Source: Tetraselmis striata (taxonomy: Eukaryota; Chlorophyta; Chlorodendrophyceae; Chlorodendrales; Chlorodendraceae). Taken from it: a stretch of DNA of 64,000 bases. A program made the translations under genes and the position numbers. Location: NCBI GenBank assembly GCA_006384855.1, contig VCJN01002614.1:1-64000 (forward strand), given 5' to 3'. The stretch's first letter is position 1. Each line of letters opens with the position of its first letter. Shown in pieces: positions 1 to 64,000 of the stretch. The notes below the pieces were generated by a model. The model saw only the letters and a list, made by a program, of their open reading frames with translations, did no database searches and was not told the origin of the DNA.

Positions 1-119
1 CACAAGGGGGTCGGGATGGCAACGCAGAGCGGACACGTTCCCTCCCATCTACTTCCACACGCCCTTCCTCGCGGCATATTTCTGCCCATTGTTGCCCGAC
101 TCATCCTTTGGCACCCCAT

Positions 120-530
120 TATCCTTCCATATCCTCTCCTCCTCTTACTACTCCTCCCCCCTCCCCATTTCTCTTCACGCCTCCTCCTCCTCCTCCTACC
201 CCTCCTCCTTCACCCCCCTCCTCTCTTCTCCTCCCCCCCCCCCCCCCTCCTTCTTCACCCCCCTCCACCTCCTCAATTCTCCTCCTTCACCCCCCCCCCC
301 CCCCGGCCATGTCTTTCCTTTACCCCCTCCTCATCTTCCTCCTTCAAACCCCCCTCCTTCACCCCCTCCTCCTCCCCCTCCTCGTTCTCCTCCTCCTCCT
401 CTTTCACCCCCTCCTCCTCCTCCTCCTCCTCCTCCTCTCCCTCCCCCTGCTCCTTCCCGTTTTCCCCGTGTTTCCTCCCCGTCTTCCCCCTTCAGCCCCT
501 CCCCTTGCCAGAGCCATCATTACCACCACC
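120..530. repeat. Polypyrimidine (CT/C-rich) low-complexity tract
   Basis: About 400 bases of almost pure C and T on the + strand, with C runs near 233-246 and 291-304 and many CTC and CCT triplets. It keeps several frames free of stops, giving Pro/Ser/Leu-rich and Phe-rich reading frames that I do not regard as genes. It lies just before a coiled-coil exon and probably sits in an intron of that gene. Confidence 0.85.
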
Positions 531-582
531 GGAAAAGATCAGCTGCCGCGGGCGTCTAAGAGGTATGGGCGCTGTGGGCCCC

Positions 583-1723
583 CAGGCGGAGGTGGCCGCG
601 CTGCAGGAGGACGTCCTGCGCCTCAACCGGGCTGCAGAGGAGGCGGAGCAGCGCGCTGGGCCTGCGCAGGTGAGGGATGGAGGTGCAGTGGAGTGCGGGT
701 CACGCTGCGCAGCCCCCCCCCCCCTCCCCAAAAAACAAAAAGCACACACTCTCTCCTCCCCTAAGCCTCATTGGCGACTCTGCTCTAAGTTCCCTTGCGC
801 TGTTCGGGTTATAGTCCCGGGGATCATTTGCCTTGCCATTGCGGCAGAGCCCCATTGTGGGCGTAAACACAGTTTGGCATGGCGTCTCCCTGCGATTGCA
901 TATGGTGGGTTCGTGATATACGTTATCAGTGTTCCTATCATGGGGACTTTTACTAGTGCGGTAGTGTTTTTGACCATCGCCTAGCCATGTGTGAGTTACG
1001 CCACAAGCACCCCTACATGTAGCCGCTACATGTAACCTCTACGACGGACAAGTGAGCCGAACGCTCTCCTTTCTGTGACTGTGTTGAGGATTGATGTGAT
1101 GGCCGAACTCTGCACCATGAGGCCGCCACACGTCGCATCTCCGCGTGGAGGGGCACTGCCACATTGGCAGAACACCGCTCTCTTTTAGGTGCTCGATGTC
1201 GAGGGGTTGGTGCGGCGGACGTAACCCGGGACTCAGAGAACGAAACATGCGCTGCCCTCTGCGTGAGGTTTGCATTGCATGTGTTCAGGGTTGCGGTGGG
1301 TCTTCTATCGGTGGAAGCGCTGACGGTGTGGTGTGTGCGGGCCGTCAGGCGGGGGCGCCATCAGCGCCGCCGGCCTCGCCGCCCATCGGCGCGGACATGC
1401 TGGCGATGATGGAGGCGCAGCTGGGCAGCCTGAGCGGCCTCATCCGGCAGAAGGACGCCGAGATCGCGGGCCTCAAGGTGACGGTGCAGCGGCAGTGCGA
1501 CGAGCGCGTGGAGATGCTGATGGCGCTGAATGAGGCGAGCAAGGCGGGCGCGGGCGGCGCCGGTGCGGGGGGCGTGGGCGTTGGTAAGGGGAAGGCGGCC
1601 CAGGGCGAGGAGGAGGGGCCGCCCGGGAAGGGGCGCGGCCGCGGGGTGAGCAACACCATCCGCGGCAACATCGGCGCCGCCCCAGGAAGCCCTTGGCGGC
1701 GAAAGGCGGGCGGGTGGCACTGA
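583..1723 (+). CDS. Coiled-coil protein, C-terminal exons (partial gene)
   Basis: I do not recognise the family. Two exons fit together in phase 0. The first is about 583-669, beginning after CCCCAG and ending CAG before GTGAGG; it reads QAEVAALQEDVLRLNRAAEE. The second is 1349-1723, after GCCGTCAG, and reads through IGADMLAMMEAQLGSLSGL and RQKDAEIAGLKVTVQRQCDE to a stop. Both parts are Glu/Ala/Leu-rich with heptad spacing, so a coiled coil is likely. The tail is Gly/Ala- and Gly/Arg/Lys-rich and ends with GGWH. A GTAAGG inside the second exon could be another donor, so the last 150 bases are less certain. The gene must extend left of the window. It converges on the prolyl hydroxylase gene. 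Confidence 0.55.
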
Positions 1724-3209
1724 CAATGCCAGCCTGCTGCTCTCCGCCGCTCAGACTGGGCTGTTCTTAGGGCATGCTATCTCTAACCACTGTGGGAAAC
1801 ACTCGAGCTACGGCTGGCCTCGCTCGTTTCCAAGCCCCTCCTCTGTCCTGCAGCCTTGGGTCGTCCTCCGACCATGCATCCCGACACGCGTGGCGACATC
1901 ACCTTCACAAGCCCCTGCGCGGTGAACAAGGACCGGGCGGCAGCAGCAAAGAGTTGGGGGCTGCGGTGTTTGGCATTTGGCGGGATTGTCTCGAGGCGCT
2001 TGTCCTGTGTGAGCATTGCCGGCCACCATCCTGTCACGTCTTGGCTGGCCATGGCCACCTTGCCAGGCATGTTGGTGTGAATCACATGTAATGCGCAGTG
2101 GCTTTGGGACACGCGCAGCATGAGCCGCTCCGCGATGCCTCAGGTTGTTGGTAGACCGAGGCAAACTTGTTATGTCTGGCATGAGCTAATCGCCCGATGA
2201 GCACATGGTCAGAAAATGTTGGGAAGTTTTCTAGATTTAAATCAATTCCGAAAACCCTAAACAGCCGAGCTGCGGTGCATCAATGAATCGAGTTGACGAT
2301 CAATGCCAAAGCAGGCTCAACGAAGGTATTGTCGTTTCCAGTAGTATACATCGACAGGTGAGAATGCTTTCGTTCATGCAAGTGCCGCTTTCCAAACTCT
2401 CTTATGCATGAAACTCGACAAGCGTGAGCGCGGCCTATGGGCTAATAAGGAAGTACTGGCAGGTCGCAGGTGAGCGGATCGGCTAGGAAGGGAGCGGATG
2501 TCCGTTATATAAAACCGTTATATAAAACCGTTATATAATAACACCGGGCAGCGTTCTGGGGGATTCCCGGATCCGCTGCGCCAAGCATCCATGACAGCGC
2601 GGCTTTACCCTATTACGGCTTTACCCTATTATGCCCCCGGCGGCATGAACATATGCATAGTCCACGGCATCAAACACCCTGTGCAGGGTGGCGGCTGGCC
2701 ATCAGCCACTGGAGGGACTTCAGTGGCAGCCGGGCTGTCACGCCCTGTCAGCGTGCAAACATACATTGAACGAAGAGTTGTAGACATGTATGCGTGTGTT
2801 TGAAGGGGGGGGGGGGGGGGGGCATATGCTGCTTTCAACGAAGAGGTTATATTCCAAGAAGAGGCACGGCAAGGCTGGACGCGACGGCTGGGCGCAAACA
2901 TTTGCAGTGCCGCCATGGGTGTAGTTTGCGGGTCTAGCTAGGCATGGTTGCAAGATGTGGGGGCGTGTGCTGCCCTGCCCTGGAGCGTTAGCTAGCAGCA
3001 GCGACGAGTGGTGCATGACCGCTCCCATCACACTATTCAAGTATAGAGTGGTCCCAATCCTGGACCCAACTATGATGAAGGAGATTGCAGATTAAAATGA
3101 TGGCAGTGAAAATGCATGCAATTGTACATAATGCGCAGCGCAGCGTCCATGATGTTGTGCTCTAAAAAATCCGAATGCATTGTCCAAGATGTTGTCAGGT
3201 GTCGCCTTT
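1724..3209. other. Intergenic region between convergent genes
   Basis: I see no gene here. It holds a short tandem repeat at about 2503-2543 (three copies of a GTTATATAAAACC unit) and a G run at about 2807-2822. Reading frames in it are short and lack recognisable domains. It is the shared 3' flank of the coiled-coil gene and the prolyl hydroxylase gene. Confidence 0.6.
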
Positions 3210-4661
3210 TCACGGCACCTCGTTTTGACAGACCCAGGTGTTCAGTATGTACTTGCAGCCGGAGAGCACCGGCTCCCCCGCATGCTCCATCCGCAGATCG
3301 GCCCGCCCATCCGCAAAGGCCGGGAAGAAAATGAGGCAGTCACCGCGCGTGGGCTGGACCTACAGAGGAGAGGAAAAAGATCGCGCAGCTCAGTGTGGGT
3401 TTTGCATAATCCCATAAAGACGACGTCGCCATGATGGCGATGCACGGGGTAATACTGTGCTGCATGAGCCAGAAGGGTCTAAAAGAGTGAGACACTGTTT
3501 GAGTTAGTGGTTATCTCTGGAAGATGTCACTGCTAATATATTCTACGGTGACGAAAACACTTGACATGCAGCGACGGGGCGGCGCCCTTCCACGGGGCGT
3601 GCATCGAATTCGATCAACCCACCTTAAGATCCTGCAGGGAGGGGTGTAGAAAGCGAGTCTCTCCGCCGTGGCCTGCGGGTACGTCGTTGAGGTACACGAC
3701 GCACTGCACCAGCCGCTGCCCCAGATGGCCAGCCGTCACGAACTCGGCCAATTCCGCGTCGCCGCTCAGCCGCGCGTCGAAATGGCGCCGCTGCCTGTCG
3801 CCCTCTCGATAGCGCGTCACCAGCGGGTTCTCGAAAGCCTTTCGTGACCGACCGGTGAGCCGTTCAATCTGCTTGTCGCAACATGATGAGAGTGAGTGGC
3901 GCGCTATATGTTTCGAAAACCATATTTGGCGATCAATTTACACAATATACCTTAATGAGCCGGAATTAAATACCAGGCATTGTCAATATATTGCAATCAT
4001 GATTGACACAATAATATGTATGGGGAGTGAGTGCTCGAGGTGGAGGCACGTCATAATCATATACGAAATGCCACTTCCAGCATGGAAGTGTATAAAACTG
4101 GGTCATCGCCGAATATATAAGCGCTGAGGACAATATGGAATAACAGCGATATATTATCTATCGGAAGACGACAAAGTCGAGCTTGCGTCCTTTCTGTGTG
4201 TGTTGATATGAAGTAGAAATCTGAGAGGTTTCAAGGCTGCTGAAGGCAGTACCTGACTCAATGCGCTGTCGACGGCCTCCCCGACCCTCGGCGAGTCTCC
4301 CGAGTTTGCGTCCCATTTCGTACCTACAAATACCTTGCCGCCGATGGAGGCCTCAACCACGGCTCTGACGGTAGCCGTGAGGACCGCTACGCCCGCCAGG
4401 CCCGCGCCGAGTGCCGTCGCTCCCACGCAAGCACACTCTGCCGCGCCAAGGCCGGCCTCCGCGGCGGTGTGCACTGGTAGCGCGGTTGCCACGAGGACCA
4501 GCGGCAGCAGCAGCCGCAGGCGGTCGAAATTCACTGACACCCCCTGGTCGTAGGCGACCTCGTCGAGATTCCCGGCTTCTGCCGCCTTTATAATCACCTC
4601 GCAAGCCTGCGTTGGGGAATTGTTGGGGGGAGGGAGTTGGTGTGTGTGGGTGTTTTTTTTT

Positions 4662-4692
<31 letters not shown>

Positions 4693-5372
4693 GGGGGGTC
4701 TCAGTATTGTTTACAAAGATTATATACCGGCCCTTGCACTAGCGTACCAGGCGTTTCGGTGCGGGATCTAGCGACTATGTATAGCGACAACATTTTAGTG
4801 TCTCCGTCAGTGGTGCACACTTTTTTGGGTGGTGGGACCCTACTGCTGCAACAAAACATGCTATTGAAATACCTGTCACGCGCGTCGCTTGGGCGCTAAG
4901 CACGTTGCAGTATATAGCGTCACGGCGGAATAAGCGACAGTGCGCGTCGTTCGTCTGTGCGCGGCCGTACCTCATCCGATAGGACGTTGCGCGCGACATA
5001 CACTGGCGGCTCCTCAGACAGCGCTTCGACCCGTACGCCAGGCGCTGCCACGGGGTTTAGTTGCGGGTACACCACACCGGCGCGAGCTTTCTCAATATCG
5101 CCATCAGCAGGCAGTTGGGACGGCCTGGAACCGGGGACGACCGCCGGTTCAACCGTGTCAACCACACTTGCGGAGGCCTTGGCTGCAAGTTGCGCAATTG
5201 AAGCAGTCCTGGCGGTCTTCGCGGTGCGTCTCTGTGTTGGTGTTGAGCCATGCCACCACCGCCTGCCTAGCCGAGGCCGCTGGCAGCAGTCGCGTGTACT
5301 CTGGCTCAGGCCTCCGACACAAAGTGAGGACACGCCCAAAAACGATTTCCCCGTGTTCCGGAGTGCGGCCAT
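3210..5372 (-). CDS. Prolyl 4-hydroxylase (2-oxoglutarate/Fe(II) oxygenase)
   Basis: Enzymes of this family hydroxylate peptidyl proline using iron and 2-oxoglutarate, usually in the secretory pathway. Predicted exons are 5372-4971, 4606-4253, 3868-3623 and 3359-3210, all joining in phase 0, for about 383 aa. Exon 1 ends with RVEALSEEPPVYVARNVLSDE, cut here to the family's N-terminal edge (start VEALSEEPPVYVARNVLSDE), and exon 2 begins ACEVIIKAAEAG. Exon 3 has RRHFDARL, supplying the HxD iron ligands, then QCVVYLNDV and GGETRF. Exon 4 has RGDCLIFFPAF, EHAGEPVLSG with the distal His, and CKYILNTWV with the 2-oxoglutarate Lys. Exon 2 is odd: it carries two hydrophobic Ala/Leu/Val stretches, and the usual RTSSG segment is not seen. 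The start Met at 5372 is the first in frame and could be preceded by another exon. Confidence 0.85.
4652..4698. repeat. T-run followed by G-run in a prolyl hydroxylase intron
   Basis: About 20 T followed by about 27 G on the + strand, inside the intron between predicted exons 1 and 2 of the prolyl 4-hydroxylase gene. On the coding strand it is C-run then A-run. Exact lengths of such runs are error-prone in assemblies. Confidence 0.8.
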
Positions 5373-8300
5373 CCCGCGCCAGCGACGCGCCGGCGCAACG
5401 GCCGAGAACGCGGTAACGATGCCACCTCGGGTATCTCACGGCAATCGGCACGTAAATAAGCGCGTACGATGAAGTCTTCACTTGGCCGACAGTCGCGCGA
5501 CTAGCAAGAGGCTTGTGGGGGCTGAGGTGAACGCACCTTTATGTCCGCAGCATGAGCACTGCTGAGTTCCATGACATGGTACTCCCGAATTCATGATAGA
5601 TGTTTGTACTAGTGATTCCCCTCACCTGTGCATCTTTTATAACTTGCGAGTAATTCATATATGATATCGGTGAACATCGTCAGCAGTGCCTCCAAACATC
5701 CGAAATCTCAGCCACCATCAGAGTAGTTTATTGGGGAATGCTCGCAGCAGCAGTATCGCTGCACTATCGGTCATTTCTTGTCACCCGGCAGACTGATTGG
5801 AATGTCGAGCGGATTTCAAATGCATATAGGAGTAGCGATACATAATGAGGATTCGTTGAATAATTGGCTATCGTATGGCTACTCAGTATTACTCTGTATC
5901 ATTAGGTCGCTATGGTTGATCAATTAATCGTACGAATATTTCTACTGCATACCTCGTGTGAATCGCCAGCACAACTGGCAGTAGGCGCTATCACAGATTT
6001 TATTCCTGCCAGGCTGCCAGACTACAATACCCGTACAGTCGTACGACATCTTGGCGCGCGCGGTGATTTGATTGCCTCGATGTACACATCAGCGATCTGA
6101 CCATCCATGCATTTGTACCCTGCATTGGATTTGAGTATGGTTCGATTTGCCGGACGATTCGATGCAAGGAATCTGCGAGATTCCTAAAGGATAGAGATGA
6201 CTACTCGTTCATATCGTTATTCCCCGAGCATTTACCCGTACTCGAAATCCACGAGCATGGTACATGCACTCATTTATATCTCCACTATTATAATCCCTAC
6301 TGATGTTAAATGATTATGGGGATATCTGGTCGCCAAGGATTAGTACTGGATTACGGCCTAACCCCCGTTGCCCCTACCTTGCGTACTGATACCCTGCAAT
6401 GTGTGTGTGATATGACAGTGTCTCAGCCACAGACTCAATGTATTAGCAGTGTGTCACTCTGTGATGTATGGCACTAACGGTACGGTATGGTTGTATGGCA
6501 TTGCATGGTATGAATCGACTCGCCAAGGCCTGATGCCTGGGGGTGGCAGATGCGTCCATGCGAGTGCGTGTGCGCGAGCGCATATGTGTGTGTGTGTGTG
6601 TGATTTTGTGTCATCGGCGTTCATTGTACACCCATGGGTGATTAGAATCAGGCTGGGGCATCAGGTCAAGAGCATCAGGCTGCACTCCGCTGCAGCAGAA
6701 TCAATTGACATCAACATATAATCCCCAAACGTGACAGCAGGCAATAATACATTCCTGCTCATGTAGATTGTGCGAGGCATCATGTGTGCAAATCTATCAT
6801 GTGCACCAACATGACAATATATGTGTAGTGACTACCTGAATCTTTGCATTGGGCACAGCAGTAGCCCTGTCCAGTTACTGTCACTTTTTGATAAAAGGAT
6901 GGCTGGGTTGCTACTACAGTGATGGTCATCCCTTCCCAACCTTTTCATTTTTGCCAACAGGTAGATAGCTACTCATCGTGGTGCTGAATTAGGCGATAGA
7001 GTTACATAGATTGATGTTTTTGAACTACTGCATGGGTTATAAATGTTAGTAATGAATCTGACAGCTCACTGCGCTCCCAGCTGGCGCGTGACTGCGCTGG
7101 CCGTCGAACGATGCCAGCACAGGGTTGCTCAAATATGAGGCACCCTTACATTGCCATATCAACTGTACCTTTTGCTATGATTTCACTGCCTGCGGTACCC
7201 TGTTTACTATTTCCACTGTTTTGTTCTCTGGAAATGCTTTAGTCCACATGGCCAAGCATAATCGACTATGGTCCCTTAGATAGGGTTCCCCGTGCACCAC
7301 GTGGATCCCGAAGCTGTAAGGCCAGTGGCTACACCACCTTGGCTCACACACCAGTCGACGTCTCCAATTAAGGTCAGATTTTGCCATCATCGTTTATCAC
7401 TGCGTGAGTACATGGCGACACGCTATCGAGCAGTTGGGGTATGAATGCTGCTACAGGTAGAGGTAGTGGTGTCGGCAGTAATACGTGTGTTGCTATATAC
7501 TGGTAGTTGTGCTCACGCGGCCCTCCCAGACTTGTGCTAGTTCACCCACTCGCGCTGTCTTTCAATTTCCTTTTGACCCTCCCATTATCTGAAACGGCTT
7601 TGCGCGCAGCCGCGCATTCGACCTCGCAGCAGCACACTCCTCGCACCGCATCTGCTCTGTCATCTGGTGACGCCACCCATCCTAGCACTCTGCGCAGTAG
7701 CGAGATAGAAGGGGGCAGGCCGCCCTGTTGCTGTGGAACTGGCGGCGTTCTCGGCCAGCGGACGGGGGCAACGGAGGCTGCCTCAGCGTCTGCGATTAGG
7801 TGTGTATCCTCTCAAGTGGCTGGAACTCGAGATCGCGTTATCTGATCATGGGCTGGCACGGCCCGCCTGTGCCCCGCCAGCGCCTGGCGGAACGAACCGT
7901 GCCAATACCGGATACACGAAGTCGCTGATCAGCCTACTGATAGCTTTCTCCCAATGACCGCGGCGCATGTTTAACCCTGCTGGTGGACGCCAGGGCGGCG
8001 CTGGGCAGCACTACAAACTATGAAACTACACTGCTGCACCTTTACCCGAGTCGGCGTTCGGTACAGCACATAAGGGTCGTTGACGTGAACCCTTCCTGGC
8101 GTGGTGCAGTCGACGGCGAACCGGCGGCGATCCGGTACGCAGCGCAGCACGGTGGCAGCAGGCAGCAGCAGGCAGCAGCAACGACCAATCCTATGAACTT
8201 TATGTGGCAATGTTCGTACCATTATTCATATTTCTAAACTACAGTAGTTTATTAGTTTAGCAAACTAGTCATAAGCTCGTAACTAAACGGACCCGTGACT

Positions 8301-9899
8301 GTGCAGGCAGAGGAGCGCGGCGAGCCATCACATGCTGCCCACAATCCAAGGTCGGACTGCTGCGGCAACGACGTGTACGAGTATCGATCGGGGATAAGGA
8401 TGCTATATGTCCATCATGATAACTGGATAATATTGTGACATTAGGCCGGTCCAATTTAATGGTATGTTTCATTACTCTACTTTCCGGAGAAACAGAGGGG
8501 TTCACTTTGTAAGTGGCCTCAACTTTTTGTTCACGCACTTAAGCAGTGCTCGGCGGCTGGGAGCCGCGGTGCATGAGCGGCTGGGGGCTCAAAGGAGCCC
8601 TACTTGGGAGGTCAATCATCCCACCTTGTGTGCAGTGTGTGCATGATCATGACGTGAATGTCTAATAAGGCATGCTGCCACTCACGCTTAGTTGCCACAG
8701 TGTTCCCACCGATGATGCGTGAGTAGTGGTGATGGCCAGGTGATGAAGACGCATGACTCATAGATGAGGTGTTACATATAGTCACACCAATATTTATTTG
8801 CCTTTGTGCAAAACCCGTGAGCGTACCGGCTATCATGTGCTCACGAGGCGCGCCAAGGCCAACTGTGCTGAGAAGATGCCGGAGCTTGATATAGGTTAGC
8901 GGCATCGCGCCGTAGGGCAGAGCAACGCGGTAATGAAAGCAACAACACATTGCAGTGGCATACATCAGCTTAGGAGCATCATAGCACTACATGGAGGGGT
9001 GGATAGGACTGCCGTGCGGTTGGCTGGGTTGCCAGGATGCTGACTGTAATGTGGTGATGGTTCTCGACCCAAATTAAAGTGCCCCACCCCCTCTTCATTG
9101 ATTTTATGCGTGCCTGTGGCAGGGAACACTTCTCCACACAGCCATGCATTGAAACCATAAAAAAAAGCTATGCCAGTGGTAGTACTTATTATGCAATCGT
9201 GAGCATGTTATACTAAGTACTGCGATATCAACATTGCTTAAGTAAAGGGGGTGAAGAGAGAGGGGGTTATAAAACATAAAATTAAATCGAGCCGGCCTTA
9301 TAATGTTGAATGCAATCTTATGAAATCTGCAAGTTCCCGACGGTAAACAAGCGCGGCGGTACAGGTACCCGTTGAAATCTAATCCTAGCACCCCTCTGAC
9401 AGTATCGGGGGGCGTTCACCGCCAAGATACGGCAGGTTAGCCGCTACATAGTGCTACTGCGGTACCCTGCTCGCAAAAGCACCGGCGAACGGACGGCGCA
9501 CGAAATAACGATAATGGTGCAAGCATCGGCTACACTGCAGCGCGCGCTGAACCAACGGCGGCAGTGGGATAGCGACTACAACAGCGGCTACAAGTAGAAT
9601 CCTCGTCGCTATTTCCGCAAGAGACCAACCGGAATAGCACTACCCATACACACCCACAATACTTTCCAGCATCAGCTACATCTTGACAGCATACTGACAC
9701 GGTAGCGAGGCTTGCCATCGACTCGCTGACGCACTGTGCCAAGCCACACATCTGTCGCTCAACAGCGCCGCTGCTCCACTGCTACGCGACCATTTTCCAA
9801 AGAGTTACCCGTCGAGGCTCATCACCGGCAGCTATCGAGTGCTGTATATAGCCGCTACCCATCCAGTGCAAGTGCCCTTTGAAGACGACTTGCATTAAA
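5373..9899. other. 4.5-kb region without a recognised gene
   Basis: This stretch is more AT-rich than the exons around it. I found no domain, no chain of exons with matched phases, no tRNA and no transposon remnant. There is a short (TG)n microsatellite at about 6580-6602. It separates the 5' ends of the prolyl hydroxylase (-) and the kinase (+), so promoters of both genes must lie at its ends. A fast-evolving gene or long non-coding RNA cannot be excluded. Confidence 0.5.
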
Positions 9900-12800
9900 A
9901 TGGCGCAGCAAAGCTGTTGGATTAACGGAGCGGGCCCGGCTGCCGTTCTCCCGAGCAAGGCCGTTGGAGCCTCAGCCGCCGTGACGACGAACAACAAGTC
10001 GTACCGGGTTGGAGTAGCTCCTCGTCACCGGCACTCGATAATGTCACAGGTGCGCCTTTTACTTGGCATTTATTGTCGTTATTAGACTCCAATCCCACCT
10101 AGCCATGCTGGCATGCTGAAGGCGTGTCGGGGCTGTGTACCAGCGTACGTGATGTATCCATAACTTGTTATTCCTTCGCTATAGATTCGCCGCGAGTCTG
10201 ATATCCGTCACCGACGAGCCGACACTGGCGAGTGAATCAGCAGTAGCGCTCAACCGCTACCTGTAAAACCATAATTACATACTCTCCGTCACGTCGTCTG
10301 TTGGGGTACATGTATGTGCTGCTTCCTGTGTCATTCCTCGCGCTTGCGGCATTTTCAGGCAGGATCCATGAACGCTTCGCCGCGCAGATCAAAGCACGGT
10401 GCAGGCGGTTGGCCCTACTCATAGTGGATGATGCAGCGAGTACTGACGCTCTGGATAGTCGCCCTGTTCGCAGCAGCGACATGACGGTCAATTCGCAGCG
10501 GCACCGAAGCGGTGCACGCCCTCAAGACTGGTTGCCGCGCGCGGCGCCGAGGGGCAGCATGCGGAGCCCCAGGCCCCACCGCAGCGCTTCGACTACCCCG
10601 CGAACGCGTCCGACAAGGTGCGAGAATTCCGCTACGGTGGGCAGGGGTCAAGGGTCGTCGCAGCCTGGGTGCAGTGGGTACCTGGGTCGCAGGGTCAGCC
10701 GAAGACCTGGATCGTAGCCAATAGTTGCTGTCGATTCGAAATGCCGAATGCACGTCTCATGCTGTCCTTTGTGGATGAGGTACATAATATTTTATTTTAT
10801 TGCAGTTTAATAGCGTGAACATGTCTCTGAACATGGCTAGGTGTCATTACACATTATACCATTCCATTGCGGGTCCATTGATACCCGCTGTGATATATGA
10901 GCAATCTGGAGAGGTGTGTGCGTACGTATGTACTGCACGCAAACAAATCTCTCAAATTCGAACCTAATCATGCTACTAGCAACTTCACACCGTTCCAATA
11001 TGTATAGTTGTTTAGCTGTCAACCAGCATTCACCAAGAGGGGTTTGTCGTCATCCGACAAACATGACAAGGCGCTATGGCGGATCGGACCTGCCCCTATC
11101 TGCTGAGACTGCCGACATGGCCGCTGCCGCTGCCTGTTCTTGCAGGAACTACTGCAGCAGCACCCAGGGGCTGACATCAACATCCAGGACGCCACAAACT
11201 GCTTCGACTACCCCCGGAACCTGCGCGACAGGTGTGTAAACCGGCATTTACACCTCCCAGCCCCCTCTTATTGAGTATGGCTATCATGATCCGGTTTCGA
11301 GGCCGACTTTCAGTATGCCAGCAAGCCAAACAAAGGACGTCGATAACCAAGCAAGATCCACCCTCTTTGAAAGTAGTCGCTCTAATAATGAATTAGTATC
11401 GCCCATTAATCCGCTCACCTGCTGTAGCCACGCTCTGAAGGTGCTAGCTATATGTACTTGCTGTTGCAACCCCCCTCCCCTCGTCCCCCCCCCCCCCCCC
11501 CCCGCCAACAGGTAAACAGCGTACCCGTCTCAGAATCTGTTGGGATTGACCAGAAACCATGAACCCAAATAAAGTGTATTGTGACAATTATGTGCCTGCT
11601 TTGCATGCTCACCACGCCCCGTGCCCCATCATGCACAGGTACGCCATCATGGAGGAAATTGGGAAGGGCGGCTTTGCGCACGTGTACCGCGCCGCACTGA
11701 AGGAAAACGGCGTGCAGTACGCCTGCAAGAGCATGCCCAAGCGGCAGCCGCGCACGGGGCAAGTCACGCCGCACCACCTGCTGCGCATCCGCGCGGAAGT
11801 CGACGCGATGCGCCAGCTGGGGGCGTCCCTGGACGCGGCAGCTCTCAAGGTGGGGCCTCATGAACCTTTCCGTTCCGGCTCGCTACATGTGCGCCTCCAC
11901 TGCATTCTCGGCGAACTGGTGTTAAAAAACGGGCCAAACAATAAACTGATGTATGTCATGCAAGTCGTAAACTTACACTTCCTCACTGATATATCTGGTA
12001 ACGCATGTCGCACGGAAGCTCATCACTTTATCGACACTCGAGCTATGGCGGATTCATAGCTATGCGGAGAGTTTGTTATATGTGAATGTTATCCCCCCCC
12101 CCCCCCCCCCGCGCACCTGACCGACCGCCTTCGTGCGCGTAAATAGGGAAGGAAACTGTAAATCTATCAGGATACAGCACGGATAACTCCCAGAGTCGCA
12201 GAGAAAGTTGACAGTGAGCCTACAGTCCAGTCGCATAGCCAAGCAAAAGTGAACTATACAGTCAACTAGAAGTCGTAGGTAGTATACAGTTCTGGACTGC
12301 GCAACCCAATAGTTAAAAGGGTATGATGGTGCGGTGTTTGCAAAGATGGGTAGTATATTAGCTGAAGCACCTGACAAGTTGTAGCAGGAGTTGCTGACAT
12401 GCGAGATGGCGTGGCCGCTGTTGACGCGCAGGAAGTGTTTGAGGACGACGAGCACGTGCACATCATCATGGAGCTCTGCGAGGGCGGGCCGCTGCTGAAG
12501 CCCGGGGAGACCCCCGCGCACTCGGAGCAGGACGTGGCAGACATCATGCGCTCCGTGCTGCGCTTCTTGGCGCAGTGCGCCGCCAAGGTGCGGTGCGGGT
12601 GTAGTGGACAGGGCCTTTAGGGTTTGGTTAGTAAAGGGGTTTATGGTCATCCACCAATCCGCCGAATGTTTATTATCACTATATTTTGATAAGTACTAAT
12701 TGTACTGGGAATTGATGTGCCACACACACACAGACATACACACACTTTAAACTGATATATACACAAATATGTAAACATGTATATGTCGTATGTACGAATG

Positions 12801-15800
12801 TTTACACCTTATTTCATACACAGACGGAGAAGGATGCTTGCGCATCGCACAATGGGCACACTAGGGTATACTATTCTAGGGTATGTACGAATGTGTGTGT
12901 ACATATACCTATGTGTATATTCGTTATGCCCATTGTTTTGTCCCCCCTCCCCGCTGAAAGCCAACCTCTCGTTCCCCAGCCTCACAAACTGACCAATCAT
13001 AATCTTTGAATGCTTATGCTAGTGTTCTGGAGGTAAATGTACATACTTTATAAACGTTATTTTACATGTAAGATATCCTGCCCAGTTGCTTCAGTTTTAT
13101 GCAAACCTGCTGCTCGGACGCAAACTCCCCTGTGTTTGGGCCTGACACCATGCTGCATGCCCCTACCTGGGCTCCGTGGCCTGTGCGCTGCTGCTGCAGG
13201 GGATCGTGTACCGCGATGTGAAGCCGGTCAACTTCCTGTTTTCTGACAAGTCGCCGTCCAGGCGGGTGAAGGCCACGGACTTTGGGCTCGCTGTGCAGTG
13301 CGTCCCCCGCGCCACTGGGCACCGCTATCACTGCCTCGCCCACATATGCACTGATACACACAATAATATGCGACACTCGTGATGCTGCAAGGTTCCTTTC
13401 TAAAGGCAGGCTAGGCTGCGCCCGTTTTTTGTGGAGCTGTATACTAGAAGCCCAAGACTTGAATCTGAACTTTAGCCACTTAAACCTATAATCAAACCCT
13501 AGGCCCCCACTGAGTAGCTTCCGCCGTATAGAAACTTCGAGTGTCGTATTAAATATGCATAGAATAAGACGTGAGCGATGGGCATCTCTTAATGTGAGTG
13601 CTAATGAAAGTGGAAAGCTGTGCAGCTTTTTTGATTCTATTGAGGGATTATCGGCGGTTTGGCCACCCAGCCGCTGCTATTTTCTGCCCAGCCCCAACTG
13701 CCACTTGTATATGACCCATGACAAGCAGCGCTCAGCAGCGTGCCTTTGGCTGCCTCTCTCCACAGGCACAGCGCGGATGACAGCCCACTCACCGCCGTCA
13801 CTGGCACCCCCTTGTTCCTGGCCCCAGGTGAGCACTCCCACAGCTGTTGGGTTTGGGAGGAGGAGGAGGAGGGGGGGGGGGGGGGGGGGGGCAAGGGTCA
13901 AACCTCATTAGGGACGATGTCCATATTATTGCATGCTGCAGTACCTCCACCATATAATACCACAAGCTACATGCCTCGTCGCATCGATGCGTCTGTGCGT
14001 CCAGGCAGAGAATCGCATGTCATCGACACACCGAGTCCGGATTCCTGTTCATGTTTCTCGTGGCGCGTCTGCATAATCTTCCGAATAGACGACGTCCTCT
14101 CTGCGGGATGTCAAGAACAAATGTGTATAAGTGTGTATGCTCAGCAAACCGCGCAGTACTCTGACCCTAAAGAACAGTGTCTTAAAGGTATTGTTTTGTT
14201 CCGGAAATCGCGTCTAGACTTATCAGTAGGATTTCACCGTGGAAAGACAGCCCTAATGACTAGAGGCGGGCGTCATTGCGTATTTGACCCACACTTGAAT
14301 CCGTGTTGGCCTAGCTGGCACAGTCCCTCCACGCATCCCTCCGTGGTCCAAGCATCAATTCTGACCAGCATGAGGCGTGGCATGTCCCCCCCCCCTTACC
14401 CCCATCGCGCAGAGGTTGTGCGCAAGCAGTACGGCTCGCAGGCGGACGTGTACTCCGCGGGCGTCATGGCGTTCCTGCTGCTCACAGGCCGCCTGCCCTA
14501 CTCGCCCAACACCAGCGGCAGCAACCTCCAGCCGCAGATCCCGGGTCCCCAGCAGGTGCGCAGCCCCGCCCTTCCCCGCCGCGCCTCTTGAAGGCGTTCG
14601 CACATCTTTGACGACCCGTTTTCTCTCGTCCCAGCAACGCCCTTCCGACCCTGCGTTTCAAGGGAACTTCAGACTGCACTGCAACGCGTGCTGGCCGTGT
14701 CCAGTTGTCTCATTTTTCGAATAAGGCACAACTCAACGTGGCTGCCATACCGCTCATCCACAATAGTCAAATGTCCAGTTCGAAGTGTCTTTCTGTGTCG
14801 AGAAACGCGAATGGCATATGTCGAGGACTCACATGGGCGGAAGGATAAACGGGAAACAGCGTGTGGTTGGGGCACGGCACGGCACGGCGTTCCTGTATCG
14901 GCGAAACCGATACACTAAACCGATATTCCCGTTAGTTTACCGAGCTACTTTGCAACTAGCCAATACAGCGTTAAGTACTAGTGACTATAGCACCCAGAAT
15001 TACGTCATCCGACATAAAAAGCGAAATGGTAGGGTCCTAGCCACGATAGTATGATGGAAGTTTCTCTTGTATTTCAGATTCCGATCTGTATTTTCACCGA
15101 GCTCCGTTTTGCACGCAGAATTCGATTGGTACTTTGGTACTTGCCGCAAAACCGGAGAAAGTACTACCCGAAAATAGTGTCCTACTAGTTTGATATCTTG
15201 ATGACGCCCTGCAACCCTACCGTGCAGGGTGTTTTTTCCGTCATCCTCACTTTTGATTGAGTGACACCCTGCATGTAGCACTAGTACTGCTTCCCGGCCT
15301 GTAGTCGGGAAAGCGTGGTAATGGCGATGTAGGAGCACCGTGGAGCGTGCCGCCTCACACTGCACAACTTTTCCCGATCATAGAGACTCATTTCGCCTCC
15401 CACCTTTACTGGCTTGTCAATACTGCTCCACAACTTTGGCCTGCGGGGTGCCCCGACTCGCTGGGGCGCACGTGGACGCGCCCTCTCCTTCCCCAGACGA
15501 TGGAGAAGATCGCGAGCGAGGACATCAACTTCTCCGGCCTGTCGGAGCTCGTGTCCAGACCCGCGCAGGACTTCCTGCGCCGGTTGCTCGAGAAGGACCC
15601 AAACCGGCGGCCAACGGCCGCCGAGGCGCTGGACCATCCCTGGCTGGCGCCGCGCGAGGACGGGAGGTACGCAGCGGGCGGCTTCCAAGACAAAAGCTGA
15701 GATCACTGCACGAGTGTTGATTTGCATCTGACTTCAGGGTTTGGTTTTAGGTTTTATAAAAACCTACACCTCAAACCCTAAAATATGATGAAAGGCGTTT

Positions 15801-18793
15801 GTATTGGGCGTTGCCATGTATGGAGGGTTTGCTCTCAATGTGGCATGAAAAGTTTATGGTATTACTTACAAATACAAATCATTGCTGTCGATCTGACATA
15901 TACCGGGTATATTTACCCTCGTATTTCACTCATCACTTAAATATGAAGACGCCCCTCCCCCCCCCCATGCGCTCGTCGAACTTGCACTCAAATGAAACCA
16001 ACAATTTGTTTTTTTCATCAAGACTATTGGGCGGCGGTGTGGTTTATGGCTAAACACCGCCTCCCGCCGCGTCCGCCAGGGATGGCCGCAGCGCCGGCGG
16101 CGGGACGGTGCAGGCGCTGCAGCGCTTCGGCGTGACGGGCGCGTTCCGGCAAGTCGCCATCAAGCTGGTGGCGGCGGAGCTTGTGGCGGGCGGGCACGGC
16201 GAGCTGCTGCGGGGCGCCGCGGCCTCCAGCGACATGGTGGACGAAATCCAGCTGCCCCCGCCCGGCAGCAACCTCTCCTCCTTCAGCGTGCCCAAGGCTG
16301 ACGTCATGGTGCGCCCCACCCCTTCTAATACACAGCATACCTGCATCAGTGTCGTCGTGATGCATTGAAATTTGACATGTGTTACACCAGCTGAATCACG
16401 CCCTTCCTCACGACGAGCTGCCATTACACCTCTTCAGGGAAGGGCGGGTGCCGGGGCCAACCCGCAGAGGGTCGGCTTATAAATCATGACTTGTGATTAT
16501 GGACTCTCGCAATAACGACTCTCTTAACGGAATCGGCATGTACAAGCGATTTTCTCGAACGTACCGCACTTGGCGTAATCTGCGACTGCATGAACGTATT
16601 AGCAAGCTTCATAGCGCACCATATATCAAGAATTAGCAATTGTTTCGAAACATACCGCACTTGGCGTAATCTGCGACAACATTAATGTATTAGCAAGCTT
16701 AATAACGCATCAGATATCAAGAATTAATATCGTCACGACCAGTGTGAAAGAAAGCCCAGTACCCGAAGCGCCACAACGAGTCGGCGCGCATCCGTTAACT
16801 TGAGTGGTGTACTTTTTCCAAATTAATGCAATTCTTTCCCTTATGGCCTTAATGGCCTTAATGGCCTTAATGGCACATCGTACACCGTACATAGGGTTTA
16901 TAGTTTAGGGATTAGCGTTGTCTTTAAGGTTTGAAACACTTGCTAACGCACATCGACTCCAAAGTGGTGTTATAGCGAACAACGATGCCGGCATAGCAAT
17001 GATTGAGAGGCCGACTTCTCTCACTTTTGCTTTGTCTTGTCCCCCCTCGCACACAGGCGTGCATTGCGTCATCCGAGAGCTACGACTTGTCGCCCGTGGA
17101 GGCGGCGCAGCTTGTGTCACACATGGTGAGTTCCACCGGCCAATGCCGCTGCGTAACTTTGCAATAACACGAGAGAAGCGATGCAAAGGTCCGCTGTACG
17201 GGCACAGCACACGACCCTTAAGGCGTTTGTATTGTACGAGCATCGCGGCGGGTATCCCATCAAACTTTCCAACGCTACCGCGGATAACGCAAACCGAGGG
17301 CAAATAGGTGCGGCGTGCGATGCATATGAAGACTTATATGAGTAATACACAATCCCGGCGGATTATACTATCTGACTGCGCCGTTGACACCTACTTTATT
17401 GGCCGTATTGTCATATTATGACAACACTTTGACATTACAGTATGGTAGTGTACAATTGGATACGAATTTGCACCCTCACGTTGGAATGTTTGCTTTGCCT
17501 TTGTGCTGTGTTTTGGCTAGCTTCTCCGTTAGAAAAGGTTTTTATCTGTTCGCGGGATGTCGAAATGTTATTTATCCGCGGACCGTTTGTGTTTGTACAG
17601 TAAACAGTGCCCCCCCCCCCCCCCCCCCCCACCCAACGTCCCCCAAGTTTCACCAAGTACAACAGGCCGCCAGCTTGCCACTCCTGTACTTCTCCATTGG
17701 GCACGTGGGCGTAAAGTGATGCTACTATATCTGTACTTATGGTGTGCCATCATTAGAGGCATGGTGCGATAAACCTTGCGCGATTCTATTTGATTATAAG
17801 CTCTATAAATAGTTATAATCATCGTTACAAGTACTCATGGGCTGGACGTGCCAGCGCGCCATCATGTGGCCTAAACTGTGAGTACGTTCGCTCAGGATGT
17901 CACCAACAGCGGCGACATCGACGGCTACGAGCTGATCTCCAGCCTGGTCGATTGGGAGGAGGTGGCCAAAGAGGCGCCGAAAGCCTGGGAGGAGGCGCTG
18001 GGGAAGGTGTTCGCCCGCCTGGACCGCAAGGGCGACGGCGCCATCTGCATGGCCGACATCCAGGAGCACATGTCCGCCCACCACGCGCCAGCCAACGCCA
18101 GCAAGCACCAGCAGGTCCGCCCTCTTGCCAATCCGCTCCGTCACTACCAGGTTGGGTGATGGCCTACGCCTCTCCAACATAGACATAATAAAAATTAAAA
18201 CCTTCGCGCATTAATTTGACTTGATGATGGGAGGGGTACTCGAACTTACCCACGTTTGTGGGTTTCCCAACAGTAACACAGCAATAACAGCGATTTGCAC
18301 CGTTTTTGTCCTGTACACACAAGCACTCTATACTCGTTTTTTTCCCGGTATGGGCACCAGTGCAAGTATATTTCAATAATTGGGCTGTTGGTTAGTGTGT
18401 TCGCACACTGCAATATATTCCTAATTCGTTTAATCGTCGCAATGTATCAATGCCGATGTATTCGCGGACTGCTCCATTCTGCGTGCGGCACAATGAGGCG
18501 TCATCGGACGTTATTGTCAAAGACTGGGAGAGAAAAGTGTACAACAATTTTACAAACTACAGAGTATGCAATATTAATATACAGTACCTATGCCTAGCAT
18601 GCCGATGTTCCTTTTTCTGCCATTGACGATCACGTTCATTTGATCCTCCCACAAATAGGCAGTGGACATGCTGCGTGACGTTGACAATGACAGCGACGGG
18701 CGGATCACATGGAGCGAATTCCGCGAGGCCATGACGCCCGGGGGTGCGGTGAGCATGATGCCCGCGCTGCATCACTTCGACAGCCGCCAGTAG
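9900..18793 (+). CDS. Calcium-dependent protein kinase (CDPK-type), three EF-hands
   Basis: Ser/Thr kinase fused to a calmodulin-like tail, so activity should follow Ca2+. Predicted exons: 9900-10049, about 10510-10617, 11146-11231, 11639-11849, 12432-12587, 13200-13297, 13766-13827, 14413-14555, 15497-15666, 16080-16308, 17057-17125, 17896-18114, 18659-18793; phases agree throughout, about 611 aa. Kinase features in order: YAIMEEIGKGGFAHVY, YACKSM (ATP Lys), RAEVDAM (helix C Glu), HIIMELCEGG, YRDVKPVNFL, ATDFGLAV, TGTPLFLAPEVV, DVYSAGVMAFLL, DPNRRPTAAEALDHPWL. EF loops: DVTNSGDIDGYE, DRKGDGAICMAD, DVDNDSDGRITW region. The position of the usual first EF-hand holds an unrelated linker. The HRD His is Tyr. 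The N-terminus MAQQSCW lacks a Gly2 for myristoylation. The acceptor of exon 2 is uncertain. Confidence 0.88.
16549..16727. repeat. Two-copy tandem repeat in a kinase intron
   Basis: Two diverged copies of a unit of about 95 bases, near 16549-16635 and 16644-16727, share the core CCGCACTTGGCGTAATCTGC and end in ATATCAAGAATTA. They lie in the intron between kinase exons ending 16308 and starting 17057. A little further, at about 16842-16874, a 9-base unit (GGCCTTAAT) is repeated about three times. Confidence 0.8.
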
Positions 18794-18944
18794 TGGGAGA
18801 CGCTCGATAGTACTAAACGGCGCGCGGAAGTTTACACATGGGAGCAGCATAGCCAACACACATTTACGTAGGCATAACTTTACATGCGCTTGCGTAGGCA
18901 GCATGACTAGTACATGGTAGCCTTGAATCGTGTTATCACGTAAG

Positions 18945-19732
18945 GTAGCATGTATGTAATTACCCAAGTTGCTGTGTAATTGTGCTCGTCCCAATTCCTG
19001 TCTGAAGGCACATTTTGACAGGTAATTCTACATGCGGCTCATGGTATCAACATTATGTAAAACAATAAAACTACATGCTGTGAACAGTTTCTAAAAACCC
19101 ATTTTTGACAAGTTGAATCCTCAAGATTATTTGGAAGCATGAGTGCTCTCATCCGGAAGCATGAAAAATGTCGGGAGTACAGTCTGGAGTCACGTGCAGC
19201 TTTGAGCAGCTTCGCATGATCGCGTCATGTCATGCTCCGAAACCAAAACACTCCCCGCCGCACGACGCATATGCTACTACCCAGCTACTAGCATCGCCGC
19301 ACCCTGCCCGACTCGACATCTGCTCCGAAACCAGAGAACTCGCACCCGCCGTGGAGCATTTTGAGCGCGTTACATTCCGCCCGTCGGCGTCGCGTCGCGC
19401 GTCCTAGCGGTCGTTTGCGAGGTGTGCGCGCCAACAACAGCACAAACGAAGAGAGACGCTGCAAGGGTTTCACTGGTGCCAGTCCTGTCCCGGGGGCGAA
19501 AAAAAACAGCACAAACGAAGCCGGCAAGCGGACCCAGCCAGGGGATCTGCGTAGTACACGGTATTGGCGTGTTCAGTGGCATCGGAAGGAAAAAATTGCG
19601 CTGCTCCGAAACCATTTAGAAGGCGACACGGCGAGGGACACGGTATACGCGACGAGACCATCATGTTTGGGGTCGCCACCGCCCCGACTCACCTGAAACA
19701 CGCACTTGCATAGGGTGTACAGCAGCCGAAAG
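18945..19732. repeat. Direct repeat R1, copy 1
   Basis: A sequence of about 0.75 kb that recurs in direct orientation at about 21424-22136 with high similarity. Shared landmarks run in the same order: GTGCTCGTCCCAATTCCTGT, then ATGTAAAACAATAAAACTAC, then GGAAGCATGAAAAATGTCGG, then CCGCACGACGCATATGC, and finally CCCGACTCACCTGAAACACG. Copy 1 starts about 150 bases after the kinase stop, so it may provide part of that gene's 3' UTR. It contains the 56-bp insert described separately, which copy 2 lacks. No coding function is seen. Confidence 0.85.
19451..19506 (+). mobile_element. 56-bp SINE-like retroposed insert with 13-bp target duplication
   Basis: The insert begins GAGAGACGCTGCAAGGG, contains GGTGCCAGTCCTGTCC and ends CGGGGGCG plus an A tail. 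It is flanked on both sides by the identical 13-mer CAGCACAAACGAA (19438-19450 and 19507-19519). The corresponding place in repeat copy 2 has one 13-mer-like sequence and no insert, so it is an empty site. An A tail plus a 13-bp duplication is the mark of LINE-type retroposition. GGTGCCAGTCC resembles a tRNA B box (GGTTCGANNCC), so a tRNA-derived origin is possible but unproven. Confidence 0.85.
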
Positions 19733-21423
19733 TGCATGTGTTTATGGGTATGGGTTTGGTTGCTTCTAGTCGGTAAACCCACGCAAAGTCTACGCCGTTG
19801 CAGCCATTGCGAGGATAACCATGAAAGAGCGTGTACATGGTGTGCTAGGGCAAATCCGACGGCGCGCGTGGCGCGCGCGGCGTTTGTTGTCCGGCACTAC
19901 CAGTGTAACAAGTGCTGCACGGCCATGCTTTGAACGGTTTGAGCGCACGGCACGCCGACATTTTCTCCCATGTTTCGCCGAGATACACGTGTTGGCCACC
20001 TACCCCATGCCGCGCGGCGCATGGTTTGGAGTCTATGGTCAGCTAGCGGGCTGCATGCGACATTATTTCGCAAACATGTTGTTCGCCCTGCAAAAAACAT
20101 TAATAATGCGATCACGTATTAATTCATAACATTTCAACGTTTATCAGATCGGGCTGACAAATAATGCGATGGAAAGCCCGTGACTTGCGCTTTCCGACGC
20201 CCGATCTGATAAAACGCCGAAATGTTATGGCCTGTCAAAGTTACCCCCCTGTTCTGGTATCCTAGCCAGCCCATTCACTGTGGATGGGGGCGCATGATGG
20301 GGGCATGTAATGTGCCCTTCCACGCAAGCTCCCAGGCGCGGGGACCCCTTGGATAGGTCTCCACGTCGCGCGGACCCCGTCGTCATTTTGGCTTTTCCCC
20401 TTGGATGATGGGTGACATGTGTGACATGCATATGCGCGCAGACCTGTGCAATAGTGATGACATTGTTGTCGAGGGGGCCAGCCCGCGCTTAGCCTACGGT
20501 GCGGGCGGTATAAGCATGCACCTATGGAATCGAAGGCACTGTATGTGCGCTACTTTCGCTCAGGGAGACGCGGCCAACGGCGCTTATCTTGCATCTTGGA
20601 AAATTGTGGGATGATTGGCCCCATCACGAGGACGGGATTACAAGTACACTCTCATGGAAATGCCATGCATTGCATCGGTAGCGTGACTGCATGGATTGGG
20701 CTCAAGCGCGGTTGTCTTACAGCGCATGCATACGTCCACCCACCACCGGCAGCGCGCGGGCATATGCGACGGATGGTAGCTAGCCGCCAACAAGTTGCCC
20801 CCTATTCTTCACCCATTTTTCTGTGGTTTTCGCCATGTGCCAAGCAATGCTATTGCCGAAGAACAATTCCAAAAGTTCGATAACCGGAAGAAACTGCTGC
20901 CTCCTTGGCGTAGGAGGCTTGCATACACTGGATTACAAGGCCGCATGGCCCCGTGGCCCCATGGCTTGGGCACCAAGGCGAGGATACGCGCGGATGTATA
21001 TTTGCAAATACTTTATTGGGCTGCTGTAGTACAACAGCTTGGCAATACAGAAATGTCGCGGACTGTTTTCCACATACTGATCGTCACCCCACATAAGTCA
21101 ATATGAAATCTTGAGATCTTGATATTAACATCTCGATGATTTTCGCGTCATATGCATTGACTATCTTGATATTAAACGTCTTGTCTGTCGATTTGTCTGG
21201 GATCGTGTGTGAGACCGCCCAGATACAAAACTCACCAAAATGCACACGTATAGTGCCCTGGGCCTACGGATATGCAATCATGTCGGTACATAGTTGTATT
21301 CGAGATTCCATTGGACGCCCTGATAGGCGACGACAGTCGATTGGGTTCGAGCCTATCGGCGCCGGTGAGGCGTACCCACGACAATTGCTCTTGGAACAAT
21401 GAGTGTTGAAGAGAACGGGTAGA
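19733..21423. other. Spacer between R1 direct repeats
   Basis: No gene recognised in about 1.7 kb. Reading frames are short with no domain. It contains the foldback element at 20125-20230. Whether spacer plus flanking repeats form one mobile unit is open: I saw no recombinase, reverse transcriptase or terminal motif. Confidence 0.5.
20125..20230. repeat. 106-bp foldback (inverted-repeat) element
   Basis: The first 30 bases (CATAACATTTC...ATCAGATCGGGC) are repeated inverted at the end (GCCCGATCTGAT...GAAATGTTATG) with few mismatches. Inside lies a second short inverted pair, GGAAAGC and GCTTTCC. The DNA or its transcript could fold into one long hairpin. This is the form of a tiny MITE or of a structured RNA; I could not identify a target-site duplication. 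Confidence 0.75.
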
Positions 21424-22136
21424 TGTATGTAATTATCGAAGTTGCTGTGTGATTGTGCTCGTCCCAATTCCTGTCTGAAGGCACATTGCGACAGGTTACA
21501 CTACATGCGGTTCATGGTATCAACATTATGTAAAACAATAAAACTACAGGCTGTGTACGGTTGCTAAAAACCCATCTTTGACAAGTTGAATTCTCAAGGT
21601 TATTTGGAAGCATGAGTGCGCTCATCCGGAAGCATGAAAAATGTCGGGAGTACAGTCTGGAGTCACGCGCCGCTTTGAGCGTCTTTGCATGATCGCGTCA
21701 TGTCATGCTCCGAAACCAAAACACTCCCCGCCGCACGACGCATATGCCACTACCCAGCTACTAGCACCGCCGCACTCTGCCCGAGTCGACATCTGCTCCG
21801 AAACCAGAGAACTCGCACCCGCCGTGGAGCATTTCGAGCGCGTTACATTCCGCCTGCCCGGCGTCGCGTTGCGTCCTAGCGGTCGTTTGCGAGGCGTGCG
21901 CGCCAACAATAGCAGAAAACGAAGCCGGCAAGAGGAGCCTGGGAGATCTGCATGGTACACGCGCAGACGCGCGGCGTCGGTGCTGGCGTGTTCAGTGGCC
22001 TCGGAAGGGAAACATTGCGCTGCCCCGAAACCATTTAGAAGGCGACGCGGGACACGGCATACGCGAAGAGTTTATCCTGTTTGGGGTTTACAGTCGCCGC
22101 CGCCCCGACTCACCTGAAACACGCATTCCCATAGGG
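21424..22136. repeat. Direct repeat R1, copy 2
   Basis: Second copy of the R1 repeat, same orientation as 18945-19732, with scattered substitutions and small indels. It lacks the 56-bp insert and so serves as the pre-insertion reference. It ends about 30 bases before the left inverted end of the 12-kb element. Confidence 0.85.
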
Positions 22137-22163
22137 TATATTACAGAGGCTTGGCGTGGCAAT

Positions 22164-22193
22164 AACAGTAATGCAACCTATTTTGCCCCGAGG
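22164..22193 (+). repeat. Left terminal inverted repeat of the 12-kb element
   Basis: Reads AACAGTAAT, two variable bases, AACCTATTTTGC, then CCCCGAGG. The reverse complement of 34324-34353 gives AACAGTAAT, two variable bases, AACCTATTTTGC, then ACCGTGG. About 26 of 30 positions agree. The outermost AACAG could be chance. Confidence 0.7.
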
Positions 22194-22254
22194 CACGCGG
22201 TGCATTGTGGTTAGGTGTAAATTAGGGTTTGGGGGCAGCAGTGGGATTGAAAGC

Positions 22255-22490
22255 TAACATGAATGCCGGTTGGTTCATTTTGTGCCAAGTCGGGGAAACC
22301 AATTCCGTCCAAGCAGGGACAAATCAAAAGAGTGAAGGAAACGGGATGGTTACAAGTAGTTTGCGCCGTCGTGGGCTGAAACTCTGTCCAAACTGGGACA
22401 AAAATAAGGGCGGGGGGCGTGATGGCTACAAGTAGTTTGTGCCGTCCGGGGCTGAAACTCTGTCAAAGCCGGGACAAAACATATGAGCGG
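22255..22490. repeat. Subterminal repeats with GTCC/GGAC dyads, left end
   Basis: A unit of about 77 bases occurs twice in tandem (about 22346-22415 and 22422-22485), each with TACAAGTAGTTTG, GGGCTGAAACTCTGTC and ending GGGACAAAA. Three short dyads of the form TGTCC-spacer-GGGACAA lie at about 22305-22322, 22384-22403 and 22459-22479. Repeated dyads inside transposon ends are often transposase-binding sites; that role is inferred here. Confidence 0.65.
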
Positions 22491-22509
22491 CTAATTTTGC
22501 GGAATTGTA

Positions 22510-25500
22510 CTACATATCATCATCTTCGATCACATAATCCCCTCGGCGCTCTGCCGCCTCTTGCCTCCTCTTCTCCGCCGCTACACGCTCTTCCCGCTCC
22601 TCTAACTCGGTCATTGGAAGGGGTAGACCCGGCCACTTCTCGAAGTCACTTGGACGCAGTTGTTGAGTCTCGTCCCATGGCTTCTCTTTGAACCATGAGG
22701 TCATCCTGGACTTCATCCCAGCGATTTGCGTCTTCTGGTTGTCAATGAGGATAATCTTCAAGTTCCTGTGTGTGAACGAGTAGGTATGATCCATATGGTC
22801 CCACCACACGGAAAAGGCCGCAGCGACCTGGAAAAGGCGTGGCAAACCGCACAAGGCGTTTTTTTTTTTGGATCCCATTAAGACACTCACCCAGGTTGCA
22901 CCCCTCACGCACCGCGGTTGTCCCGGTTCCGGCTGTGACGTCGACGATTGTTGTCCCGTCTGTTGCCGCCATCTTAAGGTGCTTGGCGAAGAGAGCGATA
23001 GGCTTTTGGTACTTGTTCACCGTCTGTCTGTTCTCGTCCTTCAATTTCGAACTGTCTTTGAAGTGACCCAATATGATGGATGTAGAGAACCTGGAAAGGC
23101 ACAACCGGCTTAGCGAGTAAATAAATACAAGCCGGCTATTTTCCACGGATCAAATCTCACCTTCGGGGATCATCGAAACGGATGTTGTCCGCTATGATGC
23201 TTGGCGGGGGCTTCCTGACGTAGAGGTAGTACTCAGCGTCGTGACGCAGAGAGCTGCCCATCTTCATCCCGCAATCCTTGGCCCAAGTCAGGACGTGATA
23301 GATGAGGTCCTCAGCTTGTTTTTGAACGGCTGTGATTGCGGATCCAAGTTGCTGGTCCGAGAGGTGAATGAAGAAATGGCACCCATCGAGAGCAGTGTGG
23401 ACGTCAGAAGATCCAGTCAGGATATTCAACTGCCTGCGCGGGGGAAAAATCGGGAATGAGATAAATGAAAGCACAGTCATCTACGCACCGGGGTTGTGGG
23501 GTTGTCTTGCCTGGCGAAAGCAAACACGTCGTTGAAGTCGTCCGTACCCCACGCAGCATCCTTCGAGTCCCATGTGTGCGAACCAGCTCCGAAAAGCGCG
23601 TCGGCGATGAAGACTGTTGCCTTTCTGGCACGAACTGCCGACATGGCGTCCGCGACGAATTGTTTTGTTGCGGGAGCCTTGAAGTTCCCCTCCACAATGC
23701 AAGTCTTGCAAAGCTCCGTGTTCAACCACACCTTCTCATCCTTGTCGACCCCTTCTCCCTTGGGCATCACCGGAAGTTCCTCGGCCTGTGCGTATTAGAA
23801 GATTCGGGTTAATGGCTCACAACGAAAATTCAGAAGAGCATTTCTGGTTGCACAAGATCTTAGTTACCTTCATCGATATCCACAGCTCATTAGAAACATT
23901 CGGAGCGGAAACCGCGATAAGCTCCGGCGCACATGCCAGAAGAGCAAACTCTGTGAAGAAGGAGATGACCAAGTCCGGCATCTGATTCTTGATGCGATAC
24001 GCCTCACTCCTTATGGTGGTGTTGGTGGCCGCGATATGCTCTCGAACCGGTAGTGGTGTGAGACAATCGGCGGATTTCATGTCCCCCCATCTGGCAGGAG
24101 GGGTCAGCAAGACCATCAAAGGACCGGAGCGATGAGCACCTTTGAACAAATCCTGGAACTTTCTGGGGAAGCCTGTTGGGCCGAGGTCATCAACCTTGGC
24201 TCGGAACTTGGTGATGGCGTCAAGGCGAGCGGTCGCTTGCTCATCCGACACTTTGTCATCCACATCCATTTCGATGATGTGGTCCGAGAGATATTTCCCC
24301 CAGTTCCTGGCCGGTTCGTCGGGCGTCAGCAGTTGGAGTTCCTGTCCGTGTCCCTTTGCCGTGCCAATAGCATTCATGAGCTTGATGCTTGCTCGACGCA
24401 AGAGATCGCGAAACCTCCAGGTCTCAATCATCGCGAGCCACTCCGCGTTGGTGTGCGTGACAGCCATGGGGCCATCGTCGCCGGCATGCTTAATGTCATC
24501 CACCAGCTCGTAGAGGCTCGGGGTCACACTGTGCTCGCCTTGGATGAGCAGTCCAACCACCAGGTACATCTGGCCCACAGGGAGATCCGCGCTGTCGCTC
24601 TGCTTGGCAAGAGACGGCTCGTCTAGCCAGGGCGCATGGGGTCCAAAGCCAACATCCTGGGTCGAAAAACAAACTTCTCAAAAGTTTGTATTCCATGTGA
24701 TTAAGACACTGGGGTCGGTCACAACTTACCTCCATGAGTGCGACTCGGAAGTGAGCTCTGTCTTTGCCGAAGCCGTACTTCTTATTATCGAGGATTGCAT
24801 TGATAGGCTTCCGAATTGCTTCGTAAACCTTGCTCACTTCCTTCTGGGTGAGTTGCCTGCCGGAATTGAGGCGCTTGACTCTATCGAGTTCTTGCTCGTA
24901 GTACACAAACATGTCTCGGAGTTTGGTTCTGGCTTCGTCCCATCCTCGAACCCCGAGGTCCACATGCCGGTAGGCTTCAGAAATCTGCTCAATGGGGCTC
25001 AAAAACACTGCGCAAATCATTTGTCAGAATCTAGCAGCATTAACAACACGATAAATTTTCATCATGTACGCAGCTCACCGTTGTGGGCGCGAGCAGAGGT
25101 CAATCAAATTTGAGAACTCGCTGCTCTTCTCATCTTTGATGCCGATCTTCTCAAGTTCAACTTGAAGAACTTCAGACTTCTTGAACTCCTTCACTACCCT
25201 GATTTGCGGGAGTGCCCTAAAGCCGGGGCGATTTGCATCCTGTTCTGCATACCAGCTCTGGAAACATCTGCGAAGGTCTGCAGAAACAACTGCACCGATT
25301 TCAAAATTCCGAACGATTGTACCTCGATGACAAACCGTTTCGTCCCGCTGATGACAGACCGTTTCGTCCCGCTGATGACAAACCGTTTCGTCCCACTGAT
25401 GACATACCGTTTCGTCCCACTGATGACAAACCGTTTCGTCCCACTGATGACAGACCGTTTCGTCCCACTGATGACAGACCGTTTCGTCCCGCTGATGACA

Positions 25501-28500
25501 AACCGTTTCGTCCCGCTGATGACAGACCGTTTCGTCCCACTGATGACAAACCGTTTCGTCCCACTGATGACAAACCGTTTTGTCCCATTGATGACAGAAC
25601 GTTTCGTCCCACTGATGACAAACCGTTTTGTCCCATTGATGACAGAACGTTTCGTCCCACTGATGACAAACCGTTTCGTCCCGCTGATGACAAACCGTTT
25701 CGTCCCGCTGATGACAGACCGTTTCGTCCCACTGTGACATATGTTTAACCCGCTAACGAAGAACGACTTTCGTCACACTTTACGCCTATTTGCTGCCACG
25801 GTCAGCTTAATAATAATTTGGGAGAATGGGGCACTCACCAGGAGTTTGTGCATCGACGTGTCTCCCACGACGGTGTGACCCGCCTCGTTGAGCTTCATAG
25901 ACATGTAGCGGCAGACTTCCGGCGAGAGGCCGATGTACATCTTAGCCGACGTGAGGTGGATGCCTTTGTTGGCTTTGTAGATTTCCGGGTAGTTTTCTTT
26001 CACCATGCGCTTCGCCTCCCGTCTGTGGCTGCCGTCGATGTTGGCTTGACGCGCGCCGTAGGCCCTAAGAAAATCGATGATGACGTCGATCTCTGGCTTG
26101 TAGGAACTTGAATCCGCCAACCTCGGGTTCTCCCCGCCTTCGTGTGCTGCGACTAGCTCCTTGAAGTTGGCCATGGTCTGAGCGAGGGGCTCGTACTCAT
26201 CGGAGAAAAAATCTTGTTTAGGGACTACTGGAAAGGACACCGAGAAATTCTCGGCGGACAGGGAAGGATTCCTCTGAATAACAAATGCAAGAAATGGATG
26301 TCAGTAAGTTGCATTGTGTATTGATTACCGGATAGGTACAACAGGTCGCGATAGGCTTTTACCTTGTAGCTTTGCGCCACCATATTGCAGTCTTGCAGCT
26401 TTGGGGAACGGAATTCAAATTCCGGCGGCGGAGCGACGAACTTATCGGATATGAAGCTGAAAATGTGAGGCAGCCCCGTATCCTTGTCGACGACGAGGTT
26501 GACTCTGTCGGCGTATAGCGTGTTGATGTCGCCACCGTGAGATGTCTTCACCTCTGGATCAGCAATCTCGACTCTGAGGTGGCCGTAAGAGATCCAGTCG
26601 ACGGCACCGGTGTTGTGGAAGCCATTCAAGGCCGGCGGGACGGCCAACGTGTTGACGTATGGAAGCGCGTTCTTAAAATCCTTGTCAATGTTGGCCAAGT
26701 CATTGATGTAAATCTGACCAGACGCGAAACCTGTCAGCGCCTGAGCCAGCACATTGCGCTCGACCAAAGTCCATGCGTAGTAAGACTGGAACCGCGGCTG
26801 GAAGGAGAGTGGCGGTTGGATCGCGTGGAGTAGCAACCTCTCAAAGCTGACATCGATCCTGAACTCCTTGTGCACTGTCAAGCGATAAGGTTCAAGGGAG
26901 ATCTGCGGTAACAAGCATAAGAATATTAATACTTATTGAAACACGACATTGACACGAATTCAGACATCATGTAAGCTTTACTCACCTCGTAGTTTCCGGC
27001 CGAGTCCAGCTCGACGTCCTTGATCTTTCCGATACACGCGAGAAGTGGCCCCTCCGGATCATCGAAAAAGTCCTTGCCAGTCAGCAGGCTCGCCTTGTGC
27101 AATTCGATGTACAAATAGATCTCTACCTCAGCACTTGCGTTCTTGAACCAGTGGATAGTCCAGCTCCTTGAGGTAAAGTCGCTGTAGGAGTCATCTTCTT
27201 GGGACCCGTCCCTCTCGTCAAAGAAGTCGTCGTAAGAGGCGACCGTCATCAGCTTTGTCTTCCTCTCGGGTCCAGGAGTGCCGGTGATGTCGAGAGCTTG
27301 CTTACGCTTCTCTGCCGCCCGTTGCCTCTGTTCTTCCTCTGTGCCGAAGACCTCTTCATCCGTGCACATACTGAGGAATTCAGGAACCCTTCTCGGAGCC
27401 TCGGCAATAGGGGCTCGAGAACCAGAGGCTCCAGAACCAGACGCTTGCCCGGTAGTCGGCGCTGGAGTCTCGAGCTCGGCCTCTGGCTCCGGGTCAAGCC
27501 GAGTGGGCTCGGGCTCCGGCTCGGGCTCCGGCTCCATCTGAGTGGGCTCTGTTTCAGGCTCCGGCTCGGGCTCCGGCTCCGGCTCAGTGTGCTCTATTTC
27601 AGGCTCAGGCTCTGTTTCCGGTACTTGAGATGGGCCTTTAGACAAAGAAGAGCCTTGATTCGGGGAACCTGTAAAGAATGAGTAGAGAGTACTCAACACA
27701 CCTGCAGTGGGCGTCACGATTAACTACTGAACGGTATCGCCATACACCATCAAAGCCAAGCGTAATTTTTCTTACCTGGGGATCCCGATTTACCAGCTGC
27801 TTCCGACGCGGTTGCCTGCGCCAATTTACGACCTGTTGGAACGTCAGATAACTCATTGACGAGAAAGTAATCGAAGGGAGTGAGAAGGCAGGGATTGATA
27901 CTTTCAGTCACAATTACCTGGAGTCACAATCGTCTCTGAAACCTTTTCTTTTCCCTTGGATTCCTTTGAAGCTTGAGTCGCTACTGGCTCATGTGCGCGT
28001 CCTTTCGAACCTGTCAACACACATGATTTCAAACAATGTAAATATGACACAGTGCACTCACAAAGGCAGGGATTGATACTTTCAGTCACAATTACCTGGA
28101 GTCACAATCATCTCTGAAACCTTTTCTTTCCCCTTGGATTCCTTTGAAGCTTTAGTCGGTACTGGCTCATGTGCGCGTCCTTTCGAACCTGTCAACACAC
28201 ATGATTTCAACCAATGTCAATATGATACAGTGCACTCACAAAAATCATATGATTGGAGAGGCAAGGACCTGATTGATAGTAAGCTTGCATGAGTTTTTCG
28301 TAATCGATTAGCCTTCGCGCTGTCTGCATTTGAGCATCTGAGAGGACTTGGCCGCTCTTGATTCGGGCCGTCAAAAGAGCGGCGGCCGATCTTTCTCCTT
28401 GCGAGTGCGTGCCGTAAATCGTCACTCTACCTCCTAAAAGGCTCGGTTTCCAGGGGTTACCTGATGCCTCAGCGCCGGCTCTAGCTGCAAAAGCTGAGGC

Positions 28501-29647
28501 TGCACGGCTCTTCTTCGCAGCCGGCTGCTCGGGCACAGAAGATGACGCCTTGTGTTTTCTCCCGACTAGCGCTCCGAGCGCATCGAATTCTTTTGCTTTA
28601 TCGGGAGGTTTTGGTGTCCGCTTGGACCTTCGACCTATAAATATCATATCATGTCAGACCGTTTCGTCCCGCTGATGACAAACCGTTTCGTCCCACTAAT
28701 GACAAACCGTTTCGTCCCACTGATGACATACCGTTTCGTCCCACTGATGACAGAACGTTTCGTCCCGCTGATGACAGAACGTTTCGTCCCACTGACGACA
28801 GACCGTTTCGTCCCGTTGATGACAGACCGTTTCGTCCCACTGATGACAGACCGTTTCGTCCCACTGATGACAAACCGTTTCGTCCCACTGATGACATACC
28901 GTTTCGTCCCACTGATGACAAACCGTTTTGTCCCACTGATGACAAACCGTTTCGTCCCACTGATGACAAACCGTTTCGTCCCACTGATGACAAACCGTTT
29001 CGTCCCACTGATGACAAACCGTTTCGTCCCACTGATGACAAACCGTTTCGTCCCACTGATGACAGACCGTTTCGTCCCACTGATGACAAAACTATTTTCA
29101 ATACATTATGTACTGCGGTTTAATAATGTAATGTCTTCAAGTACTGCGCTTCACACTAATATTAAACCACTCCTTACGGCGGAGTACAGGCAGAGGTTCC
29201 CCCTGGCCGCTCTTCACCCCCACCCCCTCCCACCACCAATTAGCATCCTTACTGCTTGCAACAGCTGCCTCGACGGGACGTAATACTACCATGCAGGACC
29301 CTGATGCCGCTCGTCTCGTTTGTGTTTATATTCCCACTCGTCTGCCTACACCTCGAGCGGTCCTAGATTACACCGCTTCTACAGGGAACCCTAACCGAAC
29401 TCGCTAGATCTGGCCGCATCACGCGTCGAGCAGGCAGGCGGCTACTGTACGCTGCCACTCGTCTGCCTACACCTCGAGTGGTCCTAGATTACACCGCTTC
29501 TACAGTGAACCCTAACCGAACTCGCTAGATCTGGCCGTATCACGCGTCGAGCAGGCAGGCAGCTACTGTACGCGCGCGCAACTCACCTGGGGTGGCGTCG
29601 TCCTTGTCTTCCTTGTCCTTGGCAGGCTCGTTCTTCTTCGGCGCCAT
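22510..29647 (-). CDS. Element gene A: large protein with C-terminal beta-class DNA amino-methyltransferase-like domain
   Basis: Predicted exons: 29647-29587, 28634-28269, 28188-28096, 28010-27918, 27832-27776, 27668-26986, 26902-26363, 26273-25839, 25257-25079, 24997-24730, 24656-23868, 23785-23489, 23429-23161, 23090-22913, 22827-22510. All phases agree, about 1,541 aa. Order: Lys/Glu-rich start MAPKKNEPAK; a duplicated 31-aa exon (GSKGRAHEP...); a Glu-Pro repeat near residues 235-275; about 900 residues I do not recognise; then, from about 1190, a methyltransferase-like domain. Its motifs run FIADALFG (motif IV place, near 1249), HVLTWAKDCGMKMGSSLRHD and EYYLYVRK, YQKPIALFAKHL, and IVDVTAGTGTTAVAAAF (SAM-binding loop, near 1425-1440). 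That order is the beta class (N6-adenine/N4-cytosine). The catalytic DPPY is DALF, so activity is doubtful. Some donor choices, notably 28269, are weak. Confidence 0.7.
25319..25738. repeat. 24-bp tandem array 1 (in a gene A intron)
   Basis: About 17 copies of a 24-bp unit with core GTTTCGTCCCACTGATGAC followed by AAACC, AGACC or ATACC. It fills most of the intron between gene A exons ending 25839 and starting 25257. Because 24 is a multiple of three and the unit lacks stops in most frames, it creates long repetitive reading frames on both strands that are not genes. Confidence 0.95.
27885..28240 (-). repeat. 178-bp tandem duplication of a gene A exon and its intron
   Basis: Bases 27885-28062 and 28063-28240 are near-identical with an offset of exactly 178. 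Each copy holds a 93-base exon (28010-27918 and 28188-28096) with its own acceptor, donor and flanking intron. Both exons are phase 1 at each side and encode GSKGRAHEPV..KASKESKG-like Lys/Glu-rich peptides, so either or both can be used without a frame change. Confidence 0.9.
28652..29092. repeat. 24-bp tandem array 2 (gene A intron 1)
   Basis: About 18 copies of the same 24-bp unit as array 1, same genomic orientation, within the first intron of gene A (29586-28635). Variation is mainly CCACTG versus CCGCTG and the base after GACA. Unit edges are sharp on the side next to exon 2. Confidence 0.95.
29335..29576. repeat. 121-bp tandem direct repeat (gene A intron 1)
   Basis: Two near-identical units, 29335-29455 and 29456-29576, each beginning CACTCGTCTGCCTACACCTC and containing GAACCCTAACCGAACTCGCT and ATCACGCGTCGAGCAGGCAG. 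They end ten bases before the first exon of gene A and differ by only a few substitutions, so the duplication is recent. Confidence 0.9.
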
Positions 29648-30190
29648 TCTGGCGGTAGGTAGGTTGACGCGGTAGATGAGCGTGTTTCTTGGTGGGAAGC
29701 GGTGAGGGAGAGGTGGAAATGACGTGGTTTCCGTCTGCCGCCGCTCTGACCCCTGCTGGACCAACGGCGCGCGTGCGCACACTATAGTGTACCTCGTCGT
29801 CGTCATCAGGTTCATGTATTTTGCACCGCGACGAATATACAGGGCTAACTACTGCGACTATATATTACTATTACTGGAAGATAAAATATTCCCTACTCGA
29901 GAGTCATAACGGTACGAGAGTACAGTGGCGTGGCAATAATATTCCTTCATGGGATGATATATTCCTTGGATTGGATTCGGGTGTACTTACTAGTATAGAA
30001 CTATTTCCGACATACGAAAGAAGCACGAAATAACACGGTATTTGAGTCATCAATTATTTTGACCCGTACCTGGATATTATGCACCCCGGTCAACGGCCCG
30101 TCCGAGAACGGTCATCGGCCGTCACTCTTCCTCACCACAGATCACAGTCCTTCACCCCCCCCCCCCCCCCACCCACTCGCCCCGCGCTGC
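29648..30190. promoter_or_regulatory. Divergent promoter region of element genes A and B
   Basis: The 543 bases between the two start codons must hold both promoters and 5' leaders. It is AT-rich in the middle (about 29840-30010), with several TATA-like stretches such as ATATATTACTATTACTGG. A C run is at about 30157-30170. No specific factor site can be named. Confidence 0.5.
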
Positions 30191-33100
30191 ATGGCGGCGG
30201 TCGAAAGCATGGCCTCTTCTCCAGGATCCGGCGCGTCGGACACTACAGTTACATTACCGCTGTGTTCGTGCCGCAGTGGGTACTCGTGTGATTGCGACGC
30301 GCGTGCGAGTGATCGTAAGGAGCCTGAGAAAAGGAAGTACACGTGGGGCAAGGGCTGCGATGAGGTCGCCGAAAGCGGTAATGGCAAGGTCTCGTCTCTG
30401 ATCAGCAAGCGCACCTCTCGCGATTGTATCCGCCTCATGCTCGCCAAGGAGGCTAGCGAGCAGTCGCCATGCTGTTCGCGCAAGTGCGTGCACAAGCTAT
30501 ACACACAGTGCGGAGAGGCCCTCGTTGATGCCGTGTTGGACCGTGCGTTGACCGTATACTCTGGCAATCAGAACCGCTCCTTTGACCGGCTCGCTCAGGT
30601 TCTCAGGGGTGGCTACGAGTCGGCATCCGACAAGTTCGATTACATGTTCGATCACGGTGGCTACTTGCGATCTTTCGATCATCGCGGCCCCATCTACACG
30701 TGTGGGCGTGCGTGGGAGGTCTTGCATCAGGTCTCGAAACACAGACGTCTCGTGATCCAGCGGTCGGTGGTGGATAACGAACCCACGTACATCAGGCAGC
30801 GCAAGCAATACGAGAGCAGACAGACCGGACCGAGGGAGCATGTGCGCATGTTTCTCGAGCACTTCTTCTCGGATGACCTCGGTCACGTCGAGATCATGCC
30901 TTTTCATGACGGAAACAGCGAGACCTTCAAGAAGCACCTACCTCCCTGGATGACCAAGATTTGCGTCTACTACTACTACAAGTCGTGGGCCGAGGACGAC
31001 AACGCCATTCTCCGTGGTGAGGCCCATTTTGTCCCACTGATGACATACCGTTTCGTCCCGCTGATGACAGACCGTTTCGTCCCACTGATGACAAACCGTT
31101 TCGTCCCACTGATGACAAACCGTTTCGTCCCACTGATGACAAACCGTTTCGTCCCACTGATGACAAACCGTTTCGTCCCACTGATGACAAACCGTTTCGT
31201 CCCACTGATGACAAACCGTTTCGTCCCACTGATGACATACCGTTTTCGTCCCGCTGATGACAAACCGTTTCGTCCCACTGATGACAAACCGTTTCGTCCC
31301 GCTGATGACAGACCGTTTTGTCCCGCTGATGACGAACCGTTTCGTCCCACTGATGACAAACCGTTTTCGTCCCGCTGATGACAAACCGTTTTGTCCCACT
31401 GATGACAGAACGTTTCGTCCCGCTATCGCCAGAACGTTTAGTCCCACCGACGCCGGACCGATTTCGTCCCACTGATGACAGAACGTTTCGCACCGCTCAT
31501 GGCATACCGTTTCGTCCCACCGACCACAAAAGTATTTGTCCCACATAATTAGCCGATATCGTCCCACTGCAGAGAGAACGTCTTGTCCCACTGCTGAGAG
31601 ACGGTTTTGTCCCACTACTGACATACCGTTTCGTCACACTGATGACAGATTGTTTCGCCATGCTGATTACAGAATTATTCACCCACTACCGATATAATTA
31701 TTTCGACCCACTTCAGACCGAACTTTTCTGTCTCGCATTATGAGACCTTATTTGTATACCGACATATCACGCCCCTGCCCCTTTGTAGATTTGGCTACCG
31801 AGAGCGAAGTGAAGCTCGCATCGTTCGACACTTTCCGCCGGACTTGGAAGGAAGACTTCCCGGATGTCACCACGCCGAAGGTGAAGCGATTCAGCCACTG
31901 TCCCATATGCGCGGCGGGCAAAGCACTCAGAGACCAAGCTCGCGAGATTTGCACAAAGGACATGACGCCAGAGGAACGTCAAGTGCACCGTCAACATCAG
32001 CAGCTGGTGAGGCGTCAGGTCAGAGCTGAGCAGAAGGTACACCTCGAGAGAGTGCGCCAGGAACGAAGGGATCTGAACAACGCCGTCTTCCAGTCGCGCC
32101 TTGGCCATGGAAACTTCTTCTTCTTCGAAATTGATAGCATGGACTCCGCGAAGACCCTGCTGCCTCACTGGGTTCGCATCCCCAAGACTGTGAAGCCCGA
32201 CATGCTCCTCAAGTACCACCTCACCTGTGTGAAGTACGACGGATACCGCCCGGACGACATCTACTACTACACCAACACCATCCCCCACGATTCGTCCACG
32301 ACGTGCACTCTGATATGGATCACGATCATGAAGGTGAGCTCGTTAGCCTCCCGATAGGTTCGCCGTGGTTGTCCGGTAGCCATGGACTGATGAAAGCTTG
32401 TCTGCGATGCAGGAAATTCAACACCGTGGTAGAAAGATTCCGTACATCAGAATCCAGATGGACAACACCGTCAGGGAGAACAAGAATAGGAACGTGGCGG
32501 CCCTCTGCAATTGGCTTGTGTCTATCGGCATCTGCGACGTCATTCATTTGGTCTTCTTGCCTGTCGGGCACACTCACGAACGGGTTGACCAGATCTTCAG
32601 CCGCATCAGTCTTGCGCTATCTCGCAGCTCCGCCTACACAATCGAGGCCTTTCTTGACTTGGTGGCGAAGGCATTCTCGCCCACTCCGGAGATTGCTGAG
32701 CTCTCATTCTCCCTCGACTTCTCTGAGTGGTTAAGGCCCCATTTCCAAGACCACATTCAGGACATCAGTAAGCCGCACAAATTCGAGTTCACCCGTGACG
32801 ACGCCGCCGCGTCTGGCGGCTCGTTGCGCACCGCCTTGTGGTCCAACACACCGCTTTCTGAGCCCGTGCAGATCTTGAAGAGCGCGCCAACTGGGACGCC
32901 CGAGATTCGTGCGGGCCGGCCCCTTTTGTACGCTCTCTGCGACAAAAAGAAGCCCGACGCGGTGAAGGTCCAGAGGTACTTGGATGATTTCAAGAAGGTC
33001 AGGTCGTACATCACGGACCTGGCGGTCCAGTGGCACTTCTCCCCAGTCGAGCGCGAGAGCTGGAAGAATCTGCTCGACGACTTGGATGAGATGCAAACTG

Positions 33101-34060
33101 CTCCTTCGGCAGCTTTCTCCGGGTTCTGGCCGCAACGGAAAGAGGAAGTTGACGACTTCTTGCGCGAGCACGGGCAGACCGCGCCTGCTGAGGCACGTCA
33201 CACGATGGCTACCAACGCAGACCTCAACAATGCCGAAGCCGCTCGCGTGGAAGCCGAGGTTCGTGCTCAAGTGCTTCAAGATGACAGCGCCTTCCGGGGA
33301 GTTCACGCCGGCGCCAAGGAGAGGCTTCATGACAACACATCGCCCAGCGATGCAAAGGGCTCGAACCTCGTTGTCATCGACGTCTCCGATGTGAGTCCCA
33401 TTGTTTGTCATTTTTGTCCTTTACGGGACAAAACAATTTGGTTCTTCTACCTTGCTTGTTATTTTGTCCCAGCTGGGACAAAAATGGCGTGGCGTCTCGC
33501 TCGGGACTAACATAGCTCGCGGTCTTGGTCATCGTTAGGTGCATGAGGAAGACAAGTGTCCTGAAACTCTTGGTGATTGGGAGTCGAGATTCGTCATCGG
33601 GCTTGTGAAGTCGCGCGAGACTACCGAAGACACGTTGACCGTGGCCGTATACGAGCCCTTCCATGCCGATGCAAAGGGCAAACCCCTCATGCCCCTATGG
33701 TTGTACGCGCAGACAAAAGGAGGGAAGAAGCCAGTTGACACAAGCTGGGAGAAGTGCCTGACGCTTCCTTGGAAGCTTGTTGAAGCCGTCCCCCTATCGT
33801 ACGCGAAGGCCATCCACGACGCGTCGGGAAGTCGAGAGGTGTTCAACGAGGACGGCACCATGGTCAGAAAGAAGTGGTACGGTAAAAGCGTCCAAGTCGT
33901 GAAGACATATGCGCAAACTGGGTGGCAAATCAGCCAGCCACGAAACAACTGCGTCCACGTCATGTCAACCACCCCAGCGCAACGCAAACCCGGCGGAGTC
34001 GTCAAGTTTAACGCAGCCACGAAGAAGGACTTGCTTGAGTTGGGGATGCTCAACGAATAA
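30191..34060 (+). CDS. Element gene B: putative transposase with RNase H-like core (DUF7869/KDZ-like)
   Basis: Predicted exons 30191-31016, 31789-32333, 32413-33390 and 33539-34060 join in phases 1, 0 and 0, giving about 956 aa. The N-terminal part is Cys-rich (LCSCRSGYSCDCDAR, CCSRKCVHKL), suggesting metal binding. Later come FDTFRRTWKEDFPD, a CPIC knuckle, and FFFEIDSMDSAKTLLPHW, then YIRIQMDNTVRENKNR, then FLPVGHTHERVDQIFSRI. This spaced Asp / Asp-Asn-x-x-x-Glu-Asn-Lys / His-Thr-His-x-x-Val-Asp set is what I recall from transposase-like proteins of protists and animals (DUF7869), with an RNase H-type fold. The C-terminal exon (WESRFVIGLVKSRETTED, ARM-like none) is of unknown role. Start Met chosen at 30191 over an upstream Met because it follows the C run and begins the Ala/Ser-rich leader. 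The family name is tentative. Confidence 0.75.
31026..31737. repeat. 24-bp tandem array 3 (gene B intron 1)
   Basis: About 20 good copies of the 24-bp unit (31026-31490) followed by about nine increasingly degenerate copies to 31737. It lies inside gene B intron 1 (31017-31788). Orientation on the genome is the same as arrays 1 and 2, so relative to transcription it is sense here and antisense in gene A. Two copies carry an extra T (CGTTTTCGTCC), which shifts the phantom reading frame. Confidence 0.95.
33412..33483. repeat. GTCCC/GGGAC palindromes in gene B intron 3
   Basis: A perfect 22-bp palindrome at 33462-33483 (core TTTGTCCCAGCTGGGACAAA) and an imperfect one at 33412-33434 (TTTGTCC, spacer, GGGACAAAA). 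A similar dyad, CTTGTCCCATTTTGGACAAAA-like, lies at 34136-34157 near the right end of the element. Confidence 0.85.
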
Positions 34061-34323
34061 ACTATCAGCAACGTCTTGTGGCTAGCTAGCCGCTGGATGT
34101 AATAATCATAATAAATATTGATTTCATTGCCTCATCTTGTCCCATTTTGGACAAAATGCTCCAAAACCAACATTGGATATGCGTCGCGGCTGGCCTTCAT
34201 GCTGTTGAATGCTGCACTGCACCCAAGGTCTACAAACCCAAGCTACATCACCAGTGAGTCTTAAGTACTGATAGTAAACCCGGGAACTAGGGTATAAACA
34301 AACCCTACGGTGCAAAATGAATT

Positions 34324-34353
34324 CCACGGTGCAAAATAGGTTAAATTACTGTT
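34324..34353 (-). repeat. Right terminal inverted repeat of the 12-kb element
   Basis: Inverted match of the left end at 22164-22193. Just inside, CACGGTGCAAAAT is repeated (about 34308-34320 and 34325-34337), so the end also has a short internal direct repeat. The tyrosine-recombinase element begins immediately outside. Confidence 0.7.
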
Positions 34354-36920
34354 GAAGGAGAAGCACACGCAAGTCGTCGGGTCCCCGTCGGCCAGCGCGG
34401 CCTTTCTCGCGGTACACATGCAGGGTAATGTTGTAATCGTCGACATGCACATCCCGCACTCGGCAGGACACGAGGGCTCGGAAGTCGTGTTGGTACTCTG
34501 TCCCTGACACCTGTACTAAGTCCCCTGGCAAAGAACATATGAAGTTGACAACCGAGGCCACGAGGGCTCGGAAGTCGTGTTGGTACTTTGTGGTGGGACG
34601 AAGAGACACAACCAACTCGGCCTTTTTGACGAAGCTGTAAGCTACATCAACAGGCAGAGGATCTTGCAAAGGGGCGGCTTCCAAACTAACGTCGCTGCCG
34701 CAGCATCAGCCCACGCCTAGCTGCAGGAAGGTGTAGGCGGTCCTTGGCGATTGGGTCGAGGCTGTGCAGTTCGAAGAACGTGTTGATTGCATACATTTAT
34801 ATATGGTTGCAACGATTTAGCTCCAATGTGCCCTCGCTCACCAATCCAGGCAACGTACCGGACGGGAGTAGCAGTGGTCGCCTCCGGCGGGCTGATGTTC
34901 TCGGAGTCGTGGCAGAACTCCGCGAACTGAGAGAGTCTGCCGGCGTAGCTCTTGAGTGTCTGAGCGGTGAGGGAGCTGGAGAGCAGGTCGAGCGTCCGCT
35001 GTCCTAGTTCGTCTGAGCCGAAAGCATCATGCAGTCGTGATCGCAGTGAAGCAGCCAAGCAAGGGGGCGACAGCTTCGGGCTCGTCAATTACGTAAGTGC
35101 GTCGTTTTACCGACAAAGTACCATGAGGGCGACTACTGTTTGCAAAGTACTCGGCAGCAACGGTTAGGTTCCCGGCGGTTGGCCAGTAGTTGCTGGACGG
35201 GTTTGCAGTAGCACCAGTACGGGGATGCGGGGCTAGGTTCAGATAGGAGGGCCGCCCCGCGCGCCCTTCGCGCTCGTAGCGCATGTCACGCGCGTACCGT
35301 ACACGCGTGAAGCTTGGTCGTTGCGAACCAGTTGTAACAAGCAGTGTAACAACCGACGGACTCTGTGATGGAATGGTACGGGAGGCGGTACCAGTGATGT
35401 ACCGCCTCACTGGTACCGCCTCACTGGTACCGCCCGAGGCGTACCAGTGATGGAATGGTACGGGAGGCGGTTGGTTGAGCCGCCATGTGCAGGTGTGCGG
35501 ATGGCTGAGCCGCACTCGGCTGTAGCTGTGAAAAGCGCCGCACCGAGGAAGGTCTAAATGAAGTCTGTAAGGTGGGGGTGGCCAGGTCCTGACACAGGGC
35601 GCTCATCCCGCCGTTGAGCTGCAATGGTGCGCTTTGCGGCGGTCGCCGAAAGGTGGCCTCGCAAAGCTCCAGCAGCTACGACGAAAGGCGCTTCACACCG
35701 TCGCTCGTGCTCACCTTCGCGGCCACGCCCGCGTCCACCGCCACGTCGTCCTCGTCCACGTCCGCGACCTGCAGCAGCTGCTGCCGCCACCCGAGCAGTA
35801 GCGGTTGCCTTGGCGCTGCTGGCCACAGTCGCCTCGAAGACGCGACGCTCGCTCGTAGTCCCTCATGAGGTCCCCAAAAGTCGCGGAACCCGGATGCTCG
35901 GAAGCAGGCTGAAAGTGCTGAGCTCGCAGCACGTCCAAAACACCTTGGTCACCGTGCGTGCACACGATTGACCTCATTAAGCCTCCGTAGGAAGGCCAAA
36001 CGAAAGCGAAACGCCTTGTCGATGGCTTCGGCATGGTTCCGAGCTCTCGCGAGGTAGGGGGTGAAGTCCTGATTTGCAGCAGGGACGTAGGGCAGCATCT
36101 CGTCGAGAGCTACGAAAAGTGCGGCCATGTGGGCGCCGAAACACGACATCCATAGATACTCCTCCTGGGCCGGCAGACGCCGGTCATCATGCTTGAGGTA
36201 CTCGTTCGTTTGGTCGGTGCTCAAGCGGAAGAGTCTAGGCACTCGGCTGACCGGTCGAACGGCCTCGTAACCAGACTGCTCTCTGCAGTAGGTCTGGCAC
36301 CGCGAGGTAGTCATCCTCGTCACTCACGGATTTTGCTCCGACACGGCCGCTCTGGGCTAGCTCTAGCAAGTCGGGGCGCTCTGCGGCTCCCCCGCTGCCT
36401 GTCGGCTGTCCCGCGATGCGCTGCCCGGAACCGGAACCATGTGCTCCTTCTCCATCAACAACGCGCTCACGAGCCGTCAATTGGGCCATCGCTGCAGCAA
36501 GCTCTCACAGTAATGTAGACTGGGCCTTCACGTCTGCGTGTAGCGACTCGAGCGTCGGCTCAACAACGGACTCTTCTCCATCTGGCATGGTAACGCACGG
36601 ACGTACGAATGAGAATATCACACACGGGTGGTGAGCCGGGTGTGGTCTTGAACAACCTGGGTGACCTTGCTCGAAACAGGTTACGAGAGAGTTTTAAACA
36701 TCGCTGCGTGGAACGCAGCGAAAACTGGAAGATGGCAGGCTCAACTGTTATGGCTTCTTTTATGTCTACTCATGCTGCCCCCAAAAAGGGCGCAACGACA
36801 GGTGCCTAGTTCCCGTACCACTGAGCAGCACTTGTAGCCGAAAAGCGGTTAGGTCAAGGGAGGAAACCCCATAAACTAGTTTAGATCATTTCAAAGTTAA
36901 GTATGGTTTTGCCAACAAGT
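34354..36920 (-). mobile_element. Tyrosine-recombinase element, copy 1 (fossil)
   Basis: Decayed mobile element transcribed on the minus strand. Parts in order from its 5' side: a leader with a repeat shared by copy 2 (36714-36920), an N-terminal region with an alpha-helical domain (about 36600-35900), an Arg/Gly-rich segment (about 35800-35700), and a tyrosine-recombinase-like region (about 35090-34354) with the DNA-binding N-terminal domain, e.g. SLTAQTLKSYAGRLSQFAEF and RYVAWIGERGHIGAKSLQPY. No reverse transcriptase is seen, so a Crypton-like family is the likeliest, with a DIRS relative possible. The reading frame is interrupted several times and the recombinase end is cut off at the border with the 12-kb element. 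Confidence 0.6.
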
Positions 36921-37220
36921 TCGCGCAGGCCATTTTACAAGGATACCAGCCGAAATTCGCAGGAAGGTATAGTGAAAACGGAGAAAGGGGGGCGCTGTGT
37001 GTAACACAGCGAAAATGGAAGATGGCAGGCTCAGCTGTCACGGCTGCTTTATGTCTACTCGTGCTACACCCAAAAGAGGGCGCAACGACGGGGGAACTAG
37101 TAACATGTACCACTTAGCAGCAACGGTAGCTGGAAAAAGCAGTTACGAAAGGAGGAAACCCCATAAACTAGTAGTTTAAACCATCTCAAAGTTGAGTCTG
37201 GTTTTGCCAATGATGAGCGA
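36714..37220. repeat. Direct repeat of about 200 bp, two neighbouring copies
   Basis: 36714-36920 and 37007-37220 share GGAAGATGGCAGGCTCA, TTTATGTCTACTC, GGGCGCAACGAC, GGAGGAAACCCCATAAACTA and GGTTTTGCCAA in order. A third partial copy is at about 39165-39290. They mark the ends of the two tyrosine-recombinase elements and suggest terminal direct repeats. Confidence 0.8.
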
Positions 37221-38858
37221 ACGGAGAGAGCGGTAGATAAAAGAAGAAGGGGTAGCGCCAGGTCACGACGGGGGCACCCGGAAGGTCACCGCTGCGGAGT
37301 CTTGTTGAACTTGGAAGTGGCGAAGGGGCGCGATATGTACTGACCGAGGAAGAACCACGAGCCGGGTGAAGGGAAGACGTTTAGTAGATGTCGTCCATAA
37401 TGACGTCGGAGTTCGTGGCCTAGCCGCCTTAGTGGCGAATGTGGGACAGCGGAACTCCGATGGCGTTAGCAACAGAGGCTGTCGCACCCTTGCGAAGGTT
37501 ATTGTGCAATCTCCGCCATGAAGTGCCGCCGGGCGAAGGGGCAGCACCGACGACGAGACGAACGGCCGTAGAGAGCGAGCCAATCCGATGTTGTAGCGGC
37601 AGTCCAAGATTTGGACTACTGCTCGCTCGGGGTGACCGCCCATACGTTTGTCTTGACCCATGCAACAAGGACCCGGGGGACAGATATAACGTTGTCGATG
37701 AAGTGGTGCAGGAGGCGCGCGACGCCCGCGGGGTAGTGCTCCGGCACTGGAAGGAGTAGCCCAGCACGTAGGTCGTCGGGGCCGCCCCTTCTCTCGGCAA
37801 ACATGCATGGTGATTTTGTAGGCGTCGACATGCACGTCCCGCACTCGGCATGACGCGCAAGTAAGAACATGAAGTCAATAAGCGAGGCCATGAGGGCTCG
37901 GAAGTCGTATTGGTACTCAGGGAGGGGGGGGGGGGGGGGGGGGGGGGGGCAGACCGACTCAAGTCGGCCCGCTCAACGAAGTTGTAAGCGACATCTGCAT
38001 GCAACGGCGGGACTCGGAAAGGGGCAGCCTCCATGCGGCGTTGACTTAGCAGCGTGCCACGACGCGCGGCCGTGAGGTGCATGCTATCCTTAGCGATGGA
38101 GTCGATGTTGTGCAACTCGAAGAAGGTGTTGATTGCTAACATGATGTAGGGTTGTTACTACGACCTAGCCCAATGTGGCCCCGCTTACCAATCCAAAAGA
38201 CGTGGCAGCGGTCGCCTCCAGCGGGATGATGTTCTCAGAGTCGTGGCAATAAAACTCCGCGAACTGGGCCAGCTTGCTGGGCGGCGTAGCTCGTGATGGG
38301 CGTTTGGGCGGTGAGGGAGCTGGTGAGTAGGTCGAGGCCCGTTGTCCCAACTCATCGTCTGAACCGAACGCTTCATGTAGACAGGGCCGGCGGAGTGAAG
38401 CAACCCATGGGGCGGCAGCTTCGGGCTCGTCAATTACGTAAGTACGACGCTTGGCCGACGGACTAACACTGGGCCGGTTGATTTCAGCAAAGTACTCGGC
38501 CGCGGCGGTTAGGTTGCATGCGGCGGCGGTTGGTCGGTAATTGTTGGGCGGGTTATTAGTTAGAGCACCATTGCGGGTTTGCGGAGCAAATTCAGGTAGG
38601 AGGGCCGCCCCGTGCGCCCGTCGCGCTAGTAGCGCCTACCCCGCCGTGCGTAGCACACTATACACGAGCGAAAGATGGTCGTTGCGAACCACTTGTAACA
38701 CGTCGTGTAACAACCGACGTACGCGGTGATGCGGTGGTACGGGAGGCGGATTGTTGAGCCGCCATGTACATGTGTTCGGATGGTTGAGCCACACTCGGCC
38801 GTGGCTATAGTAAGAAGCGCCGCACCGACGCACCGAACGTTAAAATGAAGTCAATAGG

Positions 38859-38892
<34 letters not shown>

Positions 38893-39290
38893 GTTCCGGA
38901 CACATCCCGCCGTTATTGAGCTGCCATGGTTCGTTCGCTCTGGTGCGGGGTGACCTCACAAAGCGGCAGCAACTCCGACGGAAGCAAGGCGCGCCACGAC
39001 GTCACTCGTGCTCACCTTCGCGGCCACGCCCGCGACCGCCGCCACGTCCACGTCCATGCCCGCGTCAAGCGAGCGCCGCCGCCACCGGACCAGCAATAGC
39101 GGTAGCTTTCGCGCTGATGGTGACCGTCGCATCGAAAACACGACGCAAGAAATTTAACTATGTCTTTTCGTGTTGCACACGAACGGGCGCAGCGACGGGT
39201 GAACTAGTAACCCGTACCATTTCACAGCACATGTAGCCGGTGGAGGGGGCAGGAAAGGAGGAAACCACATAACCTAGTTTTGATCTGCTA
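37000..39290 (-). mobile_element. Tyrosine-recombinase element, copy 2 (fossil)
   Basis: A diverged relative of copy 1 in the same orientation, lacking much of the N-terminal part. It keeps sequence for the C-terminal recombinase region (about 37430-37890), including a GTSWRRLHNNLRKGA motif of the catalytic His-x-x-Arg type. A sequence of about 200 bp occurs at both of its sides in direct orientation (37007-37220 and, partly, 39165-39290) and again at 36714-36920. G runs lie at about 37923-37949 and 38861-38891. It is broken in several places and looks old. Confidence 0.55.
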
Positions 39291-39479
39291 TAAATCTTCT
39301 CCAATAATTGCGTACATGTACCTTGTAGGTTGCATTGTACGCTTACGATAAACGCTTCTATCGCTATACATATAAACAGTATTTATAGTCCATCGGGTAA
39401 GGATATTAAAGGTAGTAGCGACTACCAGTCGTGCCCTACTAGTCGGTGGACGGGACATAATTCCTATTAATGTGCGTGT

Positions 39480-41000
39480 GTCTGTCTTTAAAACCTGTGT
39501 ACTGCTGGTTTTAACTTACGGGTGTGAAGTATGGGGCATGGATAGAACTAGCGGCGCAAATTAATTGCAAACCGTACTCAATCATTGCTTGCGGTGCCTC
39601 ACTGGGGTGGGTAAAAACTCCCGTGGGGTAGCCAATGCACCGATGATGCGGGAATTGGATATTGCGCCCATAGAGGCTACGGCCGCTACGGCACGGGACC
39701 GGGCGTTCCTTAAAGCATCCGACTTGAATACATGTATAACCCATTTAGTAGATCAGCCCAGTCGGCCGCGCCCTAACACGTGGACGTCGGGGACTGTGCG
39801 GTGGTTAGATCGACTAGCTAGGGCGAACGTAGGGCTAGCGGAGGGGGCGCACCTTCCACTTGAGTGGAGGTCACTAGCCGTGCGCGATGCCGCTAAATTA
39901 GTAAAGGCATCGGTGTGGGCGCGTTACGAATCGTCGGCATCGTTAGCACGCACTAAAACCTGGCACACCGGTTCCCAGGGTACTCGCTAAATGAAATCCT
40001 CCCGGGGTTTAAGCTGTGTATAGCGGGGTCCCAATCCTGAGATGCAACTACAGAAACGAGTGCGAATAGTGATTAGTGTCCGGTTGATACAGTCAAATAT
40101 AACGTCATTTGATCAAAACTCAGAGCCCACGTGACCACCCGTCTCGCCAACCCATCCCGCCCCACCGATGCCAGTCGAACACACCGGCCGGCACCATCAC
40201 GCGCATACCGCGGTAGCAGCGCGCTAACGTAGTCATATGGTGGCGTTCAGGTGCCTCGTCTTGTGTGTCGCGGGCAGGGATGGGGCTGGCGGCGGGAGGA
40301 TGAGGGAGGAGCGCGAGCGGTCACGTGCTAATGTTTCGCACGCAGCGCGTGCCACGTAGCCAAAAAGCGTTGCCAGCTACACATCTCGGATTTGAGCCCC
40401 GGTTACGGTCTTCAGAAACGAGTACCTACGCGAACCGGTGTGGGGGTATATATGTTCATGCGTCTTGTGTGTCAAACCCGTTGCTGCTAGAGTACGGTGT
40501 GGGTGTCCCCGAGGGGGTAAGTTGTGGTCGGGCTGCACAATATGATACAATTACGCACCCGAGTATTTCCCACTGCCCGCCGATTGGCCCAGATTCATGC
40601 CATGCCTAAGCGGTTCTTGGAACACTGCCCTGCATATGTGGCGGAGGCGAATATCAGACTATCGAACATATGGTACTTAACTCCCTTTCTTTTGGGCGGG
40701 GTCCCCCCCTCGCTCCCTTCACGGCGCCCTGGATTTTCCTGGGAATGGGGAAATTTTCCCGCTATGGCATCGGGCCCTCCCTCACATTGCCTTCTTTGTT
40801 GCACATGTATCACACTCCCGAAATGCTTTGCTCCGCGGGTTGGGGCTTGCCCCAACTCGCATTACTCGAATGGCCCGACGCCTAAACGGGTAGGGCGGGC
40901 CTTTCGTGATCAATGCCGGGCATTTTCATGGCAGTGTTTTAGACGGTTATCCAAAAGTGTAGGAAATTCCGTCACTTGCCTCTAATTAGTCTTGCATAAT
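39480..41000 (+). mobile_element. LINE (non-LTR retrotransposon) 3' fragment
   Basis: The + strand encodes the end of a LINE reverse-transcriptase polyprotein. VLTYGCEVWGMDRTSG, LNHCLRCLTGVGKNSRG, MMRELDIAPIEATAATARDR and LNTCITHLVDQPSRPRP match the usual region after the polymerase core. Downstream, about 40530-40650, VGLHNMIQLRTRVFPTARRL and a Cys-containing stretch fit the terminal zinc-knuckle part. The frame is broken by an in-frame stop near 39564 and by shifts later. The 5' part including the catalytic YADD is absent. It is a dead fragment. Confidence 0.7.
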
Positions 41001-41091
41001 GTTTCGCCAATTTGCTTGATGACCAGCGTAACGGAGCGTCGCCTACCCATGGCTTTCCGTAACTGGATTCCTGCTAAAACGGCCGTCGTAG

Positions 41092-41143
41092 AGACGCTGA
41101 AAGGGTTTCACTGGTGCGAGTCCTGTCCCGGGGACGAAAAAAC
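41092..41143 (+). mobile_element. SINE-like short insert, second copy
   Basis: About 52 bases starting GAGACGCTGAAAGGGTTTCA, containing GGTGCGAGTCCTGTCC and ending in GGGGACGAAAAAA. It is clearly the same family as 19451-19506. GGTGCGAGTCC matches ten of eleven positions of the tRNA B-box consensus. GTCGTA occurs just before it and again shortly after its A-rich tail, a possible short target duplication. Confidence 0.75.
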
Positions 41144-41289
41144 AACTAGTCGTACCCTGGAGCGACTATATATTGGTACCCGGGTATTAGGTGTGCCTTT
41201 TCCAGTAGCAATCCCCCATCCTTATTTATTGGTTACATGTGCTAGACGCAACATTCAAGAAATCCATACAGAAATCCAGAAGGAAATCC

Positions 41290-44200
41290 CTAATCCTTAC
41301 TTGTGTGAATTACAACAAGGGCAGTAAGAAATCCACCTCCAAAAAGCGGCCCGCACCCCGCACGAGGCCCTACTGGCGTGAAATACAAAACGGGCAGTAA
41401 CAAATCCACCTACTGCTAAAAGCAGTATTCAGAGATCAACACAACAAGCCGCATAAACGCGGCCCGCATCCCGCATGAGGCGGGATGGATGAGTGATGCG
41501 CGCACGCTTCAGAGTCCGGGCCACGGGTGCACGCACGTTTGTGCGTGGGTGATCCCCGAACGTGCTCTGCAGCTTCGGCAACGGGATCGCGGACGAATCT
41601 GCGCCGTCTGATGAGGCAGCGAGCACGCTCTCGAGCCGCCACCAAGCTCAGGACCCAAAGAAAGTATCTTGCAAGTAAGGTCTCATGGGGAGCCCGGGTG
41701 GTGCACCGAGTGCCCCGCGCGATGAGAGGGCACCCCGATCCGCAGCCAAGCATGCGACACCGCGCACTGTGCGGCGCACCCCTTTGCTCACATCACCCAC
41801 TATGCCGAAGACCTTGCCCGTGTACTCCGACATATCCAAGATGTCTCGATGAGGACCTTTCTGTCCGGGCTCCGTGTTGTGCCACGCCGCATCCCGCACT
41901 GCCAACCCCCGTTGTATGTCGCCCAAGAGGGAGCGCTCAAACCGATCCACAGCCGTGGCCCGGGGCACCGCAGTGTACTTGACCTTGTACCGCATATAGT
42001 CTTGAACTCCAGCAGCGCGAACTTCAAGCTCCGGGGATCATAGCTCGTCCCGGTCACGACGTTGAACGCCGGGAGGGAGAGCTATGCGTCCGGCACCATG
42101 TCCTTGAGTTCATCCCTGGGTACGTACGTACGGTGTTGCCGAGAGGCACTGCCTGCTGGAACAAATAATCGTCCACCTCCCGGCGTACAGCGATACCCGG
42201 GTCGTGAGCACAATGATCGCGGCGGAAGGCGTCTGCGATAGCGTCGTGTTGTACACGCCAGTGGGCGTCTCCGGGTGCCGAGAGGTTCATGAGCGCGTCG
42301 CCGTATAGGTTAACAGTGACGGGATTGTGCTTTGTCGAGGGCAGAGGAATGATCGGGCTACTAACCACCGGGGCCAAGCACGGGCTAGGCAGAAAGAAGT
42401 ATCCGGCAGCGACCTCCCGCAGCTCATGCGGAGTCATGACCGTCCGCGCGGTGGGGATGGCCACCATCCACATGCCCGACGCCGCATCGAGCTGGTTGAA
42501 CAAAATCCGTTCCCTACATGTGACAAGGAGAGCACACACCTGATTTCGAAGCCGAGAGTTGTTGGCATGCCCTAGAAATGGCGTCAGCTCCTTTTGCGAG
42601 CCCGACGCAACCTCCGCTTCCCGCTCCATCACAAGCGCATCTGCGTCGTTGAGGTGGCCGGCTGTAGCCGCTTGGAGGCGGCCCCACGTCTCGCTCACCG
42701 CCGCGGTGTAGCTGGCCGACCCACGAGCATCGTTGAGGAAGTGGTCATACCGGCGAGGCAGGCGGAAGAAGTTGCGTTGAAGCTGCATCGGCCAAGCACG
42801 GACCCAAGCGGTGGGTCAAAGAAACCATGGGTGGGGTGTTGGTGTCGGAGTTTCTAATGAGGAACCTTGGGAGGATGTCATTCATGCAGCCGATGAAGGC
42901 GGCATCACGAACTGCAGCCATGCGACGGATGCCAGCGCCCTTATTCAACCGAGTGCTGGGGAGGTGAAGCCTGCTGCGCGCCATGGCTACTGCATCCTCG
43001 CTCAAAGTAGCCACCTCTGCTGCCATGGGGCCGGGGTCGTGCCAAAGCTCCGCCAGGAAATCGGTGACCAACGGATTGGTGTCGTTGCCGTACGTGGAGG
43101 GGTCAAAAGAGACCCCTAGCACCCGCTCGACTGCTGCGAGGGCTGTGGCATCCAAGCACCGCCTCCGCAAAGGCCTCCACCTCGGACGGGGGGCAGTTGC
43201 GGAGCCAATACCCCGCCTTGTGTTGCATGCAATGCTTGAGCATGGCCCATGCGTGGTGATGCAGAGCGTGGGTGTGCATACGGCGGCGGGGTTTGGCAGA
43301 TAGGAGCTTGCTCAGGCTGGCGTAGTCCACCTCCTCTCGTAACTCCTCCGCCTTGCACGCGCATGTACGCATGCACATACTCTGACAATCCGAGCGGCAC
43401 CTTGAGGAACTTGAAATTGATTTACAACATGCTGACTTGCTGCTCTCCACTGCCCAAGCCGAGTTGCTTTTAGGACATGCTTTATCCAACCGTTGTGGGA
43501 AATAACCCTAGGGCTTACGGATGCAGCTTCCGGCCTTCCTCCTTGTCGCCCGCGTCCCTCCTCCTTCCATGCCGCTTGGTATTGTCCCCCCCCTGCCGTG
43601 GCGGGGGTGTCGTGTACGGTGGTCTGCGGAAGCGTGTATGTAAGTTAACGGTGGGTGACTGTGCGTGCGGGGTTTGTGGGAGGTACTTGGGTTGAACAAG
43701 ACAGGTTTGAAGGGCTGTCGGGATATGCGGAGGAGAGTATGTAGCCATCCTATTGAGTGTCGTTGGAGTTTCTTACAGAGGCGGATTGTAGCGGCGTTGG
43801 GAGGCGGAGGGGGTTTGTCCGGGGGTTGCTGCTTCTTGGGGCGAAGGACCATGAGGGTATGAATGGCTTTGCTTCTAGTGCGAGTTTGTGCATGGTGCCG
43901 CTGCGGCTGGGGGTGACGGGGGTGATTTCAATCGGACACTGGCAGCCTTGTTGACGTAGGGCGCTCACCATGTGTTGGTATTTTCCGCGGATGAGAGCGT
44001 GCACGGCGACATGATTGAGATCAGTTTAGTATTTGAATTCGATTATCGGTATTTTTTGGATTGCTCTGGGATCGGTGCTGGGAGATATGGTTTCGGTGGC
44101 CGGGTCCCATTCCACCCAGATCAATCCAGACACTGATGCGTACTGCGTCCGGCTTGCAGTGTTTAGGGCGGAGGTGAGGGGGCACGTTGAGGACCGGGAT

Positions 44201-45480
44201 GCCGTGGTGGCCATCTAGCTCGGGCCACTCGATGTCGGCCGGAGCCTCACGCTGCGCGGCCTCCATGTCTACGATGTACGCGTGCATCTTGTCGAAGCGC
44301 ACCTTAAGCCCCACGGACGCCGTGATGGGCGTGCGGAAGGCTTGAAGGGCCGACCAAACGTGCTCCGGGAGGCCCACGAAATATCCATCGTCGGCGTTGA
44401 AGCGCGCCGCCCCGTCTATGACCTCCAACGTGATGTCACGTTGCTGCACCTCGGGGTGAATCGCGACGCAGAAGGAAGTCGTGGCCAACGGCGCGCCCTG
44501 TTGCACGCCGCTCTCCGACCGCAGAGGGGCGGACCGGTCGTCCACGACCAGATACGAATACGGGGAGAGGGAAGCCAAGAGCGCAGGGATAACATGGTGT
44601 AGTGGAGAGCAATCGATGTGGCATTGGATCATGGCGAGGCGCCACGCCTCGTTGGAAGCGTTGCGAGGATCGGTGTGGACGATGACGGCACGTGGGCCAA
44701 GCTTCTCTGCGATGAGGCGGACGCCGTAGATGAGCATACAGTCGCCCGCGGAAACGCCAATGCCGAGCTGAGATGGAGCAAGCACCGACACATACGCCTC
44801 CTTCATGTTGTCTACCACCGCCCGCTCCGCTACGCGCCGCTTCGCCTCCCCGACTGCCACGCACTAACATGCCGCACGTCCGGGCGGGCCCCGCCCTCGC
44901 CTAGCTTCTTGACAGGGGCCACGAGCTTAGCAAAGGCGAAGAGCCGGTTGAACCACCCGGGCATGCGACCTTGGATGTATATTGAGGCGACCTCTGACAT
45001 GGCGTGGACCGCCGCATGCCCCGACGCCGGGGTGTATTCGCCCACCAAGCAGCGGAGATACTCGATGCGCATGCCTGAGGGCCCCGCCGCCACGTGCTGC
45101 TTGAGTTGTTGGCACGGCACGCGCATGTCCACCGCCGTCAACCGGAATGTCATACGCGGCGTCTAGGATCGGGTGGCTACGGGACGGGTGCTTGTCGCGT
45201 AGCTGGGCGAGGATAGCAGGATCGGATAGGTCGCCAATACCCTTAGAAGATAGTCGGCCCGCCGCTCGGGAGAGCTCTCCGTCCTCCACCAACGCCACGA
45301 CGGTGTCCGTGGTGCCCACAAGTAGCGCCGCAAAATAAGAGGTCAACGTCCGTTCGACGCTGGCGGGCATGTCCGGCGTAGAGCGCCTCAGTGCGCGCGT
45401 CGTCCCATGAGCGCACGAGTTCGGTCATGCGCCGCTCAGCGAATGCGCGGAATCGTCACGCCATCAAGGTTTGTTGCCGC
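41290..45480 (-). mobile_element. LINE-type retroelement, long decayed copy
   Basis: Minus-strand reverse-transcriptase element. In order: an N-terminal part with ELSRAAGRLSSKGIGDL (about 45300), AAGPSGMRIEYLRCLVGEY (about 45090), the polymerase core at 44860-44200 with SGVQQGAPLATTSFCVAIHP and ARFNADDGYFVGLPE (NADD in place of YADD), and a C-terminal domain at 43170-42054 with WRVQHDAIADAFRRDH and VRREVDDYLF, reminiscent of the GDH/RHd-type tail of protist retroelements. The 3' end near 41436-41490 has a perfect hairpin (CATCCCGC, loop, GCGGGATG at 41467-41487) and a tail with repeated AGTAACAAATCCACCTAC-like units to about 41290. It is interrupted by foreign DNA at about 43450-44180 and shifted in frame several times, so not functional. 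Confidence 0.7.
43750..44180 (-). mobile_element. Second LINE fragment within the long LINE copy
   Basis: The minus strand reads IPIIEFKY, then HVAVHALIRGKYQHMVSAL and PIEITPVTPSRSGTMHKLAL. That is the typical end of another LINE family (V-x-I-E-F-x-Y ... K-Y-x-x-L-V-x-x-L ... G-x-V-x-x-x-x-x-L). Its wording does not continue the surrounding element, so it is probably a separate, inserted or recombined piece. Confidence 0.5.
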
Positions 45481-45569
45481 CGCCGCCCGACTCGGCCCGG
45501 GGCCCTGCGCAACAATTGCGGCAGCAAGTACTTCCACTTCAACGCCCTATCCAACACCACGGGGTCATT

Positions 45570-45589
45570 TTTCGCGGGGGCGAAAAAAA
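45570..45589 (+). mobile_element. Extremely truncated SINE-like insert with 12-bp target duplication
   Basis: Twenty bases, TTTCGCGGGGGCGAAAAAAA, sit between two identical 12-mers CACGGGGTCATT (45558-45569 and 45590-45601). The inserted 3' part CGGGGGCG plus A tail equals the 3' end of the 56-bp element at 19451. So this looks like a 5'-truncated retroposition event of the same family. Confidence 0.75.
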
Positions 45590-45774
45590 CACGGGGTCAT
45601 TGGCCTCCCCCGCCGCCACCACCCGCTCATTCACGCAGCGTTGTGCCTCCGCCTAGGCTTCTTGAAAGTCAATAGGCACCGCCGTCTCCATGGACATCTC
45701 TGCCGGCATGTGCATTATGTCCACGTCGGAGAGTTGGTCCACCGCACGAGGCCCTACTAGTACTAGTACTTGTT

Positions 45775-47090
45775 TATCGGGCCGCTTTTCGGCGGCTTGC
45801 TGGGTTGATCTTTTCGTGCTGCTGTTACCGGTACATGTAGCGTCGCTGGGCGGTGGATTTGTTAATGGCCGTTTTGTGATACCCTGTACACACCAGCCGG
45901 GTACTTCTTTCTGCCTAGCATGCGCTTGGCCCCAGTGGTTAGTAGCCCTTTCATTCTGCCCTCAACGGAGCACACCCCCTTTACTGTTGGCCTATACGGC
46001 GACGCGCTCATGAACCTCCCGGCGTCTGGAGACGCTCACTGGCGTGTACAGCACGACGCTATCGCAGATGCCTTCCGCGATCACTGTGTTCACGACCTAG
46101 GTATCGTTGTACGGCGGGAGGTGGATGACTTGCTTGTTCCAACAGGCAGTGCCTCTCGGCAACACCGTACCCATGGATGAGCTCAAGGACCTAGTGCCGG
46201 ACGCATAGCTCTCCCTTCCAGCGTTCAACGTCGTGACCAGGAGCTATGATCCCCGGAGCTTGAAGTTCACGCTGCTGGAGTTCAAGACTATACGCGGTAC
46301 ACGGTCAAGTACACTGTGGTGCCCCGGGCCACGGCTGTGGATCGGTTTGAGCGCTCCCTCTTGGGCGACATATGAAGGGGGTTGGCAGCACGGGATGCGA
46401 CGTGGCACAACACAGAGCCCGGACAGAAGGGTCCTCATCGAGACATCCTGGATATGTCGGAGTTCACGGGCATGGTCTTCGGCACAATGGGTGAGGTGAG
46501 CAAGGGGGTGCGCCGCACAGTGCGCGGTGTCGCGTGCTTGGCTGCGGATCGGGGTGCCCACTCATCGCGGGGTACTCGGTGCACCACCCGGGCTCACCAG
46601 GAGGCCTTGCTCGCAAGAGATTTCCTCGGGGTCCTGAGCTTGGTGCCCGCTCGAGAGCGCGCTCGTTGCCTCATCATACGTCGCAGATTCGTTTACCTTT
46701 TCCGTTGCTGAAGCTGCACAGCACGTCCGAGGATCACCCGCACACACACGTGCACGCGTGGCCCGGACTCTGAACCGTGTGCGCATCACTCATCCATCCC
46801 GCCTCATGCGGGATGCGGGCCGCTTTTAGGCGGCTTCCTGTGTTGATTTTCTAGTATTACTTTTTGTATACTTACATGAGCAAGCAGCAGAAGGCGATAT
46901 CAGGAAATCACTAAACAAAAAAGGACAATTAGTACTACTTTTTGTATTTACATGAGCGAGCAGCAGAAGGCGATATCGATATCGGCGACTACTTTTTGTG
47001 GTAGGTGGATTTGTTACTGCCTTTTTTGTAATACACACCAGTACAGTACTTGTAAATGGCCTTTTTGTAATTCACACCAGTACTTGTCCC
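45775..47090 (+). mobile_element. LINE-type retroelement, 5'-truncated inverted copy and tail repeats
   Basis: About 45905-46835 is an inverted copy of about 42390-41436 from the long element, including MNLPASGDAHWRVQHDAIAD and the 3' hairpin (46795-46815) followed by a second short hairpin (46819-46834). The bases at 45775-45900 are a separate piece of the same 3' tail. From 46850 to 47090 the tail unit (TTTTTGTA..ACATGAGC, GGTGGATTTGTTA, TAATACACACCAGTAC) is repeated several times. It is a dead 3' fragment, younger-looking than the spacing suggests because the hairpins are intact. Confidence 0.7.
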
Positions 47091-47436
47091 CATCGTCGCC
47101 GCACGCATCAGCAGCAGGCTGCCATCATCGGGCGCCGCCCTTGCTGGTAGCGCCTAATCCTTATGTCGCGGCATATCCGTGACGCCAACAGCACTTCATC
47201 ACCTGGCCGACGCACGCTGACCCCATCCCCAAGACTGCTCGTCAGCCCCCACCAGCCGTACCTCCAACCCCTGTCATACCCCCAGGGTGCTCCAAGCTAC
47301 TCAGTATCACCGTTTGACGCCCCCTATTTGGCGTCTCGCTGGAGCTGCCACCGCCGTCATACGGCGGTTGTCACACGAGCTGCCGCTCGCCGTAACCTCA
47401 AGCACGAGCCCCACGGCAGCAGCCCAGCGAGTAACT

Positions 47437-48251
47437 ATGGCGTTCATGCGGGCGTGCGTCTCCGCTGCTGGCCGCACTGCGCTGCGGCCGCAGCACATCA
47501 CAACTACTCGCTCCACCGGCCGGCTGCTAGTCTCCGCGCCGCCTGCAGGCTCGTGGCGCCGGGACCAGGCGCGCACCAAGACCAACTTGGCCAAGAAGGA
47601 ACTGATAAAGGAGGTGGGGCACCTGTGCCTGAAGGGGCTGTTTGGTTTAACGGTGCATTTGCCATTTATGTGACAATATAATTGCTGTCATGTCGTCATA
47701 TATTCATGAATCATCTGTTCAAGTTGTTGTTTTGCCTGTATATTTGATACAAGTAACTATAATCGTCCGGCGTAATGGCGCATGCCGGTGCTGTTAACTA
47801 TGAGTGATCGCAAAGCGGACCGGTACCTGAAGCCTGTAAATTGGTTTATGCCAGCACTCCGTATTATGTAGCGCCGCCATGCGCGCCGCCTCGCAGGGTC
47901 GCTACTCCTCACGTCGATCCTCGGAGCGAGCCTTGGCTACCACGTGAAGCTTCCCACCCTGCTGTCCCTCGGTTTCCGTAGATTCAGGTGAAGAGCGGCG
48001 TGGACGCCAAGACCGTGGAGCTGGTTCTCAACGCTACTCTGAAGACGGTGATGGCCGCTGTTGCCGCTGGCGATAAGGTGGCGCTGCCGGGCTTCGGCAC
48101 CTTCGACTCGAAGACGCGCGCGGCGCGCACGGGGCGGAACCCGGCCACGGGTGCTTCGCTTGAGATCCCAGAGAAGGTCGTTCCCAGCTTCACGTTCGGT
48201 AAGACTTTCAAGGACACCGTGCTGAAGGAGGGCAAGCCGACTGAGCCTTGA
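47437..48251 (+). CDS. HU-family bacterial-type DNA-binding protein, organelle-targeted
   Basis: HU proteins bend and compact DNA in bacteria and in organelle nucleoids. Two exons, 47437-47613 and 47988-48251, join in phase 0 for 146 aa. Residues 1 to about 45 are rich in Arg, Ala, Ser and Thr with no acid (MAFMRACVSAAGRTALRPQH...), a mitochondrial or plastid transit peptide. The HU domain follows: NLAKKELIKEVKSGVDAKTV across the splice, AVAAGDKVALPGFGTF, then RAARTGRNPATGASLEIP (the DNA-intercalating arm with the RNP motif) and PSFTFGKTFKDTV. All hallmark residues are present. The donor GAG/GTGGGG is chosen because it restores the standard helix; reading on would add LCLKGLFG. Target organelle cannot be decided by eye. 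Confidence 0.93.
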
Positions 48252-48785
48252 GAGGTGCGTTCAGTCGTGCAAGCCGCATCGCCAGCGAGTGAAGCGACGA
48301 GGGAGTTGCGCACCGGGCTGAGGGGGGTGGGCTTCCTTCCAGGTTTTCCGCCCTGCGGTATTTGTAAACCCCCCTACTACCTCGGAGCATCTATTATGAT
48401 GGCGTGGGAGCTTTGCACCAGGTACCGTAGTATGCATGCGCGCCGCGATTACCGCATCAACCACCAGCCTAGCCATCCCCCCCCCCCCCCCCCCCCCCCC
48501 CTCAATCGGAAAAAAAAAAACACCCCCATCCCTCCACCAAAGCGCAGGCTACAGAGCCTCGAGCGGCCAGAGCCCGGTACTAGCAATGTGTAGACACGCC
48601 CTCCTTGCTCTGATTGCAGGAAGAATATACACCCCCAATAGACAAGGCAGGGCTTCCAGCACCATCTCCCTGCCCGACAGCAGCCTTGGACAGCCACCCG
48701 AGCACCGCCCGCCCCCCAGTGCTCATCATGCTCAGCGACCTGCAGTTGCTTACACAGCAGACGCCCTCCGCACCACCCTGCCCCA
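48252..48785. other. 3'-3' intergenic region between HU and DnaJ genes
   Basis: Convergent spacer of 534 bases. It holds a C run at about 48477-48500 followed by an A run. No further gene seen. Both 3' UTRs must lie here. Confidence 0.6.
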
Positions 48786-51700
48786 CTACGCGGCGCGCTT
48801 CTTTGTGCTCTCCTCCTCCGCAAACTCCAGCAGCAGCTCGCGCTGCCGAGCGGTCAGCTGCCGCGGCGTCACCACCCTGCCGCAGGGCACCCGCGCGCGC
48901 CTCAGTGGCTCCGCCGCGAGCGACCAGGGACACCCTGCCGACAACCCGCGCATCAGTGACCGAGGCCGCACCTGATGATGACAATCTGGTCGCCTCGCCC
49001 GCCAAACGTGTTCTGCAGCCGCGGAATGCCCTTCCCCCGCAGCATCATGTTGTCGCCGCTCTGCGCCGCGGGCCGCAGCACCATCTCCACGTCGCCTGCA
49101 CAGCGCCCAAACCGCCAAGGCGGACCACCGCAACTCAGGGAGCGGACAACGACCAGCAGAGCGGCGATCACGGGTGTTCCATGCAGACTCGGGCTGGGCT
49201 GCTGGTACCGCCGACATGGTTGTGACTAGGGACCCAAACAGGGGAGGCGCACCGTCGATGGTGGGCACTCGCAGGCGGGTGCCCAACGCCGCATCCACCA
49301 TGTCCACCTCCACCTCCACCAGCACGTCCGAGCCGCGCCGCTTGAACACCGGGTGCTCCGCCACCTCGATCGACACGTACAGGTTCCCTGGCGGCGCTCC
49401 CGACTGCGCACGCAAGAGGGGATCGGCAGGGGAGGGGCGCACATTAGCGGCTGATCGCCTCCCTGCATGAGACAGTGTAGGATGGAGGCGTGTGGCGGCA
49501 GGGGGGTGGAGCCTTCTCCTCGGTATTGTGTTCCATACAAGCGCGTTGGGACACTGGGTCATATATCTCGAGCTTCTGGTTTCAGCGGCGTGTGCTATTT
49601 TGAGTCTCTCCCCATGCTGTATATCACATGTAGTCATAGAGCAAAGCATGGTATTTCGCTTACAAGTCCAGCTGAATCCGAATAGTAGCCGCAACACCGA
49701 TGAGACTACGGTTTCCTAGAGGCACTGGTGCGCATCATCGCCAGGCCGCTTTACGAGCTCGAGTACGGGGAGAAGGCAGCAGAGCGCGGCGCGTCAAAAG
49801 CACGGTAATACGATTATCATCATGGGTGAACGGCGACGAGTCAGCGACCTGCATACCTGTGTGGGACCAGTAGATGTATCCGGAGACGAGCTCTACCCGC
49901 CATGCCACCCCCCATACCCAGCGCCAATTCTTCGACAAAATCACAAATGGCCTCCCCAGTTACATATAAAGTGCCTCCCCACATCGCTGAGGACAGCAAG
50001 TGTATTTCCATTCTCTTAGTTGTCATTGTCTACAGTCAGGATGCAATGTCCCCCTTCCCCCCCCCCTCCCCCCCCCCCCCTTCCCCCCAAAAAAGGGAAC
50101 ACAACATCAACTCCCTCCCTCTGGCAGCAAGCACAGGCACACGGAACTTGATCTGGGGTGCAGTAATGCGATCGCAACAACTGCGAGAGGGAGGGAGAGA
50201 GAGAGAGGGAGGGGGGGGGGGGGGGGGGGGGGGTAGCCGGCATGGAGCTGCAGAGGCATCATCTGCGACAGATAGCTGCACAATCATACAAAAACAGACA
50301 AAGGTACCGCTATAATTTCCGATGTCTAATTCATATAGCCCTTTGTTTTACTGTAGCGTCCAATCAACCGGTATACCGGTGGCGGCATCCACTTCAGAAA
50401 TCGGTGCCATCACCGCCAAAAATGCCGACAAGAATGCACATCAAATGATCAAGAAAATCGTGTCACGGCTGGGCATACATATCCCCGTGCAGCCTACGAG
50501 CACTGCAAACGTGTGTCCATGGTGCACAGCACAGGGCGCAGCCAGTCATGTGGTGCATATACTATGAAAGCTGCAGTCGTATGATTTGGGGCTGCCAGTC
50601 CTGTCACCAAAGCCCACCGGATCGACACCACCGAAATGGACATGTCGTGGTTGCAATCTTTACGAGCCGAGGCCAACAGCGGTGAGGTGCTAGGGGTGGC
50701 TGCTGCACATGTGCCCCACATCGGAGCGCTGTGCCGCTATTGCCCCGTAGTGCACCAGCTGCACATCAACAACCGCACTCGAGCACACTCTGCTGACCAC
50801 CTACCCGGAGGGGGAAGAAGAAAGGGGGGGCTCACCTGCTGCGCTCTTGCGCCCTGGCCCTGCACCTGGATAGAGTTGCCCGAGTCCACGCCTGCAGGAA
50901 TCCCGGGGAGGCGGGGAAGGGGGGGGGGTCATCATGCCAACACAGTCCGGGTCCTTGGAAGAAAGAGGTGGCTCGGGGGCGGAAGGCAAATGCGGGGCAG
51001 GGAGTTGGGCGCCTGTGGGCTATCGGCGCACCTGCGGGGATGTCGATCGGCACGGATTTCGTCTGCCCGTCGCTGGTGCGGATCTTGACTGTCCGTTGCG
51101 TCCCCTTGGCCGCTTCCTGCGCGCAGGCAGGTGGGCCTGTGCTCAGGGCGGGCCGTCGACGGCAGGGCAGCTGGGGCTGGGAGGGCAGGGGGAGCACGGA
51201 GGGCAGGCGCACCATGAAGGTGAGGCTGATCGAGGCGCGCAGGTCGCGGCCGCGCCGCGGGCCGCGCTGGAAGCCGCGCCCGCCGAAAAAGTCCTCGAAG
51301 ATCTGCTCGATGTCCTCCGCGTTCATGGGGCCGCCGCCCATGCCGCCAAAGGGGCCGCCAAAGCCACCAAAGCCGCCGCCTTCAAATCCGCCGCCGCCCT
51401 CGTTCATGCGCTCCATGTTCTCCGGCCCCACCTGCCCCGCGCAGCCATGGGCTCTCAGCCTGCCGCACCCCGCTGCTGCATGGCCACACAGCTCCGTGAT
51501 GAAGGACGGAAAGGAGGAGGGAAAGAGAGGGGGTAGGTGCCTGGTCGTAGACGCGGCGCTTCTCCGGGTCGCGCAGCGTCTCGTACGCCTTCTGCGCCTC
51601 CTGGAAACGCGCCTCTGCCTGCGGGTCGCCCTTGTTGGTGTCCGGGTGGTACTTCTTCGCCAGCCTAGTGAGCGGCGCGTGCGCAGTGAGAGGACGTTCG

Positions 51701-52790
51701 CAGCGGAGAAACGCAGCTCGCGTGCCAACCAGCCAGGGGGGTAGCTGGCGTGCACAGTACGTATGCCATGGCATATGCAGCATGGCAGGAGATTGCATGG
51801 CGCGGCGGGCACGTGGCCGCTGTGGCCGCGCCACTTACTGGTAGTACGCCTTCTTGATCTCGCTTTCGCTGGCGCCGCGTGACACGCCCAGGATGTCATA
51901 GTAGTCCTTTGCCAGCGCCGCTGCAGTGCATTTCGCACGGCCGCATCAGCGCCCAGGAGAATGAGACGACCCTCATTGAGGCGGGGGCGGGGGGGTCACG
52001 GGAGGTTGCGGGACGAACCTCGTGACGCGTGAAACTGGCGCCGCTGCTCCCCTGGGACTGACGCGCTGTGCTTGCGATATAGGCTACCCGACGGCGGGCA
52101 CATGCCTATAAACACGCAAGCGGGGCGGAGGGTGAGGGAGGCGGGGGAGGTGGCTCAGCTCATGGCCTGTCCACCCCTTTTCTCTCGCCACCGTGCCCAG
52201 CACTACAGGCGAAACGGCACGGTTCATCCCCACTACTGGCCAGCCCGACCACGCCCCGGTTGCACCGCCAACGTGCAGGCCTCCCGCGCTCCGTTCAGAT
52301 GCAAGCACGCGGCGCCAGAGCGTGCTCGCAGCTGCCCCCCGCGCCTTCCCCAAGGCTCCCACAAGCTGAGTACAGCACACCCTCAGAATTGCGCATTCCC
52401 ACCCGCGCAGTTCACACCAGCGCGGCAGCACACGTCGCGCGTGAAAGGTCCCTTTGCCGTTTGGGCCGGCGAGTGTAGCTTGCGCGTCCCCTGGAAACGG
52501 GGGCGCGTATCTCTGGGCTGGAGAGGTGTCGTGCGGGGTGGGCTTGGTGGGTGTGCGACGAGGCAGGTACGGGAATTGCGCTGCTCACCGGAAGTCACCG
52601 GCCCGCCACCGCAGCCGCCTCCAGTGGCAGCCGCCGCCTGCTGCCACGCCTGCATTCCAGCCGCCGCCAGTGCGCTAGTGGAAAGGTGCTGCATGTCGGA
52701 GAAGCTCGCTGGAGGGGCGGCGCGCGAGAGGCAGCGCGCGAGCAGGGCGCCGCCGCGGCGGCCGAATGCTGCGCCGACGAGGGCGGCCAT
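48786..52790 (-). CDS. DnaJ/Hsp40 co-chaperone, organelle-targeted, zinc finger absent
   Basis: J proteins stimulate Hsp70 ATPase and hand over unfolded clients. Predicted exons: 52790-52589, 51920-51839, 51664-51541, 51431-51213, 51116-51032, 50891-50836, 49403-49253, 49095-48972, 48876-48786; every phase agrees, 377 aa. Residues 1 to about 65 are an Arg/Ala-rich presequence. J domain: [20 protein letters not shown], then [20 protein letters not shown] with the HPD. Gly/Phe region: [21 protein letters not shown]-terminal client domains: [70 protein letters not shown], ending [14 protein letters not shown]. The four CxxCxGxG repeats that type I DnaJ carries after EAAKG are missing; only KIRTSDGQT lies there. 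The intron after 51541 starts GC, not GT. Confidence 0.9.
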
Positions 52791-54871
52791 CTCGGCGCTC
52801 CCGACGTGCTTGTGACCACGGCGGGGGCGGAGCAGTCGGTCGGGCGGACGCAGTCAACTTGGCCCACTGCCACGCAGGGATGGCCTCCCAAGCGAGAGAT
52901 GTCTGCTGGGCTCGAGCACGAGGGGCTGTGGGGGTCGGGATCGCGCTGGGATCACGCCCGCTCTCGCTGCAGCCCGCCTTCAGACGTCTGGGCGGTGGTT
53001 CCCCTGGCCTGATCGGCTTGGTTCTCTGGCCCGCCGCCACGCCAATACAACTGCCGCGCCTTTTTCGTCGCCCGCGCGCGCCTGCTGCATGTGCCGGCCG
53101 CAGACGGGGCCGGAGCGGGCGCGAGTACAAGATACTATACGAACTACCAATACAGTATCTTGAAATTTATTAACTACCTGTACCAATACAGGCGACGATG
53201 ATTCTGGAAACTACGAGTATACAACACACGCCCTACGAGTATACCGGTATATATTCGACGCCGACGACGACGACAATTGCTACTCATCAGCAGTATATAC
53301 AGCAGTTTACGTACCAGCGGTACCAGCCGTACCCGTACAGAGTAGCGAACATACCCCTACTACGCAGAATGATGCACATCACCGCTAAAATGAACCTATG
53401 CAAATATCACATATTACCATGTAAATTGATCATCAGATGCACTGCCCCCCAGACGTTTATAAAGCGCCGCCACTGCCGACTTCAACCAACGATCCATGAG
53501 AGGATTAGACTTATAATTAGTCTTGTGAGGCAAGCACCACTGTTGTTGCAGTTTATCACCTGGGAATAAGTTGGGCACTGCCCTGTGGAATGCAGTATAG
53601 GGCATATGCACATGGGCATCGGGCACAACAGTACAGCATGCTATCATAGCATGTAATAATTACAATCGTAGATGAGGGAACAACAAAGGGGAGTGTCGCG
53701 CAACTGGGGTTGTGCCTGGTCATATTTATTGCGGCATGGGTAAGGCAGAATTTACTGGAAATGTGTGCACAATATGTGCGTAATGCACTGCCAGTGGTTT
53801 ATTATTGTCTCGGGGGCAAAATCGCATCATTACGGATGTTTTTGAGTGATGATTTAAAGGCAATGCGGAGCAATCGCAAACGGCCTGTTGAAACCCTGCC
53901 TATCAACTTGTTCAATAAGGTCCCTGCTTATTGTGGTTTATGTTTGCTATTATTATGTTTGCTATTGTTTACTGTTATTGTTCTAGTCCTAGGTTATAGT
54001 CCTAGTTATAATTATAGTATAGTGAATTTCAGACAGAACATGCCAGGCCAAGTCATCGATGTCATGACATAACCATCCGGCAACCTGCTGAGTATTGCCG
54101 TATGCGCCGGCTGTATCCACTACCGGATCAGCACTGGGGCAGAGAAGCGCAAGCAGGTCAGCAACCGAGTATGGAACCTCGGACCAGCACCCAACTCTGA
54201 CATGCATGCCGGATTCCGAAGGGGGTCGGATCACTGTTCTCAACAAGGTTATCAAGAGCGATCTGTGGTCAACTTCTATTGTCATCGCCTGGATTTGATA
54301 ATTGCATTCATTGTTTGGGGTCTGGCGCTTTCCGCGACACGTATACGCGCGCTCTGTGACTGTCATGCATATGGAAAATGCACGCTGCATCATCCAGCTA
54401 CAGCCGCAGCTACAGGGGCATGATTACGACTTCCTTGCATTCAGCCCGACATGTGCGCCCTGCAGCCACATTTTCCCGACTCCTTGGCCATGCTGACATG
54501 TTGTCGCAGGAAGTATAACAGCTGTCGCAGAAATTCTACCTTTGCTAGTACCTGCTGGAGCACAGCCCAGAAGAAACAGCATTAGCATGTCGCCACATGC
54601 TACTGCCAGTTGCGACGCTGGCCGAGTGCCATGAACAATTACAGCTCGCCGACATTTGGGGCTCCTAAACCACCGCGCTTGTATATCTACTTTGACTACA
54701 GCCTCGTCTCTGTCAGCTGCGGTGAATACTGAATCCTCTGATGTGCCATCAGCTACCCAAGCTACACCAAGCCACTGCAGTATCTACAAATGGCACGCCT
54801 GCCCTGTGCCTCAACCAGCAATGGCAGCATTGAGTGGGGCAGTCTGTGCTTAGCAGTACTTAACCCTCACC
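52791..54871. other. 2-kb intergenic region
   Basis: No recognised gene. The first 300 bases are GC-rich and hold the DnaJ promoter. Beyond about 53130 the composition turns AT-rich with ATAC/TACC-rich stretches (53130-53350). Short open frames at 53198-53569 and 53710-54072 have no domain or splice support. Confidence 0.5.
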
Positions 54872-55975
54872 TCATTGACCCTTAGTTTTGTGGGGAGTAT
54901 TCTCGGCGTGCGTCGCGGCATTGGAGGGCTCAGCAGGATTGCATATCGTGTTGCAGCCAAGGATGGCGTCCCAAATGAGATCCGACGGCATCGTCAGGCC
55001 GAAGTTCTTTCCGGGCTGGAGGTGATGCACGCGATGGTAGGCGCCAAAGTTCATCGATGGTGGCAGTGGCACAATGAGATTGGCGCAGCGCACGTCATGC
55101 GCGTGCGAAAAGAGGGTGTTGTACAACAGCAGCCACTCGACGAAGTTGGAGAAGGCGGCGCTCTGCAGCCCTAACAGAGTGGCGAGCTGAATGTACAGGA
55201 AGCCTCCGATGGTGGTTGTGGCCGGCATGAGAAAGTCATCCAGGAGGGTCCCATGGTATAGCACCAGCGAGGTCAGCTTGTTGGTGTACTCATGGTGCAT
55301 TTTGTGGTTGCTGCTGTACTGCACGCGGTGCGAAAGGCGGTGCATGGGGCTGAACATAAGGTCCGTAAGGATCCCGATGAATGGCACGGCAAGCGTGAAG
55401 CGCAACACCTCTTTGCCAATCGTGAGCGGTGAGAGGTCGTCCACGATGTGCGTCATGTCTTGGCCAATGTAGCGCTGGGTGAGGAATAGCCGCACGATGA
55501 CTGAAAAGCACCATAGCGCTGCGCCTGCCAGCGTGCGCATGGACACCTGCCGAGTCACCGCAAGCACAGGTCGCCTCAGCAAAGGGGCCAGCGAGCCTAC
55601 CAGTGAGTCTGGGACACAGGGCAAGCGCGAATCGGGTGGAAAAAGAAGGGAGGCATGCCCGTTTTCATGTTAATGACCCACCGTTTTCGTATCGGAGAAG
55701 TAAAAGTCGAGCAGGCCGCACGGATACACCAAGGCGTAATTGCGCATGGCAATCATGTACTCCGTGACGTCGTACGCGTAGTCGAGCCAGCAGCCGAAAG
55801 CCATGCTGCCGACGATGTATGCCCAGTAAGCAGCGCGCTTGGTAGGCCAGGACCAGCTGCACGGCGACCCCGAGCCGGTCTTGTACCGGTTGAGAATTGC
55901 CAAGGAGGCGGCGTCAAAGGCAAGCGCGGTTGCCAGCACGGCCACGTGAATGGGGTCACTCCGCGCCGCCAACAT
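54872..55975 (-). CDS. Sterol desaturase / fatty acid hydroxylase family membrane enzyme
   Basis: Di-iron membrane oxygenase of the ERG3/ERG25/hydroxylase superfamily; substrate (sterol, fatty acid or related lipid) cannot be told. Exon 1 runs from the Met at 55975 to about 55682 and has membrane segments such as VAVLATALAFDAASLAIL and AAYWAYIVGSMAFGCWLDYA. Exon 2 ends at 54872. It carries the three histidine boxes: HRLSH, NHKMHHEYT and YHRVHHLQPGKNFG, with hydrophobic stretches between them (TTTIGGFLYIQLATLLGLQ). The exon 2 start is ambiguous: 55608 would need a weak donor at 55678, while 55546 fits the good donor at 55682 (ACG/GTGGGT) in phase 0. Length is about 320-345 aa, normal for the family. 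The acidic/basic tail after GCNTIC is unremarkable. Confidence 0.85.
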
Positions 55976-56939
55976 ACTGCCGGACGAAGCCCTCCCGCCG
56001 GACACCTGACGTAGCGTTGTCGCGACGAACAGATGGTTGCAGGGTGTTTCGGCTGCAGAGTGCAGAGTGCGGGGCTGGCCGCCTACGGGGGACGCGGGTA
56101 CATATGCCTGTCGGCCACGTTGCGCGCGGGGATGAATTGCCCGAATTCGGGAGGCGGCTCGTTCCGGGCTACCCGCATGTGCACTACACACTGCCTATTT
56201 ACCTCTTAGCGACTATCTGCTGTACAGCGACCATATATGATAATCTATATGGTATTCAGTATCTGGTCAGCACATCGGGGCATAATCCTTACATATTAGG
56301 GTATAATTTAGGGCTCGAGCTCGGGCTAGGGCGCAGCCGGGCGGCGACCGTTGCTGGTCCCAGTACGCTCAACGGCGAGCGAGCCTGCTCGCGTCGCGGC
56401 TAGCTGGGCGGTCACCCACTGCCGTCGCTCCCGCTTGCAGAAAGCAGCAGGAGACGCGCACTCGCGCCTGATGGCCGGTATTACGGGCGTGGGTTCGAGC
56501 CTGCTAGATTCGGAAAGACTTGTCCCTGGCCGCCATTCCTCTCCGTACTGCATTATCGCTACAGGTAGGGCAAGACGCGCGCCACGCCCAGCGCTTGTTA
56601 TATTTGTTGTCACGCCGACCCTGCGCGGACTTGAAATTATTCGGCGGGCCGCTACTTGGGCTGGTGTCGACCACCGCTCTTTCATCCAGGTTGCCGATAG
56701 CAGCGGCAACGCAGCGAAACCAGCAGCGCAGGCACGGCAACTGGTAAGGTGTCAACCACACCTGATATTCAAAGCGCACTGTTCCAAGGGCGGCATGTCC
56801 CTGAAAGGCGGACTGCGGTATGTGAGGTGGAGGCCAACGGGGCATCGTATGTGGACTGCGTGCCGACGAGCTGAGATGCCGTTTGCACCGAGCCGCTAAT
56901 GGGCGCGCCCGCCGTGGCCGCAGGATCCAACCCGCTGCG
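55976..56939. promoter_or_regulatory. Divergent promoter region between hydroxylase and unknown gene
   Basis: The two flanking genes are transcribed away from each other, so this stretch of 964 bases should hold both promoters. About 56195-56310 is AT-rich with TATATG-type stretches (ATATATGATAATCTATATGG) in an otherwise GC-rich area. Short open frames on both strands lack domains. Confidence 0.45.
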
Positions 56940-57889
56940 ATGTCATCCCTGCTTCGTGGACTCGAGCGGCTTCAAAGCCGATTGGATACAGCAGACACCG
57001 GCAGCGACAGCGACTCGGACAGCGTCGGGGGCGGTGCGGGTGACGGCCCGGACGAGGCGTTTGCGTATCAGCTTCGCCAGGTGTGCCGCGACCTGCGCCT
57101 GCTGTCCGGAGCCGAGCGGGCAGCGGAAGAGGGCACGTACAGCGGAGGGTCATGGAGCTACAGCGACGACGATGACAGCGTAGACTACTCACCGCGGCAG
57201 GTTCGCCGGCATGCCCCCCCCCCCCCCCCTGTTGCGGCACACTCAGTAGAAGCAGACACTGCGGAGGCTTATCCTTTAAAACGGCGCCGTCCTCCGTGCA
57301 GGGAGCAGCGTGGGCACTGTCCCCTGATAGCGTGCTGCCGGTGATGCCGGGGAGGAGCACAGATGCGGTTCCCCCGCTATCCCTACACGGTGATCACTCC
57401 GCCGTCATGGGCAGCAAGCGTCCACAGCGACCATCATTGCACAAGCGGGAGGACATGTACCGAGCACAACTGGCCCAGGAGAATGCGCAGGTGCGGGTGC
57501 GACCTCATCCTGCGATGTCAACTTACGGTGCCGGCAGAATGTAGGCAACTGAAACCCTCGATGCCTTCCTACAGGAGCAGCATGCGAAACGACCCCCGTC
57601 CCGCTTGAGAGCCAAGGCATGGCGAACCCCGGTTACCCGGCCGCGCGCGGGCGCCAAGCCCATCAGCCCCACGACAAGAGAGTCTATCCCCCCACATGCG
57701 AGGCTCGGCTCGCTGGCTGCCCCTGCGTCCGGCGTAGACAGCGACACTCTGTCGTACGCAGACGCGCTGACGCAGCAAAGCCTGCAGCGCCTGCGCTCGC
57801 GGACGACGCAGCTTGGCTTGTTCTCGCCACGCCGGCTCTGGGGGGAGGCCGCTCACGTGGAGGCAGAGAGAAGGGGTGCCGTTGTATGA
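56940..57889 (+). CDS. Unknown protein with acidic Ser/Asp-rich N-terminal half
   Basis: Family not recognised. Three exons, 56940-57200, 57302-57490 and 57575-57889, join in phase 0 for 254 aa. The N-terminal third has SRLDTADTGSDSDSDSVGGG and WSYSDDDDSVDYSPRQ, acidic and probably disordered with phosphorylatable Ser. The middle has a basic stretch (GSKRPQRPSLHKREDMYRAQ) that begins a helix continuing across the splice as LAQENAQEQHAKRPPSRLRA. The C-terminal third is Arg/Ser/Pro-rich with a helix ADALTQQSLQRLRSRTTQLG and ends EAERRGAVV. Introns are short (101 and 84 bases) with standard GT-AG ends; the first holds a C run. An upstream exon is possible, as CCGCAG precedes the start by 17 bases. 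Confidence 0.6.
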
Positions 57890-60139
57890 TCATCAAGCCT
57901 ATATCATTGTTTGCATCTGGTCTGGAAGCCCTTGGCGTGCGGCCTCATGCACTGTCTGGGAGTAGTCATGACATGATGCATCTTGTAAATACACCCGTTA
58001 CTAGTTCGGAGGCTTGTTACTCTCCGGCGCTCGAGTCGAATAGCTGTCCAATCCAGCCCTCGTGCCCTTCTCCCAGGCATTGTTGCCATTGGCTGCATGT
58101 AGAATGAATGCGGATTAAAGGGCAGAGCTTAGTGAGGCACATAAACTGCACGGCGGTAATAGCGACTGAGTGATGAGTCTGTTTGTTCTGTAACTCGAAT
58201 GAATCTCTGTGATGCCCGTTGCTGATGCTGGAGCTAGGACAGAGTACATATTTGACCGGGAATGACTGTACTAATTGGTGGTGTGACTCATGTTGGCTGA
58301 TTGTTTCAAACAATTGGGGAGATTCATCGGAGCAAGCAGCCACATAGGGTGCCACGTGACAACCGTTCCATAGGGTAGCTACATGACACCGTATATGGTC
58401 TAATCGGCAATAATATCGATGGCTGCGGACGGGTCTGCGTGCACCCGCATTCGCTCCGAAGCCCACTGCCCGAGTGCCCGTCCAGAGCGCCTCAGTGTTG
58501 CACCGGCGCCGCAGCCGTTCTGTCGCCCCATCAACCCCTTCTCCCTCCCTGCCGCCACCACTCCCTCTCACCATGTGTCACAGCAAGCGCGGTATGGCGC
58601 ACCCTACCACAGCCCTGTTTCGATCGTTGTCTATGTGTAGTAGCGACTAGGAATACTATGTGTACATGTTTGGCACGCGAAACACAGCGCGTTGCACCTG
58701 CAGGTCATCACACAACGCATGACGCCTGCTCCCCTGGTCAGCTGCTCCGAAACCATTCTCGCCACCCGCTGCCACCGGTGCCGCCCCTAAGGTCAACTCT
58801 CACAGCACCTGCCGTCGCCTGCCAAATACGACCACACTCCGCTATATCCATCTACATACCGCCTGGCTTCCGGCGCCGTGCAGACCGCGTCCAGAGCGTC
58901 CGAGCCTGGGGCTTGTTTTCAGTCGTGTTGTTGGCACTCATCAGGAGGGTGAAAAGTTATGACACCAAGCACAGCAGGTGCCGCAAAATGATGCGCGGCC
59001 ACACCGCACTTGCTGCCGCTCCACCTTACACCGTGCGACCTTTCGCCATCCCGCGGCAGCCTAGTCGTAAGTAAGCTCAGGTGAGTAGTCGCTAGCTCTC
59101 GTTGAAACACCCGTCGCCGACTGTCTGGCAATCACGCGCCGCCCTGTGTCGTTTCGACGTTTCTTATTTCTCGCCATATGTAATTGTCATCACAATCCGT
59201 GCATGATGTGCTGGGGCGGCTTCGGCCGATGACCCGGGGGTAACTTTACTTACGTATTGCTGTATTAGTAACTTTTAACGCGATTTATGGTTCTTTGTGC
59301 ACATGTGTCACGTTTTCATATGGCTGTCAAAATATACCGATGCCGAGTCAGTACAGTGGTCCACACACCTTTATTGCGCGCATGAAAAGGTCCACTGCTT
59401 CCATCCTCATCACCTTAACCACGCACCGAATCAGCAATATGTCGCGTTGAGGACATGGGGCTTTGAATTAAGAATATATGTACAGTATGCAAGTCCCAGC
59501 ACACCGAGGGGGCGGCCGCCGTTTTGACTTTCGCGCTTCGGAGCTATACGAATTCTTACGACCGCAGCACAGAAATAACTATCAATGAAGTGATGCTGTC
59601 ACCACACCGGCGCGGTGCCGCCCGCCAAGCTAACCTGATGTACATATGCCGAGTGAAAACAATCGCCCAGCGCACCTGACGACAACTAATCATTGGGTGA
59701 TTGGGGACAGCTATACTATATGGATCCGGCCCAACGAGCTCATCATATCATCTCCTGGCGCCTGACACTACCCGGGGGTATGGCAGCGCGCCTTATAGGT
59801 GGTTCCTATTGGCATGCGCGGATCCATGCATGATGCGCTGCAATACAAATATACAGAGTAGTATGGCTTACATCAGCGATGCATAGGCACATTCCACAAC
59901 TACTGGTGTCCTACAGCATCGTCATCCCTGACAGCCCATCGCGGTTTGGTGGAAATTAACCATCCCACGGAGCACTAGCGGCGATGCGAGCGTGTGCGGT
60001 GGGGCGACCTCTGGCCTAACTGGTCATCATCCCTTCACGCCGCCGCCTACGGGAAAAAAATGGCCTTTACACACGGCGTGCCAATGTGCCGGTCGCTCGC
60101 TCATGCGCTGCTCCCCGCAGAGTACGGGCGCCCGATCTT
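57890..60139. other. 2.2-kb intergenic region between convergent genes
   Basis: No recognised gene. A Ser/Pro/Arg-rich open frame at 58439-59074 looks like chance in GC-rich DNA and has no domain. It is the common 3' flank of the unknown gene and the TPR gene. Confidence 0.5.
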
Positions 60140-63100
60140 TCATGCGCGGAAGACGCCGGCGAAGGAGGGGCAGCTCGAGCGCATGTTGGCCACGCGGTCG
60201 TCCGCCTGCGCCCAGGCGCGCTTGTGGCGCGTGATGGCGCTGGCGGCCTCGCTGGCGCGCCCCTGCCCCGCCAGGCTGTGCGCCAGGCCGAGCAGGGACC
60301 ACGCGTTGGCGGGGTACTCCGACAGATCCTGTGGCGCGGCATGCCGCCCGCGTTTGCAGAGGTCAGCGCACGCCGCCGAGGACAGCGGCAAGCGCAAGCG
60401 ACCAAAGCAGCCGCCCTAGCTAGACAAACCCTATACAAACCTAAATCTAGGGCAAGGAGACAATTTTTTACGAGGGAGCGCTGGCGGAGCTGGGCCGGTC
60501 TTGCCTTGCGATAACAGTCCTCCGCGTCCTCGTGCCGCCCGGCGTCCAGTAGCACCTTGCCCAGGCACTGCCGGATGGGCTGTCACGGCGGCAGAATGGA
60601 GCACCGGCGGCGCAGACCAGCGGCGCGCGGCGCGGTTAGCATACATAGACGCACACGTACATACATATATACGTGCATATAAGTATGCATTATGTGTGTG
60701 TATGTATTATACGTGTGTATGTGTATATAGAGAAAGACATGTATATATATCTACATATATACATCCATATGTATCACAGATCTATACATATACACGAATA
60801 TATACATGCCCTTCGTATTTGCGGTCAACTAGCGTAATTAGTTAGACGTGTGAATAGAGCTTTCTCCTCATTGAGCAGCAGGCACGGAGCACACGCGAGG
60901 AGGAAGGGAAGGGGGGGAGAAGAGCAATGACCCCAATCATGGTGTGTAAATCCTAAACTCATGCGGACGAGGGGCGGCATGTTGAAGCGTGGCACCCTCA
61001 TCCACTACATGCATCCCCACGTGCGCGCCGCATTGAGGCGCTCTGCGATGGCTCCGAATGAGCAGCATGTGCCGCGCTTGTAAATACACCACTCCAAAAA
61101 ATAACTGCAAGGGTGCCATACGGTTTGCGGCGCCACCCCGGCGCACGGTACCAAGCACTCATCCGGGCGATGTGGCGCAGGTTGGAGCGTGTTAGCCTCA
61201 TCCAGTTCATTGATCCGGATGCGGTTGGCAGCATAGGTGCCGAACTGCCGACCCGGTGATATGAACACTGCGAGCAAGACCCTACGTTACCCTACTTGCC
61301 AAAGGTAAAATACGGACGAAAAGATATCGGAACAAAACGGCGGCAAATCCTTCTTGGGAGGTTGCCATCATGCCCGACCTGTAGCTTACCATCAGGGTGA
61401 TTAGAAGCGAGCCGACACCCGTACTTCAATTCACAACTTGTTGATACCCCGCCGGACTGCATTTGGAAGTTGTGGTGGGAGTTCGCACCCCGCCGAGCGC
61501 GCGGTCCTTTCCGGGCGAGGTCGTGACCACAGGCAGGCGCACGGACCCGGCCGCACCTGGTGCACGCGGATGGGCTCCATGTACTCCATCTCCGCCTCCA
61601 TCTCCGCGCCTTCCGCCAGCGCGGCCACCGCGCCCGCCCAGTCGCCGCGCAGCGTCGCCAGCCGGCCGGCCACCATGCGCTCCGCGACGTCCAGCTGCGG
61701 GCCAGTTGGGACATCACGTTGCGTATCAATGCGTGTACTCACTAATGGCCATCGACATGTTCCAGGGAGGACATGCTACTCCTTTCAGAAAGTGAGCGGC
61801 GTGAGGCGGCGTGGCGGCACTGATGCACGTGGACGCCGGTCCTTCCGGTACCACCGGCCCGGGCTGTCATCCACCGATACACCGCGAGGTTGGATTTAAC
61901 CGTGGCACAGCATTAGGCCAGAAGCCCTGGCCGTTTCGGTGTTTGAAAATGGTTTTGGAGCCGGTTCGGGTTCGTCAGCCGGCCTGCGGTGTAGCTCTTG
62001 ATGGCTCCGGCGGCGTGTGCGTTTGTTGTCATCGAAGTAACGGCGGCCTGTTGAGTCGGGAGTACCCTACTATGATATCGGGGGGAGGCAGAGGGAGAGG
62101 TCGCCGTTGTCGCTAAAGTGCATCAGCTAGGGAGGGAGGCGACAGGGAGGCGTGTGGGCCCGAGCCCGGCGCGGACATAGCGGCGGAGGCCGGGGGGGGG
62201 TGGGGGGGTTCCGACAGCGCTCTCTGTTTGGTTTAGGGGCCTGGCCTTCAGAGGGCTGCACGCTAAGGCTACTCACATCGTACGTACCGGGCAGATAGAC
62301 GTACCTTTCAGATCCACGCCCGTGATACATCCCTGTAGTATTTGTGTATGTTAAGGGAATAGGAGGTTGTTCCGCAGACTTGCAGAATTACAGGTATTGG
62401 CATGGTCAGGCCAAATACGCCGTTCACAACATCGTTCAACCTCGCTGCCTAAACCGCCGCCATCGCTTACGGACGCTGCAAGGGTTTTACTGTTGCAAGT
62501 CTTGTCCCGGGGGCGAAAAATAAAACCCCGCTCGCCCTTTCAATTTTCCAGGTTTAGCCTTCCCTTTTTGCATAGTGGCAGTTGGTATTGATTTCGTCGG
62601 ATCCCTGAGTGTGTCGGCAAGACAAGAACGCCTCTATCCCGGCTACGTACGCTGTGTTGCCGACCCTGTGCCGGTTCATGCAGCCGGGCCGTATGACAGC
62701 CGGCCTGTGTAGTCGGGAGGTTGGCAGGAGTAACGTTGTAACACATTTCGATTTCGATTTCGGCGACGGAGGTTCAGCATGCAGCGGCTCGCGCCCAGCC
62801 CCGCTGCCCGTGGCCAAGCGGCCACCAAGCAGCCGGGCGCCGCGACAGGGCCGCGCGATGCGTTGCGTGCAGTTTCGCGAGTGTTCGCTGATGGCGACGC
62901 CAACGGCGTGGGGTGGCAGCTCACATGCCCAACCGGGGAGGGCGGGCGCTACCCCCCAGCCGCCTTGCAATCTCTGCGCGCCCCCGTGGCTGCCTACATT
63001 CAAGCCCCCCCCCCCCCCCCCCCGCCTCCCCCTCTCTCTCAACACCGGTGCTCAGGTCTGTAAGGGCGGGCGGTCAGTGGGGCACGCAGTCCAGCGGTTG

Positions 63101-63296
63101 ACCGCGCGGCTCACCAGGTAGCGGTAGCCGCCTCCGTACAGCCCGATCTGCCCGCCGGACTTCCAGCGCGGCGCCGGCAGCGTGACGGCCGCCGTGTCGT
63201 TCACGTGTGCGGACGCCGTCCGGAACGCCGCCGCCGCCTCATCGACGGCTGCCAGCTGCTCCACGGTCGCGCTGGGGAGGGCGGCGCCGGTGGTGT
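60140..63296 (-). CDS. TPR-repeat protein, C-terminal exons (partial gene)
   Basis: TPR helices usually mediate protein binding; the partner is unknown. Exons found: 63296-63115, 61694-61557, 60579-60505 and 60328-60140; phases agree, giving about 156 codons ending in a stop. Text: ATVEQLAAVDEAAAAFRTAS; then LDVAERMVAGRLATLRGDWA and MEPIRVHQ; then PIRQCLGKVLLDAGRHEDAE; then DLSEYPANAWSLLGLAHSLA and AWAQADDRVANM. The series 'EP..., LG.vLLdaGr..eAe..Yr.DL..yP.NaWsLlGLa.sL..QGr..eA' is typical of a TPR family found in bacteria and algae. The exon at 63296 begins in phase 1, so at least one more exon lies upstream, probably right of the window. The intron after 60505 has a GC donor (AAG/GCAAGA). 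Confidence 0.75.
60650..60800. repeat. AT/GT-rich simple-sequence region in a TPR-gene intron
   Basis: Irregular alternation of TA, CATA and TGTG units (ATACATATATACGTGCATAT and similar). Purine-pyrimidine alternation favours slippage. Lies between TPR exons ending 61557 and starting 60579. Confidence 0.8.
62471..62523 (+). mobile_element. SINE-like short insert, third copy (in a TPR-gene intron)
   Basis: Starts GGACGCTGCAAGGGTTTTAC, contains GTTGCAAGTCTTGTCC and ends GGGGGCGAAAAA. Same family as 19451-19506 and 41092-41143 with more substitutions. No clear target duplication, so probably older. Confidence 0.7.
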
Positions 63297-64000
63297 CTGC
63301 GCGGATCACCCGGCGGTAGGGCAACAAGCGGAGTGGGAACCGGCAGGCGGGAAGGGGGGACATCCTGTGCCATCAAGTCCAACTTCATTGACACAGTCTT
63401 CAACCATCCATTCGGAGCAACTCATCATGTCCGAGCCTCATCGGGTCCACTGACCTCCATGGAGTCGCATATCGGAGGAGAAAGCGCCAACTCCAAGTGG
63501 CACTGAGTGCGCCTCCCCCGGAATGCGTAAACGGTCTAACCACACGGAGTTCCTTTGACTTCACGGCTCTAATGTATCAGACACACAGTGTCATGCATTG
63601 GGACAAACAGAGCATCATACATACTACAAATAAACACACTAACGTACATTGGAGGCAAACAATACATTATGCACTGGGACTTTTGACGGCCCCAATGTAC
63701 GAGATCCTCACCGGGTTCCTCACACATCCGCTTGCTAAAGATGTGCGCGAGCTTCCCATCATTCCCATCATGCATTCCCTTCACGGCGCCGATACCCGCA
63801 CGATCGCGCTAAATTTGGTACGGACTGAGAATCGAGACTGTCGTACGGTGGAAGCAGTTCCCGCCCAAGCCCCCCCCCCCCCCCCCCCCCCTGGCTCCCT
63901 CTCTCTGATGCCGGGGGTTCCGGGCGCAGTGATGCGCGCCCAGATGCCGCCGGGGGCCTCCACGCCAATCGTCCCGAGGCGGCACCGTCACCTGACGCGC
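63297..64000. other. Right edge: probable upstream intron/exon sequence of the TPR gene
   Basis: Contains a C run at about 63869-63891. The minus strand near 63900-63990 reads a GC-rich open stretch (GVEAPGGIWARITAPG) that might be an exon, and the last bases give a donor-like CAG/GTGACG on the minus strand. Neither could be tied in phase to the next exon. Confidence 0.35.

What the first reader, a model, noticed from the sequence alone, without database searches (positions are those of the whole stretch)
22164..34353. A 12.2-kb element pairing a transposase-like gene with a giant methyltransferase-like gene
Seen: inverted ends; two divergent multi-exon genes, 15 and 4 predicted exons, whose phases agree at every junction and which have no internal stop. 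Gene B has a FEIDSMD / QMDNTVRENKN / VGHTHERVDQ series. Gene A ends in a methyltransferase fold. Known: some eukaryotic transposons (for example KDZ elements in fungi) carry DNA-modifying enzymes. Inference: this is a DNA transposon that encodes its own chromatin or DNA-modification factor, and the copy may still be functional. I do not know a described family with this pair.
Basis: partly seen in the sequence, partly recalled or inferred. Interest (0 to 1): 0.88.

Follow-up and report, generated by a model that had tools for sequence, protein, structure and literature searches.

The report
Algal jumping gene with DNA-methylase partner
A green alga's genome holds well over a hundred copies of a 12-kilobase jumping gene that carries, beside its likely mover enzyme, a DNA-methylase-like protein and dozens of copies of a short DNA word, which suggests that it marks or shields its own DNA.

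Summary
Window 22164-34353 is one copy of a DNA-transposon family in a 224-Mb assembly that is evidently the green alga Tetraselmis striata. The end sequence recurs at 416 exact sites; 7 of 13 copies with both ends carry 4-bp target duplications (not the window copy), and uninterrupted targets were seen for 3 of 6 joined sites. Gene B (956 aa) is a DUF7869 protein with invariant acidic motifs and a possible BAH-like tail: the likely transposase. Gene A (1477 aa modelled, 15 exons) ends in a beta-class N6/N4 DNA-methyltransferase fold whose catalytic DPPY reads DALF here, in 18 relatives and in a diverged copy. A and B lie head-to-head (87 of 145 A probes; same strand 3, convergent 0; lists truncated). 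It is not KDZ by the tests made.

New here: three introns carry 24-bp arrays of a 9-bp word, TTTYGTCCC (about 60 per element, 2 in the rest of the window), whose core outlasts the rest of the unit. Arabidopsis VANDAL transposons look alike: VANC anti-silencing proteins bind their intronic arrays. I propose that gene A is a self-targeting modifier. Transposon-borne methyltransferases are in print (Ectocarpus); this combination I did not find. Binding, activity and expression are untested.

The parts
22164..22193 (+). left terminal inverted repeat (AACAGTAATGCAACCTATTTTGC...)
   Evidence: same end in 13 of 14 copies; genome count
34324..34353 (-). right terminal inverted repeat (AACAGTAATTTAACCTATTTTGC... 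read on minus strand)
   Evidence: same end in 14 of 14 copies
22513..29647 (-). gene A, 15 modelled exons, 1477 aa: 29647-29587, 28634-28461, 28188-28096, 28010-27918, 27832-27776, 27668-26986, 26902-26363, 26273-25839, 25257-25079, 24997-24730, 24656-23868, 23785-23489, 23429-23161, 23090-22913, 22827-22513
   Evidence: JGI relatives agree at several junctions, but 0 of 18 contain exon 9 or the start of exon 13 and 4 of 18 contain exon 14's motif I
22513..23785 (-). gene A exons 12-15: methyltransferase fold (motif IV as DALF in exon 12; QKP stretch and DVTAGTGTTA in exon 14 and its junction to 15)
   Evidence: PF01555; hhalign against YhdJ and six phage methylases
30191..34060 (+). gene B, 4 exons, 956 aa: 30191-31016, 31789-32333, 32413-33391, 33540-34060; DUF7869 residues 410-588
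33361..33780 (+). possible BAH-like tail of gene B (end of exon 3 plus exon 4; limits approximate)
   Evidence: profile A4 against PDB: SHL 5znp E 8.8e-4, EBS 0.12; Pfam scan found no BAH
25326..25739 (+). 24-bp tandem array, gene A intron 8 (17 cores TTTYGTCCC in this copy)
28651..29090 (+). 24-bp tandem array, gene A intron 1 (18 cores)
31027..31647 (+). 24-bp tandem array, gene B intron 1 (20 cores)
33412..33483 (.). two palindromes TTTTGTCC(C)..GGGACAAAA in gene B intron 3
   Evidence: kept in diverged relative C2717
22306..22481 (.). three imperfect subterminal copies of the same palindrome, left side
   Evidence: family D5
34135..34158 (.). imperfect subterminal palindrome TTGTCCCATTTTGGACAAAA, right side

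Best explanation
An autonomous cut-and-paste-type DNA transposon family. Gene B is its transposase: a DUF7869 protein that makes 4-bp target duplications and whose possible BAH-like tail may read chromatin. Gene A is an accessory protein that recognises the element's own intronic arrays of TTTYGTCCC and acts on the element's DNA or chromatin through a methyltransferase fold, most likely to keep the element expressed or to mark it as self, much as VANC proteins do for VANDAL transposons. Shown: element, ends, duplications, gene pair, families by sequence, arrays and conservation of their core. Inferred: that B is catalytic, that A (rather than B) binds the arrays, that A modifies DNA, and that the outcome is anti-silencing.
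For: Fixed ends, 4-bp duplications in 7 of 13 copies, uninterrupted targets for 3 of 6 joined sites. Divergent A and B: 87 of 145 A probes, same strand 3, convergent 0; JGI tags within 4 of each other for 18 of 49 A representatives, 0.54 expected. B: the second D of xxDxxD, the D of QxDN, and H-T-H and DQ of GHTHxxxDQ are identical in the 16 of 18 aligned rows that have the region; three of those rows are near-identical Tetraselmis proteins. A: hhalign probability 95, E 3.7e-8 to beta-class methylases, with DALF on DPPY; against a diverged relative A stays under constraint, dN/dS 0.09-0.44 over 5 exons. Arrays: 52-69 forward plus 3-4 reverse cores in 13 of 14 copies, 34+4 in the deleted copy C2384, in the same introns with changing core number. 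In 20 degenerate units the core matches 88% strictly, 91% with the Y allowed, against 59% at the positions outside core and TGATGA; 0 of 100000 random 9-position sets reach the 91%. VANDAL parallel: same-orientation arrays of a 9-base motif in VANC and VANB introns (PMC5735166 passages).
Against: The two prolines of motif IV are missing in all relatives seen, so A may not methylate. A evolves loosely (pN/pS 0.56 over 14 copies, exons 12 and 15 near 1). 3 of 14 copies have stops in A and none in B, but C2384 lacks B exon 1, and 10 copies were chosen through the best-B list, which favours intact B. Only 4 of 18 JGI models join the exon that carries motif I.
Confidence: 0.45

Rival explanations
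1. The arrays and palindromes are binding sites or enhancers for the transposase (gene B), and gene A is an accessory with another role, for example marking the new copy after transposition.
For: The same word occurs as palindromes within about 320 bp of both ends and in B's last intron, and two palindromes survive in C2717, next to B. Many transposases bind subterminal repeats (recalled).
Against: 55 of the 56 forward cores of the window copy lie in internal introns 3-9.5 kb from the left end, which is unusual for transposase sites (recalled).
Confidence: 0.3
2. Gene A is a pseudo-methyltransferase: the fold is kept for DNA binding or base flipping but does not methylate. (This overlaps with the best explanation: A could still bind the arrays.)
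For: DPPY reads DALF, invariant in 18 JGI proteins and present in C2717; exons 12 and 15 show pN/pS near 1 among recent copies.
Against: The D and an aromatic residue of motif IV are kept, motif I is kept, and exon 14 is strongly constrained, dN/dS 0.09 over 59 codons.
Confidence: 0.4
3. Gene A is captured cargo without a function for the element, drifting with it.
For: A diverges more than B among copies (pS 0.041 against 0.017), though copies were chosen for good B.
Against: dN/dS well under 1 against the diverged relative and co-occurrence with B in both close and diverged copies.
Confidence: 0.07
4. It is a KDZ (Kyakuja-Dileera-Zisupton) element.
For: Giant KDZ elements with extra genes exist in brown algae (PMC12477816); an acidic motif series is present, as in DDE transposases generally.
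Against: No KDZ domain hit in this genome (no control rang) or in 18 homologues; 4-bp, not 8-bp, duplications.
Confidence: 0.04

Closest known systems
VANDAL transposons with VANC anti-silencing proteins (Arabidopsis, MuDR)
   Same: Same-orientation tandem arrays of a 9-base word in introns of the element's own genes, array size varying between copies, an accessory protein with variable regions beside the other genes (PMC5735166 passages; PMC10398659 abstract)
   Different: Transposase is DUF7869, not MuDR; gene A has a methyltransferase fold, for which VANC is not known (recalled); binding and anti-silencing untested here
Sola1-1_Ec32 of Ectocarpus with a ParB plus N4/N6 methyltransferase gene
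   Same: Large algal DNA transposon, methyltransferase gene on the strand opposite to the transposase; authors propose binding and marking of own DNA (PMC12477816, section 5)
   Different: Sola-1 transposase, 21.5 kb, 1104 aa with ParB domain; no ParB found in gene A; arrays not mentioned in the section read
TET/JBP-carrying fungal transposons (KDZ, hAT, IS3EU, Harbinger, EnSpm, Plavaka)
   Same: Transposon-borne DNA-modification enzyme (PMC12730594 passages)
   Different: Acts on the methyl group of 5mC instead of a methyltransferase fold; other transposases and duplication lengths
DUF7869 proteins (PF25273)
   Same: Gene B is a member by score; 18 of 18 rows of the homologue alignment match the family
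   Different: No paper in the held library names DUF7869; I found no described transposon superfamily for it in the searches named

Membership tests
DNA transposon (cut-and-paste type) | fixed inverted ends in many copies | tested here: met
DNA transposon (cut-and-paste type) | target duplication of constant length and uninterrupted targets | tested here: met
   4 bp in 7 of 13 copies, not in the window copy; uninterrupted targets for 3 of 6 joined sites, none listed for a fourth, two not resolved
DUF7869 (PF25273) | score over Pfam cut-off | tested here: met
   149.5 bits against 26
DDE/D transposases (RNase H fold) | RNase H fold with acidic triad | tested here: inconclusive
   acidic positions identical in the 16 of 18 rows that have them; fold not testable, structure prediction off
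KDZ | KDZ domain PF18758 | tested here: not met
   0 hits in the genome (no control genome rang either) and none among 18 homologues
KDZ (Zisupton) | 8-bp target duplication | tested here: not met
   4 bp; 8 bp quoted from PMC12730594
N6_N4_Mtase (PF01555) | score over Pfam cut-off | tested here: met
   28 and 31.9 bits against 26.7 for my model; JGI model P0076 25.4 bits, just below; 4 of 18 JGI models match at E<=1
N6_N4_Mtase (active enzyme) | catalytic (D/N/S)PP(Y/F/W) motif IV (recalled definition) | tested here: not met
   DALF aligned to DPPY, invariant in 18
ParB-methyltransferase transposon accessory proteins | ParB domain | tested here: not met
   PF02195 hits 4 places of the genome at E<=1, none a gene A copy; the three of them that I read look bacterial
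VANDAL/VANC-type anti-silencing system (works like, not member) | tandem arrays of a short word in own introns | tested here: met
VANDAL/VANC-type anti-silencing system (works like, not member) | accessory protein binds the arrays and removes silencing | not testable with these tools
   needs binding and methylation data
BAH domain | score over Pfam cut-off | tested here: not met
   no BAH hit for 6 tail pieces; profile-to-PDB hit to SHL at 8.8e-4

The most novel reading that the evidence does not exclude
A second, independently evolved transposon self-recognition system of the VANDAL type: the element has seeded three of its own introns with about 60 copies of the binding word of its own methyltransferase-fold protein, so that modification (or a non-catalytic flip of the base) is confined to the element. 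The transposase tail would read the resulting chromatin.
Probability: 0.3. Interest if true: 0.87.

Novelty: new variant of a known kind. Interest (0 to 1): 0.68.

Why it matters
How transposons escape silencing without harming the host is a long-standing question with few worked systems. If gene A reads the arrays, this gives an independent case in a lineage far from Arabidopsis, with a DNA-modifying fold in place of VANC, and well over a hundred related copies with naturally varying array sizes for testing dose effects. It also gives PF25273, a domain of unknown function, a mobile context with ends and target duplications, which supports a transposase role for other DUF7869 proteins, here met in a sea cucumber and in metagenomes.

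Tried and rejected
KDZ membership. ParB domain in gene A, which I suspected from a GSHRREA stretch and the Ectocarpus precedent: not found. Phage or viral origin of gene A: its 305-aa methyltransferase piece has no match in 50,697 phage records at E<=1, and alignment A2 finds no relative in viral contigs; DUF7869 relatives in viral contigs: none for three single-protein queries. Relatives of gene A outside Tetraselmis: 18 of 18 and 49 of 49 protein hits were Tetraselmis (both searches need shared exact words, so remote relatives would be missed). Diversifying selection on gene A: exons 12 and 15 have pN/pS near 1 (and the 57-bp exon 5 is at 2.4) among recent copies, but exon 12 is at 0.44 against the diverged copy, so not claimed. 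Solved structures by sequence for the methyltransferase: no methyltransferase among the hits. Papers: DUF7869 0 papers. Searches on KDZ plus methyltransferase, ParB, 6mA-transposon, Bostrychia, N6_N4_Mtase-algae and transposon-encoded methyltransferase and on Tetraselmis striata plus genome or transposable element: no paper on this element among the listings seen; passages of four further papers did not mention it. Iyer 2011, the Bostrychia paper and a 2016 Iyer review were not held. The pairing test is limited: only best candidates are scored, so the 58 of 145 A probes without a listed B (12 of them, by my count, within 8.6 kb of a contig start on the side where B would lie) do not show that B is absent. 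True deletion derivatives exist (C70 and C200 at 7.3 kb; C2384 at 9.8 kb without B exon 1; C2717).
Full report
Source. The window is contig C2110:1-64000 of a 224,097,584-base, 2903-contig assembly. Gene B matches proteins of JGI Tetstr1 (TSEL tags), one at 98% over 99% of its length, so the organism is evidently Tetraselmis striata, Chlorophyta, Chlorodendrophyceae.

Element. A 754-bp right-end probe returned 40 copies, the number scored of 446 candidates, all printed as 100% identical. The end core occurs 416 times, 0 for the reversed pattern. Among the first 100 listed ends, 19 properly oriented pairs bound 12 elements of 12.0-12.8 kb, 2 of 11.1-11.6, 2 of 7.3 and 3 of 18.6-28 kb. I compared 14 copies: the window, 10 chosen from the best-B pairs with near-standard spacing, and C2384, C1441 and C226 from the right-end list. 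13 left and 14 right ends agree to the base. 7 of 13 copies have a 4-bp target duplication (ACAT, ATAT, GTAC, GTTC, ATGT, TAAC, TGAA); 6 do not, the window copy included (caat/gaag). With one copy of the duplication removed, joined flanks of C154 match uninterrupted sequence at 98-99% in all 40 places listed; those of C1721 at 96-97% and C1376 at 93-94% (junction check). No such match was listed for C1955. C2683 and C1547 were crowded out and not repeated.

The window copy itself is odd. Its left flank is single-copy apart from partial repeats about 2 kb upstream on the same contig, while its right flank belongs to a repeat with 78-83% identical copies (40 scored of 1814 candidates). With no target duplication, this copy may be a product of recombination between copies, an insertion at a repeat edge with later change, or an assembly chimera. 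I cannot tell which.

Genes. Gene B: 4 exons, 956 aa, DUF7869 at 1.1e-43. In an alignment of 18 proteins including distant relatives (sea cucumber, metagenomes) the second D of xxDxxD, the D of QxDN, and H-T-H and DQ of GHTHxxxDQ are the same in the 16 rows that have the region; the first D of xxDxxD is the same by reading the alignment (one search's line labelled 'D of EID' reads one column off). That is what a D-D-D/E transposase would show; the fold itself could not be modelled. The C-terminal part resembles BAH domains: a profile of 8 tails finds SHORT LIFE (5znp) at 8.8e-4 and EBS at 0.12-0.17 in the PDB, the whole-protein profile the same proteins at 0.0075-0.034. Pfam finds no BAH, so this is a lead. 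Gene A: 15 exons, 1477 aa. JGI models agree at the end of exon 8, the start of 11, the end of 12 and the start of 15, and 4 of 18 share the TAGTGTTA-(V/I)AAAF junction of exons 14 and 15; but 0 of 18 contain exon 9 or the first part of exon 13, and the others skip exon 14 or end before it. The exon chain is therefore a model. Exons 12-15 fold as a beta-class DNA methyltransferase: PF01555 at 2.6e-6 for the whole protein and 1.7e-7 for the piece, hhalign probability 95 and E 3.7e-8 to E. coli YhdJ plus six phage methylases. That alignment puts IADALFGAG on FADPPYNIG: the catalytic motif reads DALF, unchanged in the 18 JGI relatives and in the diverged copy C2717.

Pairing. With 145 A probes and 156 B places, 87 A have a divergent B within 20 kb (median gap 8.0 kb, 64 of 87 at 7.4-9 kb), 3 a same-strand B, 0 a convergent B. 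With only the first B list, 73 of 122 B are paired. The lists hold best candidates only (A 145 of 445, B 122 of 782, DUF7869 150 of 548). In JGI's own annotation 18 of 49 A representatives have a B tag within 4, 0.54 expected. A diverged relative, C2717, has A pieces (52-92% aa) and B (75-89% aa) in the same layout, with the middle lost next to an array remnant.

Selection. Over 14 copies pN/pS is 0.14 for B and 0.56 for A, with A's exons 12 and 15 near 1; A has stops in 3 of 14, B in none, though C2384 lacks B exon 1. Ten of the copies were chosen through the best-B list, so B's low divergence is partly selected for; frameshifts were not tested. Against C2717, A's exons give dN/dS 0.40 (exon 11), 0.44 (12), 0.31 (13), 0.32 (10) and 0.09 (14); B gives 0.49, 0.30 and 0.39 (exons 3, 2, 4) at lower dS (0.15-0.24 against 0.25-0.73). 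The aligned stretches of C2717 hold stops in A exons 10 and 13 and in B exons 2 and 4, so it is decaying. So A is constrained but looser than B among recent copies, and the two halves seem to have different ages, which fits exchange between copies.

Arrays. Three introns, A intron 1, A intron 8 and B intron 1, hold 24-bp head-to-tail arrays (18, 17 and 26 units by TRF). Each consensus unit contains TTTCGTCCC. The word TTTYGTCCC occurs 60 times in the element and 2 times in the other 51.8 kb. In 13 of 14 copies there are 52-69 forward and 3-4 reverse cores, in C2384 34 and 4; where the arrays are whole they hold 4-20 (A intron 8), 16-34 (A intron 1) and 19-23 (B intron 1) cores. An 18-mer of the unit occurs 7357 times in the genome, 0 in the reversed control; the hits listed fall on three contigs, in clusters that I could place beside A or B hits by eye. 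In 20 degenerate units (10 from the window's third array tail, 10 from C2717) the core matches in 88% of cells strictly and 91% with C or T allowed at the Y, TGATGA in 75% and the other positions in 59%; 0 of 100,000 random sets of 9 positions reach the 91%. Allowing the Y helps the core a little; units were picked by similarity to the whole consensus. The same word forms palindromes in B intron 3, kept in C2717, and imperfect ones near both ends.

Reading. The anatomy is that of VANDAL transposons: an accessory protein with variable regions, and same-orientation arrays of a short word in the element's own introns, which VANC proteins bind to undo silencing (PMC5735166 passages; PMC10398659 abstract). 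Here the accessory has a methyltransferase fold. My best reading is that gene A binds the arrays and modifies or shields the element; the main rivals are that the transposase binds them and that A no longer methylates. Neither binding nor chemistry is shown.

Known and new. A transposon gene with ParB and N4/N6 methyltransferase on the strand opposite to the transposase is described in Ectocarpus, with mention of green and red algal relatives and the suggestion that such proteins bind and mark their own transposon (PMC12477816, section 5 read; reference list part 2 of 5). So the general idea is in print. What I did not find in the searches named under Tried and rejected is a DUF7869 transposon with ends and duplications, its methyltransferase partner without a recognised ParB and with DALF, or the intronic arrays tied to it.

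Noticed in passing
window 22164-34353 with flanks 21764-22163 and 34354-34753: The window copy has no 4-bp duplication; left flank single-copy but for partial repeats on the same contig, right flank a repeat with 78-83% copies: recombinant or chimeric copy possible.
   Followed up: partly
window 27885-28242 and 29334-29573: A 178-bp tandem duplication doubles one exon of gene A (exons 3 and 4; exon 4 is missing from the alignment in C1547 and C2384); a 121-bp duplication lies in A intron 1.
   Followed up: partly
L019 (C2683 left flank): This copy sits 4 bp from another, inverted, related left end (80.8% over 208 alignment columns), as if elements insert next to their own kind.
   Followed up: no
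L041, L042, L043: Three ParB hits of the assembly lie in bacterial-looking uninterrupted genes, so the alga's assembly seems to carry bacterial contigs.
   Followed up: partly
P0048 (TSEL_005106): One JGI gene model fuses DUF7869 and N6_N4_Mtase in one protein; possibly an annotation artefact of a rearranged copy.
   Followed up: no
literature, PMC12115072: A red seaweed (Asparagopsis taxiformis) is said to have 66 N6_N4_Mtase genes against 4-6 in three other red algae, in a genome with 33% DNA transposons (passages): a lead for similar elements.
   Followed up: no
14 copies; C2717: Gene A halves look older than gene B halves in the same elements (pS 0.041 against 0.017; copies partly chosen for good B), which suggests exchange of halves between copies.
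   Followed up: partly
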